From NCBI GenBank assembly GCA_003347645.1, contig QDFX01000011.1, forward strand, positions 62,001-126,000: a stretch of 64,000 nt of DNA. Direction: 5' to 3'. The notes under the pieces were generated by a model. That model saw nothing but the letters and a program-made list of their open reading frames with translations, had not been told where the DNA came from and did not search any database. Of this stretch, positions 1 through 64,000 are shown one piece after another. The stretch's first letter is position 1, and each line of letters begins with the position of its first letter. The position numbers and the translations under genes are program-made. The DNA is from Rhizobiaceae bacterium CPCC 101076 (lineage in GTDB: Bacteria; Pseudomonadota; Alphaproteobacteria; Rhizobiales; Methylopilaceae).

Positions 1-795
1 GCGCACGACAAGACGCTGATCTCGAAGATCAAGTCGACGGCCGCCACTTATGGGATCGATCCGATCCACATGATCGGCGCCATCGTCGGCGAACATACAT
101 ACAATGTCGACGCTTACGACCGGCTGCAGACCTATTACATCAAGGCCGTCTCTTACGCCGGCGACAGCTTCCGCTTCGGCTACGGCAGCGAATCCGTCCT
201 GGACTTCGCGACGCGACCCGAATTCAAGAAGTGCGCCGACCTTACGGATTCCTACAAGCTTTGGTCCTGCCGCGAAGATGTCTGGGACAAGACGTTCCGA
301 GGCCGCACCGTCGGTGGAACCGCTTTCCCGAACAATCGCTTCAGCGCGGTATTCTTCCAGCCCTTCTTCGCTGGCCAGACTTTCGGGCTCGGGCAGGAGA
401 ACCCGCTGACGGCCCTGATGCTGTCGGACATGGTGGCGAAGACGTCAGGCTATCCCAAGCTCGATGCGGGCAAGGCGGCGGACGTCTATTCGGCGATCAT
501 GGACCCCGACAAGTCGCTCGCCTACATGGCGGCGATCATCCGTCGCGCGATCGACGACTACAAGACGATCGCCAATGTCGACATCTCCAAGAACCCGGGC
601 ATCACCGCGACGCTCTACAATACCGGCGGGTCGGAGGAACGCGCGGCCGCTCTTGCGGCGAAGGCCGGGCGCGCCTTGCCGGAGGAGAATTATTACGGCT
701 GGCTCGTCAACGACAAGCTCGCCGAACTGAAGGCGCTCCTCGAGGAGCCGCGGCCCACGGCGTCCAACCGGCCGGTTGACCCGCGCAAGGAATAG
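1..795 (+). CDS. DUF1402 family protein (5' end cut by window)
   Basis: The frame is open from base 1, so the first visible Met (position 70) is probably internal and the true start lies outside the window. About 264 residues are visible. The visible N-terminus has a lysozyme-like run (GIDPIHMIGAIVGEHTYNV) with a Glu and is followed by a Tyr-rich segment, which fits my memory of the DUF1402 proteins of rhizobia, a family of unknown function. The C-terminal part (NPGITATLYNTGGSEERA) resembles the substrate-groove part of lysozyme-like folds, so a peptidoglycan role is possible but unproven. The stop is followed by a hairpin at 869-888. The family call rests on recalled similarity only. Confidence 0.6.
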   Translation, partial: AHDKTLISKIKSTAATYGIDPIHMIGAIVGEHTYNVDAYDRLQTYYIKAVSYAGDSFRFGYGSESVLDFATRPEFKKCADLTDSYKLWSCREDVWDKTFRGRTVGGTAFPNNRFSAVFFQPFFAGQTFGLGQENPLTALMLSDMVAKTSGYPKLDAGKAADVYSAIMDPDKSLAYMAAIIRRAIDDYKTIANVDISKNPGITATLYNTGGSEERAAALAAKAGRALPEENYYGWLVNDKLAELKALLEEPRPTASNRPVDPRKE

Positions 796-868
796 GCCGC
801 GCTCAACCATCCGGGGTGCAGGCAAAGCGTCCCACAATCCCGATACTGCAATCAGACGAGACGGGGCT

Positions 869-888
869 GTACCGCCGGGAAGCGGTAC
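869..888. terminator. Hairpin between convergent genes
   Basis: A perfect 7-bp stem GTACCGC/GCGGTAC with a 6-base loop lies between the DUF1402 stop (795) and the end of the leftward phosphodiesterase gene (899). There is no long T tract on either side, so it is a candidate bidirectional terminator rather than a textbook one. Confidence 0.45.
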
Positions 889-898
889 GGCCGTTTGC

Positions 899-2058
899 TC
901 AGTTCGTCGCGTTGTTGCGCGCGGCGACGGCCTGGTCGGCGAAATCACTGAAGATGCCGTCCACGCCGATGTCGAGGAAGGCGCGGTATTCGGCGGCCGG
1001 ATCGCCGTTATAGGTCGAGGCCAGCCGGCGCGGTTCGCTGCGGAACGTCCAGGTCTGGACGAAAAGGCCCGTCGCGTGCGCGTTCTTCACGACGTCGGTC
1101 GGCTTCGCCGCCACCTTGTCGCGCTCGTCCATCTTGCCGTCGGCGTTGAGATCGTCCGGCTTGCCGTCGCCGTTCGCATCGACCGGGACGTTCGGGATCA
1201 GATAGGCCTTCCACGGCGAGATGCCGTCGGCATAGGTCGCGACTTCCTTGAGGCCGTCGGCGGTCAGGATGTCGTTGTTGGTCCGCTTGTCGCCGGTGAC
1301 GACGAAATCGTACGGCTTCACATAGGGCGGTTCGGCGGTGTTCTTGCCTGCGCGTCGGTCGAGCTGCCGTCGACGAGCTGGACCAGGCGGACGTTCGTCT
1401 TGCCGCGCAGATATTTGAGATTCGCCGTCTCGAAGCTCTGGATGATCACCGGCGAGCTCTTCTCGGTCCAGCCGGCCTTCTGCAGCGTCTCGACGAGGCG
1501 GTCCTCGATCGGCAGGCCCATCGCGGTGTGGAAGGTCGGGTGCTTGGTCTCGGGCGCGATGCCGATCGTGCGGCCGGTGCGTTGGCTCTGCTCCTTGGCG
1601 AGGTCGATCACCTCCTGGAAGGTCGGCACCAGGAACTTGCCGTTGAAGCTCTGGTCGCGCTCGGCCAACGGCTGCTTGGCGCGCAGCGTCTTGATCTCGG
1701 CAAGGGTGAAGTCGCTGGCGAACCAGTCCTCGGTCGGGATGCCATCGATGTTGAGCGTGCGCTTGCGGGCGGCGAATTCCGGACGGTCGGCAACGTCCGT
1801 CGTGCCACCGAGCATCGGTTCGTGGCGGGCGACCAGTACGCCATCCTTGGTCACGACGAGGTCGGGCTCGATGAAGTCGGCGCCCATCTCGATGGCCTTG
1901 GTATAACCCTCGAGGGTGTGGTCGGGGAGATAGCCCGGAGTGCCGCGATGGGCGATGACGAGCGCGCGCTGGCCGTTGAGCGTCTTCCCCTGGGCGAGGG
2001 CAGGGGCCGTGAAGGCTGCCACGGCGACCGAGGCGGCGAGAATCGTGCGAAGGATCAT
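899..2058 (-). pseudogene. Secreted glycerophosphodiester phosphodiesterase, frameshifted
   Basis: GlpQ/UgpQ-type enzyme that would release glycerol-3-phosphate from glycerophosphodiesters in the periplasm. The start at 2058 gives a Sec signal ([20 protein letters not shown], then LAQG). GDPD motifs follow: the [10 protein letters not shown] His-Arg pair near residue 37, [12 protein letters not shown] (acidic metal ligands), ARHEP and APETKHP. Near 1345-1348 the frame breaks: the reading frame ends in a short foreign tail at 1318, while the true C-terminal half continues in the neighbouring frame to a stop at 899. Restoring one base gives 387 codons, a normal periplasmic GDPD length. The distal part carries two EF-hand-like Asp/Asn/Gly loops (1115-1180). 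The break may be a real mutation or a sequencing/assembly error; both halves keep coding character. Confidence 0.8.
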
Positions 2059-2417
2059 GGTCCGACCTCCAAATCGGGTTTTCAGTAGCGCGAACCTCTC
2101 CCGATTTGATGACGAGCGGACGACCCGCGTAGGACTTTCGGACGGTGGCGGAGATGCCGGATCTCGGGCCCGCAAGGGAGCGGTCCGGAAGGGTCGAAAC
2201 AGTCGTGTGACACTTCCGCAACGCTGTTGCCGAATTGCTTCCAGAGGCTCCGCGTTAAGAGACATTTGCCCCAATTGCGCCATAGAGGAAGACGCATGTC
2301 GTGACCAGCTTGAGCGGGGCCAGGACGGCCGCTCCTCAGGTGAGCCGTCGAGGCATAAAACGGTCGTCCATTCAACGGGTTGCGTACGTGTGCTAAAGCA
2401 GCGCGCGAAGGACAGAG
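2059..2417. other. 359-bp divergent intergenic region upstream of ilvD and the GDPD
   Basis: No convincing gene is seen. It must hold the promoters of both divergent genes. The only clear structure is an inverted repeat AAATCGGG (2071-2078) / CCCGATTT (2100-2107), close to the phosphodiesterase start, which could be an operator or a 5'-UTR hairpin. I found no leader peptide with a run of Ile/Val/Leu codons that would suggest classical ilv attenuation. Confidence 0.5.
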
Positions 2418-4142
2418 ATGGACGCCAAGGTTTTTCAGAAGAACAATCTTCCCAGCCGCCATGTGACGGAGGGACCGACCCGCGCCCCCCATCGCTCATA
2501 CCTCTACGCGATGGGCCTCACGAAGGAGCAGATTCACCAGCCGCTGGTCGGCGTGGCGAGCTGCTGGAACGAGGCCGCCCCCTGCAACATTTCGCTGATG
2601 CGTCAGGCGCAGGCGGTGAAGAAGGGCGTCGCGGCTGCCAACGGCACCCCGCGCGAATTCTGCACCATCACCGTCACCGACGGCATCGCGATGGGCCATG
2701 AGGGCATGAAGTCCTCGCTGGCGTCCCGCGAGGTCATCGCTGACTCGGTCGAGCTCACCATGCGCGGCCATTCCTACGACGCGCTCGTCGGCCTCGCCGG
2801 CTGCGACAAGTCCCTGCCGGGCATGATGATGGCGATGCTCCGCCTCAACGTGCCGTCGATCTTTATCTATGGCGGCTCGATCCTGCCGGGTTCGTTCCGC
2901 GGCCAGCCGGTCACGGTGCAGGATTTGTTCGAGGCGGTCGGCAAGCATTCGGTCGGCGCGATGTCGGACGAGGATCTCGATGAGCTCGAATCCGTCGCCT
3001 GTCCCTCGGCCGGCGCCTGCGGCGCGCAGTTCACCGCCAATACGATGGCGACCGTCTCCGAGGCGATCGGCCTGGCGCTGCCTTATTCGGCCGGTGCGCC
3101 TGCTCCTTACGAAATCCGCGACCGGTTCTGCATGACCGCCGGCGAACAGATCATGGAGCTCATCGCCCGCAACATCCGTCCGCGCGACATCGTCACCAAG
3201 AAGGCGCTGGAGAACGCCGCGACCGTGGTCGCCGCGACCGGCGGCTCGACCAATGCGGCGCTGCATCTCCCGGCCATGGCGAACGAGATCGGCATCGACT
3301 TCGATCTGTTCGACGTCGCCGAAATCTTCAAGAAGACGCCGTACATCGCCGACCTGAAGCCGGGTGGCCGTTATGTGGCGAAGGATCTCTTCGAGGTCGG
3401 CGGCGTGCCGCTGATCATGAAGACACTCCTCGATCACGGATTCCTGCACGGCGAATGTTTGACAGTTTCCGGCCGCACTATCGCCGAGAACATGAGCAAG
3501 GTTCGCTGGAACGATCAGCAGGATGTCGTCATGCCCGCGAACAAGCCCATTACGCCCACCGGCGGCGTCGTCGGCCTGTCCGGCAACTTGGCGCCGGACG
3601 GCGCGATCGTGAAGGTTGCGGGCCTGAAAAATCAGAAGTTCTCGGGTCCGGCCCGGTGCTTCGACAATGAGGAAGCCTGCTTCGAGGCTGTCAATAATCG
3701 CTCCTACAAAGAGGGCGAAGTCCTGGTGATCCGATACGAGGGTCCGAAGGGCGGTCCGGGCATGCGCGAGATGCTGCAGACGACTGCGGCGCTCTACGGT
3801 CAGGGAATGGGCGACAAGGTGGCTTTGATTACCGACGGTCGCTTCTCGGGGGCAACCCGCGGCTTCTGCATCGGCCATGTTGGGCCGGAGGCAGCGGTCG
3901 GCGGCCCGATCGCTCTGATCCGTGACGGCGACATCATCGACATCGACGCGGTCGAAGGCCGCCTCGAAGTCCGGTTGTCGGCGGAAGAATTGGAGGCTCG
4001 CAAGGCGCAGTGGACGCCGCGTGAGACAGGGTTTGGGTCTGGGGCTTTGTGGAAGTTCGCCCAGGGCGTAGGGCCGGCGCGTAACGGCGCCGTCACCCAT
4101 CCAGGCGCAAAGCATGAGACACGCTGTTATGCGGATATTTAG
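2418..4142 (+). CDS. ilvD: Dihydroxy-acid dehydratase
   Basis: Converts 2,3-dihydroxy-3-methylbutanoate and its ethyl homologue to the 2-keto acids in valine, leucine and isoleucine synthesis in the cytoplasm. At 574 residues it has the usual IlvD/Edd length. The Fe-S cysteines appear as ASCWNE (C49), AGCDKSLPG (C129, with the Lys that is carbamylated in studied homologues at 131) and GACGAQ (C201). [11 protein letters not shown] and the C-terminal GGPGMREM and [12 protein letters not shown] motifs are also present, so the enzyme looks intact. The next gene begins inside its last codons, in another frame, which suggests co-transcription. Confidence 0.95.
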
Positions 4143-5139
4143 CGCCAGCGCTAAAGCCTCTTTGTTTGTGGCCGTCTTCGCGGCCGGTCCGGCGTTGGCT
4201 TTCGACGTCGGCCGGTCGAGCGACGGAACCCCGCTGCCGTTCGAGAGTGGCTCGAACGACATGGCCCTTGCCTTCGACGGCACGGCTTCGACCCCTGACG
4301 CGCCGCCGGCGACTTCCGCTCCAGCGGGGTCGGCGGCCATTACCGGCGCCGATCCGGCGGGTGGGCTGTTCGATGCGACGGCGCTCGGAACCGCCGCGTC
4401 GTCCGCTCCCGTTTCGGACAGCTCGCCGCTCGATGCCTTTAACCGGGCCCGCAATGCCTATCGTGCGGGTGACAAGGCCTCGGCTCTATCGGCTCTGCAG
4501 TTCGCGGCTGGGCAGGGGCATGCCGGCGCTCAGTGGATGCTCGGCCGGATGTATGCCGAGGGCGACGGTGTCAGCCATGACGACCTCAAGGCGTTCGAAT
4601 ATTTCCGCGAGCTGGTGAACAAGGCCGGCGACGATGCCTCCGACAGCCCCGAAGGCCGCAGCAATGCGCCCTACGTCTCCAATGCGCTGGTCTGGCTCGG
4701 CTCGTATTATCTCGAAGGCATTCCCGGCACGGCCGTGAAGCCGAACCCGCAGGCGGCCGTTCGCCTGTTCACGGACGCGGCGTCGAACTACGGCGATCCG
4801 AACGCCCAGTATAATCTCGCCCGCATGTATCTCGACGGGAACGGCGTGAAGCGCGACCCGGCCCAGGCGGTGCGCTGGCTGAACCTCGCCGCGCAGAAAA
4901 GCCACGGTCCGTCGCGCGCGCTGCTCGGCCACATGATGTTCAAGGGCGAGATCGTGAAGAAGCAGCCGGCCCGCGGCCTGATGCTGATGATGCTGGCCCG
5001 CCAGGCGGCGGAGCAGTCCGGTGCCCCGGACGCGCAGTGGATCATCGACCTGCATGAGAAGGCGCTGGCCGAAAGCTCCGAGGAGGAGCGCAGCGGTGCC
5101 CTTGGCGTACTCGACGGATGGCTGAAGGCACGGAACTGA
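4114..5139 (+). CDS. Exported Sel1-repeat (TPR-like) protein
   Basis: A 341-residue protein with an N-terminal Sec signal (FVAVFAAGPALAFD), an Ala/Pro/Thr-rich low-complexity linker to about residue 100, and at least three Sel1 repeats: AQWMLGRMYAEGDGV, AQYNLARMYLDGNGV and SRALLGHMMFKGEIV. Sel1 proteins are scaffolds for protein-protein contacts, and in alphaproteobacteria they are often envelope proteins; the partner here is unknown. Two starts are possible, 4114 or 4129. Both overlap the 3' end of ilvD, and neither has a strong ribosome site, which suggests translational coupling. Confidence 0.8.
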   Translation: MRHAVMRIFSASAKASLFVAVFAAGPALAFDVGRSSDGTPLPFESGSNDMALAFDGTASTPDAPPATSAPAGSAAITGADPAGGLFDATALGTAASSAPVSDSSPLDAFNRARNAYRAGDKASALSALQFAAGQGHAGAQWMLGRMYAEGDGVSHDDLKAFEYFRELVNKAGDDASDSPEGRSNAPYVSNALVWLGSYYLEGIPGTAVKPNPQAAVRLFTDAASNYGDPNAQYNLARMYLDGNGVKRDPAQAVRWLNLAAQKSHGPSRALLGHMMFKGEIVKKQPARGLMLMMLARQAAEQSGAPDAQWIIDLHEKALAESSEEERSGALGVLDGWLKARN

Positions 5140-5236
5140 GTTTCCGCTTAAGGTCCCTGCGTTCAGTCAGGGACCTCCGCTTTGCCCGTCACCACAATCG
5201 ATCCCAAATCCGCGCTGAATCGCGGGTAGCGCGCTT

Positions 5237-5410
5237 TCCGGGGCGGCGAAGCCGAGCCCGGAATCCATAACCCCTGTGCCGATGGATCGTCATGCTCGGT
5301 TCGACCGGGGCATCCATCCCGACCTTTGATCGATCCTCCGGTCAAGCCGGAGGATGACGATCTCGGTCTGCTGCGGAGTATGTTCCCGGGCTCGGCTCCG
5401 CCGCCCGGGA
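5237..5410. repeat. REP-like inverted repeat cluster
   Basis: Two GC-rich arms, 5237-5262 and 5384-5410, are near-perfect inverted copies of each other (core CCGGGCTCGGCT-CGCCGCCC-GG), and each is itself partly palindromic. Between them is a third dyad, CCTCCGG-tcaag-CCGGAGG (about 5336-5354). The cluster sits between the stops of convergent genes, the usual place for REP/BIME-type elements, and may also end transcription of both. Confidence 0.65.
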
Positions 5411-5417
5411 CACGGCC

Positions 5418-6170
5418 TCAGTGCAGCTCCGTCGTTGAAGGCTTCTTCTTCGCTCGTCTCGCGAACATGTTCAGAAGCTCGATGCCCGCCGAGAACGCCA
5501 TCGCGGTATAGATGTAGCCCTTCGGGACATGAGCGCCGAAGCCTTCCGCGATCAGTGTCGTACCGATCAGCAGCAGGAAGCCAAGCGCCAGCATGACGAT
5601 GGTCGGGTTCCGAGCGATGAAGTTCGCCAACGGATCGGCGGCGAGCAGCATGACGCCGACGGTGACGACCACCGCCACCACCATGATCGGGATGTGCGGG
5701 GTCATGCCGACGGCGGTGATGATGCTGTCGACCGAGAAGACGAGATCGAGGATGAGGATCTGCCCGATCGCTGCGGCGACGCTCGGCGCCGCCGACGCCT
5801 TCTCGAACATGTCGCCTTCTTCCGGCGGATCGACGTGGTGATGGATCTCCTTGGTCGCCTTCCAGACGAGGAAGAGGCCGCCGGCGATCAAAATCATATC
5901 GCGCCATGAGAAGCCGTGGCCGAATGCGGTGAAGACCGGGGCGGTCAGGCCGACGATGATGGCGACTGTTCCTAGCAGGGCGAGCCGGAGCACGACCGCC
6001 ATGCCGATGCCGAGGCGGCGCGCAAAGCTGCGCTTCTCTTCAGGTAGTTTGTTGGTGAGGATGGAGATGAAGATCAGGTTGTCGATGCCGAGAACGATCT
6101 CCATCGCGATCAATGTCGCAAGGGCTGCCCAGGCTGCGGGATCCGACAGAAGTCCGATCGCATATTCCAT
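5418..6170 (-). CDS. TerC family integral membrane protein
   Basis: A 250-residue polytopic protein with about seven hydrophobic segments. It carries the TerC hallmark acidic membrane motifs: [19 protein letters not shown] near the start and [17 protein letters not shown] in the second half. TerC proteins are linked to metal (notably Mn) efflux and tellurite resistance, and some to metalation of exported enzymes; the substrate here is not known. Length and motif order are normal. A purine-rich ribosome site (GTGGAGG) precedes the start. It converges with the Sel1 gene across the REP-like cluster. Confidence 0.9.
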
Positions 6171-6261
6171 CCGGTTTTTTAACCTCCACTGTGGTCAGGA
6201 GAATTTGCTGCCCGGCGAGCGCGGGGCAAGTCGTACCTCTACGGAAAAGTTGTGACGTCCA

Positions 6262-7053
6262 TTATCGGGGCTCGATCGCGAAGTCGCCGATCACCGGGAC
6301 ATGGTCGGACGGCTTGTCCCAGGCGCGGACATATTTGTCGATGCGCACGCCGCGAAGCCGGTCGGCCGCCTGCGGCGACAGCAGCAGGTGATCGATCCGC
6401 AGTCCCGCATTCCGCTGCCAGGCACCCGCCTGATAGTCCCAGAACGTGTAGAGCCCGGATTCGTCGGTGGTCGCCCGCAGCGCCTCGGTCAGGCCCAGAT
6501 TGAGCAGAGCGTCGAACGCCTGCCGCGTCTCGATCTTGAACAGCGCGTCCTCGACCCAGGCTGCGGGATTGTGGACGTCTTCGGCCGCGGGAATGACGTT
6601 GTAGTCACCCGCGAGGATCAGCGGCTCTTCCAGGAGAAGCCGCGCCGCAACATGCTGGCGAAGGCGCTCCATCCAGGCGAGCTTGTAGGGATATTTCGCG
6701 GTGTCGACCGGATTGCCGTTCGGCAGGTAGATCGAGGCAACGCGCATGATGCCGTCTTCGGTCGAAATCTCGGCCTCGATGTAGCGCGACTGCTCGTCGG
6801 CTGAATCGCCGGGCAGGTTCACATGCCGCTCGTCGATCGGATGGCGCGACAGGATCGCAACGCCGTTCCACGACTTCTGGCCGTGCACCGCGGAGTTATA
6901 GCCGGCGTCTTCGAAGGCCTCGCGCGGGAACTGCTCGTTCTGGCACTTGATCTCCTGAAGGCAGAGCACGTCCGGCTCCGCCTCCTTCAGCCAGCGTAGG
7001 ACGTTCTCCTGTCGGAGGCGGACGGAATTGATGTTCCAGGTCGCGATGCGCAT
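6262..7053 (-). CDS. xthA: Exodeoxyribonuclease III (AP endonuclease)
   Basis: A 263-residue Mg-dependent exonuclease/AP endonuclease of base-excision repair in the EEP fold. Conserved elements are present in order: ATWNINS (N7), LCLQEIK (metal-binding E34), WNGVAILSR, AGDYNVIP (catalytic Asp/Asn) and the C-terminal SDHVPV (Asp-His). The length is typical. About 90 bp separates it from terC in the same direction, with no evident terminator, so read-through is possible. yidD diverges from it after a 44-bp gap. Confidence 0.93.
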   Translation of the reverse strand: MRIATWNINSVRLRQENVLRWLKEAEPDVLCLQEIKCQNEQFPREAFEDAGYNSAVHGQKSWNGVAILSRHPIDERHVNLPGDSADEQSRYIEAEISTEDGIMRVASIYLPNGNPVDTAKYPYKLAWMERLRQHVAARLLLEEPLILAGDYNVIPAAEDVHNPAAWVEDALFKIETRQAFDALLNLGLTEALRATTDESGLYTFWDYQAGAWQRNAGLRIDHLLLSPQAADRLRGVRIDKYVRAWDKPSDHVPVIGDFAIEPR

Positions 7054-7097
7054 GGCGTGTTTGTCGCCGGTTTGCCGCCGGGGGGCAAGCCGCCTAC

Positions 7098-7436
7098 ATG
7101 GTGATCAACGCCATGATGAAACACCTGCTCCTCGCGCCGATCTGGGTCTACCGCAACGCGATCTCGCCCGTGATCGGGCCGCGCTGTCGCTATGAGCCGA
7201 CCTGCTCGACCTTCGCTGTCGAGGCGATCGAGAGGCATGGCGCCTGGGCGGGCGGCTGGATGACGACGGCACGGCTCTGTCGCTGCCATCCGCTCGGGCC
7301 GGCCGGTATCGACCCGGTTCCGGAGCAATTGCCCGTTAACGGACGCTGGTATATGCCGTGGCGCTACGGGCGCTGGACCGGCCGGCACATGGCCTACCGC
7401 ACCGATCGCAGGGCGCAACGCGCCTCCTCCCGATAA
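7098..7436 (+). CDS. yidD: Membrane protein insertion efficiency factor YidD
   Basis: A 112-residue small membrane-associated protein that assists YidC-dependent insertion. The YidD core is clear: APIWVYRNAISPVIGPRCRYEPTCS (here split by position) with its Cys-containing end, YEPTCSTFAVEAIERHG, and the third Cys in RLCRCHPLG. The first Met (7098) is followed by MM at 7113, which may be the real start. The family normally sits by rpmH-rnpA-yidC, but here it is alone beside thrS, as seen in many alphaproteobacteria. Confidence 0.9.
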   Translation: MVINAMMKHLLLAPIWVYRNAISPVIGPRCRYEPTCSTFAVEAIERHGAWAGGWMTTARLCRCHPLGPAGIDPVPEQLPVNGRWYMPWRYGRWTGRHMAYRTDRRAQRASSR

Positions 7437-7483
7437 CCGCTTACCTGCTTGGTTTGCAGGGCTGAGCGATTGAGGTTCTTGTC

Positions 7484-9403
7484 ATGCCAATCCTTACATT
7501 CCCCGATGGTGCCGCGCGTGAATATCCCGCGGGCTCCACGGGTCTCGACGTCGCCAAGGCCATCTCGCCATCGCTCGCGAAGCGCACCGTCGCGATGGCC
7601 CTCAACGGCACCCTTCACGATCTCGCCGACGAGATCGTCGCCGACTCGAAGATCGACTTCGTCGGCCGCGACGACCCGCGCGCGCTCGAACTGATCCGCC
7701 ACGACGCCGCCCACGTGCTGGCCGAGGCGGTGCAGGATCTGTTCCCCGGCACCCAGGTCACCATCGGCCCGGTGATCGAGAACGGCTTCTATTACGACTT
7801 CTTCCGCGAGGAGCCCTTCTCTATCGAGGACCTGGCCGCCATCGAGAAGAAGATGCGCGAGATCATCGGCCGCGACCGCCCCTTCACCAAGGAGATCTGG
7901 TCGCGCGACGAGGCGAAGGAATTCTTCCGCAAAAAGGGCGAGACCTTCAAGATCGAGCTCGTCGACGCGATCCCGGCCGGGCAGGAACTGAAGATCTACA
8001 AGCAGGGCGAATGGCTCGACCTCTGCCGCGGCCCACACATGACCTCGACCGGCAAGGTCGGCAATGCGTTCAAGCTGACCAAGGTCGCGGGCGCGTACTG
8101 GCGCGGCGATTCCAACAATCCGCAGCTCCAGCGCATCTACGGCACGGCTTTCGCCACGCAGGATGAGCTGGACGCCTATCTGCACCAGATCGAGGAGGCC
8201 GAGCGCCGCGACCATCGCAAGCTCGGCCGCGAGATGGATCTCTTCCACTTCCAGGAGGAGGCGCCCGGCTCGGTGTTCTGGCATCCGAAGGGCTGGACGC
8301 TCTTCCAGATGCTGATCGCCTATATGCGCCGCCGTCAGAACGCGGCCGGCTACACCGAGGTGAATTCTCCGGACATGATGGACCGGAGTCTCTGGGAGAC
8401 CTCGGGTCATTGGCAGACCTACCATGACCACATGTTCACGACGAAGACCGAGGACGAGCGTGTCTACGCCCTGAAGCCGATGAACTGCCCGGGTCATATC
8501 TGCATCTTCAAGAACGGGCTGAAGAGCTATCGCGACCTGCCGACGAAGCTGGCCGAATTCGGAAAGGTGCATCGCTACGAGCCGTCGGGCGCGTTGCATG
8601 GCCTGCTTCGCGTGCGCTCGTTCACCCAGGACGATGCGCATGTCTTCTGCACCGCAGAGCAGCTGCTCGAGGAGTGTCTGAAGGTTAACGACCTGATCCT
8701 GTCGATCTATCACGACTTCGGCTTCGAGGACGTGCGGATCAAGCTCTCCACCCGGCCGGACAAGCGCATCGGCTCGGACGAGGTGTGGGACAGTGCGGAA
8801 GAGGCGCTCGAAGGGGCGCTCCGGAAGTCCGGCCGCCCGTATACGATCAATGCGGGCGAGGGCGCGTTCTACGGGCCGAAGCTCGAATACGTGCTGCGCG
8901 ATGCGATCGGCCGCGATTGGCAATGTGGCACCCTGCAGGTCGACTTCAACATGCCGGGACGTCTCGGCGCCTTCTACATCGCCCCTTCGGGCGAGAAAGT
9001 GCAGCCGGTCATGCTGCACCGCGCGATGTTCGGCTCGCTGGAGCGTTTCACCGGTATCCTGATCGAGCAGCATGCCGGCGCGTTTCCGCTCTGGCTGTCG
9101 CCGGTCCAGGTCATGGTCGCGACCATCACGCAGGACGCGGACGACTACGCCCATGACGTGGTCGCGGCGATGAAGAAGGCAGGGCTCCGCGCGGAGGCCG
9201 ATCTTCGCAACGAGAAGATCACCTACAAGGTGCGCGAGCACTCGCTGGCCAAGGTGCCGGTGCTGGCGGTGATCGGCCGGAAGGAAGCAGCGGAGCGGAC
9301 CCTGTCGATCCGCCGCCTCGGCTCGCCGGACCAGACTCCGTCGACGCTCGACGACGCGATCAAGGCGCTGGTCGAAGAGGCGAAGGCGCCGGACGAACGT
9401 TAG
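7484..9403 (+). CDS. thrS: Threonine--tRNA ligase
   Basis: A class II aminoacyl-tRNA synthetase of 639 residues, full length. Domains in order: TGS (about 1-60), the editing domain with [11 protein letters not shown] (about 70-230), the catalytic core from about 245 with the zinc-site motif [10 protein letters not shown] and motif 2/3 residues ([29 protein letters not shown]), and the C-terminal anticodon-binding domain (from about 530). The start at 7484 fits the TGS beginning. Its cognate class of tRNA, tRNA-Thr(UGU), is in this window at 30.5 kb. Paired GGGAGAGG dyads follow the stop. Confidence 0.96.
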
Positions 9404-9415
9404 GCGCGGGGATCA

Positions 9416-9565
9416 CCCTCTCCCACTGGGAGAGGGCCGACTCAAGCCGGAAGGCTTGGAGCGGGGTGAGGGGACTGCCCTCTCGGTCAGGCTCGACGGC
9501 GTTCCATCGAGAAGTCTAACCGGCCGACGCTGTCGCGTCGTGCCGACCTCTCCCTTTGGGAGAGG
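9416..9565. repeat. Two copies of a CCTCTCCC...GGGAGAGG dyad
   Basis: Palindromic repeats at 9416-9436 (CCCTCTCCCACTGGGAGAGGG) and 9547-9565 (CCTCTCCC-ttt-GGGAGAGG) bracket a gene-free spacer between thrS and the convergent exported-protein gene. The shared stem suggests a dispersed REP-like element. Either copy could act as a terminator, though neither has a U tract. Confidence 0.6.
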
Positions 9566-9571
9566 CAAGAC

Positions 9572-10543
9572 TCACCGCGCCAGGACGTCGATCCGCGCGT
9601 TCTTGCCGGCGGAGACTTCGAACGGCTTTTGGAACGGTTGAGGCTGTCCGTCGACGCGCGCCACGGCGACATATTCGCCTTCGGCCAGAATGATATCGCG
9701 CGTGCTGTTGAGGGTATCGGTCACGGCGTCGCCGCCGGGTGTGAGGATGTTCCAGTTGGCGTTCTGGATCTCGATCCCGCCCGCGCCGACGAGACGAAGC
9801 GCGACATGGGCCGCTTTGTGCAGAACCGCGGCGTCCGTCAGCTTGCCGGGCTCAACCCGGACCTCGGAGACGACACGGGCATTCGCCTGTCCGTAGGTGG
9901 ACGTGATCTGGTAGGAGCCAGCCGGCAGGCGCACGATATCGCCGGCCTTGATCCTGTCGGCGATCAGCCGCTCCATCTCCCCTTCGGTGCGATGAATCTC
10001 GAAGCTGAGATCCTTGGCCGGAATCGCCTTGTTGGCGACGCTGCCGGTGAAGCGGATCGCGCCGGCATTGAGCACGATGCGCTGGCTTTCAGCGCCGGTA
10101 CCTAGCACCACGGGGCGCGTGACGGTCGCGAGTCCATAGCTGACATGGACGATGTAGCCGCCGGGATCGAGTGTCACTAGCGGGCGCGAATCGGTCGTTT
10201 CGACGACGAGCGCGTGGTTGCCGTTGACGTCCGCCTGATCGGAGAAGATGCGCCAGCGCAGGCCGGCATTGATCGCGTCCGATCCTTCGAAGAAGAAGGC
10301 CTGGAGGCTCAGCACCGTCTTCGTCATCGACGACGGGCTGACCGGGGCGAGCGTTCCGCGGCGAAGACCATCCGGACTTACGATGCTGCTGCCCGGCGAC
10401 AGATCGATACCAGGAGCCGGAAGATTCATTCCGGGATCGGCAAGCGAGTTCGACTGCGCGTGGACGAGCGACGGGGCGGAGACCGCCACCAGCACCGAGA
10501 CCAGAAGGCTGCGCGCGAGGCGTCGCATTTCCGTGATCAGCAT
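9572..10543 (-). CDS. Exported protein of unknown function
   Basis: A 323-residue protein with a Sec signal (ARSLLVSVLVAVSAPSLVHA, cleavage near AQS). Three similar beta-rich units follow, each built around phrases like GGYIVHVSYG, AGSYQITSTYG and EGEYVAVARVDG, which look like carboxypeptidase-regulatory/PEGA-type sandwich repeats. I recognise no enzyme motif. The repeats and export suggest an envelope structural or binding protein. Met at 10528 is an alternative start. It diverges from the nitroreductase gene. Confidence 0.65.
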   Translation of the reverse strand: MLITEMRRLARSLLVSVLVAVSAPSLVHAQSNSLADPGMNLPAPGIDLSPGSSIVSPDGLRRGTLAPVSPSSMTKTVLSLQAFFFEGSDAINAGLRWRIFSDQADVNGNHALVVETTDSRPLVTLDPGGYIVHVSYGLATVTRPVVLGTGAESQRIVLNAGAIRFTGSVANKAIPAKDLSFEIHRTEGEMERLIADRIKAGDIVRLPAGSYQITSTYGQANARVVSEVRVEPGKLTDAAVLHKAAHVALRLVGAGGIEIQNANWNILTPGGDAVTDTLNSTRDIILAEGEYVAVARVDGQPQPFQKPFEVSAGKNARIDVLAR

Positions 10544-10646
10544 GGAAATGGGTTTTCACGAAACCGGGGCATTTGCAAGACAACGACGGTCGGCGTTGCC
10601 CACTGTGCCGGATTTTGCGAAGAGGTGTGACATATCTGGAGAGTAC

Positions 10647-11213
10647 ATGCCCGAAGCCATCGACCTTCTGCTCACCCGCCGTTCCGTGCCTGCGTTCACG
10701 CTCACCGAACCCGGCCCTTCCAAGGAACAGCTCGAGCAAATGCTCACCGCCGCGAGCCGCGTGCCGGATCACGGCAAGCTCGCGCCCTGGCGGTTCATCC
10801 TGATCGAGGGACCCGCCCGCAAGACCTTCTCGGCAAAGCTGACCGAGCTTGCCCTGGCCGAACGCCCGGATGCCGACCGCCAGAAACTGTCGGAAGACGA
10901 GAAGAAGTTCGACGCGCCGCTGACCGTGGTCGTCGTCAGCCGCTCCGGGCCGCATGTGAAGATCCCGGAATGGGAGCAGAACCTTTCGGTCGGCGCCGCC
11001 TGCATGAACCTTGTCGCGGCGGCTCATGCACTCGGGTTCAAGGCCAACTGGCTGACCGGCTGGGGCTCCTACGACCGTCGTGTCGCGGAACTGCTCGGCC
11101 TGTCGTCGACGGAAAAGGTGGCCGGCTTCATCCATATCGGTTCGAGCGACATGGTACCGGCAGACCGTCCGCGTCCGCCGCTCGACGAGATCGCGACCCG
11201 GTGGATCGGGTGA
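10647..11213 (+). CDS. Nitroreductase family protein (YdjA-like)
   Basis: A 188-residue flavoprotein of the FMN-dependent NAD(P)H nitroreductase fold. Evidence: the N-terminal LLLTRRSVPAFT (Arg-Arg-Ser for FMN phosphate), the VPDHGKLAPWRFILI strand typical of the short YdjA/TdsD type, and NLSVGAACMNLVAAAHALGFKA in the dimer helix. The start is set by GGAGAG just upstream of the ATG. Its TGA overlaps the GTG start of the flavin reductase, so the two are translationally coupled and may share reduced flavin chemistry. The substrate is unknown. Confidence 0.85.
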   Translation: MPEAIDLLLTRRSVPAFTLTEPGPSKEQLEQMLTAASRVPDHGKLAPWRFILIEGPARKTFSAKLTELALAERPDADRQKLSEDEKKFDAPLTVVVVSRSGPHVKIPEWEQNLSVGAACMNLVAAAHALGFKANWLTGWGSYDRRVAELLGLSSTEKVAGFIHIGSSDMVPADRPRPPLDEIATRWIG

Positions 11214-11827
11214 GCGAGGACATCCACTTCTACGAACCGGCCAAGGGGCACAGGCTCCCGCACGATCCGTTCAAGGCAATCATCGCGCCGCGTCCGATCG
11301 GCTGGATTTCGTCAGTGGATCTAAAGGGGCGGGTCAATCTCGCCCCCTACAGTTTCTTCAACGCCTTCTCGTCCGTGCCGCCGATCATCGGCTTCTCCAG
11401 CGAAGGTTGGAAAGACAGCGTCACGAACATCGAGGCGACGAAGGAATTCGTCTTCAACCTCGCGACCATGCCCCTGGCCGAGGCGATGAATGCGACGGGC
11501 GCGCCGCATCCGCACGGCGTCGACGAGATGCGGGAGGCCGGGCTAGACCCTGCGCCGTCGCAGATCGTCAGGGCGCCACGGGTGGCGAAGAGCCCGGCGG
11601 CGCTCGAATGCCGTCTGCTCGACATCATCGAGCTGAAGGACCTCGACGGGCAGAAGCTCGGCCGATACCTCATCCTCGGCCAGGTCGTCGGCGTCCACAT
11701 CGACCGCGCCTATCTGGTCGATGGGCTGTTCGACACCGCCGCCGCCCGTCCGATCGCGCGCTGCGGCTACCGCGCAGATTATGCCGAGGTCGCGAGCCTC
11801 TTCGAGATGAACAGACTTCAGCGCTGA
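11210..11827 (+). CDS. Flavin reductase family protein (FMN-binding split barrel)
   Basis: A 205-residue protein of the flavin-reductase-like split-barrel family. Motifs: AIIAPRPIGWISSVD, GRVNLAPYSFFNAFS, PPIIGFSSEG and KEFVFNLATMPLAEAMNATG, which surround the FMN. There is no suitable ATG; GTG at 11210 overlaps the preceding TGA (GTGA), which sets the start. Such proteins reduce flavin for a partner monooxygenase or act directly as reductases. No monooxygenase lies next to it. Confidence 0.82.
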   Translation: MSEDIHFYEPAKGHRLPHDPFKAIIAPRPIGWISSVDLKGRVNLAPYSFFNAFSSVPPIIGFSSEGWKDSVTNIEATKEFVFNLATMPLAEAMNATGAPHPHGVDEMREAGLDPAPSQIVRAPRVAKSPAALECRLLDIIELKDLDGQKLGRYLILGQVVGVHIDRAYLVDGLFDTAAARPIARCGYRADYAEVASLFEMNRLQR

Positions 11828-11916
11828 TCCTCGTTCTCCGCTATCGTCGACGGATGGAGCCCGCGCCGGCGGTGCGTATCTGCCTCTGACGTCTCGGCGA
11901 ATGGGGGAGCGGAAGA

Positions 11917-13095
11917 ATGGTCTCAAATCGCATCGCTGCCGCGAATGCAGCCGCCTCGGCAATCGGCCGCTTTTTCATGGAGTGCGGCGAACGGCGCCGA
12001 AATCCCGACCTCTCCGACCTCACCTTCGGCAATCCGAACGAGATGCCCTTGGCCGGGATCGGCGATGCGATCCGCGCTCGGGCCGTGCCGCGGAACAAGG
12101 ACTGGTTCGCCTATAAGGCGAGCGAGGCCGAGCCGCAGGCCTTCATTGCCGAACATGCCGGTCGCGAACTGGGTTTGAAATTCGAACCCGCCGATATCGC
12201 GCTGACGGCCGGTGCGTTCGCCGCGATCAATGTTGCGATCCATATGGTGCTCGACGCCGGCGACGAGGCGATCTTCTCCGAGCCCGCTTGGTTCTGCTAT
12301 GAGCCGATGCTGCTCGCAGCCGGCGTGGTGCCGCGGAAGGTCCGCCTCAAGCCGCCCGCGTTCGATCTCGACCTTGCCGCGATCGAGGCGGCGATCAGCC
12401 CGAAAACGCGGCTGGTCATCGTCAACACGCCGCACAATCCGACCGGCCGCATCTGCGACCGTGCCACGCTTGCAGAACTGGCGGACTTGCTGGAGCGTGC
12501 GTCCCGACGGGTCGGCCACCGGATCTATCTGCTTTCGGACGAGCCCTATCGGCGACTCCGGTTCGACGGCAGAGGCTTCGTCAGTCCGGCTACCCTCTAT
12601 CCCTGGACCCTGATTTCATACAGCTACGGTAAAGTCCTGCTCGCCCCGGGCCAGCGCATCGGCTATCTCGCGATCTCTCCCCTGATGCCTCCGTCCGATC
12701 GCCAGGCGATCCGGGACTCCATGCTGGTCGCGCAGATGGCGCTTGGCTGGTGTTTCCCCAACGCTGTCATGCAATACGCCGTGCCGGATCTCGAAACGCT
12801 GTCGATCGACCTGAACGCGCTGACCAGTCGCCGCGACCGGCTGATTTCCGTTCTGGATACGGCGGGATATGGCCCGCTGGTCCCGGAAGGCACATTCTAT
12901 ATCTGGAGCAAATGGCCCAAAGGCGCCCCCAACCTGTTTTGGCAGGCGCTGGCGGAGCGGGATGTACTGGTCTTGCCCGGTGGCTTCATGAACTTGCCAG
13001 AGTATTTCCGCATCAGTCTCACGGCCTCGGATGCAATGGTCGACCGGGCGCTGCCGGTATTCACCGAGGTGGCACAGGAGAATACTGACGATTGA
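11917..13095 (+). CDS. Pyridoxal-phosphate aminotransferase, class I/II
   Basis: A 392-residue fold-type I PLP enzyme. Motifs: VNTPHNPTG (Asn/Pro loop), LSDEPYRRL (Asp-Tyr contacting PLP), SYSYGKVLLAPGQRIGY (PLP-binding Lys) and FRISLTAS near the C-terminus (substrate-carboxylate Arg). It belongs to the aspartate/alanine aminotransferase superfamily. The substrate cannot be told from sequence, and it is not in an evident biosynthetic operon. Confidence 0.85.
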   Translation: MVSNRIAAANAAASAIGRFFMECGERRRNPDLSDLTFGNPNEMPLAGIGDAIRARAVPRNKDWFAYKASEAEPQAFIAEHAGRELGLKFEPADIALTAGAFAAINVAIHMVLDAGDEAIFSEPAWFCYEPMLLAAGVVPRKVRLKPPAFDLDLAAIEAAISPKTRLVIVNTPHNPTGRICDRATLAELADLLERASRRVGHRIYLLSDEPYRRLRFDGRGFVSPATLYPWTLISYSYGKVLLAPGQRIGYLAISPLMPPSDRQAIRDSMLVAQMALGWCFPNAVMQYAVPDLETLSIDLNALTSRRDRLISVLDTAGYGPLVPEGTFYIWSKWPKGAPNLFWQALAERDVLVLPGGFMNLPEYFRISLTASDAMVDRALPVFTEVAQENTDD

Positions 13096-13113
13096 CCGGC
13101 CTTGGTGTGTGCA

Positions 13114-13145
13114 ACGTTAACCGTTGTTAACGTCTCGTTTACCAT
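13114..13145 (+). promoter_or_regulatory. Palindrome with CtrA-like TTAA half-sites
   Basis: ACGTTAAC-cgtt-GTTAACGT (13114-13133) is a perfect 8-bp dyad. It is followed by TTAA-N7-TTTACCAT (13127-13145), one mismatch from the alphaproteobacterial CtrA consensus TTAA-N7-TTAAC. It is 65 bp upstream of the lytic transglycosylase start, a good position for a regulator site. It could instead be a terminator of the aminotransferase gene. Confidence 0.4.
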
Positions 13146-13209
13146 AAGCGGCCGAAGCTCGCGGCGGGCAGGAAATAGCCCGATTCCACCGTCTGGTGCC
13201 GCCGCAACT

Positions 13210-14127
13210 ATGAGCAACTGGTCCGTCAGTTCAGTCACCCAAAGCGTTTCCGGCGCCCTGCGCCGGGCGGCTTCGGCGACGGGCGCGGGCTTCGACTACC
13301 TCGTCAAAACTGCGATGCGCGAGTCGAGCATGGACCCGTCGGCCAAGGCCAAGGGTTCTTCCGCCGCCGGCATGTTCCAGTTCACCGAGCAGACCTGGCT
13401 GCAGATGGTGAAGGAGGAGGGACCGAAATACGGCCTCGACGGCCAGGCCGACGCGATCACCAGGACGCCGTCCGGCCGGTTCACGGTCAAGGATCCGGAG
13501 CAGAAGGAAGACATCCTCGCTCTCCGTTACGATCCGCAGATCTCGTCGGTTATGGCCGGCGCCTTCACCCAGCGCAACGAAGAGACCATGACGGCCGCGC
13601 TGCGCCGTCCGCCGAGCGATGGCGAGCTTTATGCGGCTCATTTCCTTGGTGCCCAAGGCGCGATCGACCTGATCAGGCTCGCGTCCTCCAATCCCGCCGC
13701 GTCGGCGGCAAAGGCGTTCCCGGACGCGGCCGCCGCCAACCCAACGATCTTCTACAACAAGGGCCAACCGCGCAGTTCCTCGGAAGTGCTCGCGGGTTTG
13801 GTGAAGAAGCACGACGGCACGCCGGCCGTGCCGAGCTACACCAGCGGCCAGACCCTGATGGCGGCGAGCCAGGCTCAGCCGCTTTATCCGACGGCGAGCT
13901 ATGCCAATCAGGGCCCATTGTTCAATTCCCTGTTCTCGACCAACCGCCGTCCGCCGGTATCCGCCTATGTCCAGGGCATCTGGTCGGGTCTGCAGGCACC
14001 GGCAAGCGCCTCGAACGGGACCGGCCCCGTTCGCGCTACCAACAACACGGGCATGCCGCTCGATCTCTCGTCGTACAGAAAATCCGGCGAGCAACAGGCC
14101 GGAAACCAGACCACAAAAGGGGTGTAA
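13210..14127 (+). CDS. Lytic transglycosylase domain protein
   Basis: A 305-residue protein with a goose-lysozyme/Slt-like domain at about 20-170: DYLVKTAMRESSMDP carries the catalytic Glu and Ser, AAGMFQFTEQTWLQM is the signature helix, and YAAHFLGAQGAIDLI closes the fold. It cleaves the peptidoglycan glycan strand. There is no signal peptide, as in alphaproteobacterial flagellar or cell-cycle transglycosylases that are exported by other routes. The C-terminal third is low complexity. The start at 13210 is chosen because upstream sequence looks regulatory rather than coding. DUF2336 follows after 4 bp. Confidence 0.82.
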   Translation: MSNWSVSSVTQSVSGALRRAASATGAGFDYLVKTAMRESSMDPSAKAKGSSAAGMFQFTEQTWLQMVKEEGPKYGLDGQADAITRTPSGRFTVKDPEQKEDILALRYDPQISSVMAGAFTQRNEETMTAALRRPPSDGELYAAHFLGAQGAIDLIRLASSNPAASAAKAFPDAAAANPTIFYNKGQPRSSSEVLAGLVKKHDGTPAVPSYTSGQTLMAASQAQPLYPTASYANQGPLFNSLFSTNRRPPVSAYVQGIWSGLQAPASASNGTGPVRATNNTGMPLDLSSYRKSGEQQAGNQTTKGV

Positions 14128-14131
14128 GGCG

Positions 14132-15277
14132 ATGATCGTCCAGCGTTTCCTTGCATGGGCACCGACCGCGATGCCCGATCTCCGCGCGGAAGCCGCCGGG
14201 GCATTGGCGCGGGTCTATCTCTATTCCGATCTCATTCCAGGAGAACGCGAGCGCGCCGCGGCAGCGCTGACGCTCCTCCTCGAAGATCGTTGCCTCGATG
14301 TCCGCCAGAACATCGCCGAGGCCTTCGCTTCGCACCCAGCCGCTCCGCGTCACATCGTTCTGGCGCTCGCCCATGATGCTCCGGATATCGCGATGCCGGT
14401 CCTGCAGCGCTCTCCGGTTCTGAACGATCAGGATCTGATCGAGATTCTCGCCACGCGCGGAGAAGAGGTCCAGGCCGCGATCGCATGTCGTCCGGACTTG
14501 AGCGCGGCCCTTGCGGCGGCGATCGGCGAAATCGCGGGCCCCCGCGCTTGCGTGGTCCTGCTTCAGAATGCCGAGGCGAAATTTACCCCGGGCGTCTTCG
14601 CCCGGCTGACACAGCGTTACGGCAACGATCACGAAATCCGCTCGATCCTGTTGAATCGCAACGATCTTCCGATCAGTGAGCGGCAGATACTGCTTCTCAG
14701 GCTCGCCCATAGCCTGGGCCGGGTTGCGGAGCGTGAATTCCAGATCGGAAAGGAGCGTGTTCGCCAGCTCACGGAGGATGCCGCCCAGCGCGCCACCTTG
14801 ATGCTCGCGGGAGAGGAAGCCCACAACGTGCCGGGTCTCGTCAGCCATCTTCGCACTAGCGAGCAGCTGACCACGGGTCTTGTCCTGAAGGCCCTTCTGC
14901 GTGGGGATCTCGGCTTCGTACGGTCGGCGTTCGCGGAGCTCACGGGCATGGAGCTCCACCGCGTCGAGCGCTTCCTCGAAGAGCCGGAGCGTGCGGGCTT
15001 CCGCGCCCTTTATCGGAGCGCCGGTTTCCCGGAGCCCTATCTCACGGTCTTCCAGGCCGGATTGGCAAGTTGGTACGACAGCGACCGGCGCGACCTTTCG
15101 ATCGCTGCTGGCCGGAAGCAAGCCGCGGAGCGGGCCCTGCAAGCCGCGGAAAATCACCCGCGAGAACTGGGCCAAGCAATCAATCTGCTGAGCCGGATTG
15201 CCACCGAAGCCGCCCGGTACGAGGCGCGCGAGAGGCTGCAGGCTTACGCCGAGCCGTTGAGGTTGGCAGCGGCTTAA
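14132..15277 (+). CDS. DUF2336 domain-containing HEAT-like protein
   Basis: A 381-residue, helix-rich cytoplasmic protein with HEAT-like repeats (ALTLLLEDRCLDVRQNIAEAFASH; RSPVLNDQDLIEILA) typical of the DUF2336 family of alphaproteobacteria, whose function is not established. It starts 4 bp after the transglycosylase stop, so the two form an operon. The neighbouring convergent Hpt/response-regulator pair hints at signalling or motility but is not proof. Confidence 0.75.
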   Translation: MIVQRFLAWAPTAMPDLRAEAAGALARVYLYSDLIPGERERAAAALTLLLEDRCLDVRQNIAEAFASHPAAPRHIVLALAHDAPDIAMPVLQRSPVLNDQDLIEILATRGEEVQAAIACRPDLSAALAAAIGEIAGPRACVVLLQNAEAKFTPGVFARLTQRYGNDHEIRSILLNRNDLPISERQILLLRLAHSLGRVAEREFQIGKERVRQLTEDAAQRATLMLAGEEAHNVPGLVSHLRTSEQLTTGLVLKALLRGDLGFVRSAFAELTGMELHRVERFLEEPERAGFRALYRSAGFPEPYLTVFQAGLASWYDSDRRDLSIAAGRKQAAERALQAAENHPRELGQAINLLSRIATEAARYEARERLQAYAEPLRLAAA

Positions 15278-15302
15278 TCACCGCTTTCCCACAGGTTTTC
15301 AA

Positions 15303-15327
15303 CAAGCCTGTCACAAGGGCAGGCTTG
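15303..15327. terminator. Hairpin between convergent genes
   Basis: CAAGCCTG (15303-15310) pairs with CAGGCTTG (15320-15327) across a 9-base loop, between the DUF2336 stop and the Hpt stop. It is plausible as a shared terminator although no T run follows. Confidence 0.45.
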
Positions 15328-15332
15328 CAGGC

Positions 15333-15908
15333 TCAGTGCTCGACGTTGATCTTCACGAAGCGGTCGACACCGATGATGCGCTCGCGGGCCGTGCGGAGCG
15401 AGGTGACGAGGCTGCGGGCAATGTCGTCGCCGCCATTGCGGACATCGTTGCGGACAACGGCGCGGATTGCGTCGACATGGCCGTCGACGAGATCGAGCAC
15501 GGTCTGGTCGATCTCCTCGGCGCCTTCAATCAAGTCGCACATTCCGTCGGCGAACTCGGCGGCCAGCGGATAGCCGAACGTCTTGCCCTGACCGCGGATA
15601 TCGTGTCCGGCGCGGTAAAGGATCTGGCGGGCCTCGTCGTCGGCAGGCGTTTCGCGAAGCTTCACCCGTGCTTCTTCGAGATGGTCGATTTCGAGTACCA
15701 TCCAGCCGGAGAATTCCTTCTCCAGCTCGACGAGAGCCGCTTCCGCGCGCTCCAGCGCCGCCATGTCGAACGTGTCCACCCCGCCCGGACCGCCGATCGT
15801 CATCGCGCGTTTGCGGAGAGTGGCCGGCGGCGTGATGACCTTGTGGTCCTTGTGAACCACAGTCTCCACCTTGTCCTCGCGGCGGCTTCTGCTCTTCAAG
15901 CTGCTCAT
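15333..15908 (-). CDS. Hpt domain protein
   Basis: A 191-residue protein with a histidine-phosphotransfer domain in the C-terminal two-thirds. RAGHDIRGQGKTFGYPLA carries the phospho-accepting His (H102) and the Gly/Phe pattern of Hpt helices. It would pass phosphate between a receiver and its partner in a multistep relay. The first 45 residues are basic and likely disordered. Its start overlaps the stop of the response regulator by ATGA (15905-15908), so the two are translated together, which supports a dedicated relay pair. Confidence 0.82.
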   Translation of the reverse strand: MSSLKSRSRREDKVETVVHKDHKVITPPATLRKRAMTIGGPGGVDTFDMAALERAEAALVELEKEFSGWMVLEIDHLEEARVKLRETPADDEARQILYRAGHDIRGQGKTFGYPLAAEFADGMCDLIEGAEEIDQTVLDLVDGHVDAIRAVVRNDVRNGGDDIARSLVTSLRTARERIIGVDRFVKINVEH

Positions 15909-16450
15909 ATCGCTTCGCGGGCCTTGTGGTAGAGGGGTTGCTGTTCGATCAGCTCGACGACTTCAGCCGTACGGCGTTCCGGACCGAGATAATTGGCCGA
16001 TTGGGTGCGCCGTCGATCGGGCCCGAAATAGTCCTTGGTCTGGACGAACGGACGCGGATTCACGACCACGTTCAGGATGCGCTGGTAGAGCGATTTCGCC
16101 GAGATCGGCTTGCACAGGAATTCGGTGACGCCGGCATCTCGCGCGCGGAGCACGCGGCTCTTTTCCGAATGGCCGGTCAGCATGATGATCGGCGCATAAG
16201 GGTTTGAGTTTGCGCCCGGTTTCCGGATCATCGCGGTCAGTTCGAGACCGTCGAAGATCGGCATGGCCCAGTCGGTGATGACGATGTCGGGCAGATAGGT
16301 CGTGTAGGCTTCGAGCCCCGCCGCGCCGTCTTCCGCTTCATAGACCTCGCGGGAGCCGAAGCTGTGGAGCAGCGTCCGCAGGATACGGCGCATATGCGCA
16401 TTGTCGTCGATGACGAGAAAGCGGAGCTTGTTGAAGTCGACCCGGATCAT
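15905..16450 (-). CDS. CheY-like response regulator
   Basis: A 181-residue single receiver. VIDDN (D15/D16 acidic pocket), ITDWAMP (phospho-acceptor D60), MLTGHS (Thr) and LCKPIS (Lys) are all present. The roughly 50-residue tail lacks a DNA-binding domain and contains two similar motifs, DYFGPDRRR and NYLGPERR. This suggests an output through protein contact rather than transcription. It is the promoter-proximal partner of the Hpt gene. The sensor kinase is not adjacent; the orphan-like hybrid kinase at 22.8 kb is one possible donor (inference). Confidence 0.88.
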   Translation of the reverse strand: MIRVDFNKLRFLVIDDNAHMRRILRTLLHSFGSREVYEAEDGAAGLEAYTTYLPDIVITDWAMPIFDGLELTAMIRKPGANSNPYAPIIMLTGHSEKSRVLRARDAGVTEFLCKPISAKSLYQRILNVVVNPRPFVQTKDYFGPDRRRTQSANYLGPERRTAEVVELIEQQPLYHKAREAI

Positions 16451-16510
16451 AACGGCCCCGGCGCATCCGCGAGATGCGGATACCAGCTTCGGGACTTTGC
16501 CTGCGCAGGG

Positions 16511-17365
16511 TTAACGCAAGGTTTGAGCGGCCGCGAATTGTTCCGCGATGATACGCTCGTCCATGCCGTGATCGGGATCGTGCAGCATGACCATGCTGCG
16601 GTCGCGATCGAGCCGGATCACGACTTCCTTGGCATTGCGGAATTCGGTGTGATCGGCAACCGCCGCCACGGGCCGCTTGATGGGATCGAGCACACCGAAC
16701 CGGACTTCCGAACGATCGGGGAGGAGCGCGCCGCGCCAGCGCTTCGGCCGGAACGGATTGAGCGGCGTCAGCGCCAGGAGATTCGAGTTCAGCGGCACGA
16801 TCGGGCCGTAAGCCGAATGATTGTAGGCGGTCGAGCCGGCGGGCGTCGCCACCAGCGCGCCGTCGCCGATCAGCTCCTTCATCCGGATCTGCCCGTCCAC
16901 CCATAGTTCGAGCTTCGCCGCCTGGAAAGTCTGACGGTAAAGCGATACCTCGTTGATCGCGCGGGCGAAATGGCGATGGCCATCGATGTCGAGCACATGC
17001 ATGACGAGCGGCTTGATGACCGTCGGCACAGACACCTCCAGTCGCTCCAGGAGGCCTTCCTCGCGGAAGTCGTTCATCAGGAAGCCGACCGTGCCGCGAT
17101 TCATGCCGTAGATCGGGATGCCGCGCGACATGAAGCGGTGCATGGTCTGCAGCATCAGGCCGTCGCCACCGAGCGCGACGACGACGTCGGCGCTTTCCGG
17201 CGGGGTGTTGCCGTATGTATGGGCGAGACGCCGGCAGGCCGCTTGCGCCTCCTCGGCTCCGCTTGCGATGAACGCGACACGGCTGAACCGCGGACCCGAT
17301 TGGCGGGGCTCCGGCTGCAAGCCATCGAAATCGACTGTATCCATCGGGGTATGCGCGGAGCTCAT
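16511..17365 (-). CDS. nadK: NAD kinase
   Basis: A 284-residue ATP-dependent kinase making NADP in the cytoplasm. Conserved motifs: VVVALGGDGLML (GGDG loop), INEVSLYR (Asn-Glu) and LVATPAGSTAYN. Length is normal for the short bacterial form. The longest start (17365) is only 13 bp from the start of divergent cutA; the internal Met at 17344 is an alternative that would leave more room for promoters. Confidence 0.92.
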   Translation of the reverse strand: MSSAHTPMDTVDFDGLQPEPRQSGPRFSRVAFIASGAEEAQAACRRLAHTYGNTPPESADVVVALGGDGLMLQTMHRFMSRGIPIYGMNRGTVGFLMNDFREEGLLERLEVSVPTVIKPLVMHVLDIDGHRHFARAINEVSLYRQTFQAAKLELWVDGQIRMKELIGDGALVATPAGSTAYNHSAYGPIVPLNSNLLALTPLNPFRPKRWRGALLPDRSEVRFGVLDPIKRPVAAVADHTEFRNAKEVVIRLDRDRSMVMLHDPDHGMDERIIAEQFAAAQTLR

Positions 17366-17378
17366 ACAGGAGCCTTAC

Positions 17379-17699
17379 ATGCAGGAAACGGTTCTCGTCT
17401 ACACCACATGGCCGCGCCTAACGGATGCTGAACAGGCTGGACGCGCTCTGGTGGAGGCAAAGCTCTGCGCCTGCGTCAACATCCTGCCCGGAATGGTGTC
17501 GATCTATGCCTGGCGGGGCGCCGTCGAGCGTGCCGGAGAGGTGGTGATGATCCTCAAGACGCGGAGGGCTCGTCTTGAGGCGCTGATGGAGGCGGTGAGG
17601 GCGGCGCATCCCTATGACACGCCGGCCATCCTCGAATTACCGGTCGGTCTGGTCGATCCCCGCTACGCGGCCTGGATTGCCGCCGAAACCGCGCCCTAG
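17379..17699 (+). CDS. cutA: Divalent-cation tolerance protein CutA
   Basis: A 106-residue trimeric ferredoxin-like protein. Family motifs are clear: LVEAKLCACVNILPGMVSIYAWRG, VVMILKTR and HPYDTPAILELPV (each only partly quoted by the family signature). CutA is associated with copper tolerance, but its biochemical role is unsettled. The start is supported by AGGAGC seven bases upstream of the ATG. The true N-terminus matches the family exactly. Confidence 0.92.
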   Translation: MQETVLVYTTWPRLTDAEQAGRALVEAKLCACVNILPGMVSIYAWRGAVERAGEVVMILKTRRARLEALMEAVRAAHPYDTPAILELPVGLVDPRYAAWIAAETAP

Positions 17700-17748
17700 G
17701 CTCAGGGACTCATTGATCAGAGCCAGAAGATAACAGCTGCCCCAGACG

Positions 17749-18747
17749 TCACTTTACGGCGACGACGACTTTTCCCTTCGCACGACCCGTTTCGACATAG
17801 GCCAGTGCCTCGTTGGTCCTCTCGAACGGGAAGACCCGGTCCATCACCGGGCGTATGTCACCCGCCTCGATCAGGGAGGTGATCTTCCCGAGCTGCCCGC
17901 CGTTCGCTGTCATGAAGAGGAACGAATAGCTGATCCCTCGGCGTTTCGATTTTCTCCTGATGCCGGAGCTAAGCAGGCGCATGACCTGTCGAAGCAACCA
18001 GCCGGAGCCGTTCTGCTTCGCGAAGTCCGGATCGGGCGGACCGGAAATCGAGATCAGGATCCCGCCCGACTTCAGCACAGCAAGGGATTTCTCCAGTGTG
18101 TCCGTCCCGAGGCTGTTCAGCACGACGTCATAGCCCTGCAGCACTTTCTCGAAGTCGTCGTTCTTGTAATCGACCACGACGTCCGCGCCGAGACTTTTCA
18201 CAAGGGCGATATTCGCCGTGCTCGTGGTCGTGGCCACATATGCCCCGAGATGCTTGGCAAGCTGGATCGCGATCGTACCCACGCCGCCCGAGCCGGCATG
18301 GATCAGGACCTTCTGCCCCTTCTGCAAGTTCGCCCGCTCGACAAGCACCTGCCATGCCGTCAGGGCGACAAGCGGAATGGATGCGGCCTCTTCCATGGTC
18401 AGATTGGCCGGCTTCATCGCGACATCCGCCTCGTCCATGGCGATATACTCCGCGAATGTCCCGATGCGATCCTGGGCCGGACGTGCATAGACCTCGTCAC
18501 CGGGCTTGAACCGCCGGACATTGGCCCCGACCCGGACCACGACGCCCGCTACATCGTTGCCCAGCACCAGCGGAAGGCGGTAGGGCAGGATGAGCTTGAA
18601 CTCTCCGTCCCTGATCTTGTTGTCCAGGACGTTCACGCCGGCCGCATGAATCTCGACCATGACGTCGTTCTCACGCAATTCCGGCTCGGGACCTTCGCCA
18701 AGCCGCAGCGCGCCTTTCGTATAGCGATCGAGCAGGAAAGATTTCAT
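17749..18747 (-). CDS. NADP-dependent quinone-oxidoreductase-like MDR protein
   Basis: A 332-residue medium-chain dehydrogenase/reductase without zinc ligands (zeta-crystallin/QOR type). It has the GroES-like N-domain (AAGVNVLDNKIRDG, LVLGNDVAGVVVRVG) and a Rossmann domain with HAGSGGVGTIAIQLAK. The start at 18747 matches the family; sequence upstream in frame does not. It follows the SDR gene by 46 bp in the same direction and is probably co-regulated by the divergent HxlR protein, as is common for aldehyde/quinone-responsive operons. Confidence 0.87.
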   Translation of the reverse strand: MKSFLLDRYTKGALRLGEGPEPELRENDVMVEIHAAGVNVLDNKIRDGEFKLILPYRLPLVLGNDVAGVVVRVGANVRRFKPGDEVYARPAQDRIGTFAEYIAMDEADVAMKPANLTMEEAASIPLVALTAWQVLVERANLQKGQKVLIHAGSGGVGTIAIQLAKHLGAYVATTTSTANIALVKSLGADVVVDYKNDDFEKVLQGYDVVLNSLGTDTLEKSLAVLKSGGILISISGPPDPDFAKQNGSGWLLRQVMRLLSSGIRRKSKRRGISYSFLFMTANGGQLGKITSLIEAGDIRPVMDRVFPFERTNEALAYVETGRAKGKVVVAVK

Positions 18748-18793
18748 CGGACTGACTTTCGGTTCTGGCAAGCAGGTAGACTGCGCAATGCCG

Positions 18794-19609
18794 TCAGACC
18801 GGCAAGCGGAACTGCTTGCGCAAGCTCTTGTCGAATATCTCTGCGGGGGCAAACCGGCGCAGTATGCTGATCTGCTGCGCTGCCTTGCCAGAGGTATAGC
18901 GGCGTCGCGGACGGGCATCGGTCGCGGCCTTGACGACCACAGCGGCCACGACTTCTGGCAGATCGGCTTTTGGCATCACATCGCGAAGGAGCGCGTCGAG
19001 GTCGGCTCGAGCGCCATCATATTCATTCAAGATGGAATCCGGCTTAATCCCATTCTGGTCGAAGACAGTACGAACGAACGCCGGCTCGATAACCGAGACG
19101 CGAATATTGAAGGCGCGAACCTCGTGATCCAGTGATTCCGAATAGCCCTCAATTGCGTGTTTTGCTGCTGAATAGTGAGCCGCATACGGCGCAGGTATGA
19201 GGCCCAAGATCGAGCCGATGTTGATGATGCGCCCTTTGCTGCGGCGCCGCATCGACGGCAACACCGCATTGGTCATGCGGATGACGCCGAACAGATTGAC
19301 GTCGAACAGGGCTTGCACCTGTGCAACCGATGATTCCTCAGCGCCCCCTAAGAGGCCGAGACCGGCGTTATTGACCAGAAGATCGATCCGCCCCGCGCGG
19401 CTCAGGACCTCGTCGACGACGTTTTGCACGGATGCATCGTTGATCACGTCACAGGCCAGCATCGTGATCCCATCCGGGGTATCGGGCATCGGCTTTCGGC
19501 TGGTGCCGAAGACACGGTAGCCATCGCGCCGCAGCGCCTGCGCCGTCACCAGCCCGATGCCGGAGGAGGCACCCGTGACCAGGGCAATGCCGCGTTCTGT
19601 CTTGCTCAT
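18794..19609 (-). CDS. Short-chain dehydrogenase/reductase
   Basis: A 271-residue classical SDR: VTGASSGIGLVTAQAL (cofactor glycines), NNAGLGLLG, the catalytic IGSILG Ser and YSAAKHAIEGYSES Tyr/Lys are all present. The Arg-rich end of beta-2 (GTSRKPM) suggests NADP. It is the first gene of the two-gene leftward operon facing the HxlR gene. The substrate is unknown. Confidence 0.9.
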   Translation of the reverse strand: MSKTERGIALVTGASSGIGLVTAQALRRDGYRVFGTSRKPMPDTPDGITMLACDVINDASVQNVVDEVLSRAGRIDLLVNNAGLGLLGGAEESSVAQVQALFDVNLFGVIRMTNAVLPSMRRRSKGRIINIGSILGLIPAPYAAHYSAAKHAIEGYSESLDHEVRAFNIRVSVIEPAFVRTVFDQNGIKPDSILNEYDGARADLDALLRDVMPKADLPEVVAAVVVKAATDARPRRRYTSGKAAQQISILRRFAPAEIFDKSLRKQFRLPV

Positions 19610-19656
19610 CGGCTTCCGCTTTCATTTTGTCATGGAACATCGGTGAACGAGCAGTT

Positions 19657-19686
19657 ACTATCAAATAAGTATCAAGTCACTACCAA
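19657..19686. promoter_or_regulatory. Three 11-bp-phased direct repeats, likely HxlR operator
   Basis: ACTATCAA (19657-19664), AGTATCAA (19668-19675) and ACTACCAA (19679-19686) recur exactly every 11 bp in the divergent SDR/HxlR intergenic region. The spacing places all three on one DNA face, and the last copy ends 13 bp before the HxlR start. This is consistent with binding of an HxlR-type winged-helix dimer and autoregulation. Confidence 0.55.
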
Positions 19687-19698
19687 AAAGATATCGAC

Positions 19699-20130
19699 AT
19701 GAAGAATCTTTCGAACCAGCCATGCCTGATCGCCCGCAGCCTGGCGCTTGTGGGGGACGCCTGGAGCATGCTGATCATGCGCGACGCCCATGCGGGGCTG
19801 ACCCGCTTCGATGATTTTCGCAAGAGCCTCGGTATCGCGCCGACGATGCTGACGGGGCGGCTTTCGTCACTGACCGAGGAGGGGCTGCTGGAGAAACGCC
19901 GCTATTCCGACCGTCCGCCACGGGACGAGTATGTGCTGACGGAAGCAGGCCGCGACTTTCTGCCGGTTCTGTTTGCGATCGGCGCGTGGGGACGCAAGCA
20001 TCGCGACGGCGGCAAGGTGACCCGTTTCTTCGACGCCGAGACAGGAACGGAGATCGATCCCGTCACCATCGACCGCGCGACCGGCGCTCCGGTCGGAACA
20101 CGTCCTATTCGTATCGCCGCGCCCGAATGA
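19699..20130 (+). CDS. HxlR family transcriptional regulator
   Basis: A 143-residue winged-helix protein of the HxlR/MarR-like type: CLIARSLALVGDAWSMLIMRDA, the recognition region GIAPTMLTGRLSSLTEEGLLEKRRY, then the wing DEYVLTEAGRDFLPVL. These regulators respond to aldehydes, quinones or disulfide stress. It is divergent from the SDR/MDR operon across the triple repeat, so it most likely controls that operon and itself. Confidence 0.9.
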   Translation: MKNLSNQPCLIARSLALVGDAWSMLIMRDAHAGLTRFDDFRKSLGIAPTMLTGRLSSLTEEGLLEKRRYSDRPPRDEYVLTEAGRDFLPVLFAIGAWGRKHRDGGKVTRFFDAETGTEIDPVTIDRATGAPVGTRPIRIAAPE

Positions 20131-20174
20131 GCCGCCCACGGCAGATGAAGCAGCGCCAGGATTAGGCCCTGAGC

Positions 20175-21152
20175 CTAGAGCACCGAGGTCCAGGCGGATG
20201 GCACGAAGGCGTAGCGATCGCCGTCCTTGGCGATGTGACCGGTCGCCGGGAACGGGAAGTGGTAGCTCTGCACCCGCGTCCGGTCCGCGGCCGCCATGTC
20301 GAGGATGCGTCGGCGCGACGCCTCTGCCATCTCCGGGTCCATGTCGAACATCGCATGCCAGCCCGGATTGCGGACGAACAGCGCGGGATGATTGGTCGTG
20401 TCGGACAGGACCAGGAGTTGATCCGAGCCGGACGACACGCGGAAGACCATATGGCCCGGCGTGTGGCCGCGGGCTGAGATCGCCTCGATGCCGGGCAAGA
20501 TCTCGGTGTCGCCCCTGTATTGCTTCACGACCTTCCGGACCGGCTCGAAGGTCTTCTGGATGCTCTCGAACTGCGTCTTCAGCCTCTCGGTGGCGCGACT
20601 CGCCTGGCCCTCGTCGGTCCAGAATGCCCATTCCGGTTCCGGAACCAGGACTTCCGCATTCGGGAAGGCAGGCTGGCCATCCCGGGTCACCAGGCCGAAG
20701 ATGTGGTCGGCGTGGAAATGGGAGATGATGACGGTGTCGATCGCGCGCGGGTCGATACCGGCTGCGGCCATGTTGTCCATCATCAGGCCGGCGGTCTCCA
20801 GCGAGATGCGCGCGCCTGTGCCTGCATCGAGCAGCACCAGCCTGCCGCCCGTGTTCACCACCAGTTGGGTATATGGAATCGTGAGCCTGTCGGTTGGCAG
20901 GAACGCCTCTTCCAGCGCCGCCTTCACCTGGTCGACAGTCGCATTCCGCACGAAGGTGTCGTCCAGCTTGCGGATGCCGACGCCGTCGCTGATCGAGGTC
21001 ATCTCGAAATCGCCGACACGATATCGATAGACGCCCGGGGCCTGCCGGCCGCTGGGCGGTGCGACTGCGAGACTGGGGGTGGGGGAAATCAGGGACGCGA
21101 GCGCGGCGGCTGCTCCGGTGGCCAGCGCTGCGCGGCGGGTCAAGTCAGTCAT
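20175..21152 (-). CDS. Tat-exported MBL-fold metallo-hydrolase
   Basis: About 325 residues. The N-terminus MTDLTRRAALATGAAAALAS is a twin-arginine signal; a start 5 codons upstream (21167) is possible. The metallo-beta-lactamase core carries IISHFHADHIFG (HxHxDH zinc site), the later His in RGHTPGHMVF, Asp in LVLSDTTNHP and a final His in SYHFPFPATGHI. It is similar to periplasmic quorum-quenching/AidC-like and other MBL hydrolases, and the substrate is not predictable. It is divergent from the EcfG-driven pair. Confidence 0.87.
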   Translation of the reverse strand: MTDLTRRAALATGAAAALASLISPTPSLAVAPPSGRQAPGVYRYRVGDFEMTSISDGVGIRKLDDTFVRNATVDQVKAALEEAFLPTDRLTIPYTQLVVNTGGRLVLLDAGTGARISLETAGLMMDNMAAAGIDPRAIDTVIISHFHADHIFGLVTRDGQPAFPNAEVLVPEPEWAFWTDEGQASRATERLKTQFESIQKTFEPVRKVVKQYRGDTEILPGIEAISARGHTPGHMVFRVSSGSDQLLVLSDTTNHPALFVRNPGWHAMFDMDPEMAEASRRRILDMAAADRTRVQSYHFPFPATGHIAKDGDRYAFVPSAWTSVL

Positions 21153-21268
21153 GCGGAGGTCTCCCAACCTGCTGTGCAGACGCGGCGAACATGCGCTTTT
21201 TCTCGGCGCAAAAGCGTCACGTGTTCGTGTGCAGGAAGCCAGCCCGGAAGCTTTCTTTCAAGCTGGAA

Positions 21269-21293
21269 GGAACGTGGCTTCGAAGACCGCGTT
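21269..21293 (+). promoter_or_regulatory. Consensus EcfG (general stress) promoter
   Basis: GGAAC (21269-21273), a 16-bp spacer, then CGTT (21290-21293) match the alphaproteobacterial sigma-EcfG consensus exactly. Transcription would begin near 21300, about 40 bp before the small gene at 21340, a normal leader length. Confidence 0.6.
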
Positions 21294-21339
21294 CTTCAAT
21301 CACGTCGTGACGTTTCAATGACGGGGCAGGGATTGCGGG

Positions 21340-21558
21340 ATGAATGTCGGCGAACTGACCAACGAACAGTTGCAGAAGGCCATCTCCGGCCGGCTGACAT
21401 CGGGTGAGCTCGACCTGTTGATGCGCGAAGCGGGCCGCCGCGGGCTCGATATCGACCTCTGCTACGAGGAATATCGCGGCGCGCGCCAGGAAAAAGCGCT
21501 GGTGATCCGCTCCAGGATCACGTTCCAGCCGATGCTGACCGCGTCCGCATCGCGTTGA
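21340..21558 (+). CDS. Small protein of unknown function, coupled to ROK gene
   Basis: A 72-residue hydrophilic protein (starts MNVGELTNEQLQKAISGR), predicted largely helical, with no recognised family. It is supported by its position under the EcfG-type promoter and by the overlap of its TGA with a TTG start of the ROK gene (TTGA at 21555-21558), an arrangement typical of translational coupling. It could be a small partner or regulator of the kinase-like protein. The last 15 residues are Ser/Ala-rich and less conserved-looking. Confidence 0.5.
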   Translation: MNVGELTNEQLQKAISGRLTSGELDLLMREAGRRGLDIDLCYEEYRGARQEKALVIRSRITFQPMLTASASR

Positions 21559-22649
21559 TCGATCCTATGGGGGCGGATGTGAACGACCAGACCGGAATCT
21601 CTCCCGGACTCGCGCCTCATGGCGCGGCGAACCTGCCGAGCGTCGTGCTCGACAGCTACAATCTCGAGGTCAAGGACGAGGAGGGCTTCGTCGGGGACCG
21701 TGCCTCGAACAAGGCGTTCCGCGGACTTCTGGAAGAGCTTCGGAAGCCGCATCGCAAAAATGGGGCCGATCCGCTCGGTGACGAGCCAAGTCTCGAGATT
21801 TCCAAGAAGAAGCTCGATAAGCTCCTCGCGAACGGTGATCTGGAAGCCGCGGGCATCGTCCTGGGCACGATCGAGAAATTTGCCAACGAACTCGCCTTCG
21901 TCATCCGGCGCTTCATGAAACTCAAGGGCTGGAAGGATACCGAGCGGATCGCGATCGGCGGTGGCCTGCGCGATAGCCGGGTCGGCGAACTCGCCATTGG
22001 CCGCGCCGCTGTGATGCTCAAGGAGCAGGACCACGCGATCGACCTTAGGCCGATCCACTATCATCCAGACGAGGCGGGATTGATCGGGGCAATCCATCTC
22101 GCGCCGGCATGGATGTTTTCCGGCCACGACGGGATCATCGCCGTCGATATCGGCGGCACGAACATCCGCTCAGGCGTCGTTTGCACCAATCTCAAAAAGG
22201 CTCAGGACGCATCGCAGGCGGAGGTCGCGTTCTTCGATCTGTGGCGGCACCGGGACGACAAGCCGACGCGCGAGGAAGCGGTCGAGCGCCTCATCGAAAT
22301 GCTTGAGGACCTCATCGCGAAGGCGAAAAAAAACGACATCCAGCTCGCGCCGTTCATCGGCATCGGCTGTCCAGGCTTGATCAATGATGACGGCACGATC
22401 GAGCGCGGATCGCAGAATCTTCCCGGCAATTGGGCGTCGAGCAAGTTCCACCTGCCGACGCTGCTCAAGGAGGCGATCCCGAAGATCGAGGGTTACGAGA
22501 CTGCGATCGTCTTGCATAACGACGCGGTGGTGCAGGGGCTGAGCGAAGTGCCGTTCATGCACGACGTCACGAGCTGGGGCGTCCTGACCATGGGAACGGG
22601 CCTCGGAAACGCGAGATTCACCAACCGGCAAAAACCCGCCAAGACCTAG
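21555..22649 (+). CDS. ROK-type sugar kinase-like protein with permuted motif order
   Basis: 364 residues from a TTG start at 21555 (ATG at 21567 is the alternative). The second half carries the normal beginning of an ROK glucokinase: VDIGGTNIRSG (198-208, ATP site), GIGCPGLIND (269-), HNDAVVQGL (catalytic Asp at 323) and MGTGLGNA (346-353). The usual closing part of the fold, IAIGGGLRD...DEAGLIGAIHLA (132-183), lies before these instead of after them. No ROK zinc-site cysteine motif is seen. It probably phosphorylates a sugar, but the substrate is unknown and activity uncertain. Confidence 0.75.
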   Translation: MIDPMGADVNDQTGISPGLAPHGAANLPSVVLDSYNLEVKDEEGFVGDRASNKAFRGLLEELRKPHRKNGADPLGDEPSLEISKKKLDKLLANGDLEAAGIVLGTIEKFANELAFVIRRFMKLKGWKDTERIAIGGGLRDSRVGELAIGRAAVMLKEQDHAIDLRPIHYHPDEAGLIGAIHLAPAWMFSGHDGIIAVDIGGTNIRSGVVCTNLKKAQDASQAEVAFFDLWRHRDDKPTREEAVERLIEMLEDLIAKAKKNDIQLAPFIGIGCPGLINDDGTIERGSQNLPGNWASSKFHLPTLLKEAIPKIEGYETAIVLHNDAVVQGLSEVPFMHDVTSWGVLTMGTGLGNARFTNRQKPAKT

Positions 22650-22765
22650 CGCAAACTTCGGAATCGGATAGCCGCGGCGACAGTTCGGTTGACCGCGCCG
22701 CCCCCCGGTATTCTAAATTCGCAGGGCTCGTATGAGTCTGTGTTCACCGGGATGAGGCCCTGGCA

Positions 22766-25700
22766 GTGTCGAACAGCAAGCCTCTGATCACGACGATCCG
22801 CGGCCGCCTCGCTTTGTTGACGCTTGGCCTCTTGCTGCCCGGCATCCTCATTGGCGGCCTGCTGATCTGGGATTCCTACCGGCAGTCTCGCGCTTCGTTC
22901 GAGCGGCAGCTTGCCGAGACGGCACGCGCACTGTCACTGGTTGTCGACCGCCAGCTCGGGCAGGCGGCGGCGCTGAGCAAGGCGCTGGCGACCTCGCCGT
23001 ATATCGCGAATGGCGATTTCATCGCCTTCGACCAGCAGGCCCGAAGCGTGACCGACGGCCGAGAGACCTGGATTGTTCTTTCGGACCAGAACGGTCAGCA
23101 ACTCGTCAACACATCTCGCCCTCTGGGTTCGCCGCTACCCAGTTTCGCACCCGATCCGGCTTCCTGGCGGAAACTGCAATCTGGCGAAACGGTCGTTTCC
23201 AATCTCCTGCGAAACCGGACGCCTGATCAGGCGGTCATCACCATCGACACCCCGATAAGGATCGGGGGGCAAACGCGTTACGCCTTATCCTATGCGATGA
23301 CGCCCACGGTCCTCAGCAAGATCCTGGCCGATCAGAATCTGCCACCGGGCTGGATCGGCAATATCCTGGATGCCGAAAAGAACGTCGTCGCGCGAAGCTA
23401 TCGCAGCGAGGTCGTGATCGGCAGCCAGCCAAGCGCGCCGGTCATCGCCGAGATGGAGAAGGCCGACGAAGGCATCGTCGAAAGTTTCTCGTTCGAAGGC
23501 CGCCCGACTCTCGTCGCCTTCAGCCGCTCCCCGGCCTATCGCTGGACCTTCGGCGTTTCAGTACCTCGTGCGCAATTGCTGACGACGATCACGAGCACGC
23601 TCGCGCTGGCGGCGCTGACCGGGATCATCTTCATGCTGTTGGCCGCTCTGCTATCTGCGAGCGTGGCCCGTGGCATTTCTCGACCGGTAGAGGCCTTGGC
23701 TCGCGGAGCGAGCGCGCTCGGCGCCGGCGAACCGGTCAATGTCCCGCACACCAAGATCCGTGAGATCAACGCCGTCGCCGATAGTCTCAGGAGCGCGGCC
23801 GACACTCTGGCGCATCGTCAGGCCGATCTCAGGGAAAGCGAGTCTCGTCTCAGGCTCGCCGTCCAGGCCACAGGTCTCGGAATCTGGGACTCCGACGCCA
23901 GGACCGGCGCCAGGACGTGGTCGCCCGAATTCCGCGCCATTCTCGGCCTGCCGCAGGATAGCCCGGCGCGGGCCGATCTGTTGGCGGAGCGGATCCATCC
24001 TGAAGATCGCGGGTGGGTGCAGGCGGAATATGACCTGTTCTGCAGCGGCAAGGGCAACGGACATTATGAGGCGGAGTTCCGCATTATTCGCGCTGATACG
24101 GGCGAGGAAGTGTGGGTGACGGCAACCGGCCGCCTGTCCGTCGACGAGGATGGCACGCCGATCCGCGCGAACGGCACATTGATCGACGTGACCGCGCGCC
24201 GTCGTTCGGAACAGACATTGCGCGAAAGCGAAGAGCGGTTCCGCACTATGGCGGATAGCGCGCCGGCTTTGATCTGGCTGAGCGATCCTGCTGGCCAGAT
24301 CACCTTCGCCAATCGGCATTACGAACGTGTCTTCGGCCGTCCGGCTGTCGAGATGCTCGGCAATGGCTGGACCGAGATCATCATCCCCGAGGACGTGCCC
24401 GCCTTCCAGTCCGCGTTCCTGCGTGCGATTGCCGAGCAGGAGCCATTCCGGCAGGACGTTCGCGTTCGCGATGCCATGGGCGAGGTCCGCTGGTTGCGCT
24501 GCGAGGGCGCGCCGCGCCTGTCCGGGCCCGAGGGCAAGTTCCTCGGTTATGTCGGCTGCAATGTCGACATCACCGAAAGCAAGCTCGCGGAAGACGCGCT
24601 CGAGCGGCGCATCGAGGAACGCACCGGCGAGCTTGCGCTCGTCAACTTCCAGCTCCTGTCGCAGATCGACGAGCGCGAGCGCGTGGAGGCGACACTCCGC
24701 CAGGTCCAACGCCTGGAGGCGGTGGGACAGCTGACCTCCGGCGTCGCGCACGATTTCAACAATCTGCTGACCGTCATCCTCGGCAATCTGAGCTTCGCCG
24801 AGCGGACCGTGACCGAGGGGCCGCTGCACAAGCGTCTCGCCAATATGCGCATGGCGGCAGAGCGCGGCGCCTCGCTGGTCGCGCAGCTTCTTGCATTTTC
24901 CCGACGCCAGCGGCTCGCGCCTAAAGCGGTCAATCTCAACGAGACCGTACTCGGCATGCGCGAGCTGCTGCAAAGCTCGATGGGGGGCAGCGTTGCGGTC
25001 GACATCGTGCTCGAGGACGACCTCTGGCCGGCGCTGGTCGACCCGACGCAGATGGAACTCATTATCCTCAACCTCGCGATCAATGCGCGCGACGCGATGG
25101 AAGTCGGCGGGTTGCTGAAGGTCGAGACGTCGAATGCTGAGGTCACCGAACCGGCGACGCGTCCCGAAGAGCCGGCGCCGGGCGACTACGTTGTCGTCTC
25201 GGTCAGCGATTCGGGCTCCGGCATGAGCTCGGAAGTTCTGTCGCGCGTCTTCGAGCCGTTCTTCACGACCAAGGAAGTCGGCAAGGGTTCGGGCCTCGGC
25301 CTCAGTCAGGTGCTCGGCTTCGCCCAGCAATCGGGCGGCGGCGTGCGTATCGAGACCGGCGAAGGGCGAGGGACGACCGTCCAGGTATTCCTGCCTCGTT
25401 CCACCGAGGACGTGACGGTGGCGAAGACACCAAAAACGGCGCGTCGTGCCTCCACGACCGTTCCCTCCATCCTTCTCGTCGACGACGACGATCTCGTCCG
25501 GGAAGTCACCGCGATGAAGCTGGAGGAGTTCGGCTATTCCGTGCAGCAGGCGGCCAACGGCCCGGCGGCGCTCCTCGCCTTCGAGGAGGATGCCGGCTTC
25601 GACATGCTGATCCTCGATTTCGCGATGCCCGGCATGAACGGCGCCGAGGTCGCCCGCGCTGCTCGCAAGAGGCGGCCGAACGTGCCGATCCTCTTCGTGA

Positions 25701-25849
25701 CCGGCTATGCTGACCTGACTGCGCTCGGCGAATTTGCGTCGGAGCCGATTTTGCACAAGCCTTTCAAGGACAGCGACTTATCCGACCAGGTTGCGGAATT
25801 GCTGAAAGGAGCCCGGCAGCCGCAGCGCGCCAAGGCCGCACCCGCGTAA
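22766..25849 (+). CDS. Hybrid sensor histidine kinase/response regulator
   Basis: 1027 residues from a GTG at 22766. Layout: TM1 (about 14-36), extracytoplasmic sensor of the double-Cache kind (37-275), TM2 (277-300), HAMP (to about 350), two PAS/PAC domains (360-485 and 490-615), HisKA with VAHDFNNLLTVILGN (H662), HATPase with NLAINARDAM and GSGLGLSQVLGF, and a C-terminal receiver with LLVDDDD and LILDFAMPG (D951) and HKPFK. It is the HDFNN type that commonly feeds an Hpt protein. There is no adjacent partner; the Hpt/receiver pair at 15.3-16.5 kb is a candidate. The ligand is unknown. Confidence 0.92.
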   Translation: MSNSKPLITTIRGRLALLTLGLLLPGILIGGLLIWDSYRQSRASFERQLAETARALSLVVDRQLGQAAALSKALATSPYIANGDFIAFDQQARSVTDGRETWIVLSDQNGQQLVNTSRPLGSPLPSFAPDPASWRKLQSGETVVSNLLRNRTPDQAVITIDTPIRIGGQTRYALSYAMTPTVLSKILADQNLPPGWIGNILDAEKNVVARSYRSEVVIGSQPSAPVIAEMEKADEGIVESFSFEGRPTLVAFSRSPAYRWTFGVSVPRAQLLTTITSTLALAALTGIIFMLLAALLSASVARGISRPVEALARGASALGAGEPVNVPHTKIREINAVADSLRSAADTLAHRQADLRESESRLRLAVQATGLGIWDSDARTGARTWSPEFRAILGLPQDSPARADLLAERIHPEDRGWVQAEYDLFCSGKGNGHYEAEFRIIRADTGEEVWVTATGRLSVDEDGTPIRANGTLIDVTARRRSEQTLRESEERFRTMADSAPALIWLSDPAGQITFANRHYERVFGRPAVEMLGNGWTEIIIPEDVPAFQSAFLRAIAEQEPFRQDVRVRDAMGEVRWLRCEGAPRLSGPEGKFLGYVGCNVDITESKLAEDALERRIEERTGELALVNFQLLSQIDERERVEATLRQVQRLEAVGQLTSGVAHDFNNLLTVILGNLSFAERTVTEGPLHKRLANMRMAAERGASLVAQLLAFSRRQRLAPKAVNLNETVLGMRELLQSSMGGSVAVDIVLEDDLWPALVDPTQMELIILNLAINARDAMEVGGLLKVETSNAEVTEPATRPEEPAPGDYVVVSVSDSGSGMSSEVLSRVFEPFFTTKEVGKGSGLGLSQVLGFAQQSGGGVRIETGEGRGTTVQVFLPRSTEDVTVAKTPKTARRASTTVPSILLVDDDDLVREVTAMKLEEFGYSVQQAANGPAALLAFEEDAGFDMLILDFAMPGMNGAEVARAARKRRPNVPILFVTGYADLTALGEFASEPILHKPFKDSDLSDQVAELLKGARQPQRAKAAPA

Positions 25850-25947
25850 AAGTCCGTTTCCCGTCAAAACTTTGAACCACTTCATCTGCCTGTACCGACG
25901 ACAGCTTATGTCGGGCATGGCAAGACAGCGCGAAAGGGGCGCCGCAA

Positions 25948-26397
25948 GTGAGTGAGTTCTGGGTCTACGGCTCGATGTTTACGGCGGCGCTGATCGCCGG
26001 CACCTTCCTGCCGTTCCTGCCGGGATCCTCGGAGATTGTCCTTGCGGGCCTGCTGGCGAACAAGCAGGGGGACACGATGCTTCTTGTCGCCTCCGCGACC
26101 GCGGGCAACGTGCTCGGCGCGATCGTCAACTACGTGGTCGGTTATTTCGTCTCGGAACTCGCGGGCAAGAAATGGTTTCCCGCCAACGAGGCTCAGCTGG
26201 CGCGGGCGTCGGATCATTTCGAGCGCTATGGCAGCTGGATCCTGCTGATGTCGTGGGCGCCGTTCTTCGGCGATCTGATCACCGCGATCGCAGGATTGCT
26301 CCGCACCGACTTCCGGCTGTTCCTGGTCCTCGTCACGATCGGAAAGCTTGCCCGCTACGTCGTGCTGGCGATGGGCGTCGATCTCCTGAACTTTTAG
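25948..26397 (+). CDS. YqaA family (DedA-like) membrane protein
   Basis: A 149-residue inner-membrane protein starting at GTG 25948, with about four hydrophobic segments. GTFLPFLPGSSEIVLAGLLA, ASATAGNVLGAIVNYVVGY and MSWAPFFGDLITAIAGLLR are typical of the YqaA/SNARE-associated (DedA/VTT) group, thought to move lipids or support membrane energetics. The stop codon TAG is formed at the junction with the inverted-repeat element; its last base belongs to the element. Confidence 0.85.
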   Translation: MSEFWVYGSMFTAALIAGTFLPFLPGSSEIVLAGLLANKQGDTMLLVASATAGNVLGAIVNYVVGYFVSELAGKKWFPANEAQLARASDHFERYGSWILLMSWAPFFGDLITAIAGLLRTDFRLFLVLVTIGKLARYVVLAMGVDLLNF

Positions 26398-26592
26398 GGT
26401 CTGTACTCATAATGGGTAGCGATCCGACGCGAGGCCATGTGGTCGGATGGCAGGAGCGGGCCGGCAGCAAACCATGTCGGTTTGCAACGGACCGCGACGC
26501 ATCAGCCGGCCGCAGGGACCGCGCCCCTGCGGGGTGAGGTCAAAACCGCCCGACGGCTGTGTCGGACCGCTATCCATGTGAGTACAGACCCC
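26397..26592. mobile_element. 196-bp MITE-like element with ~31-bp terminal inverted repeats
   Basis: The left end GGGTCTGTACTCATAATGGG and the inverted right end GGGGTCTGTACTCACATGGA agree over about 31 bp with few mismatches or gaps, continuing into TAGCG(A/G)TCCGAC. TA dinucleotides flank it (26395-26396 and 26593-26594), fitting a TA target duplication. No transposase is encoded. The ends resemble those of IS5-superfamily elements such as the IS427 group (from memory). The element lies exactly between the stop codons of the two convergent genes and supplies the final G of both. Confidence 0.75.
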
Positions 26593-28136
26593 TAAGCGTG
26601 GACCGGTCTGTCTGCCGGGCTGCGGTCGTGCGGGCCGCGAAGCGCGCGCAGGGCAAACAGCGCGGTCGCGAGCGCGATCACGGCGCAGATCGCCGAGGTC
26701 ATCACCAGCGATTGCACGAAGGCGTCGCGCGCGAGATCGGCGAGCTGTGCCGTCGACGCGCTCGGTGCCTCGGCCGCGACCGACAGCGCCCCGCCGAGCG
26801 TGTCCTGCGCATAGGCGAGCTGTTCCGCGCCGACGCCGGGGATCTGGATGCCGTCCATCAGGGTCCGGTAGGCGGCCGAGAACAGGCTGCCCAGGACGGC
26901 GATGCCGAGCGCGCCGCCGAATTCGAAGCTCGTCTCGGAGATCGCCGAGGCCGCACCCGCGCGCTCGGGCTCGACCGATGCCATGACGAGGTCGGTCGTG
27001 ATCGTGGCGATCGGTGAGAAGCCCACGCTCATGGCGATCAGACCGGCCAGCATGAACCAGCCCTGGCCAGTACCGACCCCCGCCATCAACACGAAGCCGA
27101 GCGCGGCCGAGAGGAAGCCGCCCGCGATGATCTGGCACGGGCGGAACCGCGCCGTCAGCCAGGGCGTGATCAGCGAGCCGAGCGCGAATGCGACACCCGA
27201 GGGCGCCATCCAGATCCCGGCCTCGAGCGGCCCCATGCCGAGCACGAGCTGGAAATACTGTGTGATCACCAGGAAGATGCCGAAGATCGCGAACAGGCCG
27301 AGGATGTTGACCGTCAGCGATGCGCCGATCGCGGGGATGCGGAACAGCGACAGGTCGATCAAGGGTTCCGGCAGCCGGAGCTGCCTGCGGACGAACAGCG
27401 CGCCGACGAAGAGGCCGACCACGAGCGCCGTGAATGCCAGGACGCCCGGTCCATAGACTGCGACATGCTTCAGGCCCCAGATGACCGACAGCACCGCGAC
27501 CACCGACATCGCCGCGCTCAAAATGTCGAGGCGGCCGGCATTCGGATCCTTGAACTCGGGCAACAGGACCGGTCCGAGCATGAGCAGCACCAGCATCACC
27601 GGGGCGTTCAGCAGCAGCACCGAACCCCACCAGAAATGCTCCAGCAGCAGGCCGCCGACGAGCGGTCCGATGGCGCCGCCGGCCGAGAAGCTCGCGATCC
27701 AGAGGCCGATCGCGATCGTCCGCTCGCGATCGTCGAGGAACATGTTGCGGATCAGCGAAAGCGTGGACGGCGCAAGCGCGGCCGCCGAAATCCCCATCAA
27801 TCCGCGGGCGAGGATCAGCATGTTCGGGGTGGTCGCGAATGCGGCGAAAACCGAGATCGCGCCGAAGGCGGCCGCGCCGACGAGCAGGACTTTCCGCCGG
27901 CCGATACGGTCGCCCAGCGTACCCATCGTCACCAGCGATCCGGCGACGAGGAAGCCGTAGATGTCGACGATCCAGAGAAGCTGTGCGGCGGTCGGCTTGA
28001 GGTCGGCCGTGAGATGCGGGATCGCGATATTCAGGACCGTGAGGTCCATCGAGTAAAGCAGGCATGCGATGGACAGCACGCCGAGCCCGATCCAGTCGCG
28101 CCGGGTCGCCTTGGGAGTCGGAATCACATCGGCCAT
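26592..28136 (-). CDS. MFS multidrug exporter, 14-TM DHA2 family
   Basis: A 514-residue drug:proton antiporter of the EmrB/QacA/SmvA type in the inner membrane. Evidence: LLYSMDLTVLNIAIPHL in TM1 with the family Asp, LVTMGTLGDRIGRRKVLL (motif A), GGAIGPLVGGLLL (antiporter motif C in TM5) and about 14 hydrophobic segments. There is no adjacent regulator. Its TAG stop is completed by a base from the inverted-repeat element; an ancestral TAA is inferred. Confidence 0.9.
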   Translation of the reverse strand: MADVIPTPKATRRDWIGLGVLSIACLLYSMDLTVLNIAIPHLTADLKPTAAQLLWIVDIYGFLVAGSLVTMGTLGDRIGRRKVLLVGAAAFGAISVFAAFATTPNMLILARGLMGISAAALAPSTLSLIRNMFLDDRERTIAIGLWIASFSAGGAIGPLVGGLLLEHFWWGSVLLLNAPVMLVLLMLGPVLLPEFKDPNAGRLDILSAAMSVVAVLSVIWGLKHVAVYGPGVLAFTALVVGLFVGALFVRRQLRLPEPLIDLSLFRIPAIGASLTVNILGLFAIFGIFLVITQYFQLVLGMGPLEAGIWMAPSGVAFALGSLITPWLTARFRPCQIIAGGFLSAALGFVLMAGVGTGQGWFMLAGLIAMSVGFSPIATITTDLVMASVEPERAGAASAISETSFEFGGALGIAVLGSLFSAAYRTLMDGIQIPGVGAEQLAYAQDTLGGALSVAAEAPSASTAQLADLARDAFVQSLVMTSAICAVIALATALFALRALRGPHDRSPADRPVHA

Positions 28137-28358
28137 TGCAGCGGCTCCTGCGCGTGCGTTCGATCTGTTGCAGTGCGGTCCGCCGGGCGGACATCGAGAC
28201 GCCTGTAGTCCTCTCGCGAAGCGAGGCGGCGTCCCAGTCTGGCCCGCGCGTCGGACGCATCAGCCAGGCGCCGGAGATTGCCTGTGAATGAGGCGGAAAG
28301 GCAAACGAGGTTTCGTGATGTGCCGTATTCACGGCCTTTATGATGCCTGCCGGTTCCC

Positions 28359-30428
28359 CTAGGATACCGCCGACAACACGGGTACGACGCGCAGGCTGGT
28401 GGCCGAATAAGGCTCGAGGGTCAGGGTCAGTTCGCCGTTTTCCGCGAGATCGCCCGCGACCTGCTCGTTGATCATGTCGACGACCGGCCCCGGCGGCACA
28501 TCCGCCAATACGATCGTCTCCATGATGCGCGCCGCGCTGAAATTAAGTGCGGTGATCTGCATGCCGCGTTCGGCCGGCAGTTCATGCACCATCACCAGAA
28601 GGCCAGGCGAGGTGACGTCCGGGATGCCGATCTGCCGCGCCTGCGCGATGTCATAGGCCGCGCGTACGGACAGTAGTCGCTTCAACTGCGAGGCGAATGA
28701 GTCCGGATCCTTCATCTGCTCTTGAATCGGCCCATAAAGCGCGCGCGCCTTCGGCAGGCCTGCCGCCGAGGCTATGGCCTCCGGAGCTACGTTGACGAGG
28801 TCGTAGGCGCCGCGCTCTATCCAGCGGGTGTCGCCGTCGCGCATGAGGTCCGTGACCTGGTTCGGCTTCAGCGGCAGGGCACCGACGAGGTCCCAGCCGG
28901 ACAGCGCGAAAACGCCGGGCTGGAAGGCGTTGTACATGACGAGGAGAAGATGGATGTCGCGGATCCGCGTGATGTCCTCGCTCGTCAATTCGTCGAGGTC
29001 GTGCACCTTCAGCGCCGCCGCGATCAGACTCGCGGTGGTGCAGGCCACGCCATTCGTCGTGAACTTGAGATTGTAGGGCGCCGCCTCGCCCGAGAGCGCG
29101 TCGTACATCGCGTTGCGGACATGGTCGCGAAGCACGATGCCGGGCATTTCCTGGCCCTGGAACTGGTAGCGGTCCGCCGCATGCCTGGTCCAGAAATGGA
29201 CGAGTTCGAGCGTCAGCTCGTCATGGTTCTGCAGCGCATGGATCAGCGAGGCCGGATCGATCCCGTACTGATGCGTCTTGCGCAGCATCAGCCGCAGGAA
29301 TTCGGTGTCGCCGGTCACCAGCGCGTGCTGGTAGGCGGGGCGGGTGATGAAATCGTAGGAGAGGTCGGCGCCGCCGGTCGACATCTGGGCGATGTCGTCG
29401 ATCGTCAGATTCAGTTCCTGAAAGCTGAAGCCGCCGATCTTGCGCAGCATTCCGCTGATCAACTGGTTGCCGACGACCGCGAGCGGGTGGCCCTCCGAGA
29501 GCACCGTCCCCGCGGGCTGCCGCTCGACGCCGAGAAAGCCGTTGGCGTCGAGCCGGATGCCGCGCGCGCCGAGCACGTCGTGCGAATGCAGGGCGTCGCC
29601 GACGATCATGGTCTGGGCGGCGAAGGTCGGGTCGAGCCAGTTCAGCGCCGGCTGGCCCTCTTTGAAGTAGTGCAGATAGACCCAGCGGCGGTCGGTGCCG
29701 TCGACGCCGGTGACGACGCCCGTCGCGCTCCAGTCCGTCTCCTTGACGCCCGGCTCGAAGAAGATGACCCGCTGGAGCTGGCCGACGATGTAGCCCTTGT
29801 CGCGAAGCTGGTCGACGGCGGCCGGCGAGATGTTCGCGGCATCGCGGCCTTCGGGGATCGCGGGCAGCAAGTCCCAGTCCTCCGGCCGGATCTCGACCAT
29901 ATGGTAGAGGCCCGGGTAGTCGCCATAGGCCATTTCTGCGAGACGCCAGTCGGCGCCCTTGCCGGTATGGGCGGGAATGACATCGTCGATGACGATGGCG
30001 TTGTGCGCCGCGGCCATGCGGCTCATCGTGACGAATTCTTCCTGTGTCCCGAAGGCCGGGTCGATCTCGACGCTGATGCGGTCGAAATTGCCGTCCACCG
30101 TCGGTGTGTGATCGCGTCCTCTCAGCCCGCCCGCGCGCTTCATCGGCCCGGTATGGATGCCCTGGACGCCGATGCTGGCCAGGGAGTGCCAGAGCGTCTC
30201 GTCGCCGAGCGTCTTCAATACAGATTCGCCCGGCCGGGTTACGATCGAGGCCGGGTAGGCGGTGAACCAGACCGATGCCATTGCCGATGCCGCCCGCGGC
30301 CGGCTGTCGCCGTAAGGACGCTGCCACTGGCGCCCATGTCCCGTGTAGCGGACGGCGCAGGTCCGGGCATGGTGCAGCATCGACTGGGACACCAGCCAGT
30401 CGACATATTCCTGGTCGGGACGCGGCAT
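28359..30428 (-). CDS. GH13 alpha-amylase-family protein, trehalose-synthase-like
   Basis: 689 residues from the Met at 30428, where sequence begins to resemble the family ([14 protein letters not shown]); an in-frame start at 30515 is possible. GH13 signatures: [12 protein letters not shown] (nucleophile Asp), a FQELNL segment as likely acid/base Glu, and [14 protein letters not shown] (transition-state Asp). The barrel is followed by a C-terminal beta domain. Trehalose synthases interconvert maltose and trehalose or move glucosyl units. No other trehalose gene is adjacent, so the exact reaction is uncertain. Confidence 0.75.
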
Positions 30429-30537
30429 CGGAAACTCGCGGAAGGACGGCGCGTGGCGCGCCTGAGTCGGAGGTTCCGATATTAACGACGAAGACGACAC
30501 TGCCACGGCAAACATCGCGGGCCCGTGGTCGCAGTGC

Positions 30538-30612
30538 TGGTGCCGGCTGAGGGGATTGAACCCCCGACCTTCGGTTTACAAAACCGCTGCTCTACCGCTG
30601 AGCTAAGCCGGC
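30538..30612 (-). tRNA. tRNA-Thr (UGU)
   Basis: On the minus strand the sequence folds into a complete cloverleaf: a 7-bp acceptor GCCGGCT/AGCCGGC, D arm with AGCTCAGCGGTAGAGC, anticodon stem GCGGTTT-TGT-AAACCGC with anticodon UGU (reads ACA, threonine), T arm with GGTTCAATCC, and an encoded CCA 3' end. Length is 75 nt with CCA. No adjacent tRNA or integrase is present, so it does not look like an occupied attachment site. Confidence 0.95.
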
Positions 30613-30961
30613 CCGGGGGCGATCTACGCTCTGGCCGGAGATCGCGTCAAGCGGTGGGAACGCACGGCAGTCAAGCGCAGTATTATGCATGGCAGCAATC
30701 GCAATCATGGCGTGCACGAGGACGCCGTGGCTCTCCTGCACGGGTTAAAGATGAGCTATTGTCTGGAGCATCAAGCGTTAGGATGGCCAAGTGGCGCAGT
30801 AAAAGCGCGACGCAGCCGCAGAATGACCACTAGCCCTGTTGACGACGCCGAGCCGTTTCAAGCGCTCCGGGTCCAAAAATGAGCAGACCGCGCGCGACGT
30901 TCCGAGGGAACCTGATCGGATTTTGAAGCGTCGTCCGCGCAAGTCTCGAACGGAGATAGGG
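30613..30961. other. 349-bp gap between tRNA-Thr and malate synthase
   Basis: No supported gene. An apparent reading frame running from the tRNA into this gap is an artefact of reading the tRNA sequence backwards. A possible EcfG-like promoter, GGAAC-N17-CGTC (30907-30932), one base from consensus, lies 30 bp before the malate synthase start. The rest looks like untranslated leader. Confidence 0.4.
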
Positions 30962-33142
30962 ATGGAAACGTTTGCAGAACTGAAACCGGATGCTTCGGCT
31001 CGCATCACCGTCGACCCGTTGTTGGCTGCCTTCATCGAGAACGAGGTCATACCGGGCACCGGTGTCGATCCAGGGCGCTTCTGGTCGGGGCTCGATGCAT
31101 TGATCGCCGAGTTCGAGCCCCGAAATCGTGCTTTGCTGCGAGAACGGGATCGGCTTCAGGCGGAAATCGACGCCTGGCACGTCGCGCGCCGGGGCGAGGC
31201 ATTCGACCTCGCGGCATATCGCCGGTTCCTAGAAAAGATCGGCTATCTCGGGTCGGAACCTCCGCATTTCGAGGTCGACGTGCAGGGTGTCGACGCGGAG
31301 GTGGCCAAACTTAATGGCCCTCAGCTCGTCGTGCCGGTCACGAGCGCGCGTTACGCGCTCAACGCGGCCAATGCGAGATGGGGAAGCCTCTACGACGCCC
31401 TCTACGGCACCGATGCGCTTCTTCCGAAGGCCGATAGCGCGGGGCATGAACTCGACACGTCGCGCGCGACTTTGGTTATCGACCACGTCAAGGGCCTGCT
31501 CGACCGCTGGATTCCGTTGGCCGACGGCAGCCATTCCGACGTGGTCTCCTACCGGATCGCGGGTGGCGCGCTCGAATGCCGGCTTTCGAACGGGGAGGCG
31601 AGGGGGCTGCTGGACGCGGCGGCGTTCGTCGGACATCGCGGCCCGGAGGAACGTCCGGAACACGTGTACATCAAGCACCATGGTCTGCATATCGATCTGG
31701 CGTTCGACCCAGACACGCCGAGCGGGCGCCTGGACCCCGCGGGCATGTCCGATGTCGTGCTGGAAGCGGCGTTGACGACGATCGTCGACTTCGAGGACAG
31801 CGTCGCCACGGTCGATGTGCAGGACAAGATCCCGGCATATCGGGACTGGCTTGGCCTGATGAAGGGCACACTTCGCGCGGCGGTGCGCAAGGGTGGCGGC
31901 GAAATCGAGCGCCGCCTGGCGGACGACCGGAGCATGATCGGAACCGACGGACGGGAGACTTCCCTTCCTGGCAGAAGCCTGCTGCTGGTTCGCAATGTCG
32001 GGCAGCACGTAAAGACCGACATGGTGTTGACGAAGGATGGGGACCCGGTCTCGGAGGCATTCATCGACGCCGCTGTGACGACCCTGATCGGCCTGCACGA
32101 TCTGCGCGGCGAGCATCGTGGCCTGAACAGCCGTGCGGGTTCGATCTACGTCGTGAAACCGAAGATGCATGGCGCGGACGAGGTCCAGCTCGCGGTCGAT
32201 CTATTCGCCCGGCTCGAGGAGATCTACGGACTGTCGTCGAATACGATCAAGATCGGCATCATGGACGAGGAAAGGCGGATGAGCGCCAATCTGCGGGCGG
32301 CGCTCAACGTCGCCCGCCATCGGGTGTTCTTCATCAACACCGGTTTCCTCGATCGAACGGGAGACGAGATCCACACCGCCATGGAGGCGGGACCGGTCGT
32401 CCCCAAAACGACGATGAAATCCCAGCCGTGGCTTCGAGCTTATGAAGAGCGGAACGTTGTGACTGGTCTGAACGCCGGTCTCGACCGCAAGGGACAGATC
32501 GGGAAGGGGATGTGGACCGCGACGGACCGCATGGCGGACATGATCGCACAGAAGGGTGCCCAGCTGAGAGCCGGCGCGAGCACCGCCTGGGTTCCGTCGC
32601 CGACCGCGGCCGTTCTGCACGCGATTCACTACCACGGCATCGATGTGCGTGATGTGCAGTCCGGCTTGAGGTCAGCTCCGTTGCCTCCGGTGACCGAACT
32701 GCTGACACCCTCGCTCGCCGACCCTGACAGGCTGACCGAAGCGGTGGTGAGAAGCGAGCTGGACAACAACGTGCAGAGCCTCCTCGGCTATGTCGTCCGC
32801 TGGATCGATCAGGGGGTCGGCTGTTCGAAGGTGCCGGACATCAACGGCATCGATCTGATGGAAGACCGCGCGACGCTTCGCATATCGAGCCAGCACATCG
32901 CGAATTGGCTGCTGCACGGCGTGATATCCGCCGCCCAGGTCGACGAAAGCCTTCGCCGCATGGCCGTCCTCGTCGATCGGCAGAATGCCGAAGACACGGC
33001 GTATATCCCGATGAGCCCGGGTTTTGACGGCATAGCGTTCCGAACGGCGCGCGATTTGATCTTCGATGCCCGGACCCAGCCGAATGGCTATACGGAGTTT
33101 CTTCTGGCCGCTGGACGTGCAGGACGGAAAAAGTTGGGGTGA
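30962..33142 (+). CDS. glcB: Malate synthase G
   Basis: A 726-residue monomeric enzyme condensing glyoxylate and acetyl-CoA to malate in the glyoxylate/glycolate pathway. Family signatures: TTIVDFEDSVATVD (catalytic acid loop), GLNSRAGSIYVVKPKMHG, IKIGIMDEERRMSANL, GVGCSKVPDINGIDLMEDRA (catalytic/CoA region with Cys) and RATLRISSQHIANWL. Length is normal. The start at 30962 follows GATAGGG; in-frame sequence upstream is not family-like. No glc operon genes are adjacent. It would consume glyoxylate produced by catabolism, and the nearby island could be one source (inference). Confidence 0.95.
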   Translation: METFAELKPDASARITVDPLLAAFIENEVIPGTGVDPGRFWSGLDALIAEFEPRNRALLRERDRLQAEIDAWHVARRGEAFDLAAYRRFLEKIGYLGSEPPHFEVDVQGVDAEVAKLNGPQLVVPVTSARYALNAANARWGSLYDALYGTDALLPKADSAGHELDTSRATLVIDHVKGLLDRWIPLADGSHSDVVSYRIAGGALECRLSNGEARGLLDAAAFVGHRGPEERPEHVYIKHHGLHIDLAFDPDTPSGRLDPAGMSDVVLEAALTTIVDFEDSVATVDVQDKIPAYRDWLGLMKGTLRAAVRKGGGEIERRLADDRSMIGTDGRETSLPGRSLLLVRNVGQHVKTDMVLTKDGDPVSEAFIDAAVTTLIGLHDLRGEHRGLNSRAGSIYVVKPKMHGADEVQLAVDLFARLEEIYGLSSNTIKIGIMDEERRMSANLRAALNVARHRVFFINTGFLDRTGDEIHTAMEAGPVVPKTTMKSQPWLRAYEERNVVTGLNAGLDRKGQIGKGMWTATDRMADMIAQKGAQLRAGASTAWVPSPTAAVLHAIHYHGIDVRDVQSGLRSAPLPPVTELLTPSLADPDRLTEAVVRSELDNNVQSLLGYVVRWIDQGVGCSKVPDINGIDLMEDRATLRISSQHIANWLLHGVISAAQVDESLRRMAVLVDRQNAEDTAYIPMSPGFDGIAFRTARDLIFDARTQPNGYTEFLLAAGRAGRKKLG

Positions 33143-33197
33143 GCCCGGTCAGGGCGGGATGGGTGCCGACCACGGACAAGATCGTATCTGCTGCCCC

Positions 33198-33215
33198 AAA
33201 ACTGTCGACAGTTTT
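33198..33215. promoter_or_regulatory. Perfect 18-bp palindrome, FCD-GntR-type operator
   Basis: AAAACTGTCGACAGTTTT is perfectly palindromic and ends 39 bp before the hydrolase start. Its CTGTCGACAG core matches the dyads found at the GntR-linked promoters of the island further right, so the hydrolase/rhodanese operon probably belongs to the same regulon. Confidence 0.6.
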
Positions 33216-33254
33216 CACTTCGCACGCTAACCTCCAGGAAACGGGAGGAGAGCA

Positions 33255-34184
33255 ATGCTGCAGGATCTGGAAGTTCCGGAGCTCGTGAGGTCGAAGACGC
33301 TGATGGAAGGGTTCGAGCGTCGCCGTATCAAGACGCGCGGCGCCGAGATCAACGTCGCGATCGCCGGTAACGGGCCGCCGCTTCTCCTGATCCACGGCAA
33401 TCCCCTGACGCTCGTCAGCTGGCACAAGATCGCGCCGTCGCTGGCCCGTGATTTCACGGTCGTTGCCATCGACATGCGGGGCTATGGCGACAGTTCGAAG
33501 CCCGACGGCGGCGAGGACCATTCCGGCTATTCGTTCCGCGCCATCGGCGAGGATGCGTTCGAGGTGATGGACGCGCTCGGCTTCGACAAGTTTTCCGTCG
33601 CCGGCCATGACCGTGGCGCCCGTGTCGGCTTCCGCATGGCGCTCGATCGTCCGGATCGCATCGTCCGCTATTCGGCGCTCGACATCGTCCCGACCCATCA
33701 CGTGCTGAACAACATCACGCTTGGCTGGGCGTCGGAGAGCTACCACTGGTTCTTCATGGCGCAGAAGGCGCCGTTCCCGGAAAATCTGCTCGGCGCCGAC
33801 CTCGATTATTACATGCGCTACAAGCTCAACAAGAAAGGCGTCGGGCTCGAGATATTCACCCCCGAAGCGATGGAAGAATATGTCCGCTGCGCGACCCGCG
33901 AGCAGATCCACGCCGTCTGCGAAGACTACCGCGCGACGATCACCGTGGACCTCGCGATGGACACCGCTGATTACGGCAGGAAGACCATTGCCTGTCCGAC
34001 GCTCGTCCTTTGGGGCGACAACAGCCATTGCGGCCGCCATTTCAAGGTGATGAAGGCGTGGTCGGAATGGGCCGATGACCTGACCGGCTTCTCGATCCCG
34101 ACGGGCCATTACCCGGCAGAGCATCGTCCCGATCTCGTCTATGCCGCGTTCTACCGGTTCTTCCGCGGCGAACGTTTGGGATGA
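33255..34184 (+). CDS. Alpha/beta hydrolase, haloacetate-dehalogenase-like
   Basis: A 309-residue alpha/beta hydrolase. LLLIHGNPLTLVSWHKIA holds the oxyanion region, IDMRGYGDSSKP is family-typical, and the nucleophile elbow GHDRGARVGFRMALD has Asp rather than Ser. LVLWGDNSHCG and TGHYPAEHRP complete the triad with His. The Asp nucleophile and HDRGAR motif are characteristic of fluoroacetate/haloacetate dehalogenases and epoxide hydrolases. GGGAGGAGAG precedes the start. The stop overlaps the rhodanese gene by ATGA, so the two are coupled. Confidence 0.87.
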   Translation: MLQDLEVPELVRSKTLMEGFERRRIKTRGAEINVAIAGNGPPLLLIHGNPLTLVSWHKIAPSLARDFTVVAIDMRGYGDSSKPDGGEDHSGYSFRAIGEDAFEVMDALGFDKFSVAGHDRGARVGFRMALDRPDRIVRYSALDIVPTHHVLNNITLGWASESYHWFFMAQKAPFPENLLGADLDYYMRYKLNKKGVGLEIFTPEAMEEYVRCATREQIHAVCEDYRATITVDLAMDTADYGRKTIACPTLVLWGDNSHCGRHFKVMKAWSEWADDLTGFSIPTGHYPAEHRPDLVYAAFYRFFRGERLG

Positions 34185-35764
34185 CGGTTCGACAGATGTC
34201 GCCGGAAGCGGCGAAGGCGCTGCTTCACTACGGCTGCGAAGTCGCACTGCTGGATGTACGGGAGGCCGCCGCCTATGGCGACGGTCATGCGCTGTTCGCC
34301 GTGCATTGTCCGTACAGCCGGCTTGAGACAACGGCCGTCGCGCTTGTCCCTCGGGCCGACGTGCCGATCCTGCTCCTCGACGACGGGGACGATCTTTCCG
34401 ACCGCGCGGCGGAACGCCTCCTGTCGTGCGGCTACCGGGATGTCCGCGTCGTCGAGGGCGGGATGAAATCCTGGGCGAGGGCCGGCTTCGGGGTGTTCGC
34501 CGGCGTCAATGTGCCGAGCAAGACGCTCGGCGAATTGCTGGAGCACGCCTGGCATCCGCGGACGATCGACGCCAGGACATTGCGCCAATGGCAGGACGAG
34601 GGCAGGGCGCTCAAGTTCTTCGATGCTCGGCCGCCAGCCGAATACGGCAAGATGAAGATCCCGGGCGCCCGCTGCCTGCCCAATGGCGAACTGGCGCATC
34701 GTTTCGCGCATGCGGTGGGTGACGACGAGACGCCCGTCGTCATCACCTGTGCCGGCCGCACGCGCGGCATTGTCGGCGCTCTCGGCTTGGCCGCGCTGGG
34801 CATCGGCAATCCGGTCTATGCGCTCGAGAATGGAACACAGGGGTGGGCGCTCGAAGGGCTTCCGCTCGATCGCGGCACAAAGCCCGACCCGTTTCCGGAC
34901 CTGACCGAAGGCGAGCGGTGTATCAGCATCCGCCGCGCCCGCGATCTCGTGCGGCGAACCGGACTGTCGAAACTGTCGAGCGAGCGCGCGACGCGGCTGG
35001 CCACGGAACCGGGTCGGACCACTTATCTGTTCGACCTCCGGACGGCGGAGGAACGCGCCGAGCGGCCATGCCCGGGCGCCGTGCCGGTCCTCGCCGGCCA
35101 GATCGTTCAGGCGACCGATCAATATGTCGGCGTCCGCCATGCCCGGCTGATCTTCGTCTGCGACACCGGACTACGGTCCGGGCTTTCGGCGCTTTTCCTC
35201 CGCGCGCTGGGTTACGAGACCCATGTGCTGGCGCTCGACGAGGAGGTCGAACTCCCGCAAGTGCCGGCACGTGTCTTCGCTCTGCCGGAGACGCCTCCGG
35301 AATTGTCGCCGACGCGGGCTTTCGCAGCCTTGGCGAGGACGGGCGTGGTCCTCGTCGACGTCCGCCCCTCGCAGGACTGGGATGCGGGCCATCTGCAGGG
35401 CGCGATGTGGGCGGTGCGTCCGAAGCTTGCCGATGCACTCCCCGCCGGGACCGGGCTCGTCATCCTCCACACGCCCGATCCGGGGGTCGCGGCCGCCGCG
35501 AGCCAGGATATCGCTGAGGCCGGTATCGACGTGCGCTGGCTCGCGGCCGGGCTCGACGCATGCGCGCAGGCGGGCTGGAGCGTGGTGCGCGACGCGCCTT
35601 TGTCACGCAAGGCGGCTATCGATCGCGTCTGGTTCGTCCACGACCGGCATGATGGCAATCGGGAGGCCTCGCTCCAATACCTCTCGTGGGAGATGGGGCT
35701 GATCGCGCAGCTCGACCCGCAGGAGCGTGCCGAATTCGCCGAGATCGAGAGATTGCGCCCGTAA
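34181..35764 (+). CDS. Four-domain rhodanese-like protein, two domains lacking Cys
   Basis: 527 residues made of four tandem rhodanese units. Unit 2 (VVITCAGRTRGIVGALG) and unit 3 (LIFVCDTGLRSGLSALF) keep the active-site Cys loop. Unit 1 (ILLLDDGDDLSDRAAE) and unit 4 (LVILHTPDPGVAAAAS) have lost the Cys. Rhodaneses move sulfane sulfur through a persulfide. The degenerate units probably serve structure or binding. It is translationally coupled to the hydrolase, which suggests that both act on the same pathway, perhaps on a sulfur- or halogen-bearing acid (inference). Confidence 0.85.
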   Translation: MTVRQMSPEAAKALLHYGCEVALLDVREAAAYGDGHALFAVHCPYSRLETTAVALVPRADVPILLLDDGDDLSDRAAERLLSCGYRDVRVVEGGMKSWARAGFGVFAGVNVPSKTLGELLEHAWHPRTIDARTLRQWQDEGRALKFFDARPPAEYGKMKIPGARCLPNGELAHRFAHAVGDDETPVVITCAGRTRGIVGALGLAALGIGNPVYALENGTQGWALEGLPLDRGTKPDPFPDLTEGERCISIRRARDLVRRTGLSKLSSERATRLATEPGRTTYLFDLRTAEERAERPCPGAVPVLAGQIVQATDQYVGVRHARLIFVCDTGLRSGLSALFLRALGYETHVLALDEEVELPQVPARVFALPETPPELSPTRAFAALARTGVVLVDVRPSQDWDAGHLQGAMWAVRPKLADALPAGTGLVILHTPDPGVAAAASQDIAEAGIDVRWLAAGLDACAQAGWSVVRDAPLSRKAAIDRVWFVHDRHDGNREASLQYLSWEMGLIAQLDPQERAEFAEIERLRP

Positions 35765-35783
35765 AGTGCTGGGGGTGCAAATG

Positions 35784-35815
35784 AAACGGGCGGAGCTTTG
35801 CGGCTCCGCCCGTTT
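35784..35815. terminator. Rho-independent terminator, bidirectional
   Basis: AAACGGGCGGAGC (35784-35796) and GCTCCGCCCGTTT (35803-35815) form a perfect 13-bp stem with a 6-base loop, flanked by A/T tracts. It lies between the rhodanese stop and the convergent tctA stop. Confidence 0.85.
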
Positions 35816-35834
35816 CTGTTTCTGCCTTTGCCGA

Positions 35835-37394
35835 TCAGTGCTTGCCGGCTGTCGCGAGTTCCTCGCGGTGGAGCGCCTGCATGGCGGCTTCCTCTTCCGC
35901 TTCCTGCTTGGCCTGCTTGCGCTTGCCCCAGGCAGTCATCGCCAAGGACAGCAACATGATGCCGACAATCGCCATCGCGCCCGGCCGCTGCAGGATGTAA
36001 AGCGGATTGCCGGCGCTGAGCTGGTAGGAGCGCAGGAACTCGGTCTCGAGCATGCGTCCGAGCAGGATGCCGACCACGACTGCCGCCACCGGGTACTCAT
36101 ACCGAACGAGCGCAAAGCCGATCAGCGAGAAGATGAACAGCGTGATCGGGCCGCTCGGCGAGCCGTCGACCGCGTAAGTGCCGAGCGTCGCGATGACCAG
36201 GATCGCCGGCAGGATGTAGCGGGTGCGGACCTTCACCACGTTGCTGGCGACGTAGATGAAGCCGATGCCGACAACGAGGAGCACGATCGCCTGGACGATA
36301 TTGTTCAGGATGATCGCGTAGACCATCGGCTTCTGCGTCTCGATGAAGCTCGGGCCCGGCACGATGTTGTGCATCATGAAGGCCGCGAGCAGGATCGCGG
36401 TCGCGCCGCCGCCCGGAATGCCGAGCGCCAGCATGGTCGCCATCGAGCCGCCCTCCGCCGAGGCGACCGCGGATTCCGCCGCGATGACGCCTTTCGGATT
36501 GCCCTTGCCGAAGCTCGCGCTGTCCTTCGACGTGCGCTTGGTCTCGGCATAGGCGATGAGGTTGCCGACGGACGATCCGACGCCCGGTACCGCGCCGATG
36601 ATGATGCCGATGATCGAACCGCGGATGAGCACGCCGGGATACTTCATTGTACCCCAGCAGCCCGCGAGGATCTTCTTCACGCTGACCGAGCGCGCTTCCT
36701 CGGCGTCGAGGATGTAGTCCTTGCCGGCAAGCGTCAGGAGCTGGCCGGCGGCGAGGAGGCCGATCATCGCCGGGATCGGTGAGATGCCGTCGAGCAGGAC
36801 CGGCAGGCCCATCGTGCCGCGGATGAAGCCGGCGGTGTTCATGCCGACCGTGCCGAGCAGCACGCCGAACGCCGCCGCGAGCAGACCGCGCGTCACGTAT
36901 TTCGAACCGAGCGAACCCAGCAGCAGCATGCCCCAGATCGCCACCGCGAACATCTCGACCGGCCCGATCTTCAGCACGATGCCGGCGAGCGGCTCGACGA
37001 CGAAGAGCAGCAGCACATAGCCGAGAATGCCGCAGATCGTGGAGGCGAAGAGCGCGTAGCCCAGCGCCTCGTTGTGCTGACCCTTCTTCGACATGGCGTA
37101 GCCGTCGAACGTGGTCGCGTACGAGGACGGCGAGCCCGGAATGTTCATCAGGATCGCCGGGACCGAGCCGCCGAAGCCCGCGCCGGTATAGACCGAGGTC
37201 AGGAAGACGATCGCCGAGAAGAAATCCATGTAGAGCGACATCGGCAGCACAATCGCCATCGCCATGGTGATCGAGACGCCGGGAACGGCGCTGAAGACGA
37301 GGCCGACGATCAGGCCGGGAACGATCCAGCCCCAGGATCCCGCCGATGTGGCCATGATGCCGAGGGCATCATAAAAGGCCGGAAAGTCGATCAT
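35835..37394 (-). CDS. tctA: Tripartite tricarboxylate transporter, large permease (TctA)
   Basis: A 519-residue, roughly 12-TM inner-membrane subunit of a TctCBA carboxylate importer. Family motifs: GLVFSAVPGVSITMAMAIVL near the N-terminus, GSVPAILMNIPGSPSSYATTFDG, and IIIGAVPGVGSSVGNLIAYA with LGIPGGGATAILLAAFM in the duplicated half. It follows tctB by 9 bp and ends the operon tctC-tctB-tctA, read leftward. The substrate is unknown; family substrates include citrate, tartrate and other di/tricarboxylates and aromatics. Confidence 0.93.
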   Translation of the reverse strand: MIDFPAFYDALGIMATSAGSWGWIVPGLIVGLVFSAVPGVSITMAMAIVLPMSLYMDFFSAIVFLTSVYTGAGFGGSVPAILMNIPGSPSSYATTFDGYAMSKKGQHNEALGYALFASTICGILGYVLLLFVVEPLAGIVLKIGPVEMFAVAIWGMLLLGSLGSKYVTRGLLAAAFGVLLGTVGMNTAGFIRGTMGLPVLLDGISPIPAMIGLLAAGQLLTLAGKDYILDAEEARSVSVKKILAGCWGTMKYPGVLIRGSIIGIIIGAVPGVGSSVGNLIAYAETKRTSKDSASFGKGNPKGVIAAESAVASAEGGSMATMLALGIPGGGATAILLAAFMMHNIVPGPSFIETQKPMVYAIILNNIVQAIVLLVVGIGFIYVASNVVKVRTRYILPAILVIATLGTYAVDGSPSGPITLFIFSLIGFALVRYEYPVAAVVVGILLGRMLETEFLRSYQLSAGNPLYILQRPGAMAIVGIMLLSLAMTAWGKRKQAKQEAEEEAAMQALHREELATAGKH

Positions 37395-37403
37395 CGAGCG
37401 CTC

Positions 37404-37901
37404 CTACAGAATCGCAGTGAACATCGGGTAGGGCATCAGCGCCCGGAACCCGTAGATCGCGACGACGGCGACGGCCGCCGAGAACGCGATGATGTGCAGC
37501 GGTCGCCTCTCTCCGCAGACCAGCATGGTGGCGGCGGCGAACAGGAAGATCGCGATATCGAAACCAATGACGTTGAGCGCGAAGACGAAGACGCCCAGTG
37601 CCGCTCCGAGCGTGAGCATCTTGATGACCTGAACCCTGTCGGTCGGCAGCTTCGGAGCGAGGGGGTCGTATTCCTCTTCCTTTTCCTCGACGACCTTGTC
37701 GGCCCGCACGAAGAGCTGCGGAATGATGAGGACGACCATTGCCAGGGCGAAGATCGCAACCGGCTGGATCAAGAGCAGATTGTTGATGCTGGTCGAAACG
37801 CCGCGGGCATCGAACAGATACCAGATGATCGCCGCGGCGATCAGACTGACGAACAGGACATGTCCGCCGTCGACCCGGTATTCGTTTCCTCTGAAACGCA
37901 T
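37404..37901 (-). CDS. tctB: Tripartite tricarboxylate transporter, small permease (TctB)
   Basis: A 165-residue four-TM protein of the DUF1468/TctB family (VLFVSLIAAAIIWYLFDARG; IFALAMVVLIIPQLFV; ALGVFVFALNVIGFDIAIFLF; VVAIYGFRALMPY). It has the usual role of small membrane subunit and sits between tctC and tctA. An acidic/lysine-rich cytoplasmic linker (DKVVEEKEEEYDP) lies after TM2. Confidence 0.88.
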   Translation of the reverse strand: MRFRGNEYRVDGGHVLFVSLIAAAIIWYLFDARGVSTSINNLLLIQPVAIFALAMVVLIIPQLFVRADKVVEEKEEEYDPLAPKLPTDRVQVIKMLTLGAALGVFVFALNVIGFDIAIFLFAAATMLVCGERRPLHIIAFSAAVAVVAIYGFRALMPYPMFTAIL

Positions 37902-37925
37902 GTGACTCTCCCGGTGATAGATGGC

Positions 37926-37958
37926 GGGAGCCGGAGGCGCGAATGGCCTCCGGCTCCC
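37926..37958 (-). other. Intergenic hairpin between tctC and tctB
   Basis: GGGAGCCGGAGGC (37926-37938) pairs perfectly with GCCTCCGGCTCCC (37946-37958). It lies just after the tctC stop in the operon direction and has no T tract. It probably protects the binding-protein mRNA or lowers read-through into the permease genes, as binding proteins are usually made in excess. Confidence 0.6.
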
Positions 37959-37971
37959 TGCCGTTGTCGTC

Positions 37972-38970
37972 TCAGGACTTCAGGAGGTCGACGTACCTGG
38001 CCATCTTGGCGGCGTTGTCGAGGAACGCCTTGTTGGACGCCTCGGGGCCATACCAGGTCGTGGCGAGGTCCTGCAGTTTCAGGGCTTCGACCGCCTTCGG
38101 ATCCTGGCTCGCCTTGCTGACCGCGTTCTCGATCGTCTTGTAGACGTCCGGCGCCTCGGCCTTGAGCTTGGCCGAAACCGCCCAGCCGCGCTGCGAACCT
38201 TCGACCATGTCGGTCTTGATCCCGCTGGCGCTGATCAGCGGAGCCTCGGGGAACCAGCTCACCGTCTCGGCAGCATAGATCGCGAGCGGCTTGATCTTGG
38301 TCTTCAGCGGGATGAAGCCCTCGCCGCCGACGAAGCCGACATCGACCTGCGCGCCGGCCGTGGCGTTGCGGGCCGGGCCACCGCCATCATAGGTGACGAC
38401 GCGAAGCTTGGTCGGATCGATGCCAACGGCCTGCATTGTCAGCACCATGTTGGCGTAGTCCGCCGAGGCCGGCTGGACGCCGATCGACAGGCTCGACGGG
38501 TCCTTCTTCAGCATGTCGATGACCTGCTTGAAGTCCTTGATCGAGCTGTCGGACGACGTTGCCGCGAGCGTATAGTCGCGCGACGGCAGGTTGATCATCC
38601 AGAAGTCCTCGTTCTTGTACGGGGCCTGCTGCAGGAGAACCGTCAGCGGGATGTACGGCGAGGCCGAGGTGCAAAGGATCGTGTAGCCGTCGTTCGGCTG
38701 CTGGAGAGCATAGGTGTGGCCGAGCTGCGTGCCGGCGCCCGGCTTGTTGATGATCACCAGCGGCTGGCCGAGCTCCTTCTCGAGGTAAGGAGCGAATGCG
38801 CGCGACAGGCGGTCATTGTAGCCGCCCGTGGCAAAGGGAACGATGACATTGATCGGGCGCGTCGGATAACTTGCCGCCCGCACGATACCAGGCATTGCGA
38901 GCGAACCGCCCGCGACGAGACCGCCGGCGGCGGTCAGCTTCAACGCTTCGCGTCGTGTAAATTGCTTCAT
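37972..38970 (-). CDS. tctC: Tripartite tricarboxylate transporter substrate-binding protein (TctC)
   Basis: About 332 residues; the start at 38970 is set by GGGAGGAAAG upstream. The signal is Tat-like (MKQFTRREALKLTAAGGLVA, then GGSLAMPGIVRAA). The mature part has the Bug-family fold: YPTRPINVIVPFATGGYNDRLSRA, VVINKPGAGTQLGH, and VDVGFVGGEGF in the ligand region. It delivers an unknown carboxylate to TctAB. It is the first gene of its operon and faces a GntR gene across two operator-like dyads. Confidence 0.92.
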   Translation of the reverse strand: MKQFTRREALKLTAAGGLVAGGSLAMPGIVRAASYPTRPINVIVPFATGGYNDRLSRAFAPYLEKELGQPLVIINKPGAGTQLGHTYALQQPNDGYTILCTSASPYIPLTVLLQQAPYKNEDFWMINLPSRDYTLAATSSDSSIKDFKQVIDMLKKDPSSLSIGVQPASADYANMVLTMQAVGIDPTKLRVVTYDGGGPARNATAGAQVDVGFVGGEGFIPLKTKIKPLAIYAAETVSWFPEAPLISASGIKTDMVEGSQRGWAVSAKLKAEAPDVYKTIENAVSKASQDPKAVEALKLQDLATTWYGPEASNKAFLDNAAKMARYVDLLKS

Positions 38971-39084
38971 GGCCTTTCCTCCCAGCCGGTTCCAATTTTT
39001 GGCTTCTGCGGCCGTCAGCATTGTTTGCTGATCAGCGGCCATTTTCGCGGACCGACAGACGGAAGGTTCGTACTGCTCGCGTCA

Positions 39085-39095
39085 ACTGTCAACAG
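39085..39095. promoter_or_regulatory. GntR/FCD-type operator upstream of tctC
   Basis: ACTGTCAACAG, a near-perfect dyad, 115 bp upstream of tctC. On the minus strand it contains TTGACA, so it would overlap a -35 element and suit repression. Confidence 0.55.
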
Positions 39096-39174
39096 ATTTG
39101 ACGGTCCATTGGTCGTAGATTTGCGAGTTATGTAGCGGAGGATCGCTGCGGCGGGGCGAAGCGAAAAAAGCGCC

Positions 39175-39184
39175 TTGTCGACAA
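39175..39184. promoter_or_regulatory. GntR/FCD-type operator upstream of gntR
   Basis: TTGTCGACAA, a perfect 10-bp palindrome about 105 bp before the GntR start, related to the CTGTCAACAG dyad 80 bp away in the same divergent region. Confidence 0.5.
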
Positions 39185-39289
39185 TCGACAGGACGTTCGG
39201 TATTTGCCCGTTGAAACCGCAGTCGGTTTCTGTGTCACTCAATCACGCGCAAGTTACCGCGTGGCGCGATCTTCTTTCCGGAGTACCTC

Positions 39290-39988
39290 GTGAATCATCC
39301 GACCGACGCCGCTGGCACGGTTTCCCCCTTTCTGAGCGATCTCGACATCGTCAAAACGGCGTCGCTGACGACCGTTCTGGAAAAGGAAATAGAGCGGCTG
39401 ATTCTGACCGGCGAACTCGAGCCCGGGATCCGGATCAACGAGATCCATCTCTCGAACCGGTTCGGCACGAGCCGTGGCCCGTTGCGCGAAGCGACGCGCA
39501 GCCTCGAGGCGAAGGGCCTCGTCGAAGTGATCCGCAATCGCGGCGTCTTCGTACGTCGCCTGTCGGTCGAGGATGCTATCGAGATCTATGACATCCGTGC
39601 CGCTCTGTTCGGCCAGGCCGGACGTCTCGTCGCCGAGCGGATGGACGACAAGCTGCTCGGAGAATTGACGAGGCTCGTCAACAGGATGGACGAGATAGCA
39701 GAGACCGGGGATGTTGACGCCTACTACCCGATCAATCTGGCATTCCATAACCTGATCGTCACGTCGTGCGGCAACCGCACGCTTGCGGCCGAGTATCAGC
39801 GCTTCGTCAACAAGTTGCACCTGTTCCGGACCCGCGCCCTGGTGCAGTCCGGCGGCCTGAAGATATCCAACACCGAGCATCGCGGAATGCTCGAGGCACT
39901 CGCGTCGGGTGATGGGGATCGGGCTCAACTCGCTCATTGGCGTCACGTCTCGCTCGCTAAGAAGCGCGTGCTCGCGGCATCGACCTAG
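39290..39988 (+). CDS. GntR family regulator, FCD (FadR/VanR) subgroup
   Basis: A 232-residue repressor-type protein. The winged helix is at about 25-90 (GIRINEIHLSNRFGTSRGPL; LVEVIRNRGVFVRRL), and the FCD ligand domain follows with its metal-ligand pattern (YDIRAALFGQAGRLVAERM; NLAFHNLIV; NTEHRGMLEAL). It starts at GTG 39290. It is divergent from tctCBA and most likely controls it. Its TAG stop overlaps the pdxA-like stop (CTAG, 39985-39988). Confidence 0.9.
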   Translation: MNHPTDAAGTVSPFLSDLDIVKTASLTTVLEKEIERLILTGELEPGIRINEIHLSNRFGTSRGPLREATRSLEAKGLVEVIRNRGVFVRRLSVEDAIEIYDIRAALFGQAGRLVAERMDDKLLGELTRLVNRMDEIAETGDVDAYYPINLAFHNLIVTSCGNRTLAAEYQRFVNKLHLFRTRALVQSGGLKISNTEHRGMLEALASGDGDRAQLAHWRHVSLAKKRVLAAST

Positions 39989-41013
39989 GCCGCGCGCGCA
40001 CGCTCCTCGATCTTCCGGGATGCGATGCGGGCGGCGAGCTTGACCGCGGCCTCGTAAGCGCCCGTGTCCGCGATGCCTTTGCCGACGATGTCGAAGGCGG
40101 TGCCGTGCGCGGGTGTCGTGAAGACGGTTTCGAGGCCGGCCGTGATCGTCACGCCCTTGTTGAAGCCCTTGAGCTTCGTCGCGATCTGGCCCTGGTCGTG
40201 ATACATCGCGAGCACGCTGTCGTAGTGCCCGGCAAACGCCTTCAGATAGACAGTGTCGGACGGGAAGGGGCCTTCGCAGAGGATCCCCTCGCGCTGCATC
40301 GCCTCGATCGCCGGGCGGATGATGTCGATCTCCTCGGTGCCGAAAAGGCCGCCTTCGCCCGCATGCGGATTGAGGGCCGCGACCGCGATCCGCGGCTTCT
40401 CGATGCCGGCCTTGCGCAGGGTGTCGTCGGCCAGGCGAAGGGCGCGCGAGATCGATTCGATGCTGATCTGTTCGAGCGCGGAGCGCAGCGAGACGTGCGA
40501 CGTCACCCGCGTCATCCACTGACCTTCGAGCACGTTCATCTCGCTGAACGGACCGGTGTGATTGAGGAAATGGGCGAACATCTTGTGTTCGTCCGGGAAG
40601 TGCCAGCCGCCCTTGAACATCGCCTGCTTGTTGAGCGGCGCGAAGGTCACGGCGTCGATTTCGCCGGCCTTTGCGAAGTCCACGGCGCGGGACAGTGTCT
40701 CCCCGGTCAGGCGGCCGGATTCGGGGCTCAGTTCTCCGAGCTTGAACTGGCTTGGGTCGGTGTTGCCGAGATCGATGACCGGCACCCGCGGGTCGTTCCA
40801 GTCGACCGCGGATACCGACGCATACACGACGTAATCGACCGTCACGCCGGCATGCTTGGCGCCCATGTCCAGTACGCGCTTGTCGCCGACATAGACGAGG
40901 CGGGCGACATGACGGAGCCGGCCGTCATGCAGGATGCGGGCGGTCTGTTCGGGGCCGATTCCGGTGCAGTCGCCAGGAAGGATCGCGACGACGGGGAGCG
41001 ATTGAGCGGCCAT
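39985..41013 (-). CDS. PdxA-type 4-phosphate dehydrogenase (catabolic PdxA2-like)
   Basis: A 342-residue NAD-dependent, metal-dependent dehydrogenase of the PdxA family. Metal His residues lie in SHVSLRSALEQ, MYHDQGQIATKLKG and the C-terminal TPAHGTAFDI; LNPHAGEGGLFG is the substrate loop. PdxA acts on 4-phosphohydroxythreonine, but paralogues next to GntR/Tct genes oxidise and decarboxylate phosphorylated sugar acids or cis-diols. Its setting favours a catabolic role. It converges with gntR, sharing CTAG, and follows the second gntR gene in the same direction. Confidence 0.88.
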   Translation of the reverse strand: MAAQSLPVVAILPGDCTGIGPEQTARILHDGRLRHVARLVYVGDKRVLDMGAKHAGVTVDYVVYASVSAVDWNDPRVPVIDLGNTDPSQFKLGELSPESGRLTGETLSRAVDFAKAGEIDAVTFAPLNKQAMFKGGWHFPDEHKMFAHFLNHTGPFSEMNVLEGQWMTRVTSHVSLRSALEQISIESISRALRLADDTLRKAGIEKPRIAVAALNPHAGEGGLFGTEEIDIIRPAIEAMQREGILCEGPFPSDTVYLKAFAGHYDSVLAMYHDQGQIATKLKGFNKGVTITAGLETVFTTPAHGTAFDIVGKGIADTGAYEAAVKLAARIASRKIEERARAA

Positions 41014-41036
41014 GTTTCCTCACCTGTCTTTGTTGT

Positions 41037-41705
41037 TTACGCGCTCGTTTGATCGAGCGTCCGGATGAAGCGGGCTTTGCCCGCCAGGATATGTCGTTCC
41101 ATCAGCCGCCCGGCGACCGTCGTATCGGCGGTGCGAAGAGCATCCACGATCGCGCGATGCTCGTCGTTCGAGACACGCATCGAGCCTGGCAGGATGAGGC
41201 CGCGGCGGCGGAAGAGGTGCAGTTCGGCTTCGAGCGTCGGATAGAGCTCGATCAGCTTGGCGTTATCGGACGCCTCGACGAGCAAAAGGTGGAATTCGTT
41301 GTTCAGCGGATAGAATGCCGCGATGTCGGAGGCCGTGATCGCCTTGTCCATCTCGGCGATCAGCGCATCGAGTCCGTTCAACTGATGCGTGGTGATGATG
41401 CTCGCGGCCAGACGGCCAGCGAGGCCGAACAGGCCGGCGCGCGTGTCGTAGATGTCGAGCGCCTGCTTGGTCGAAATCTCTCGGACGAAGAAGCCGCGAT
41501 TCAGTTCACTCCGAAGCAGGCCGAGTTGCTCGAGCGTCCGGCATGCCTCACGGATCGGGCCGCGGCTGACCCCGAGCTTCAGCGCCAGCGTGCTTTCATT
41601 GATGCGCGTTCCGCCGGTCAGCTCTCCGGAGCCGATCATCCGCTCGATCTCGCGCTGGACGACCGGCACGAAGCTCGCGGTGCGGGGATTGCGGTTGGCG
41701 GTCAT
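41037..41705 (-). CDS. GntR family regulator, FCD subgroup (second)
   Basis: 222 residues with a winged helix (TRINESTLALKLGVSRGPIR; LLRSELNRGFFVREI) and FCD domain (YDTRAGLFGLAGRLAA; NEFHLLLVEA; SNDEHRAIVDAL). It is similar in plan to the GntR at 39.3 kb, suggesting duplication. It sits 23 bp upstream of the pdxA-like gene in the same direction, so it probably co-regulates that gene and the divergent dehydrogenase/MmgE operon. Confidence 0.9.
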   Translation of the reverse strand: MTANRNPRTASFVPVVQREIERMIGSGELTGGTRINESTLALKLGVSRGPIREACRTLEQLGLLRSELNRGFFVREISTKQALDIYDTRAGLFGLAGRLAASIITTHQLNGLDALIAEMDKAITASDIAAFYPLNNEFHLLLVEASDNAKLIELYPTLEAELHLFRRRGLILPGSMRVSNDEHRAIVDALRTADTTVAGRLMERHILAGKARFIRTLDQTSA

Positions 41706-41747
41706 TCAAGGGCTCCGACGTCCTTTCAATCTGACACAGCGCTTCAC

Positions 41748-41757
41748 ACTGTCAACA
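41748..41757. promoter_or_regulatory. GntR/FCD-type operator upstream of second gntR
   Basis: ACTGTCAACA, 43 bp before the gntR start. The identical 10-mer recurs inverted at 41887-41896, giving a two-site control region. Confidence 0.55.
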
Positions 41758-41886
41758 CATATAAGTCGCTCATTGATGACCGGCCATCTCAGATCAGGCC
41801 CTATAGCACGCTCGCTCGCACAGGGAGAACGCTCTAATAGGAGGTCCAGAAGGATATCGGAATAATGACGGCATGGCGATTTATAG

Positions 41887-41896
41887 TGTTGACAGT
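41887..41896. promoter_or_regulatory. GntR/FCD-type operator upstream of tartrate-dehydrogenase-like gene
   Basis: TGTTGACAGT, the exact inverse of the site at 41748-41757. It contains TTGACA in the orientation of the rightward operon, so a bound regulator would cover the -35 region. Confidence 0.55.
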
Positions 41897-41994
41897 TTGT
41901 GTGCTCGCGGACCAATCTGCATCTGCCCGGCGCGACAAGTTCCGTCGGTCGAAAGGCGCCTGTCAGAGCGCCGGAGTACGCCTGGGAGGACAGC

Positions 41995-43089
41995 ATGAAA
42001 AAGTATTCGGTCGCGGCTATTCCGGGCGACGGCATCGGCAATGAGGTGGTGCCGGAAGGGCAGAAGGTGATGGAAGCCGCGGCGCGTCTCGGGGGCTTCT
42101 CATTCGACTGGACCCATTACGACTGGAGCTGCGAGCGCTTCGCCAAGACCGGCGCGATGATGCCGGAAGACGGCCTCGACCAGATCCGCAACAAGGACGC
42201 GATCTATCTCGGCGCCGTCGGCTTTCCCGGCGTTCCGGATCACGTCTCGCTCTGGGGGCTCCTGATCCCGATCCGCCGCGGCTTCCATCAGTATGTGAAC
42301 CTGCGGCCGGTGAAGCTGCTCAAGGGCATCGAGAGCCCTCTGAAAGGTCGTGAAGCCGGATCGATCGATTTCTACGTCGTCCGCGAAAACAATGAGGGCG
42401 AGTATTCGTCGATCGGTGGCCGGCTCTATGATGGCAGCCCGGACGAACTCGTCATGCAGCAGTCGATCTTCACACGGCGCGGCTGCGACCGGGTCATGCG
42501 CTATGCCTTCGAGCTGGCCAAAACCCGCAAGAAGCACGTCACCTCAGCCACCAAGTCGAACGGCATCAGCCACACGATGCCGTACTGGGACGAGCGCTTC
42601 GCCGCGATCTCGACGGAATATCCGGGCTTCAAGACCGACCAGTTCCACATCGATATCTTGACCGCGCATTTCGTGCGCAATCCGGACTGGTTCGACGTCG
42701 TCGTCGCCTCGAATCTATTCGGCGACATTCTGTCCGACCTCGGTCCTGCCGTTGTTGGTTCGATCGGTATCGCGGCTGGCGCCAACATCAATCCGGAAAA
42801 GGACTACCCGTCGATGTTCGAGCCGGTCCACGGCTCGGCGCCCGACATCGCCGGCAAGGGCCTGGCCGATCCGATCGGCCAGATCTGGTCCGGCGCGATG
42901 ATGCTTCGCCATCTCGGCGAGGAGGCCGCCGCCCGCGCGGTCGAGGATGCGATCGCCGATGTTCTCGCACGCGGCGAGGCATTGACGCCCGATCTCGGCG
43001 GAAAGGCGAACACCCGCGAGCTCGCCGACGCCATCACGGCCGCTCTGCCGGCCCACTTCAAGGCCGACAAATTCGCCGCCGTGTCCTGA
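41995..43089 (+). CDS. Tartrate dehydrogenase-like beta-decarboxylating dehydrogenase (1)
   Basis: A 364-residue NAD-dependent enzyme of the isocitrate/isopropylmalate/tartrate family. Motifs: IPGDGIGNEVVPEG, the substrate/Tyr loop VVRENNEGEYSSIGGRLYD typical of tartrate dehydrogenases, the Lys region TKSNGISHTMPYWDE, and NLFGDILSDLG with MFEPVHGSAPDIAGKG (metal Asp and NAD loop). It oxidises a 2-hydroxy acid, often with loss of CO2. The start at 41995 follows GGGAGGA. It leads the operon with MmgE/PrpD, an AbrB-type protein and a second dehydrogenase. Confidence 0.9.
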   Translation: MKKYSVAAIPGDGIGNEVVPEGQKVMEAAARLGGFSFDWTHYDWSCERFAKTGAMMPEDGLDQIRNKDAIYLGAVGFPGVPDHVSLWGLLIPIRRGFHQYVNLRPVKLLKGIESPLKGREAGSIDFYVVRENNEGEYSSIGGRLYDGSPDELVMQQSIFTRRGCDRVMRYAFELAKTRKKHVTSATKSNGISHTMPYWDERFAAISTEYPGFKTDQFHIDILTAHFVRNPDWFDVVVASNLFGDILSDLGPAVVGSIGIAAGANINPEKDYPSMFEPVHGSAPDIAGKGLADPIGQIWSGAMMLRHLGEEAAARAVEDAIADVLARGEALTPDLGGKANTRELADAITAALPAHFKADKFAAVS

Positions 43090-43154
43090 TGGACGCGGGC
43101 GGGCGCCGGCCAATAGCGCCGGCCAACCAAAACAACAGACAGGAAGGAGACGCG

Positions 43155-44567
43155 ATGAACGCCCATACCAACGCCGTCAGCGAGGATCTGACCCGCTACG
43201 TCGCCGACTTCGTCGTCTCGACCCGCGACGTGCCGAAGGACGTCGCGGATCTCGGGAAGAAGTCGATCCTCGACGGCCTCGGCCTCGCGCTCTCAGGCTC
43301 GGTCGCGAAGAGCGGCGAACTTGTCCGCAAGCATCTCGACGAGATCGGCCTTGCCCCAGGCAAGTCGACCGTCATCGGTTCGGACCGCAAGGTCGCCAGC
43401 CGCTTCGCCGCCTTCGCCAATGGTGTCGGCATCCACGCTGACGATTACGACGATACGCAGCTCGCCGTCGCGCCGGATCGCGTCTACGGCCTGCTGACTC
43501 ACCCCACAGCGCCGGCCCTTCCGTCCGCATTGGCGGTCGGTGAGGCGCGAGGCGCTTCCGGTCGCGACGTGATGCTCGCCTATCACATCGGCGTCGAAGT
43601 GGAGTGCAAGATCGCCGAGGCGATCAATCCGCGCCACTACCAGACCGGCTTCCACGCGACCGCGACTTGCGGAACCTTCGCCTCGGCATCGGCCGCTTCG
43701 AAACTGATGGGTCTCGATGTCGAGACCACCCTCCGCGCACTGTCGATCGCCGGCAGCCAGTCGGCGGGTCTGCGTGAGAACTTCGGGACGATGACGAAAC
43801 CGTTCCACGCCGGCCGTTCGTCGGAGAGCGGCGTCGCCGCCGCGCAGTTCGCCGATATCGGCTGGACCGCCGCGCCGACCATTCTGGAAGCACCGCGCGG
43901 CTTCTTCAGCGCCGCCGGTGGTGGCTATGATCGCGGCGCGATTCACGGTCGTCTTGGCGCGCCGTGGACCTTCGCCTCGCCGGGCGTCTCCATCAAGCCG
44001 CATCCGTCGGGCTCGCTGACTCACCCCGGCATGACCGAGATGCTGAAGCTGATCCGTGTCAACAAGATCACCGCGGACCAGGTGAAGCGTGTCCGCGTCG
44101 GCACCAATCACAACATGCCGAACGCGCTCATCCATCACAGGCCGACCAACGAGCTCCAGGCCAAGTTCTCGATGGAGTTCTGCATGGCGATCCTCCTCCT
44201 GGAGGGCCGAGCGGGTCTGAACGAATTCACCGACGAAGTGGTTCTTCGCCCCGATGTGAAAGCGATGATCGAGAAGGTCGATTTCGTCGTCGACGACGAG
44301 GCGGAGGCGGCCGGCTACCACAAGATGACGACGATCATCGACATCGACCTGACCGATGGCCGCCGCATCTCCGGCCGCGCCGATTTCGGCAAGGGCAGCC
44401 CGGCCGATCCGATGACCTACGAGGAAGTGGCCGACAAATTCCGTGAATGCGCGGAGTTCGCCCGCTGGCCGTCGGCCAAGGCCGAAGACGTCGTGGCAAT
44501 GGTCCGTGATCTTGAGGAGCTTCCGAACATTGACCGCCTCATGGGAGCCCTCGCAAAAGGCGCCTGA
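43155..44567 (+). CDS. MmgE/PrpD family protein (1)
   Basis: 470 residues, the helical/alpha-beta fold of 2-methylcitrate dehydratase, cis-aconitate decarboxylase and iminodisuccinate epimerase. Likely active-site residues are conserved: HADDYDD (Asp), LLTHPTAPALPS (His), GFHATATCGT (His) and TMTKPFHAGRSSESG (Lys and His). It therefore looks active on a tricarboxylic-acid-like substrate, as dehydratase, isomerase or decarboxylase. AGGAAGGAGA precedes the start. It follows dehydrogenase 1 by 65 bp. Confidence 0.9.
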   Translation: MNAHTNAVSEDLTRYVADFVVSTRDVPKDVADLGKKSILDGLGLALSGSVAKSGELVRKHLDEIGLAPGKSTVIGSDRKVASRFAAFANGVGIHADDYDDTQLAVAPDRVYGLLTHPTAPALPSALAVGEARGASGRDVMLAYHIGVEVECKIAEAINPRHYQTGFHATATCGTFASASAASKLMGLDVETTLRALSIAGSQSAGLRENFGTMTKPFHAGRSSESGVAAAQFADIGWTAAPTILEAPRGFFSAAGGGYDRGAIHGRLGAPWTFASPGVSIKPHPSGSLTHPGMTEMLKLIRVNKITADQVKRVRVGTNHNMPNALIHHRPTNELQAKFSMEFCMAILLLEGRAGLNEFTDEVVLRPDVKAMIEKVDFVVDDEAEAAGYHKMTTIIDIDLTDGRRISGRADFGKGSPADPMTYEEVADKFRECAEFARWPSAKAEDVVAMVRDLEELPNIDRLMGALAKGA

Positions 44568-44580
44568 GGACGAGGTCGCT

Positions 44581-45678
44581 GTGGCCTCGCTCAAACACAA
44601 GGCAGCCAAGCTGATGAGCTGGATCGGGGCGCGCTGGCTGGCGCGCCTCGTCCTCACCCTCGTCATTGGCCTGATCGGCGCGTTCGCCGCCAGTTCGATC
44701 CATATGCCGCTGGCGTGGATGCTGGGGCCGTTCCTGTTCTGCGCCGCCGCGTCTCTGAGCGGTCTCCCGCTCAAGAGCGTCCCGCACGGCCGCGAAGTCG
44801 CGCAGTCGATCGTCGGCCTCGCCATTGGCCTGCGCTTCACCGCGCCGGTCCTCGCCGCGACCGCAACCCTGCTGCCGGCCATGGCGCTGACGACCATGTT
44901 CGTCATGATCGTCACGACCGTCGGCGCCTTCCTGATCATGCCGATCGGTCGGCTCGATCCGAAGACGGCGTTCTTCTCCACCGCCGCCGCCGGCATGGCC
45001 GACATGGCGACGATCGCTGTTCAGCGCGGCGGCGATCCGAACGCGGTGTCGGTCGTCCACGCCATCCGCGTCTCGATGGTGGTTCTCTCGGTACCCCTTT
45101 TGCTGTTCGCATTCGGCGAACAGGGCACATCTGTTCACAACCATGTTCACATGCGCGAGGACGTGCTCTCGATCCTGATCGCGATCGGTCTCGCCTATAT
45201 CGCGGCGCGCATCCTCAACCTGACACACTTTCCGAACCCATGGCTGATCGGCGGCTGCGTTCTGGGTGGGATTTTAGCCGGAACCGACCTTCTGCTGGTC
45301 GGCATTCCGCGCCCGTTGATGCTGATCTGCCAGCTCGTTATCGGCGTTTCCTTAGGTGTCAGATTCGAACGGGACCTGATCCTGAAACTGCCCCGCGTCG
45401 TCGCGGCAGCTTTGGTGATCACTTTCTACATGATCGTCGCTACCGCCTTGGGCGCGATGCTGCTCTCCTGGGGCACCGGACTGCCCTACGGAACGAGCTT
45501 CCTCTCGATCGCTCCGGCCGCCGTGACCGAAATGGTGCTGACCGCCCAGGCCATGCATCTCGACGCCGAAATCGTCACTGCCTTCCACGTCATGCGCATC
45601 GCTTTGATCGAGGCCACGATTCTCATCGTGTTCGCGATCTTCACACGCATCCACACCTGGCGCGGCGGGGCCATCTGA
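44581..45678 (+). CDS. AbrB-type integral membrane protein (AbrB/ammonia-monooxygenase-like)
   Basis: About 365 residues from a GTG at 44581, preceded by GAGGACGAGG; the gene begins 13 bp after the MmgE stop. Around ten hydrophobic segments form two related halves, each with a PLAWMLGPFL or NPWLIGGCVLGG motif, then AGMADMATIAVQRGGDPN and APAAVTEMVLTAQAM. This is the membrane AbrB family, related to gate/permease proteins, not the small AbrB DNA-binding protein. Function is not established; a carboxylate transporter role fits its operon. Confidence 0.8.
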   Translation: MASLKHKAAKLMSWIGARWLARLVLTLVIGLIGAFAASSIHMPLAWMLGPFLFCAAASLSGLPLKSVPHGREVAQSIVGLAIGLRFTAPVLAATATLLPAMALTTMFVMIVTTVGAFLIMPIGRLDPKTAFFSTAAAGMADMATIAVQRGGDPNAVSVVHAIRVSMVVLSVPLLLFAFGEQGTSVHNHVHMREDVLSILIAIGLAYIAARILNLTHFPNPWLIGGCVLGGILAGTDLLLVGIPRPLMLICQLVIGVSLGVRFERDLILKLPRVVAAALVITFYMIVATALGAMLLSWGTGLPYGTSFLSIAPAAVTEMVLTAQAMHLDAEIVTAFHVMRIALIEATILIVFAIFTRIHTWRGGAI

Positions 45679-45701
45679 AGAAGAAAAAGGAAGGGGAGGT
45701 C

Positions 45702-46787
45702 ATGAAGACTTACAAGATCGCGGTCATTCCGGCTGACGGCATCGGAACCGAGGTCATCAATCCGGGCTGCGAGGTGCTCGAAACCATCGCCCGCGCGGAC
45801 GGTGGTTTCCGCTTCGAATTCACCCATTTCGACTGGGGCTCGGACTACTACCGTAAGCACGGGGTGATGATGCCGGCTGACGGCGTCGATCAAGTTCGGG
45901 GCTTCGATGCTATCTATTTCGGCGCGGTGGGTGACCCGAAAATCCCTGATGCAATAACGCTCTGGGGCCTTCGCCTCGCGATCTGCCAGGGCATTGACCA
46001 ATACGCCAATGTCCGTCCGACGCGGCTCCTGCCGGGCCTGAAGAGCCCCCTGCGCGCCGACCTCGCCAAGGATGTCGACTGGGTCATCGTCCGCGAGAAT
46101 TCGGAAGGCGAATATGCCGGCGCCGGTGGCCGCGCCCACAGGGGCCTGCCGATCGAGGTCGGTCTCGACGTCTCGATCTTCACCCGCACCGGCATCGAGC
46201 GGATCTGCCGCTTCGCCTGTGATCTCGCCCGTTCGCGCCCGCGCAAGAAGCTGACGATCGTCACCAAGTCGAATGCCCAGCGGCACGGAATGGTGTTCTG
46301 GGACGAGGTCTGCCGCGGAGTGATCAAGGACTATCCGGACCTCGATATCGACTGGATGCTCGTCGACGCGATGACGACGCGCATGGTGCTGAAGCCCGGT
46401 ACGATCGACACGGTGCTGGCGAGCAACCTGCACGCCGACGTCCTGTCCGATCTCGCATCGGCGGTCGCTGGCAGCTTGGGTATCGGTGCGACGGCCAATC
46501 TCGATCCAAGCCGTGCCGGCCCGTCCATGTTCGAGCCGATCCACGGCTCGGCCTTCGACATCACCGGGAAGGGAATCGCAAACCCGATCGGCGCGTTCTG
46601 GACTGCTGCGATGATGCTCGAGCATCTCGGCCAGAAGGACGCGGGGGACCGGCTGATGCGGGCGATCGAGGAAGTGACGGCGCGCGGCAATGTCCTGCCG
46701 CCGGATCTCGGCGGCAATGCCGGCACCCGTCAGGTAACTGACGCGGTGCTCGCCAGCCTCGAAAGCATGGCGACCGCAGCCGAGTGA
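45702..46787 (+). CDS. Tartrate dehydrogenase-like beta-decarboxylating dehydrogenase (2)
   Basis: 361 residues, paralogous to dehydrogenase 1. IPADGIGTEVINPG at the start, VIVRENSEGEYAGAGGRAHRG (Tyr loop, tartrate type), VTKSNAQRHGMVFWDEV (Lys), NLHADVLSDLASA and MFEPIHGSAFDITGKG. The changes S-A-F-D for S-A-P-D and LHAD for LFGD suggest a different or broader substrate. AAGGGGAGG precedes the ATG. It ends the rightward operon before a strong terminator. Confidence 0.9.
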   Translation: MKTYKIAVIPADGIGTEVINPGCEVLETIARADGGFRFEFTHFDWGSDYYRKHGVMMPADGVDQVRGFDAIYFGAVGDPKIPDAITLWGLRLAICQGIDQYANVRPTRLLPGLKSPLRADLAKDVDWVIVRENSEGEYAGAGGRAHRGLPIEVGLDVSIFTRTGIERICRFACDLARSRPRKKLTIVTKSNAQRHGMVFWDEVCRGVIKDYPDLDIDWMLVDAMTTRMVLKPGTIDTVLASNLHADVLSDLASAVAGSLGIGATANLDPSRAGPSMFEPIHGSAFDITGKGIANPIGAFWTAAMMLEHLGQKDAGDRLMRAIEEVTARGNVLPPDLGGNAGTRQVTDAVLASLESMATAAE

Positions 46788-46794
46788 ACAAACG

Positions 46795-46824
46795 AAAAGG
46801 GACGCGCCGTGGCACGTCCCTTTT
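46795..46824. terminator. Rho-independent terminator, bidirectional
   Basis: AAAAGGGACG (46795-46804) and CGTCCCTTTT (46815-46824) form a 10-bp stem with a 10-base loop and flanking A and T tracts, between the dehydrogenase 2 stop and the stop of the convergent 65-residue gene. Confidence 0.88.
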
Positions 46825-46845
46825 TCAAAAGCCCTGAACGTTAGG

Positions 46846-47043
46846 TCAGCGGACCGCGTCGAAAGCGTTCTCGTCGATGCCGAGAACCTTCAGGTCTTCC
46901 GCTTCCGGACGACGATGAGCACTTAGCGCATTGGATACACGAATAGCGGCGCCGAACGATTCAAAGAAGCTCGCGATGGCACCGAGGAAATCGAACGAAC
47001 CGCCATTGGTCACACGGGCGGTCATCACTGCAGCGTTCGACAT
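46846..47043 (-). CDS. Small protein of unknown function in the catabolic island
   Basis: 65 residues, no recognised family. The N-terminal half is Gly/Phe/Ala-rich (NGGSFDFLGAIASFFESFG) and the C-terminal half is hydrophilic (RRPEAEDLKVLGIDENAFD), with a faint resemblance to small DUF1127-like proteins. It has a very strong ribosome site (AAGGAGGA), its own operator-like dyad 40 bp upstream, and a shared terminator downstream. These features support a real, regulated gene. Confidence 0.6.
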   Translation of the reverse strand: MSNAAVMTARVTNGGSFDFLGAIASFFESFGAAIRVSNALSAHRRPEAEDLKVLGIDENAFDAVR

Positions 47044-47082
47044 CTGATCCTCCTTAAGGTCAGCGCTTCTTACCTTTGCCTA

Positions 47083-47092
47083 TTGTTGACAG
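47083..47092. promoter_or_regulatory. GntR/FCD-type operator upstream of the 65-residue gene
   Basis: TTGTTGACAG lies 40 bp before the small gene and 60 bp past the enoyl-CoA hydratase stop. It differs by one base from the sites at 41.7-41.9 kb. Confidence 0.45.
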
Positions 47093-47152
47093 GTAGGAGG
47101 CGAGACGTATGGGAGGGTTGCAGTGCGCGCGCGACTGCGACGGAGCGATGCG

Positions 47153-47929
47153 TTACCGGCCAGTCCAGCGAGGGGGGCGTTTCGCCAGAAAGGCTTCCAC
47201 GCCTTCACGAAAATCCTCGCTGAGATAGCACATCAGATTGATCTCCACTGCGAGGGCCGAGGAGATGTCCGGACCAATGGCGCCCAGTGCTTTCTTGGCG
47301 GCTCGCAGCGTGAGCGGCGCGTGCGCAGCCACCTGGCGGGCGATTTCCATTCCCCGCTGCAAGAGTTGATCGGGCTCGGTGACCTCAATCACGAGGCCGA
47401 TCGCCTTGGCTTCCTCGGCGCCCATGAGGCGCGCTGTGAAGATCAGATCCTTCAGCTTGGCTGGACCCAACAGGGCTGCGAAGCGAGCGTAATTCTGCAG
47501 TGAGAGAGTGTTGCCAAGCGTACGCGCGATCGGCATGCCGAACTTCAGGTCGCTGGCCGCGATCCTCAAATCGCAGCACGCGGCGATGCCCGCGCCGCCG
47601 CCTGTGCATGAGCCGGGAATGAGCGCGATCGTCGGCACCGGACAATTCTCGATTGCCGTCAGCACGCGGCCGATCCGCGCCTCATAGGCAAGCGCGTCTT
47701 CCGCGGTCGTGACATTGCGGAACTGCGCGATGTCGGTCCCGGACGCGAATGCCTTGCGGCCCGCGCCCGTCAGCACGACGAGGCGCAAATTCGGGTCGCT
47801 GGCCGCTGCGTCGCAGATCTCGGCGAGACGATCGTACATTTCGAACGTCATCGCGTTCCGGCTCTCCGGCCGGTTGAAGGTCACGACGGCGATGCCGTTC
47901 TGCACCTCGTGCAACAGGTCTTCGTTCAC
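47153..47929 (-). CDS. Enoyl-CoA hydratase/isomerase family protein
   Basis: A 258-residue crotonase-fold protein. VVTFNRPESRNAMTFEMYDRL is the entry signature, GRKAFASGTDIAQF the oxyanion/CoA loop, and IPGSCTGGGAGIAACCDLRIA the second active-site region. The position usually held by one catalytic Glu of hydratases reads GSCTGGG, so the reaction may be isomerase-, hydrolase- or lyase-like rather than hydration. It is the last gene of the leftward operon starting at tctC (2), implying a CoA-thioester step in the pathway. Confidence 0.87.
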   Translation of the reverse strand: MNEDLLHEVQNGIAVVTFNRPESRNAMTFEMYDRLAEICDAAASDPNLRLVVLTGAGRKAFASGTDIAQFRNVTTAEDALAYEARIGRVLTAIENCPVPTIALIPGSCTGGGAGIAACCDLRIAASDLKFGMPIARTLGNTLSLQNYARFAALLGPAKLKDLIFTARLMGAEEAKAIGLVIEVTEPDQLLQRGMEIARQVAAHAPLTLRAAKKALGAIGPDISSALAVEINLMCYLSEDFREGVEAFLAKRPPRWTGR

Positions 47930-47960
47930 CCGATCCTCCGTCCCGTCCGGGCGAGGATTA

Positions 47961-48707
47961 TCACGGAAGGTAGATTCCGCCGTTCACGTGGATCGTCTGG
48001 CCGGTGATGTATTGTCCGCCCGGGCCGGCGAGATGCACGACCATCGCCGTCACATCCTCCGGCGAGCCTTGCATGCCGAGCGGGGAGTTGTGGCCGGAAT
48101 GATGGGTCGGGTTCGGCGCGCCGGTCTTCTCACGGTTGGTGTCGATGCGGCCGGGCGCGACGAGGTTCACCGTGATGTGCCGTGGCGCGAGCTCCATCGC
48201 CAGTGCCTTGGTCAGGCCGACAAGGCCGGCCTTTGCCGCGACGACATGGGCGCGGTTGGATGCGCCTGTATGCGCGCTCAGTCCGCCCATGCTGATGATG
48301 CGTCCCCCGTCAGGCATCATCGACGCTGCCGCCTGCGAGCAGAAGAATGAGGCATCGAGGATGCTCGACATCACGATCCGCCATTCGGCGGCCGAGATGT
48401 TGGCGAGCGGCGTCTCGCGGCGCACCGCAGCGTTGTTGACGAGGATGTCGAGCTTGCCGTGCTTGTCCTTGATCTCGGCGAACAGGCCCTTCACTTGTGA
48501 TGCCTCGCCGAGATCGGCCATGATCACGTCGGCGCTGCCGCCGGCGGACCTGATGTCGGCCGCGACCGCCTCGACGTCTTCGCGCGATCTCCGTGCATTG
48601 ACGACGATATGGGCGCCCTGGGCCGCAAGCCCCAAAGCGATCGCGCGGCCGATATTGCGCGCCGAGCCGGTGACCAGCGCGACCTTGCCTTGCAGAGTTC
48701 CCATCAC
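47961..48707 (-). CDS. SDR-fold protein lacking the catalytic Ser and Tyr
   Basis: A 248-residue short-chain dehydrogenase fold: LVTGSARNIGRAIALGL, NNAAVRRETP and the C-terminal GPGGQYITGQTIHVNGG are normal. At the active site the usual Ser position reads Gly (ISMGGLSAH, G142) and the Tyr of YxxxK reads Val (RAHVVAAKAGL, V155, K159 kept). It may use an altered mechanism or be a binding partner. ATGA overlap with MmgE (2) shows translational coupling. Confidence 0.85.
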   Translation of the reverse strand: MMGTLQGKVALVTGSARNIGRAIALGLAAQGAHIVVNARRSREDVEAVAADIRSAGGSADVIMADLGEASQVKGLFAEIKDKHGKLDILVNNAAVRRETPLANISAAEWRIVMSSILDASFFCSQAAASMMPDGGRIISMGGLSAHTGASNRAHVVAAKAGLVGLTKALAMELAPRHITVNLVAPGRIDTNREKTGAPNPTHHSGHNSPLGMQGSPEDVTAMVVHLAGPGGQYITGQTIHVNGGIYLP

Positions 48708-50089
48708 GCCGTCCGGAGGCCGGTGTAGCTGGACAGATCCGGCTGTTTGAACAGTTCGGTGCTTGCCGTCTTCAGGCGGCCCGCGACGCTCTTGTCGAAG
48801 CCGCCGTAAAGGACGTTGCCGACGAACTTCGCCTCGAACTCCTCTGGCGGAAGCGGATCGTGGGCGCCACCGCGCATGTTCTCACGGCGGACCTCATGGA
48901 CTGTGCCGTCCTTCAATGTCGCACGGATGTGGCCGGTGTAGCGGGTCGGGTAGGGATTGTCGGGATCGACGACGTAGGAGACCTTCTGTGCCAGCGCGAG
49001 GATTTCCGGATCGCGCACCATCTCCTCGCTGAATTCGGCCAGGCCGGCGGCGTTCTTCAAGAAGCCAACCGAGACGCAATAGGGCGAGCTGAACTTGGCC
49101 GCGTAAGAGGTCGGCGGATTGCGCTTGTCCTCCAGCTTCTCCCATAGACGATGCACCGTGCCTTCGCCGACCTCGCAGACCATCGACACGACGTCGTCGG
49201 CCTTGACGCCGCGCCGCGACAACTCGATGGCGCAGTCGACATAGGGCTGGGTCATGGTTCCGCAGGCATATTGCTTGAAGGCGATCGTCGTCAGCAGCCA
49301 TTGATCGCCGAGGCCGTCGAGCAGCTTGCTGAAGTCCGGCGTCTTGCTCGGCGCGAAGCCGTGGAAGAAGCCATGCTCGCCTTCCAGCACGAAGACAGGG
49401 CCCATGAAGCCGCCCTTTCCGAGCAGCGCCGCGCGGATACCCGACTGTGCCGCCCAGCCGGCATGCATGCGCTTCGTCCAACTGCCGTCCTTCAGGTATT
49501 CGATGATGCCCGACGACATCGAACCGGCGATGCCGAGCGTTGAGGTCAGCTGTTCGCGGTTGAGCCCGAGCGCCGCGCCGACGCCGGCTGCCGCCGCCAG
49601 AGTGCCGATGACCGCGGTCGGATGGAAACCAGCTTTGTGGATCGCGCGAGGTGCCACCAGGCTGAGGCGGCAGAGAAGCTCGATGCCGACTGCGCAGCCG
49701 AGCAGTGCGTCCTGGCCCGAGCGGCCGAAGCGCTCGCAGGCGGCGAGCACGGCCGGCATCACGACCGCGCTTGAGTGAACCGGACCGCCCTCGAACGTGT
49801 CGTCGAAGTCCTCGCCATGCGCCGCCGTGCCGTTGATCAGAGCGGCGCTGTACATGTCGTATCGCTGGGCATGGCCGAGCGCGGTGCATGAGCCGGGCTC
49901 GGCGGCGGTCAACGTCGCCTGCACATAGTCCGTATTCCGCGCCGCAAGGCAGAGGCCGCTGACGTCGAGCAGAAGGCGCTCGCACATATTGACGACGTCT
50001 GCCGGAAGCGGCTTCTCCGCCGTGCGGACGATCCAGTCCGCAATCTGAGAGGCGATGCTCATTTGCGCGTGGCTGCTCATGTCGTTCAT
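48704..50089 (-). CDS. MmgE/PrpD family protein (2)
   Basis: 461 residues. Active-site elements: HGEDFDDTFEGGPVHSSAVV (Asp and His), AGFHPTAVIGTLAAA (His) and SWTKRMHAGWAAQSG (Lys and His). It is more divergent from copies 1 and 3, with EGGPVHSS replacing the THP/IHP loop, so it probably takes a different substrate. It overlaps both neighbours by 4 bp in an operon tctC-tctB-tctA-mmgE-SDR-ECH, which ties the transporter directly to the enzymes. Confidence 0.9.
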   Translation of the reverse strand: MNDMSSHAQMSIASQIADWIVRTAEKPLPADVVNMCERLLLDVSGLCLAARNTDYVQATLTAAEPGSCTALGHAQRYDMYSAALINGTAAHGEDFDDTFEGGPVHSSAVVMPAVLAACERFGRSGQDALLGCAVGIELLCRLSLVAPRAIHKAGFHPTAVIGTLAAAAGVGAALGLNREQLTSTLGIAGSMSSGIIEYLKDGSWTKRMHAGWAAQSGIRAALLGKGGFMGPVFVLEGEHGFFHGFAPSKTPDFSKLLDGLGDQWLLTTIAFKQYACGTMTQPYVDCAIELSRRGVKADDVVSMVCEVGEGTVHRLWEKLEDKRNPPTSYAAKFSSPYCVSVGFLKNAAGLAEFSEEMVRDPEILALAQKVSYVVDPDNPYPTRYTGHIRATLKDGTVHEVRRENMRGGAHDPLPPEEFEAKFVGNVLYGGFDKSVAGRLKTASTELFKQPDLSSYTGLRTA

Positions 50090-51591
50090 GCCGAAACTTC
50101 CTTGTCCTGCGGGCGCAGCCTGCGATTCCTGAATTCACGGATGAGGGAGCCGGCAAGGAACAAAACCGCCAGCGAGAGGAAGATCACGGAAACCGGATCT
50201 TCGATGAAGATGTGATAGTCGCCACCGGAGATCACGAGCGAGCGGCGGTAGTTCGACTCGATCATGTAGCCGAGCACGAGGCCGAGAATTGTCGGCAGCA
50301 TCGGCATGCCGAAATAGCGCATCCCGTATCCGAGGATGCCCGAGGCGAGGACGAGGCCGAGATCGAATGGACTGTTGTTGATCGAATAAGCGCCGGAGAA
50401 GACGAGCGCCGCTATGAAGGCGAAGAGATAAGGCTTAGGCCTGTTCACCAGCCAGATCGACGCCGACAGGGTCATATAGGCGATCGGGATCAGCGCGAGC
50501 GAGGCGACCAGGAGGCCAGAGAACATGCCGTAGAGGATGGTCGGGTCGCGATTGAACAGCACCGGGCCGGGGATCAGGCCGTGGATCAGGAAGCCGCCGA
50601 GAAGCACGGCCGTCGAATTCGACGCGGGGATGCCGAAGCTCAGCAGCGGGATCAGGCCGACGCCCGCATCGGCATTGTTGGCGCATTCGGGAGCGGCAAC
50701 GCCTTCCTCGGAGCCCTTGCCGAATTCTTCCGGAGTTTTCGAGAAGCGGCGGGCTTCCGTATAGGCCATGAAGGACGCGACGGTTCCTCCGGCGCCCGGC
50801 ATGATGCCGGAGAAGATGCCAATGACGGACCCGATCAGATTCGCCTTTGCAGTCTTCAGTTGTACGGCCCAGCTCGGCCATTTCAACTTCGTCGCGCCGC
50901 CGCTGATATGCGCCGTCGGCTGACGATTGGCGACCTGTTCGAGCACTTCGCCGACGGCGAACAGACCGACCATGACGAGGATGATAGGCACGCCGGTCAG
51001 AAGGTCGGCGTTGCCGTAGGTGAAGCGGCCGACGCCGGTGACCGGGTCGGTGCCGATAGTCGCGATCATCAGGCCGATCAGCGCGCCGATTATGCCCTTG
51101 AACAGCATGCCTTCGGACACTGAGACGATGACGCTGAGGCCGAGGATGCCGAGCGCGAAATAGGAGCTGGGCTTGAAGGCAAGGGCCAGTTGCGACAGCG
51201 GTGCGGTCAGGAGGATGACGCAGAGGATGCCGACGAAATTACCGATAGAACTAGCCTGCAGCGAGATGCCGAGCGCCTCACCCGCTCTGCCCTGTTTCCG
51301 CATCTCGTAGCCGTCGATCATTGTCGCGGCGGATGCGCTCGTTCCCGGAGTCCGAATGAGGATGGCCGGAATCGACCCGCCATATTCAGCGCCAACATAG
51401 GTCGAAGTCAGAAGGACCAGTGCCGGGATCGGGTCCATCGTGTAGGTGAATGGCAGAAGCAGAGCCATGGTGATCGACGGCGACAGGCCGGGCGTGGCGC
51501 CGCCGAAAATGCCCCAGGTCATGCCGATGACGGCCATCGGTATGATGAGCGTCGTGCCAAGCAGTTCGAAGCTTGTGATGATCGCGTCCAT
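50086..51591 (-). CDS. tctA: Tripartite tricarboxylate transporter, large permease (second TctA)
   Basis: 501 residues from the Met at 51591; in-frame sequence before that is only tctB read in another frame. Motifs: TWGIFGGATPGLSPSITMAL, GSIPAILIRTPGTSASAATM, GIMPGAGGTVASFMAYTEAR and FGIPASNSTAVLLGGF. The differences from the first TctA (NSTAV for GATAI) suggest a different ligand class. It overlaps the MmgE start by ATGA. Confidence 0.93.
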   Translation of the reverse strand: MDAIITSFELLGTTLIIPMAVIGMTWGIFGGATPGLSPSITMALLLPFTYTMDPIPALVLLTSTYVGAEYGGSIPAILIRTPGTSASAATMIDGYEMRKQGRAGEALGISLQASSIGNFVGILCVILLTAPLSQLALAFKPSSYFALGILGLSVIVSVSEGMLFKGIIGALIGLMIATIGTDPVTGVGRFTYGNADLLTGVPIILVMVGLFAVGEVLEQVANRQPTAHISGGATKLKWPSWAVQLKTAKANLIGSVIGIFSGIMPGAGGTVASFMAYTEARRFSKTPEEFGKGSEEGVAAPECANNADAGVGLIPLLSFGIPASNSTAVLLGGFLIHGLIPGPVLFNRDPTILYGMFSGLLVASLALIPIAYMTLSASIWLVNRPKPYLFAFIAALVFSGAYSINNSPFDLGLVLASGILGYGMRYFGMPMLPTILGLVLGYMIESNYRRSLVISGGDYHIFIEDPVSVIFLSLAVLFLAGSLIREFRNRRLRPQDKEVSA

Positions 51592-51599
51592 GACGGCCT

Positions 51600-52094
51600 T
51601 CAGATCAGGTCCGCCCAGATGCCGAGTGGCATGTGGACGTCGAGAAGCATGACGAAGATGAGCCAGAACACGACCGCGCCGCCGATCGAGATTGCGGCGA
51701 GGCGGATGTCGGGTTTGACGCCCTGGTAGACGCACATCGCGAAGATCAGCAGGGCGACTGACAGGAAGTATCCGGTGGTTTCGAAGAAGAAGATGAACAC
51801 GGCGCAGATCGCGACCGCCCCGGCCGCCCATGCGAAGGCTGCGAGGGGGTGATCGAACACGCCGCGAGAATCGCCCTCTTCATCGGCCGTGGGGCCGATG
51901 CCGGCCCGCAGCACAAGAAGCCGCTGGCCGACATACAGAGCCGACATGATTGCGAGGCCGTAGCCCAGCAGGTGGGGTACGCCGGCGGCGCCAACCGTAT
52001 CGCCAATGGCGGTTTCCGGAATGGTGGCCGCCGCCGTGAGGTAGGCGAGCGCGATGGCAAACGCGATCACGCCGCAGAGAATGTCCCTGTCCAT
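51600..52094 (-). CDS. tctB: Tripartite tricarboxylate transporter, small permease (second TctB)
   Basis: A 164-residue four-TM protein (FAIALAYLTAAATIP; HLLGYGLAIMSALYVG; AGAVAICAVFIFFFETTGYFL; ISIGGAVVFWLIFVMLLDV). It is adjacent to the second tctA (8-bp gap) and tctC (19-bp gap). Low sequence identity with the first TctB is normal for the family, so the call also uses context. Confidence 0.87.
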   Translation of the reverse strand: MDRDILCGVIAFAIALAYLTAAATIPETAIGDTVGAAGVPHLLGYGLAIMSALYVGQRLLVLRAGIGPTADEEGDSRGVFDHPLAAFAWAAGAVAICAVFIFFFETTGYFLSVALLIFAMCVYQGVKPDIRLAAISIGGAVVFWLIFVMLLDVHMPLGIWADLI

Positions 52095-52113
52095 TGCGCT
52101 CGTCCTGTTTGCG

Positions 52114-53100
52114 TTACTTTTTCTTGACGACGCCGACTTCGGTCAGGAGCGTCTTCTGCTCCATCGCGAAGTGATCGACGAACTTTACGTAGTCGTCGTG
52201 CGCGATGAATGCCGGGACGAGGTTCGCCGCTTCGTAGTCAGCCTTGTACTTTGGATCGGCGAGCAGCTTCGGGATCGCCTGGTCCCAGGCTTTGGTGATC
52301 TCCGGCGGCAGGCCTTTCGGACCGGCGAGGCCGCGGAACTTACGGACCGCCAGATCGATGCCCGAATCCTTGGCGGTCGGCACGCCCGGCAGAAGGGCGA
52401 GAGGAGCCTCGGACAGAACCGCCAGCACGCGGACCTGCTTGCCCTCGAGTTGCGAGCGCAGTTCCTGGACTTCGCCGATGGCGATATCGAGCGTGCCGTT
52501 CAGCACGTTGATCATCGTCTCGCCACCGCCTTCGCTGGTGACGACCGCGGCATTGACGCCGGTGATCTTCTTCATCTGTTCGAGCGTGATGCGCTCGAGC
52601 GAGCCCGGGTTCGCGGCGCCCCAGGCGCTGCGGCCGGCCTTCGCCTTGTCGAGCACGTCCTTCAGCGTTTTGAAGGGAGCGTCGGCGCGCGTGTAGATGA
52701 CTTCCGGGTCATAGAAGAAGTTCGCGAGTGGTTCGAGCGCGGTGTAGTTCGCGCTGAGCTCGGCCATGTGCGAGGTGTAGATGTAGGTCGGAGTCGTCGC
52801 GTAGAAGACGCTGCCGTCGGGCTTCTGCTTGGCCATATGCGCCATGGCCTTGGCACCCGAGCCGCCCGAGACGTTCTCGACGACGAAGTCGGCATCGATC
52901 ACCTGCTTCAGATACTTCGTCATGTCACGCAGGAAGACGTCGCTGCCGCCGCCCGGGCTCGAATGGGTGACGAGCGTCACGACCTTGTGCGGATAGGCGA
53001 TCTTGTCCTGGGCGAGAGCCGGCAGGGCGGCCGCACAGGCCAGTCCCAAAGTCGCGGCGAAAAGCGAGCGCGCGAGCGCGTTCGTGTGTTTGACCAACAT
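52114..53100 (-). CDS. tctC: Tripartite tricarboxylate transporter substrate-binding protein (second TctC)
   Basis: 328 residues from the Met at 53100, after GGGAGGAAAAA. Sec signal LFAATLGLACAAALPALAQ. Bug-fold motifs: PHKVVTLVTHSSPGGGSDVFL, FVVENVSGGSGAKA and LDIAIGEVQELRSQLEGKQV. It captures the unknown substrate in the periplasm. It heads the six-gene operon and lies just downstream of the third gntR gene in the same direction. Confidence 0.92.
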   Translation of the reverse strand: MLVKHTNALARSLFAATLGLACAAALPALAQDKIAYPHKVVTLVTHSSPGGGSDVFLRDMTKYLKQVIDADFVVENVSGGSGAKAMAHMAKQKPDGSVFYATTPTYIYTSHMAELSANYTALEPLANFFYDPEVIYTRADAPFKTLKDVLDKAKAGRSAWGAANPGSLERITLEQMKKITGVNAAVVTSEGGGETMINVLNGTLDIAIGEVQELRSQLEGKQVRVLAVLSEAPLALLPGVPTAKDSGIDLAVRKFRGLAGPKGLPPEITKAWDQAIPKLLADPKYKADYEAANLVPAFIAHDDYVKFVDHFAMEQKTLLTEVGVVKKK

Positions 53101-53176
53101 TTTTTCCTCCCGTTTGTCGTTTTTATCGGGCCTATTCGGCCTCTTGTTCTTGTGGTCGGTTTTGTTTTTGTCGTGG

Positions 53177-53875
53177 TCAGTCAGTCTTCGCGGCGTATGC
53201 CTCCAGCACCCGCTCGCGGGCATTCATGACATGATTGAAATGCGCGTCCTGGGCGCGCTGCTCATCGCCGGCGGCGAGCGCATCGACCATTTCGGCATGC
53301 TCGCGGTTCGACTCGCCCATATGGTCGGCGCGGCCGAGATTCTTCATCCGGAACAGGTGAAGCTCCTTGACCAGACCTTGATAGGTCTGGGCCAGCCGGT
53401 CGTTGCGGGCGGCCGCAAGGATCGCTGCGTCTAGCGCGATGTTCGCCTGGTAATAGGCCTTCCCGTCGCCGCCGCGCTTGATGCATTCGTCCATCTCGTG
53501 GACGAGCCCGCGCAGGCGGATGACCTCTTCCTTGCGGATGCGCGTCGCGGCAAGCCGGCCGGCGAGGGCGAACAGTCCGGCGCGGACCTCATACGCCGCC
53601 ATCGCCTCTGCGAGGCTGATCGGCCGGATGAAGACGCCACGGTTCGGGATGAATTCCAGCAGGCCGGCCTCGACGAGGGCGCGGAAGGCCTCGCGCACGG
53701 GACCACGGCTGACCTGGAATTTCTCGGCGAAATAGTTCTCGTTCAGGCGCTCTCCCATCGGAAGGTCGCCCTGCAGGATGATCCGCTCGATTTCCGCGCG
53801 GAGCGCCATTGGCAGGGAGCGCACGCCGAGGGGCTGCGCGGACATTCCGATACCGTCTGATGCGTCTGACAACAT
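53177..53875 (-). CDS. GntR family regulator, FCD subgroup (third)
   Basis: 232 residues. Winged helix: GERLNENYFAEKFQVSRGPV and LLEFIPNRGVFIRPI. FCD domain: YEVRAGLFALAGRLAA, YQANIALDAAILAA and SNREHAEMVDAL. The second metal position (NIALDA) has Asp in place of the His in paralogue 1. It is divergent from the third MmgE gene across a strong 17-bp dyad and precedes the second tctC, so it may control both directions and itself. Confidence 0.9.
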   Translation of the reverse strand: MLSDASDGIGMSAQPLGVRSLPMALRAEIERIILQGDLPMGERLNENYFAEKFQVSRGPVREAFRALVEAGLLEFIPNRGVFIRPISLAEAMAAYEVRAGLFALAGRLAATRIRKEEVIRLRGLVHEMDECIKRGGDGKAYYQANIALDAAILAAARNDRLAQTYQGLVKELHLFRMKNLGRADHMGESNREHAEMVDALAAGDEQRAQDAHFNHVMNARERVLEAYAAKTD

Positions 53876-53903
53876 GCCCGGCAGCGTAGCCCTCCGTCAA
53901 AAA

Positions 53904-53920
53904 TTGTCAACGATTGACAA
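53904..53920. promoter_or_regulatory. 17-bp dyad, FCD-GntR operator
   Basis: TTGTCAA-cga-TTGACAA is a perfect palindrome around a 3-bp centre, starting 29 bp before the gntR start. It includes TTGACA, so it should overlap a -35 element. Confidence 0.65.
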
Positions 53921-53992
53921 AATGGCCGGGCATAGGGATTGAATGCAGGCCAATCAGGAGAGCTGGCGGCTCGTTCGAAAGCCGCATGCGAA

Positions 53993-54002
53993 CTGTCGAC
54001 AA
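53993..54002. promoter_or_regulatory. GntR/FCD-type operator upstream of third MmgE gene
   Basis: CTGTCGACAA, a near-palindrome 24 bp before the MmgE start and 73 bp from the 17-bp dyad. Its location between the dyad and the ribosome site suits roadblock repression. Confidence 0.5.
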
Positions 54003-54025
54003 ACAGAAGACCGGGAGGAAAGACG

Positions 54026-55396
54026 ATGGCCCAGCGAACCGACGTGACGCGAGCGCTTGCCGAATGGATCGTTGACTGCGACATCGCGAAAATCCCGGAG
54101 GCGGTGCAGCAGGAGGGCGTCCGCACCTTCGTCAACTGGCTCGGTTGCGCCGTCGGCGGCGCTCGTCATGAGACGGTCGATCGCGCACTCGATGCGCTGA
54201 CCCAATTCTCCGGCGCGCCGACTTCGACGGTCATCGGCCGAGGCGAGCGGCTCGACGCGCTCCACACGGCGCTTATCAATGGCATCAGCTCGCACGTCCT
54301 CGATTACGACGACACGCATCTGAAGACGATCATCCACCCGGCTGGCCCGGTCGCTTCCGCTGCGCTTGCGGTCGCGGAACGCCATGGCATCTCCGGCCGT
54401 GAACTCCTCAACGCCATGATCGTGGGCGTCGAGGTCGAGTGTCGGATTGGTAATTCCGTTTATCCTGATCATTACGATCGCGGCTGGCATATCACCGGCA
54501 CTGCGGGCGTGTTCGGCGCGGCGGCGGCCGTCGGCCGGCTTCTGAAGCTCGACGTCCAGAAGATGGTCTGGGCGCTCGGTCTCGCCGCGACGCAGTCGTC
54601 GAACCTGCGCGAGATGTTCGGCACGATGACGAAGAGCTTCCATCCGGGACGCGCGGCACAGAATGGCGCTGCATCAGCCTATCTCGCGGCAGCCGGCTAC
54701 GACTCGTCCAATCAGGGCATCGAGGCGCCACGCGGCTTCGCCAATGTCCTGTCGACGAAACAGGACTACAACGAGATCCTCGGTGGCCTCGGCGAGACGT
54801 GGGAAGCGGCGCTCAACAGCTACAAGCCGTTTGCCTGCGGCATCGTCATTCATCCGACGATCGACGGCTGCATCCAGCTCCGCAACGAGACCGGCGTTGG
54901 TGCCAACGAGGTCGAGGCGATCGAGCTAAGAGCCCATCCGCTGGTGCTCGAACTGACCGGCAAGCGCGAGCCGAAGACCGGCCTCGAATCCAAGTTCAGC
55001 GTTTTCCATTCCGCCGCCTGCGCGCTCGTTCGCGGCGACGGCTCGCCGACGGCATTCACCGACGAGGCGGTCAACGACCCGACGCTCATAGCCCTCCGCC
55101 GCAAGGTCCATGTCACGACCGATCCGAACGTCCACGAGGCCTCGGTCGATATCGTGCTCAAGCTCAAGGACGGCCGGACGATCGAGAAGAAGATCGAACG
55201 TGCCATCGGCAGTCACGAGAAGCCGCTGTCGAACGCGCAGATCGAGGCGAAATTCCGCGGTCAGGCAGCTCCGGTCATCGGCGCCGAGCTTTGCGACAAG
55301 CTGCTCGCAACGGCCTGGAAACTGCCGAGCCTCGGCAAGGCCTCCGAAGTCACGGCCGCCAGCGTGCCAACTCCCGTTCAGCTTGCGACGGCGTGA
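54026..55396 (+). CDS. MmgE/PrpD family protein (3)
   Basis: 456 residues. Active-site elements: HVLDYDDTHLKTIIHPAGPV (Asp, His), GWHITGTAGVFGAA (His) and TMTKSFHPGRAAQNG (Lys, His). It is closer to copy 1 than to copy 2. GGGAGGAAAG precedes the ATG. Its TGA overlaps a GTG of the next gene (GTGA, 55393-55396), so it is coupled to dehydrogenase 3, repeating the dehydrogenase/MmgE pairing of the 42-44 kb operon in reverse order. Confidence 0.9.
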   Translation: MAQRTDVTRALAEWIVDCDIAKIPEAVQQEGVRTFVNWLGCAVGGARHETVDRALDALTQFSGAPTSTVIGRGERLDALHTALINGISSHVLDYDDTHLKTIIHPAGPVASAALAVAERHGISGRELLNAMIVGVEVECRIGNSVYPDHYDRGWHITGTAGVFGAAAAVGRLLKLDVQKMVWALGLAATQSSNLREMFGTMTKSFHPGRAAQNGAASAYLAAAGYDSSNQGIEAPRGFANVLSTKQDYNEILGGLGETWEAALNSYKPFACGIVIHPTIDGCIQLRNETGVGANEVEAIELRAHPLVLELTGKREPKTGLESKFSVFHSAACALVRGDGSPTAFTDEAVNDPTLIALRRKVHVTTDPNVHEASVDIVLKLKDGRTIEKKIERAIGSHEKPLSNAQIEAKFRGQAAPVIGAELCDKLLATAWKLPSLGKASEVTAASVPTPVQLATA

Positions 55397-55401
55397 GCGA
55401 C

Positions 55402-56475
55402 ATGGCGGATCTCAGCCTTGGAATTCTGAACGGCGACGATATCGGCCACGAGATCGTCCCCGCATCCGTCGAGGTCGTGAAGGCGGCAGCGGCAAAGACC
55501 GGTCTGGAGATAGACTGGGTGCCGATGCCGATCGGCAGGAAAGCCTTCGACGATCTCGGCCATACGATGCCGCCGGGTATGCTGGAGCGGCTGGGCGAAC
55601 TCGACGGCTTCATCCTCGGGCCAATCGGTCATCGCGCCTATCCGAAGCATGCGAACGCGATCAATCCGCACCCGATCCTGCGCAAGCACTTCGACCTGTT
55701 CGCCAATGTCCGGCCGACGCGGTCCTATCCGGGCATCGATTGCCTCTATGACAATGTCGATCTCGTCATCGTCCGCGAGAACAACGAAGGCTTCCAGCCG
55801 GACCGTAATGTCGTCGCCGGCTCCGGCGAATTCCGTCCGACCGAGGACGTGACGATCTCTGTTCGCGTCATCACCCGCGCAGGCAGTTCAAAGGTCGCCC
55901 ACGCCGCTTTACAACTCGCGCAGAACCGCCGGAAGAAGCTGACCGTGGTTCATAAGAATACGGTCTTCAAACTCGGCTGCGGCATGTTCGTCGAGGAATG
56001 CCACAAGGCGGCGAAGGACTATCCCGACGTCGAGGTCGACGAGGTCATCGTCGACACGTTCGCGATGATGCTGGTCCGCGACCCGCACCGCTTCGACACC
56101 GTCGTCACGACCAACATGTTCGGCGACATCCTGACGGACGAGGCGGCGGGCCTCGTCGGTGGCCTCGGCATGGCGCCGGGTCTCTGCATCGGCCGCGGCA
56201 ATATCGCGATGGCGCAGGCGACGCATGGCTCCGCGCCCGACATCGCGGGCAGGGGGATCGCCAATCCCTATGCGATGATCGAATCGAGCCGCATGCTGGT
56301 CGACTGGCTCGGCCGCAAGCACGGCATCGACAGCGCCGTGCGCGCATCGAAGCTGATGTCGATCGGCATTGAGGCGGCCTTGGCCGATCCGAAAAGCAGG
56401 ACGTCCGACATCAATGGCTCGGGCGGCACCGCGGACATGACCCGGGCGATCGTCGAACGCATCAACGCTGCCTGA
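55402..56475 (+). CDS. Isocitrate/isopropylmalate-family dehydrogenase (3)
   Basis: 357 residues from the ATG at 55402 (GTG at 55393 is possible). LNGDDIGHEIVPAS, VIVRENNEGFQPDRN, VVHKNTVFKLGCGMF (Lys), TNMFGDILTDEAAG and ATHGSAPDIAGRGIANP are family motifs. Compared with dehydrogenases 1 and 2 the Tyr after the RENNEG motif is replaced (GFQ rather than GEY/GFY), so the proton-donor step may differ. Its sequence type is nearer to homoisocitrate/isocitrate than to tartrate dehydrogenase. Confidence 0.88.
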   Translation: MADLSLGILNGDDIGHEIVPASVEVVKAAAAKTGLEIDWVPMPIGRKAFDDLGHTMPPGMLERLGELDGFILGPIGHRAYPKHANAINPHPILRKHFDLFANVRPTRSYPGIDCLYDNVDLVIVRENNEGFQPDRNVVAGSGEFRPTEDVTISVRVITRAGSSKVAHAALQLAQNRRKKLTVVHKNTVFKLGCGMFVEECHKAAKDYPDVEVDEVIVDTFAMMLVRDPHRFDTVVTTNMFGDILTDEAAGLVGGLGMAPGLCIGRGNIAMAQATHGSAPDIAGRGIANPYAMIESSRMLVDWLGRKHGIDSAVRASKLMSIGIEAALADPKSRTSDINGSGGTADMTRAIVERINAA

Positions 56476-56483
56476 CATGAAAA

Positions 56484-56509
56484 AAGGCGGCGCCCGTCGG
56501 CGCCGCCTT
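56484..56509. terminator. Rho-independent terminator, bidirectional
   Basis: AAGGCGGCGCC (56484-56494) and GGCGCCGCCTT (56499-56509) form a perfect 11-bp stem with a 4-base loop, with six A's on the left for the leftward transcript. It lies between dehydrogenase 3 and hutX stops and separates the catabolic island from the heme locus. Confidence 0.85.
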
Positions 56510-56530
56510 CGACTCCTCAGTCCTGGACAA

Positions 56531-57037
56531 TCACGCCCAGGTCTTCAGGGCCTCGAACTGGGCGACCTGATCGGCGAGGAGGTTCTTCTCCTCGTCGCGC
56601 CGCACGAACACCTTGAACATCGCGTCGCCGCTCTTGTTCATGAACTGCACAGAGCAGGAGCGGCGGCCGCCGGGCGCGCGGTCGAGGAGGACGATCTCGG
56701 CGCAATTCTCCGCCTTGATGTGACCGCCGATCGGACTGTCGCCATGGATGTTGAAATAGCCGTGGCCATGGGTGCCCGCGGGCAGGCTGCCGGTGATCTC
56801 GGCGACGACATCCTTGGTGTGGACGAGGAAGAGCACGTCGCCCCAGCTCGTCATCTCCGACCAGATGTCGTCGAAGCGCTCACCGGGAATGATCGTGGCT
56901 TCACCCTGCGGCAACTCCGCCAGGACGGCGCGAAGCGGCACGTTCTGGTCGCGGGCGATGAATTCGAGAATGCCGTTCGGCTTCTCGGCAAGCGCGGTGC
57001 GGATGCGCTCCTGGTCGGGGCTAACAGCGATGGTCAC
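56531..57037 (-). CDS. hutX: Heme-utilization carrier protein HutX
   Basis: A 168-residue cytoplasmic heme-binding protein of the HutX/HuvX family, thought to pass imported heme to the degrading enzyme. Typical segments: WGDVLFLVHTKDVVAEI, GSLPAGTHGHGYFNIHG and CSVQFMNKSGDAMFKVFVRRD. It starts 4 bp after the HmuQ stop, in the same operon. The length is normal. Confidence 0.88.
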   Translation of the reverse strand: MTIAVSPDQERIRTALAEKPNGILEFIARDQNVPLRAVLAELPQGEATIIPGERFDDIWSEMTSWGDVLFLVHTKDVVAEITGSLPAGTHGHGYFNIHGDSPIGGHIKAENCAEIVLLDRAPGGRRSCSVQFMNKSGDAMFKVFVRRDEEKNLLADQVAQFEALKTWA

Positions 57038-57040
57038 CTT

Positions 57041-57382
57041 TTACTCCGCCGCTACGGCGTGTTCCGCCGTGATGTGCTGGAACACCTCGAAACCCTCGAA
57101 ATTCGGATGGCCGAGATAGGTCGGCTTGCGCTCGCTGGTGTTGGCGCGGGCATGCGAGGCGCGGAACTGGTCGGACTTCGTCCAGGCCTCGAATTCGGCC
57201 TTGGAGCGCCAGACCGTGTGCGAGGCATAGAGCACATGATCCTCGTGCTCCGGGCCGCGCAGCATGTGGAATTCGACGAAGCCGTCGAGCTCATGCAGGT
57301 TGCTCTGGCGCGACAGCCAGATGTCCTCGAAGTCCTTGGTGGACTCCTTGGCGACCTTGAAGCGGTTCATGGCGATGAACAT
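57041..57382 (-). CDS. hmuQ: Heme-degrading monooxygenase, IsdG/HmuQ type
   Basis: A 113-residue ferredoxin-like antibiotic-biosynthesis-monooxygenase-fold protein. The IsdG catalytic triad is placed as expected: Asn6 (MNRFKV), Trp67 (FEAWTKS) and the heme-ligand His77 (RASHARAN). It opens heme to release iron. It lies between hmuR and hutX in the leftward operon, the same gene order as in rhizobial heme loci. Confidence 0.88.
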   Translation of the reverse strand: MFIAMNRFKVAKESTKDFEDIWLSRQSNLHELDGFVEFHMLRGPEHEDHVLYASHTVWRSKAEFEAWTKSDQFRASHARANTSERKPTYLGHPNFEGFEVFQHITAEHAVAAE

Positions 57383-57408
57383 TGGGATTTCCTCTGGTTA
57401 GCTGGGTA

Positions 57409-57433
57409 GCCCGGCGGCTCGACACCGCCGGGC
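57409..57433 (-). other. Intergenic hairpin between hmuR and hmuQ
   Basis: GCCCGGCGG (57409-57417) and CCGCCGGGC (57425-57433) form a perfect 9-bp stem with a 7-base loop, without a T tract. It follows the hmuR stop, so it may stabilise the receptor mRNA or lower expression of the downstream cytoplasmic genes. Confidence 0.5.
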
Positions 57434-57450
57434 GAATTTCCTGGCTGGTG

Positions 57451-59685
57451 TTAGAACTGGTACGTGGCGCTGACTTTGAAATTGCGGCCCGGTTCCGAAT
57501 AGTAGTCCTTGTTCCGGGTCGTCGCAGCCAGGTCCAGCGTCTTGAAGTACGTCTCGTCGAAGATGTTGAAGACGCCTGCTCTCAGTGTCAGGCCGTCAAA
57601 CACCTGAGGCTTCCACCAGACCGTAAAGTCGACGAGCTGATATGATGGCGTGGTCGACGTGACAGTTTCCACCTTGTCGACGCCTCGACCTGCCCCGATC
57701 GTCAGGATGACATCGCTACCCCACCGGTCGGTCTCATAACCCACGGCGGTCATCAGCCTGGCCGTCGGGATAGTGTTCAGGTGCTCATCATCGTCGATGT
57801 CTCGACCGACGTAGGCACCCAAATTACCCCAAGTATGCCAACCGGACACATGGCGGTAATGGCCTTCGATTTCCGCGCCGTAGATCTCGACATTGTCGCG
57901 ATTGATGGTGTCGGTGACGCCTAGTGGATAGGTTGGAGTGGCTACCGGATCGCTTTGATCGATGAAGTTCTTGTAGCGGTTATAGAAGGCTGAGACCGCA
58001 CCACCGAAATCCTGATCTCCGGCCTTGGCCCCGATCTCGAACCCGTTGCTGGTTTCAGGCTTCAGGTTTTCGTTGCCAAGGCGCAGGTAGGTGCCTGGGC
58101 CGCCGTAGTCGAGATAGAGTTCGTTTGCGGTGGGGGCACGGAAGCCTTGCGCCCACTGAGCGTAAAGCGTGATCTCGGGGTCGATGTCGTATTCGACACG
58201 CAGCTTGCCGGCCAGGTTTGAATCGCTGGAATCCGGGGGCAGAGTCCCATCGTAGTTCGGATTGCTTTCGAGCCCGGCGGTCTCTTGGGGCTTTTCCTGA
58301 TACCAGTCGTAACGGAGCCCCGGCGTGACCCGGATGGCTCCGCCAGCCAGCACAATCTCGTCCTGAACGAACGCGCCGAACGTCGTGCCGTCGACATTGG
58401 GCATGTCGGCTTGGTTGGTGTGAAGGAATGAGCACGTTGCGAAGGGCGGATACGGAGGGGGCGGACAATTGTCCACGCCCGCAGAGTAGGACGATGCCTT
58501 GCTGCCGTAGAGCTCCCCACCGAAGCTGACGCGGTGCTCCGTTGTCGCCAGATCGAAAATCTTCAGCGCGCTGCCATTAATGCCGAAGATTTCCTGTTCG
58601 CGAGTGTTATCGCGGCGATAGGGCCCGTTAGGCGGTCCGGGAGTGATACGAATTGATCGAAAGTCGCTTTCGAGCTGCTGCCGCTGCCAGTAGATCACGG
58701 CCTCTGCCTGATCGATCGCGCCGCCGCCATCGTAACGGTAGTCCGCTGACACACGCTGACGCTTCGTCACGTCATTCGTGGTGACCGAGCCGAGTGCATA
58801 GGTTAACGGCGTTGTTGCTAGCCGATCGTCGATGTCTTCGTCGCGGTTGAAGAGCTCGCCCGTAAATCCGAAACGATGACCGCCGTCGACGTACTGGTGA
58901 AGTTTCACGAGCAGGTTTTCCTGATCGTAATCGGACGGATTTTTTTCCGTGCGGCTCGTTCCGTAGGCATCGATGTCGCCCTTGTTTTCGAGCTCGTGTC
59001 CGTTTCGATAGCCGCCCTGAACAAGCACAAAGGTGTTGTCGACGCGCGCCGCCGCGGCTTCGTCCACTCGCCAGCTGTCGTCCTTGCTGTCGAAGCCGCT
59101 CCGGGTGATCGAGCCCCAGTTCCGGCCATCCTTGATCAGATCCTCCGGATCGAGGGTTCGGAACGCGACGACGCCGCCGATGCCGCCGGAGCCGAAAATG
59201 CTCGAGTCAGATCCCTTGATGATATCGACGGCGGAGAGGGAGTCGAACTCGAAGGTGTTCACGCCGCCCTGGACGCCACGCGCTCCGTCCTCGAACCACG
59301 GAACGCGGATTCCATCGATCGTCGTGAGTACGCGCGTCCGATCAAGGCCGCGAACATTGAAGCTGCGTGAAGCCTCATTGTACGAAACACCCGGAGCCAG
59401 TCGGTCGATGTCCCGGATGTCGGTGACCTGCCGCTGTTCCATCTCTTCCTTAGTGACGCGCGTCGTAAGCACCGTCTCCTGCTCGGTCGCAAGAGCCGGC
59501 TTCTGCTCGCCGCCTTCGCCGCCCCCCGAACCGTTCGCTGTCCCCGTGCCCTGAACCACGATCGGCTCAAGCACGATGTTGCCGTCCGCATCGCGTTGCG
59601 GAGACTGCTGCGCGAGTGCCGCGCCTGCGCTGATCGAGATCAACAAGGCCGACGCCGCAGCGCCGGCGAAAACCGGGTTCTTCAT
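57451..59685 (-). CDS. hmuR: TonB-dependent heme/hemoglobin receptor
   Basis: 744 residues from the Met at 59685; signal FAGAAASALLISISAGAALA. The plug domain (about 80-200) has VTDIRDIDRLAPGVSYNEA and SRSFNVRGLDRTRVLTTIDG. The 22-strand barrel shows the heme-receptor FRAP-type box QGFRAPTANELYLDYGG followed by GNENLKPETSNGFEIG, and it ends in the outer-membrane signature KVSATYQF with terminal Phe. It belongs to the TonB-hemoglobin/transferrin/lactoferrin receptor class. It leads the hmuR-hmuQ-hutX operon. Confidence 0.93.
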   Translation of the reverse strand: MKNPVFAGAAASALLISISAGAALAQQSPQRDADGNIVLEPIVVQGTGTANGSGGGEGGEQKPALATEQETVLTTRVTKEEMEQRQVTDIRDIDRLAPGVSYNEASRSFNVRGLDRTRVLTTIDGIRVPWFEDGARGVQGGVNTFEFDSLSAVDIIKGSDSSIFGSGGIGGVVAFRTLDPEDLIKDGRNWGSITRSGFDSKDDSWRVDEAAAARVDNTFVLVQGGYRNGHELENKGDIDAYGTSRTEKNPSDYDQENLLVKLHQYVDGGHRFGFTGELFNRDEDIDDRLATTPLTYALGSVTTNDVTKRQRVSADYRYDGGGAIDQAEAVIYWQRQQLESDFRSIRITPGPPNGPYRRDNTREQEIFGINGSALKIFDLATTEHRVSFGGELYGSKASSYSAGVDNCPPPPYPPFATCSFLHTNQADMPNVDGTTFGAFVQDEIVLAGGAIRVTPGLRYDWYQEKPQETAGLESNPNYDGTLPPDSSDSNLAGKLRVEYDIDPEITLYAQWAQGFRAPTANELYLDYGGPGTYLRLGNENLKPETSNGFEIGAKAGDQDFGGAVSAFYNRYKNFIDQSDPVATPTYPLGVTDTINRDNVEIYGAEIEGHYRHVSGWHTWGNLGAYVGRDIDDDEHLNTIPTARLMTAVGYETDRWGSDVILTIGAGRGVDKVETVTSTTPSYQLVDFTVWWKPQVFDGLTLRAGVFNIFDETYFKTLDLAATTRNKDYYSEPGRNFKVSATYQF

Positions 59686-59819
59686 ACTCAACCCCCACCC
59701 CTGTTCCATTGAAGGAAACAGGCTGTGCTGGCTGGGTTCGGAGCGTTCCGGAGCCTGGCTTGCTTCGCCGTGCTGGAGCGCGGCGTCTTCACCGTCGCTC
59801 CCCTTCTTCAGTTGACGCT

Positions 59820-59847
59820 CCTATAGAAAACTGAGAAGACGTGTCAA
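59820..59847 (-). promoter_or_regulatory. Sigma70-type promoter for hmuR
   Basis: On the minus strand TTGACA (59842-59847) is followed by a 16-bp spacer and TATAGG (59820-59825). Transcription would start about 125 bp before the hmuR ATG. It lies in the divergent hmuR/hemP region where an iron regulator (Irr or RirA) would be expected to act. Confidence 0.5.
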
Positions 59848-59898
59848 ATGGTTTTGCGGGTGGTCTGCAAAATAAAAAGTATTCTAATTCTAAAGAAC

Positions 59899-60099
59899 AT
59901 GATCGACGATAGTGAAGACACAGCTACTGTGTCGAACAATTCAAAACTAGACGCTATGAATGCATTGCAGGATGTGTTGGATCGCGTGATAGAGAGTCGT
60001 GACTTGTTCAATGGAGCAAATGAAATCGGAATTATGCATGAAGGTGCGTTGTATAGGCTTCGCGTTACTCGCGCCGGTAAGCTGATTCTCAATAAGTGA
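59899..60099 (+). CDS. hemP: Hemin uptake protein HemP/HmuP
   Basis: 66 residues. The C-terminal core [19 protein letters not shown], followed by [14 protein letters not shown], is diagnostic of HemP/HmuP. In Bradyrhizobium HmuP is a co-activator with Irr for heme-uptake genes. The gene is notably AT-rich, with codons rarely used by its neighbours. The start at 59899 is favoured; in-frame sequence upstream (to 59848) is basic and not family-like. A TTCTAATTCTAAAG run lies directly upstream and may be part of an iron-control element. Confidence 0.9.
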
Positions 60100-60137
60100 C
60101 CGATCTCAGAAGGGGCGCTGCGGTGTCCGAGGCAAAC

Positions 60138-61028
60138 ATGACAATTCGAGAACTTACTTTCCTGCGCCCGCTCAGCCACTTGGCGATGCTGGGTGCGATC
60201 GCTCTTTCGCTTTCCGCGCCGGCCGTGGCCGCGGATGCGCAGCGGATCGTGTCCGTGGGGGGCGCGGCGACGGAGGTGCTCTATCGCCTGGGCGTGCAGG
60301 ACCGCGTGGTCGGCGTCGACTCGACCAGCCTTTATCCGGCCGAGGCGCGGGACAAGCCGGACGTGGGCTACATCCGCTCGCTCTCGGCCGAGGGCATTCT
60401 CTCGCTCTCGCCTGACCTGATTATCCTGGAAGAGGCTTCCGGTCCGCCTGAGACGGTCGCGATCATCGACAAGGCCGGCCTGAAGGTGGCGCATGTGCCG
60501 TCCGGCTACGACCTCGGCGGCGTTCCCCAGAAGATCCGCGACATCGCCGCGGCCGTAGGCAAGTCCGAGGACGGCAACAAGCTCGCCGCCGAAGTCGATG
60601 CGGAACTCGTTGATCTCAAGAACCGCCTCGCGGGCGTGAAGACCAAAAAGCGGGTGCTGTTCATCCTGTCGCTGGTCGACGGCCGTCCGATGGCGGCCGG
60701 AACCCACACCGCCGCGAACGGCATCATCGAACTCGCCGGCGCCGAGAACGTCTTCGCCGACGTGAAGGGCTACAAGACCCTGTCTCCGGAGGCGGCCGCC
60801 GCGATGAAGCCCGACGCGATCCTGATGATCGACCGGAGCAGCGCGCCGCACGAAGGCGAGGGCCTGCTGTCGGTGCCGGCCTTCGCCGCGACGCCGGCTG
60901 CCGCCACGGGCTCGCTGTTCAAGATGGACGCGCTTTATCTCCTCGGGTTCGGCCCCCGCACCGGACAGGCGGCGCGCGAACTCGCAAGCAAGCTCTATCC
61001 CGATCTGAATCTGGCCGCGGCGAAGTAA
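60138..61028 (+). CDS. hmuT: Heme ABC transporter substrate-binding protein
   Basis: About 296 residues from the ATG at 60138, chosen because GAGG lies at 60129-60132 and a Sec signal follows (AMLGAIALSLSAPAVAADA). GTG starts at 60096 and 60123 are alternatives. The periplasmic-binding fold of the FecB/BtuF type shows RIVSVGGAATEVLYRLG, VVGVDSTSLYPAEA and VGYIRSLSAEGILSLSPDLI; a Tyr in DVGYIRSLS fits the heme-ligand position of HmuT. It begins 38 bp after hemP, and hmuU follows after 3 bp. Confidence 0.92.
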   Translation: MTIRELTFLRPLSHLAMLGAIALSLSAPAVAADAQRIVSVGGAATEVLYRLGVQDRVVGVDSTSLYPAEARDKPDVGYIRSLSAEGILSLSPDLIILEEASGPPETVAIIDKAGLKVAHVPSGYDLGGVPQKIRDIAAAVGKSEDGNKLAAEVDAELVDLKNRLAGVKTKKRVLFILSLVDGRPMAAGTHTAANGIIELAGAENVFADVKGYKTLSPEAAAAMKPDAILMIDRSSAPHEGEGLLSVPAFAATPAAATGSLFKMDALYLLGFGPRTGQAARELASKLYPDLNLAAAK

Positions 61029-61031
61029 TCG

Positions 61032-62108
61032 ATGAGCGTGACGACAATGGATCTTGCCGTCGAGGGCGACCGCTCACGGACGGCCGCCGCGGGATTACTG
61101 TGGCTGTCGATGGCCCTCGCAGCCGTTGCGGTGATTTCGCTCGGCGTCGGCCCGGCCGGCCTTTCGGTCGGCCGGGTTCTGAGTATCCTGATGGCCGGTC
61201 CGCATTCGACGGATCAGCCGATCGGCGAGGTGCTGATCGTCTGGCAGGTGCGCATGCCGCGCATCCTGATGGCGGCGCTCGTCGGCGCATCGCTGGCGGT
61301 CGCGGGCGCTGTCCTGCAGGGGCTGTTCCGGAACCCGCTGGCCGATCCCGGCCTGGTCGGCGTCTCGTCGGGCGCGGCGCTCGGCGCGGTGTCGACCATC
61401 GTTCTCGGCAATACGATTCTCGCGCCGATGCTCGCGATCTTCGGAGCCTATGGGCTGCCGTTGATGGCGTTCCTCGGCGGTCTTGCCTCGACGATCGTCC
61501 TCTATCTGATCGCCACCCGGCAGGGACGGACGTCGGTCGCGACCATGCTGCTCGCGGGCATCGCGCTCGGAGCGTTCGCCGCCGCTGGCACCGGCGTGCT
61601 GATCTACATCAGCAGCGAACAGCAGCTTCGCGACATCACCTTCTGGACGCTCGGCGGCCTCAGCGGTTCGTCATGGGCGAAGCTCGCGGTCAGCGGGCCG
61701 ATCATGATGCTTGTGATCATCGCCGTCCCGGTTCTCGGCCGTGGTCTCAACGCGATCGTGCTGGGGGAGGCGGAGGCCTTCCATCTCGGTGTCTCCGTCC
61801 AGCGGATGAAACGGCTGGCGATCTTCCTGGTCGCGCTGGCCACGGGCGCCGCCGTCGCGACAAGCGGCGTCATCGGCTTTGTCGGCATCGTCGTGCCGCA
61901 TCTGCTTCGGCTTGGAATGGGAGCAGATCATCGTCCGCTGCTGCCTGCCTGCGCGCTGCTCGGTGCGATCCTGCTGCTGCTGGCCGATATGGCGGCGCGG
62001 ACGATCGTCTCCCCGGCGGAATTGCCGATCGGCATCATCACCGCTCTGCTCGGCGCGCCATTCTTCCTCTGGATGCTGCTCAAGCAGCGTAATCTGATCG
62101 ACCTGTAG
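61032..62108 (+). CDS. hmuU: Heme ABC transporter permease (FecCD family)
   Basis: 358 residues with about ten membrane segments. LIVWQVRMPRILMAALVGAS, LQGLFRNPLADPGLVGVSSG (coupling-helix region) and GVIGFVGIVVPHLLRLGMG are FecCD/BtuC-family signatures. It forms the inner-membrane channel for heme with HmuT and HmuV. The tail (LGAPFFLWMLLKQRN) is standard. It is tightly packed between hmuT and hmuV (3-bp gaps). Confidence 0.94.
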   Translation: MSVTTMDLAVEGDRSRTAAAGLLWLSMALAAVAVISLGVGPAGLSVGRVLSILMAGPHSTDQPIGEVLIVWQVRMPRILMAALVGASLAVAGAVLQGLFRNPLADPGLVGVSSGAALGAVSTIVLGNTILAPMLAIFGAYGLPLMAFLGGLASTIVLYLIATRQGRTSVATMLLAGIALGAFAAAGTGVLIYISSEQQLRDITFWTLGGLSGSSWAKLAVSGPIMMLVIIAVPVLGRGLNAIVLGEAEAFHLGVSVQRMKRLAIFLVALATGAAVATSGVIGFVGIVVPHLLRLGMGADHRPLLPACALLGAILLLLADMAARTIVSPAELPIGIITALLGAPFFLWMLLKQRNLIDL

Positions 62109-62111
62109 GCC

Positions 62112-62909
62112 ATGTTCGAGCTTCGTGACGTCTCGGTGAGCTTCGGCTCCCGCCCCATCCTGCATGGCCTGTCGACGCGCATCGAGCCGGGCGTGCTGAC
62201 CGTCGTCGCCGGCCCGAACGGCGCCGGCAAATCGACGGTGCTGAAGGTGCTCACCGGAGAACTCGCGCCGGATTCCGGCGAGGCATTCTTCGAGGGGCGG
62301 AGCCTCACGAAAATGACGCCCGCCGCGATGGCCGCGCGACGGGCGGTGCTGCCTCAGAGCGCGCAGCTCAGTTTTCCGTTCACGGTACTCGAAGTGGTGC
62401 GGCTCGGCCTCGAGACGCGCCACGATCTCACATCCGACGCGCGAAACCAGATCGCGCTGAAATCGCTCGAACGGGTGGATCTGTCCGGCTTCGGCGGGCG
62501 GCATTACCAGCAGCTGTCGGGCGGCGAGCAGCAGCGCGTCCATCTCGCCCGCGTGCTCTGCCAGCTCGGCGAGCCGGTGGTCGACGGCCGTCCGCAATTC
62601 ATCTTCCTCGACGAGCCGACGTCGAGCCTCGACATCCGCCACCAGATCTCGACGCTCGAGATCGCCAGGGGCCTGGCGCGGGCGGGGGCGGGCGTTCTTG
62701 CGATCCTGCACGATCTCAATCTGGCGGCGGCATTCGCCGACCGGCTTCTGGTCATGCGTGCCGGGCAGCTCTATGCCGACGGGCATCCGCGCGAGGTCAT
62801 GACCGACACCCTCATCTCGGACGTGTTCGGCATCCCGCTCCGGGTCGGTCACCTGCCGACCGGCATGCCCTACATCCTCCCGCAGACGCTGGCCGGGATG
62901 GCGGCCTAG
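62112..62909 (+). CDS. hmuV: Heme ABC transporter ATP-binding protein
   Basis: 265 residues. Walker A VAGPNGAGKSTVLKVL, Q-loop LPQSAQLSFPFTVLEVV, signature QLSGGEQQRVHLARVL, Walker B FIFLDEPTSSLD and switch His in AILHDLNLAA are all intact. It energises HmuTU. It ends the rightward operon, and its last 4 bp overlap the end of the convergent siderophore-interacting protein gene. Confidence 0.95.
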   Translation: MFELRDVSVSFGSRPILHGLSTRIEPGVLTVVAGPNGAGKSTVLKVLTGELAPDSGEAFFEGRSLTKMTPAAMAARRAVLPQSAQLSFPFTVLEVVRLGLETRHDLTSDARNQIALKSLERVDLSGFGGRHYQQLSGGEQQRVHLARVLCQLGEPVVDGRPQFIFLDEPTSSLDIRHQISTLEIARGLARAGAGVLAILHDLNLAAAFADRLLVMRAGQLYADGHPREVMTDTLISDVFGIPLRVGHLPTGMPYILPQTLAGMAA

Positions 62910-63985
62910 TCGCGATCCTCGGGAGTGCCGGCATGGCCGCGTCGCCAATAGGCGGCGGCGAGGTGCTGGTCCTTGCCCAGCCCGCGCTCCTTGCGGAGAT
63001 ATTTGCGGATCGCGCGGGCGGCGCTCTGCTCGCAGCCGACGAGCACGAAGTCCGGAGCGTTCCCGGCCCAGTCGAAATCGCGGACTGCCGCGAACAGGGC
63101 ATCAGTGCTTCCGGCCTCGGCACCGTTGCGGTGCAGCCAGCGCAGATCGATCGTGGCGGCCGAGGAAATCACCTGCTCCTCGCTCGCGTCCGCGACTTCC
63201 AGGATGATCGTCGTGCGGGCGTGCTTCGGAAGTTCCGCCGCGATGCGGGCGATGACGGGCAAAGCGGTTTCGCAGCCGACGAGCAGATAGGACTCGACCG
63301 CCGGGATGTTCCCGCCGCCCGGACCCATCAGCCCGACGCGGTCGCCGGCTTTCGCTCCCATCGCCCAGACTGAACCGGGCGTATCGCCATGCAGGACGAC
63401 GTCGATGTCGAGTTCGCCGCGCTCATGGTCGATCCGCCGGATCGTGTAGACGCGGCGGGTGATCTCATCCTCGTCCTTCGGCCAGACCGCGCGGCCATCG
63501 GCTCCGAGCCAGGGCCAGACCGGGTCACGATCCCTGGGCGGGATCAGGACGCCGACATGCATGCCGCCAGTCTCGTAATGGCGGGTATCCGCGCAGGCGA
63601 GGGTGATCCGCCGCATCCTCGGCGTGACGTTGCAGGCGCCGCGAACCACGACTTCGCGGAAATACGGGATGTCGCGCGCGTCCGAACGGTCTCCCGTCCA
63701 GAACAGGTCGATCGCCTCGTCGTCGGCGAACATGAAGATGTGCTCGGCAATCGAGGATTTGACGATGAAGAGCGCGCCCTCGTTGGGGCACTCCGCCGTC
63801 ACCCGCAGGTCGTCGCCCACGACGTCCAGAATGGCCGTGCCGAGCGGGCTGTCGATCCGGCCGCCATCGGCGGTGCGGGTCACCGTGCCGTGCTCGACGA
63901 AGTGCCCGCAGAGTTTGTCGAGCACGGCTTTCGGATCGGGAAGCGTGACCCGCGTCGCCGCGACGAGCGTTTCGGTCTCAGCCAT
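62906..63985 (-). CDS. Siderophore-interacting FAD protein with N-terminal DUF2218
   Basis: About 359 residues from the ATG at 63985 (upstream GTG at 64000 is at the window edge, so a longer form cannot be excluded). The N-terminal ~100 residues are a DUF2218 domain (DSPLGTAILDVVGDDLRVTA). It is followed by a ViuB/SIP-type ferric-siderophore reductase: RRVYTIRRIDHERGELDIDV (FAD site), AKAGDRVGLMGPGGG, and VLVGCEQSAARAIRKYLR then AAYWRRGHAG at the NAD(P)H side. It would reduce ferric chelates in the cytoplasm. It converges on hmuV. Confidence 0.88.
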   Translation of the reverse strand: MAETETLVAATRVTLPDPKAVLDKLCGHFVEHGTVTRTADGGRIDSPLGTAILDVVGDDLRVTAECPNEGALFIVKSSIAEHIFMFADDEAIDLFWTGDRSDARDIPYFREVVVRGACNVTPRMRRITLACADTRHYETGGMHVGVLIPPRDRDPVWPWLGADGRAVWPKDEDEITRRVYTIRRIDHERGELDIDVVLHGDTPGSVWAMGAKAGDRVGLMGPGGGNIPAVESYLLVGCETALPVIARIAAELPKHARTTIILEVADASEEQVISSAATIDLRWLHRNGAEAGSTDALFAAVRDFDWAGNAPDFVLVGCEQSAARAIRKYLRKERGLGKDQHLAAAYWRRGHAGTPEDRD

Positions 63986-64000
63986 GATGGGTGTCTCCAC

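Follow-up and report, generated by a model that had tools for sequence, protein, structure and literature searches.

Introduction

Sugar kinases of the ROK family (PF00480), which include group B glucokinase, NanK, BglK and PPGMK, carry a DxGGT motif, a PG loop, an NDA motif with the catalytic Asp, a GTG motif and an adenosine GGG motif. A zinc motif (CxCGxxGC) is typical of the family, though not universal, and this motif and ExGH are normally needed for the ROK substrate pocket. ROK repressors bind sugar without phosphorylating it. The protein analyzed here, encoded in a 64-kb window (the whole stretch of DNA under study), shares its fold segments and all five of the first-named motifs with ROK sugar kinases. 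It differs from them in that its halves are exchanged, the family profile is unmatched around positions 142-178, and the chain has new termini and signatures of its own (NLPGNW and DSYN/GDRAS).

Several other kinases resemble this protein in part. Group A (non-ROK) glucokinases (PF02685) also lack the zinc motif, and the C-terminal half of our protein matches them weakly (E 0.17); however, they have the normal segment order and their own signature, and the similarity is much weaker than that to ROK. Tandem hexokinases (human HK1/HK2) run from a C-lobe into an N-lobe within one chain, as the permuted protein does, but they consist of two complete domains, whereas the permuted protein is a single domain of about 340 residues. 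The swap between ADP-glucokinase and KDG kinase (PMC2213659) is likewise a natural non-sequential relation between kinases, although it is small and internal and concerns the ribokinase fold, not ROK. The open-access literature on circular permutation of ROK proteins, sugar kinases, glucokinases, hexokinases or ASKHA proteins yielded nothing on this family, and a review of the glucose kinase superfamily from 2025 is silent on permutation (PMC12696579). Provisionally, a natural permutation of the ROK fold is new to that literature; database records have annotated the protein only as 'ROK family protein'.

Gene and start codon

Translation of the window places the open reading frame at 21555-22649 on the forward strand, with 364 codons as called. 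Its TTG start at 21555 probably lies 8 codons too far upstream. Relatives in the genus start at V/MNDQS, and one of them (L018) has no in-frame start codon further upstream; we therefore favor GTG 21579 (or ATG 21567) as the likelier start, which would give a protein of about 356 amino acids.

Exchanged order of the ROK segments

The first-pass annotation had reported that the motif order of this protein is swapped, with the closing segment first and DIGGT to GTGLGNA second. Both the translation and HMM searches bear this out, and every motif position given proved correct. IAIGGG lies at residues 132-137, and AGLIGA, which normally closes a ROK protein, at residues 174-179 (22074..22091). They are followed by DIGGT at 198-202 (22146..22160; DIGGTN, 198-203), GIGCPG at 269-274, HNDA at 321-324 (22515..22526) and GTGLGNA at 347-353 (22593..22613), so close to the new C-terminus that the stop codon comes 11 residues later.

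Each half of the chain was related to the ROK family by profile searches. Pfam ROK (PF00480) matches residues 195-357 at profile positions 2-141 of 294 (E 5.6e-9), which assigns the C-terminal half (residues 190-359; 22122..22646) to the N-terminal segment of the family; the whole-protein score is 36.4 bits, above the curated cut-off of 22.9. NCBIfam NanK matches residues 116-183 at its positions 221-286 of 288 (E 0.005). The N-terminal half (residues ~20-189; 21606..22121) corresponds to the ROK C-terminal segment, at profile positions of about 179-292. When the halves were scanned alone, the window protein's own N-terminal half gave no Pfam match with the single-sequence HMM, and those of 12 of 25 relatives matched Pfam ROK (best E 2.1e-5), covering 179-292, 180-291 and 196-292 among the matches listed. 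Taken together, the halves cover the ROK model in exchanged order and leave only about 142-178 without a match, the stretch in which ordinary ROK enzymes hold ExGH and the zinc cysteines.

We further compared the family profile by hhalign with 12 normally ordered ROK-type proteins taken from related genomes. The native chain gave two separate matches in exchanged order (172-314 to 3-119, and 106-166 to 242-302), and restoring the halves to ROK order yielded one alignment of 281 columns. The raw score was not raised by de-permutation, the gain being realigned length, and it is therefore the order of the matches, not their score, that we count as evidence. With the termini joined, an alignment to polyphosphate/ATP glucomannokinase crosses the junction as far as query residue 191 with one single-residue gap, pairing GLGNARFTNR into LPxVxVDSYN with GIGSAFIFDG into ELGHLEIDGHD. 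ROK proteins run linearly from N-lobe to C-lobe. Here that order is exchanged, and we therefore file the protein as a permuted variant, not as an ordinary ROK member. A normal second lobe downstream of the gene, which would have spoken against a permutation, is not encoded there; the next gene encodes a PAS sensor histidine kinase.

Predicted fold

An AlphaFold2 model of the full-length protein, built from 25 family sequences, is a confident single domain (mean pLDDT 90.9, pTM 0.89) with disorder confined to N-terminal residues 1-17. The N-terminal half predicted alone reached a pLDDT of 79.8. Its three best PDB folds in Foldseek were all ROK enzymes: 2qm1 (E. faecalis glucokinase), 3r8e and 3vov (Thermus ROK hexokinase), with probabilities of 1.00, 0.99 and 0.99 and a best E of 2.1e-3. 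Together with the Pfam ROK matches (179-292) of the isolated N-halves of relatives, this upholds the expectation that the N-terminal half folds like the ROK C-terminal lobe.

Foldseek alignment depends on chain order. Searched with the whole model, it reached only about 166-177 columns (2.0-3.4 A) with the best-aligned ROK structures, and the best E-value was that of tandem human hexokinase 2 (437 columns, rmsd 30 A). Tandem hexokinases probably come out on top because their chain runs from C-lobe to N-lobe, the path expected of the query; with an rmsd of 30 A, however, this alignment is suggestive only.

These results bear on a reading in which the protein consists of two independent domains, an unrelated helical domain that happens to resemble the end of ROK and a lone ROK N-lobe. 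Single-sequence HMMs do score the N-terminal half weakly, and residues about 60-95 are helical and poorly matched to ROK, as this reading would have it. Against it, 12 of the 25 isolated N-halves match ROK, and any other Pfam family is matched by one of them at most; the top folds of the N-half are ROK enzymes, and the model is one compact unit at pTM 0.89. We regard two independent domains as very improbable. That the protein is an old and conserved circular permutant, of natural origin, of the ROK fold (actin-like ATPase/sugar kinase) is highly likely. In such a permutant, the ancestral C-terminal helix would have been joined directly to the ancestral first strand, with a linker around residues 180-195, and the new termini would lie in the loop that follows the GTG hairpin, at the place where an ordinary ROK protein carries ExGH and the zinc motif.

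Family and distribution

The first-pass annotation had called for homologues with the same swapped order, and these were found in large numbers. Full-length relatives that share this order, at 47-72% identity, are spread across Alphaproteobacteria, and a few genomes of another class have them too. Collinear relatives were present in 16 of 385 sampled alphaproteobacterial genomes, 13 of 101 close-relative genomes, 23 of 399 genomes of the phylum (the other class included) and 2 of 274 genomes of that class. A single-sequence scan of genome contigs gave no relative; a profile scan of named genomes then found 387 stretches with relatives, and the earlier negative is therefore a limit of sensitivity. 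The 80 stretches listed among these 387 are mostly from Bradyrhizobium, with others from Rhodoplanes, Rhodopseudomonas, Nitrobacter and Roseomonas. Relatives were also present in 207 plasmid records, mainly from Rhizobium and Sinorhizobium, and phage records gave no match. The permuted order is thus kept in hundreds of soil and plant-associated bacteria.

Could the order have arisen by decay or assembly error, from a truncated or rearranged ROK gene or from two fragments joined by a frameshift? Such events are the usual reason for an odd motif order in a single genome, the reading frame does end soon after the GTG motif, and one genome holds a second, broken copy. Yet 25 aligned members, 48-71% identical, have the same order and length with about 60 invariant columns, and the family occurs in many complete genomes. 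Homologues conserved in this way rule out decay or artefact. The shared order and the ROK relationship of each half instead agree with the original proposal of a natural circular permutation.

Members of the other class have the same segment order, so the permutation either predates the split of the classes or was transferred. Searching 289 alphaproteobacterial genomes with a de-permuted profile, we found no unpermuted sister, only the two permuted halves and one fragment. The window's own genome also encodes one ordinary ROK protein and one glucokinase-like protein. SMb20485, considered as the S. meliloti relative, was rejected, being an ABC ATPase; in S. meliloti 2011 the gene is on pSymB, at 477,078-478,091. 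In genome G809 the second copy (contig C10:53342-54182; L136, L137) is in two open-reading-frame pieces and is likely a pseudogene, the intact copy being on C28. Two copies 62% identical to the window protein are on contigs titled Frankia sp. RB7 (L067) and Candidatus Binatia (L090), a probable case of mislabelling or binning contamination.

Conserved residues and the acceptor site

The phosphate, catalytic and adenosine motifs of ROK proteins (DxGGT, NDA, GTG, the GG motif and the closing GA segment) are all present and strongly conserved. In the 25-sequence alignment D198, G200, G201 and N203 of the phosphate-1 motif are invariant (position 202 is T or S), as are H321-N322-D323 and the phosphate-2 motif GTGLGNA with G347-T348-G349. 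Also invariant are G135-G137 (21957..21965) and D172, A174, L176 and G178 of the closing segment. By analogy with the ROK family, GGG would serve adenosine binding, and D323 is the predicted catalytic base. QNLPGNW (287-293; 22413..22433) aligns to the N..W of the ROK substrate loop and is invariant (Q287-N288-L289-P290-G291 and W293) except at N292.

The substrate side is different. The zinc motif CxCGxxGC is absent, as first observed, and C272 of GCPG is the one cysteine that family members commonly share. The sugar-contacting ExGH is missing too: positions 26 and 29, which align to its E and H, are variable in the family, and the typical sugar pocket is therefore not kept. The case for an ordinary kinase of glucose or fructose, both among the substrates for which the first-pass annotation suggested an assay, is weakened because these sugar-contacting residues are not conserved. 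Both losses, of ExGH and of the zinc motif, fall precisely where the new termini are. Near the new N-terminus the family has invariants of its own (H22, L27, N36, F45, G47 and D48), which on conservation are candidates for a new acceptor site; W230 and Q287-N288 are further invariant candidates for the pocket.

Loss of ExGH and the zinc motif, in a gene that is mostly solitary and has no conserved pathway neighborhood, would suit a permuted but catalytically dead protein, one that is induced by stress and, like the ROK repressors, binds sugar or nucleotide to sense or regulate. Invariance extends, however, to the predicted catalytic D323 and to every nucleotide motif, and the protein has no DNA-binding domain, only about 20 disordered residues at its N-terminus. 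We consider a dead protein unlikely. That the predicted catalytic Asp is kept speaks for a functional kinase, and the permuted ROK protein is probably active as one. The chain is predicted to form one two-lobed domain with its ATP site intact, so phosphate transfer from ATP to a sugar-like acceptor would most likely be kept, with the acceptor pocket rebuilt. Because the chain is cut exactly at the ROK sugar-contacting and zinc motifs, the family offers a test of how a hinge kinase with two lobes copes with termini that have moved and an acceptor site that has been rebuilt.

Promoter and gene neighborhood

Upstream of the gene, at 21269..21293 on the same strand, lies an exact match to the sigma-EcfG type promoter of the general stress response (GGAAC-N16-CGTT; the regulon motif is GGAAC-N16/17-CGTT). 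The 64-kb window holds two such matches against 1.04 expected, so that a single one is weak alone. Three genus mates have the motif at -285 to -295 from the gene. Among non-redundant alphaproteobacterial relatives, 13 of 37 carry it within 350 nt upstream, against about 0.46 expected, a comparison whose binomial odds ignore the relatedness of the genomes; the positives sit on many branches of the family tree. None of the 5 members from the other class has it. The same genome encodes NepR, and the motif recurs about 190 nt ahead of that locus. In this organism the permuted ROK gene is quite probably under general-stress control, and in Alphaproteobacteria sigma-EcfG would most likely transcribe it as part of the general stress response. 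A strict EcfG motif is missing upstream of the gene in some Bradyrhizobium. In L030, L062, L088 and L036 (Bradyrhizobium and related), AACC-(about 16)-CGTTGT recurs just before the start and is possibly a variant ECF promoter; it was not counted as support.

Neighbor genes were called with a codon-scored ORF finder. Across 143 of them no conserved operon emerged, and the only metabolically meaningful repeat was the trehalose phosphatase gene otsB, which adjoins the gene in L169, L170, L172, L187 and L196. Where it is divergent, the genomes belong to Rhizobium, Shinella (L172) and a distant family (L187, G420); the L187 neighborhood also holds a GH15/trehalase-like gene and a 671-aa protein read by eye as OtsA (glycosyltransferase). 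This adjacency is found in few lineages, most neighborhoods differ, and in the window itself no trehalose gene is next to the ROK gene. In S. meliloti the gene adjoins an NAGGN osmoprotectant peptidase; its relative on a Bradyrhizobium plasmid has a ferritin-like gene nearby and Hsp20 genes further off. The stress promoter, the trehalose neighbors and this osmoprotectant, ferritin and Hsp20 context point to stress physiology.

The kinase might, more specifically, serve the trehalose pathway, either by providing the glucose-6-phosphate from which trehalose-6-phosphate is made or by phosphorylating again the glucose that trehalase releases. Divergent otsB in Rhizobium, Shinella and G420, the GH15 gene and likely OtsA in G420, and the EcfG motif on the ROK side of the locus are consistent with such a role. 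Trehalose synthesis is moreover under the control of EcfG in Bradyrhizobium diazoefficiens (PMC8092242), and in R. etli expression of otsB is induced by (p)ppGpp (PMC3188799). Most relatives, however, lack otsB linkage, and the glucose-contacting ROK residues are not conserved, which leaves a trehalose-pathway kinase possible but doubtful; a trehalose-linked substrate for the permuted protein is a tentative assignment. In some lineages the link to trehalose metabolism might consist in phosphorylation of glucose or a related sugar. Our best reading is a general-stress-response kinase that perhaps feeds trehalose metabolism, and the stress-promoter and trehalose links make this a concrete hypothesis for model rhizobia such as S. 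meliloti and R. etli. The broader proposal of a novel class of permuted actin-like-fold kinases, with new acceptor specificity, the sugar-contacting motif having been replaced where the chain was cut, and a core enzyme role in the general stress response of Alphaproteobacteria, rhizobia included, we put at somewhat under even chances.

Two further genes flank the locus. Between the promoter and the ROK gene lies a forward-strand open reading frame of 72 aa (MNVGELTNEQLQKAISGRLTSGELDLLMREAGRRG...; 21340..21558), which overlaps or abuts the ROK start; it is conserved in two genus mates (L183_-1, L199_-1) and has no Pfam match. Directly downstream, at 22766-25849 on the forward strand, is the PAS/HATPase/receiver hybrid sensor kinase, which could belong to the same stress circuit. 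A hybrid sensor kinase is also found 3' of the ROK gene in three genus mates.
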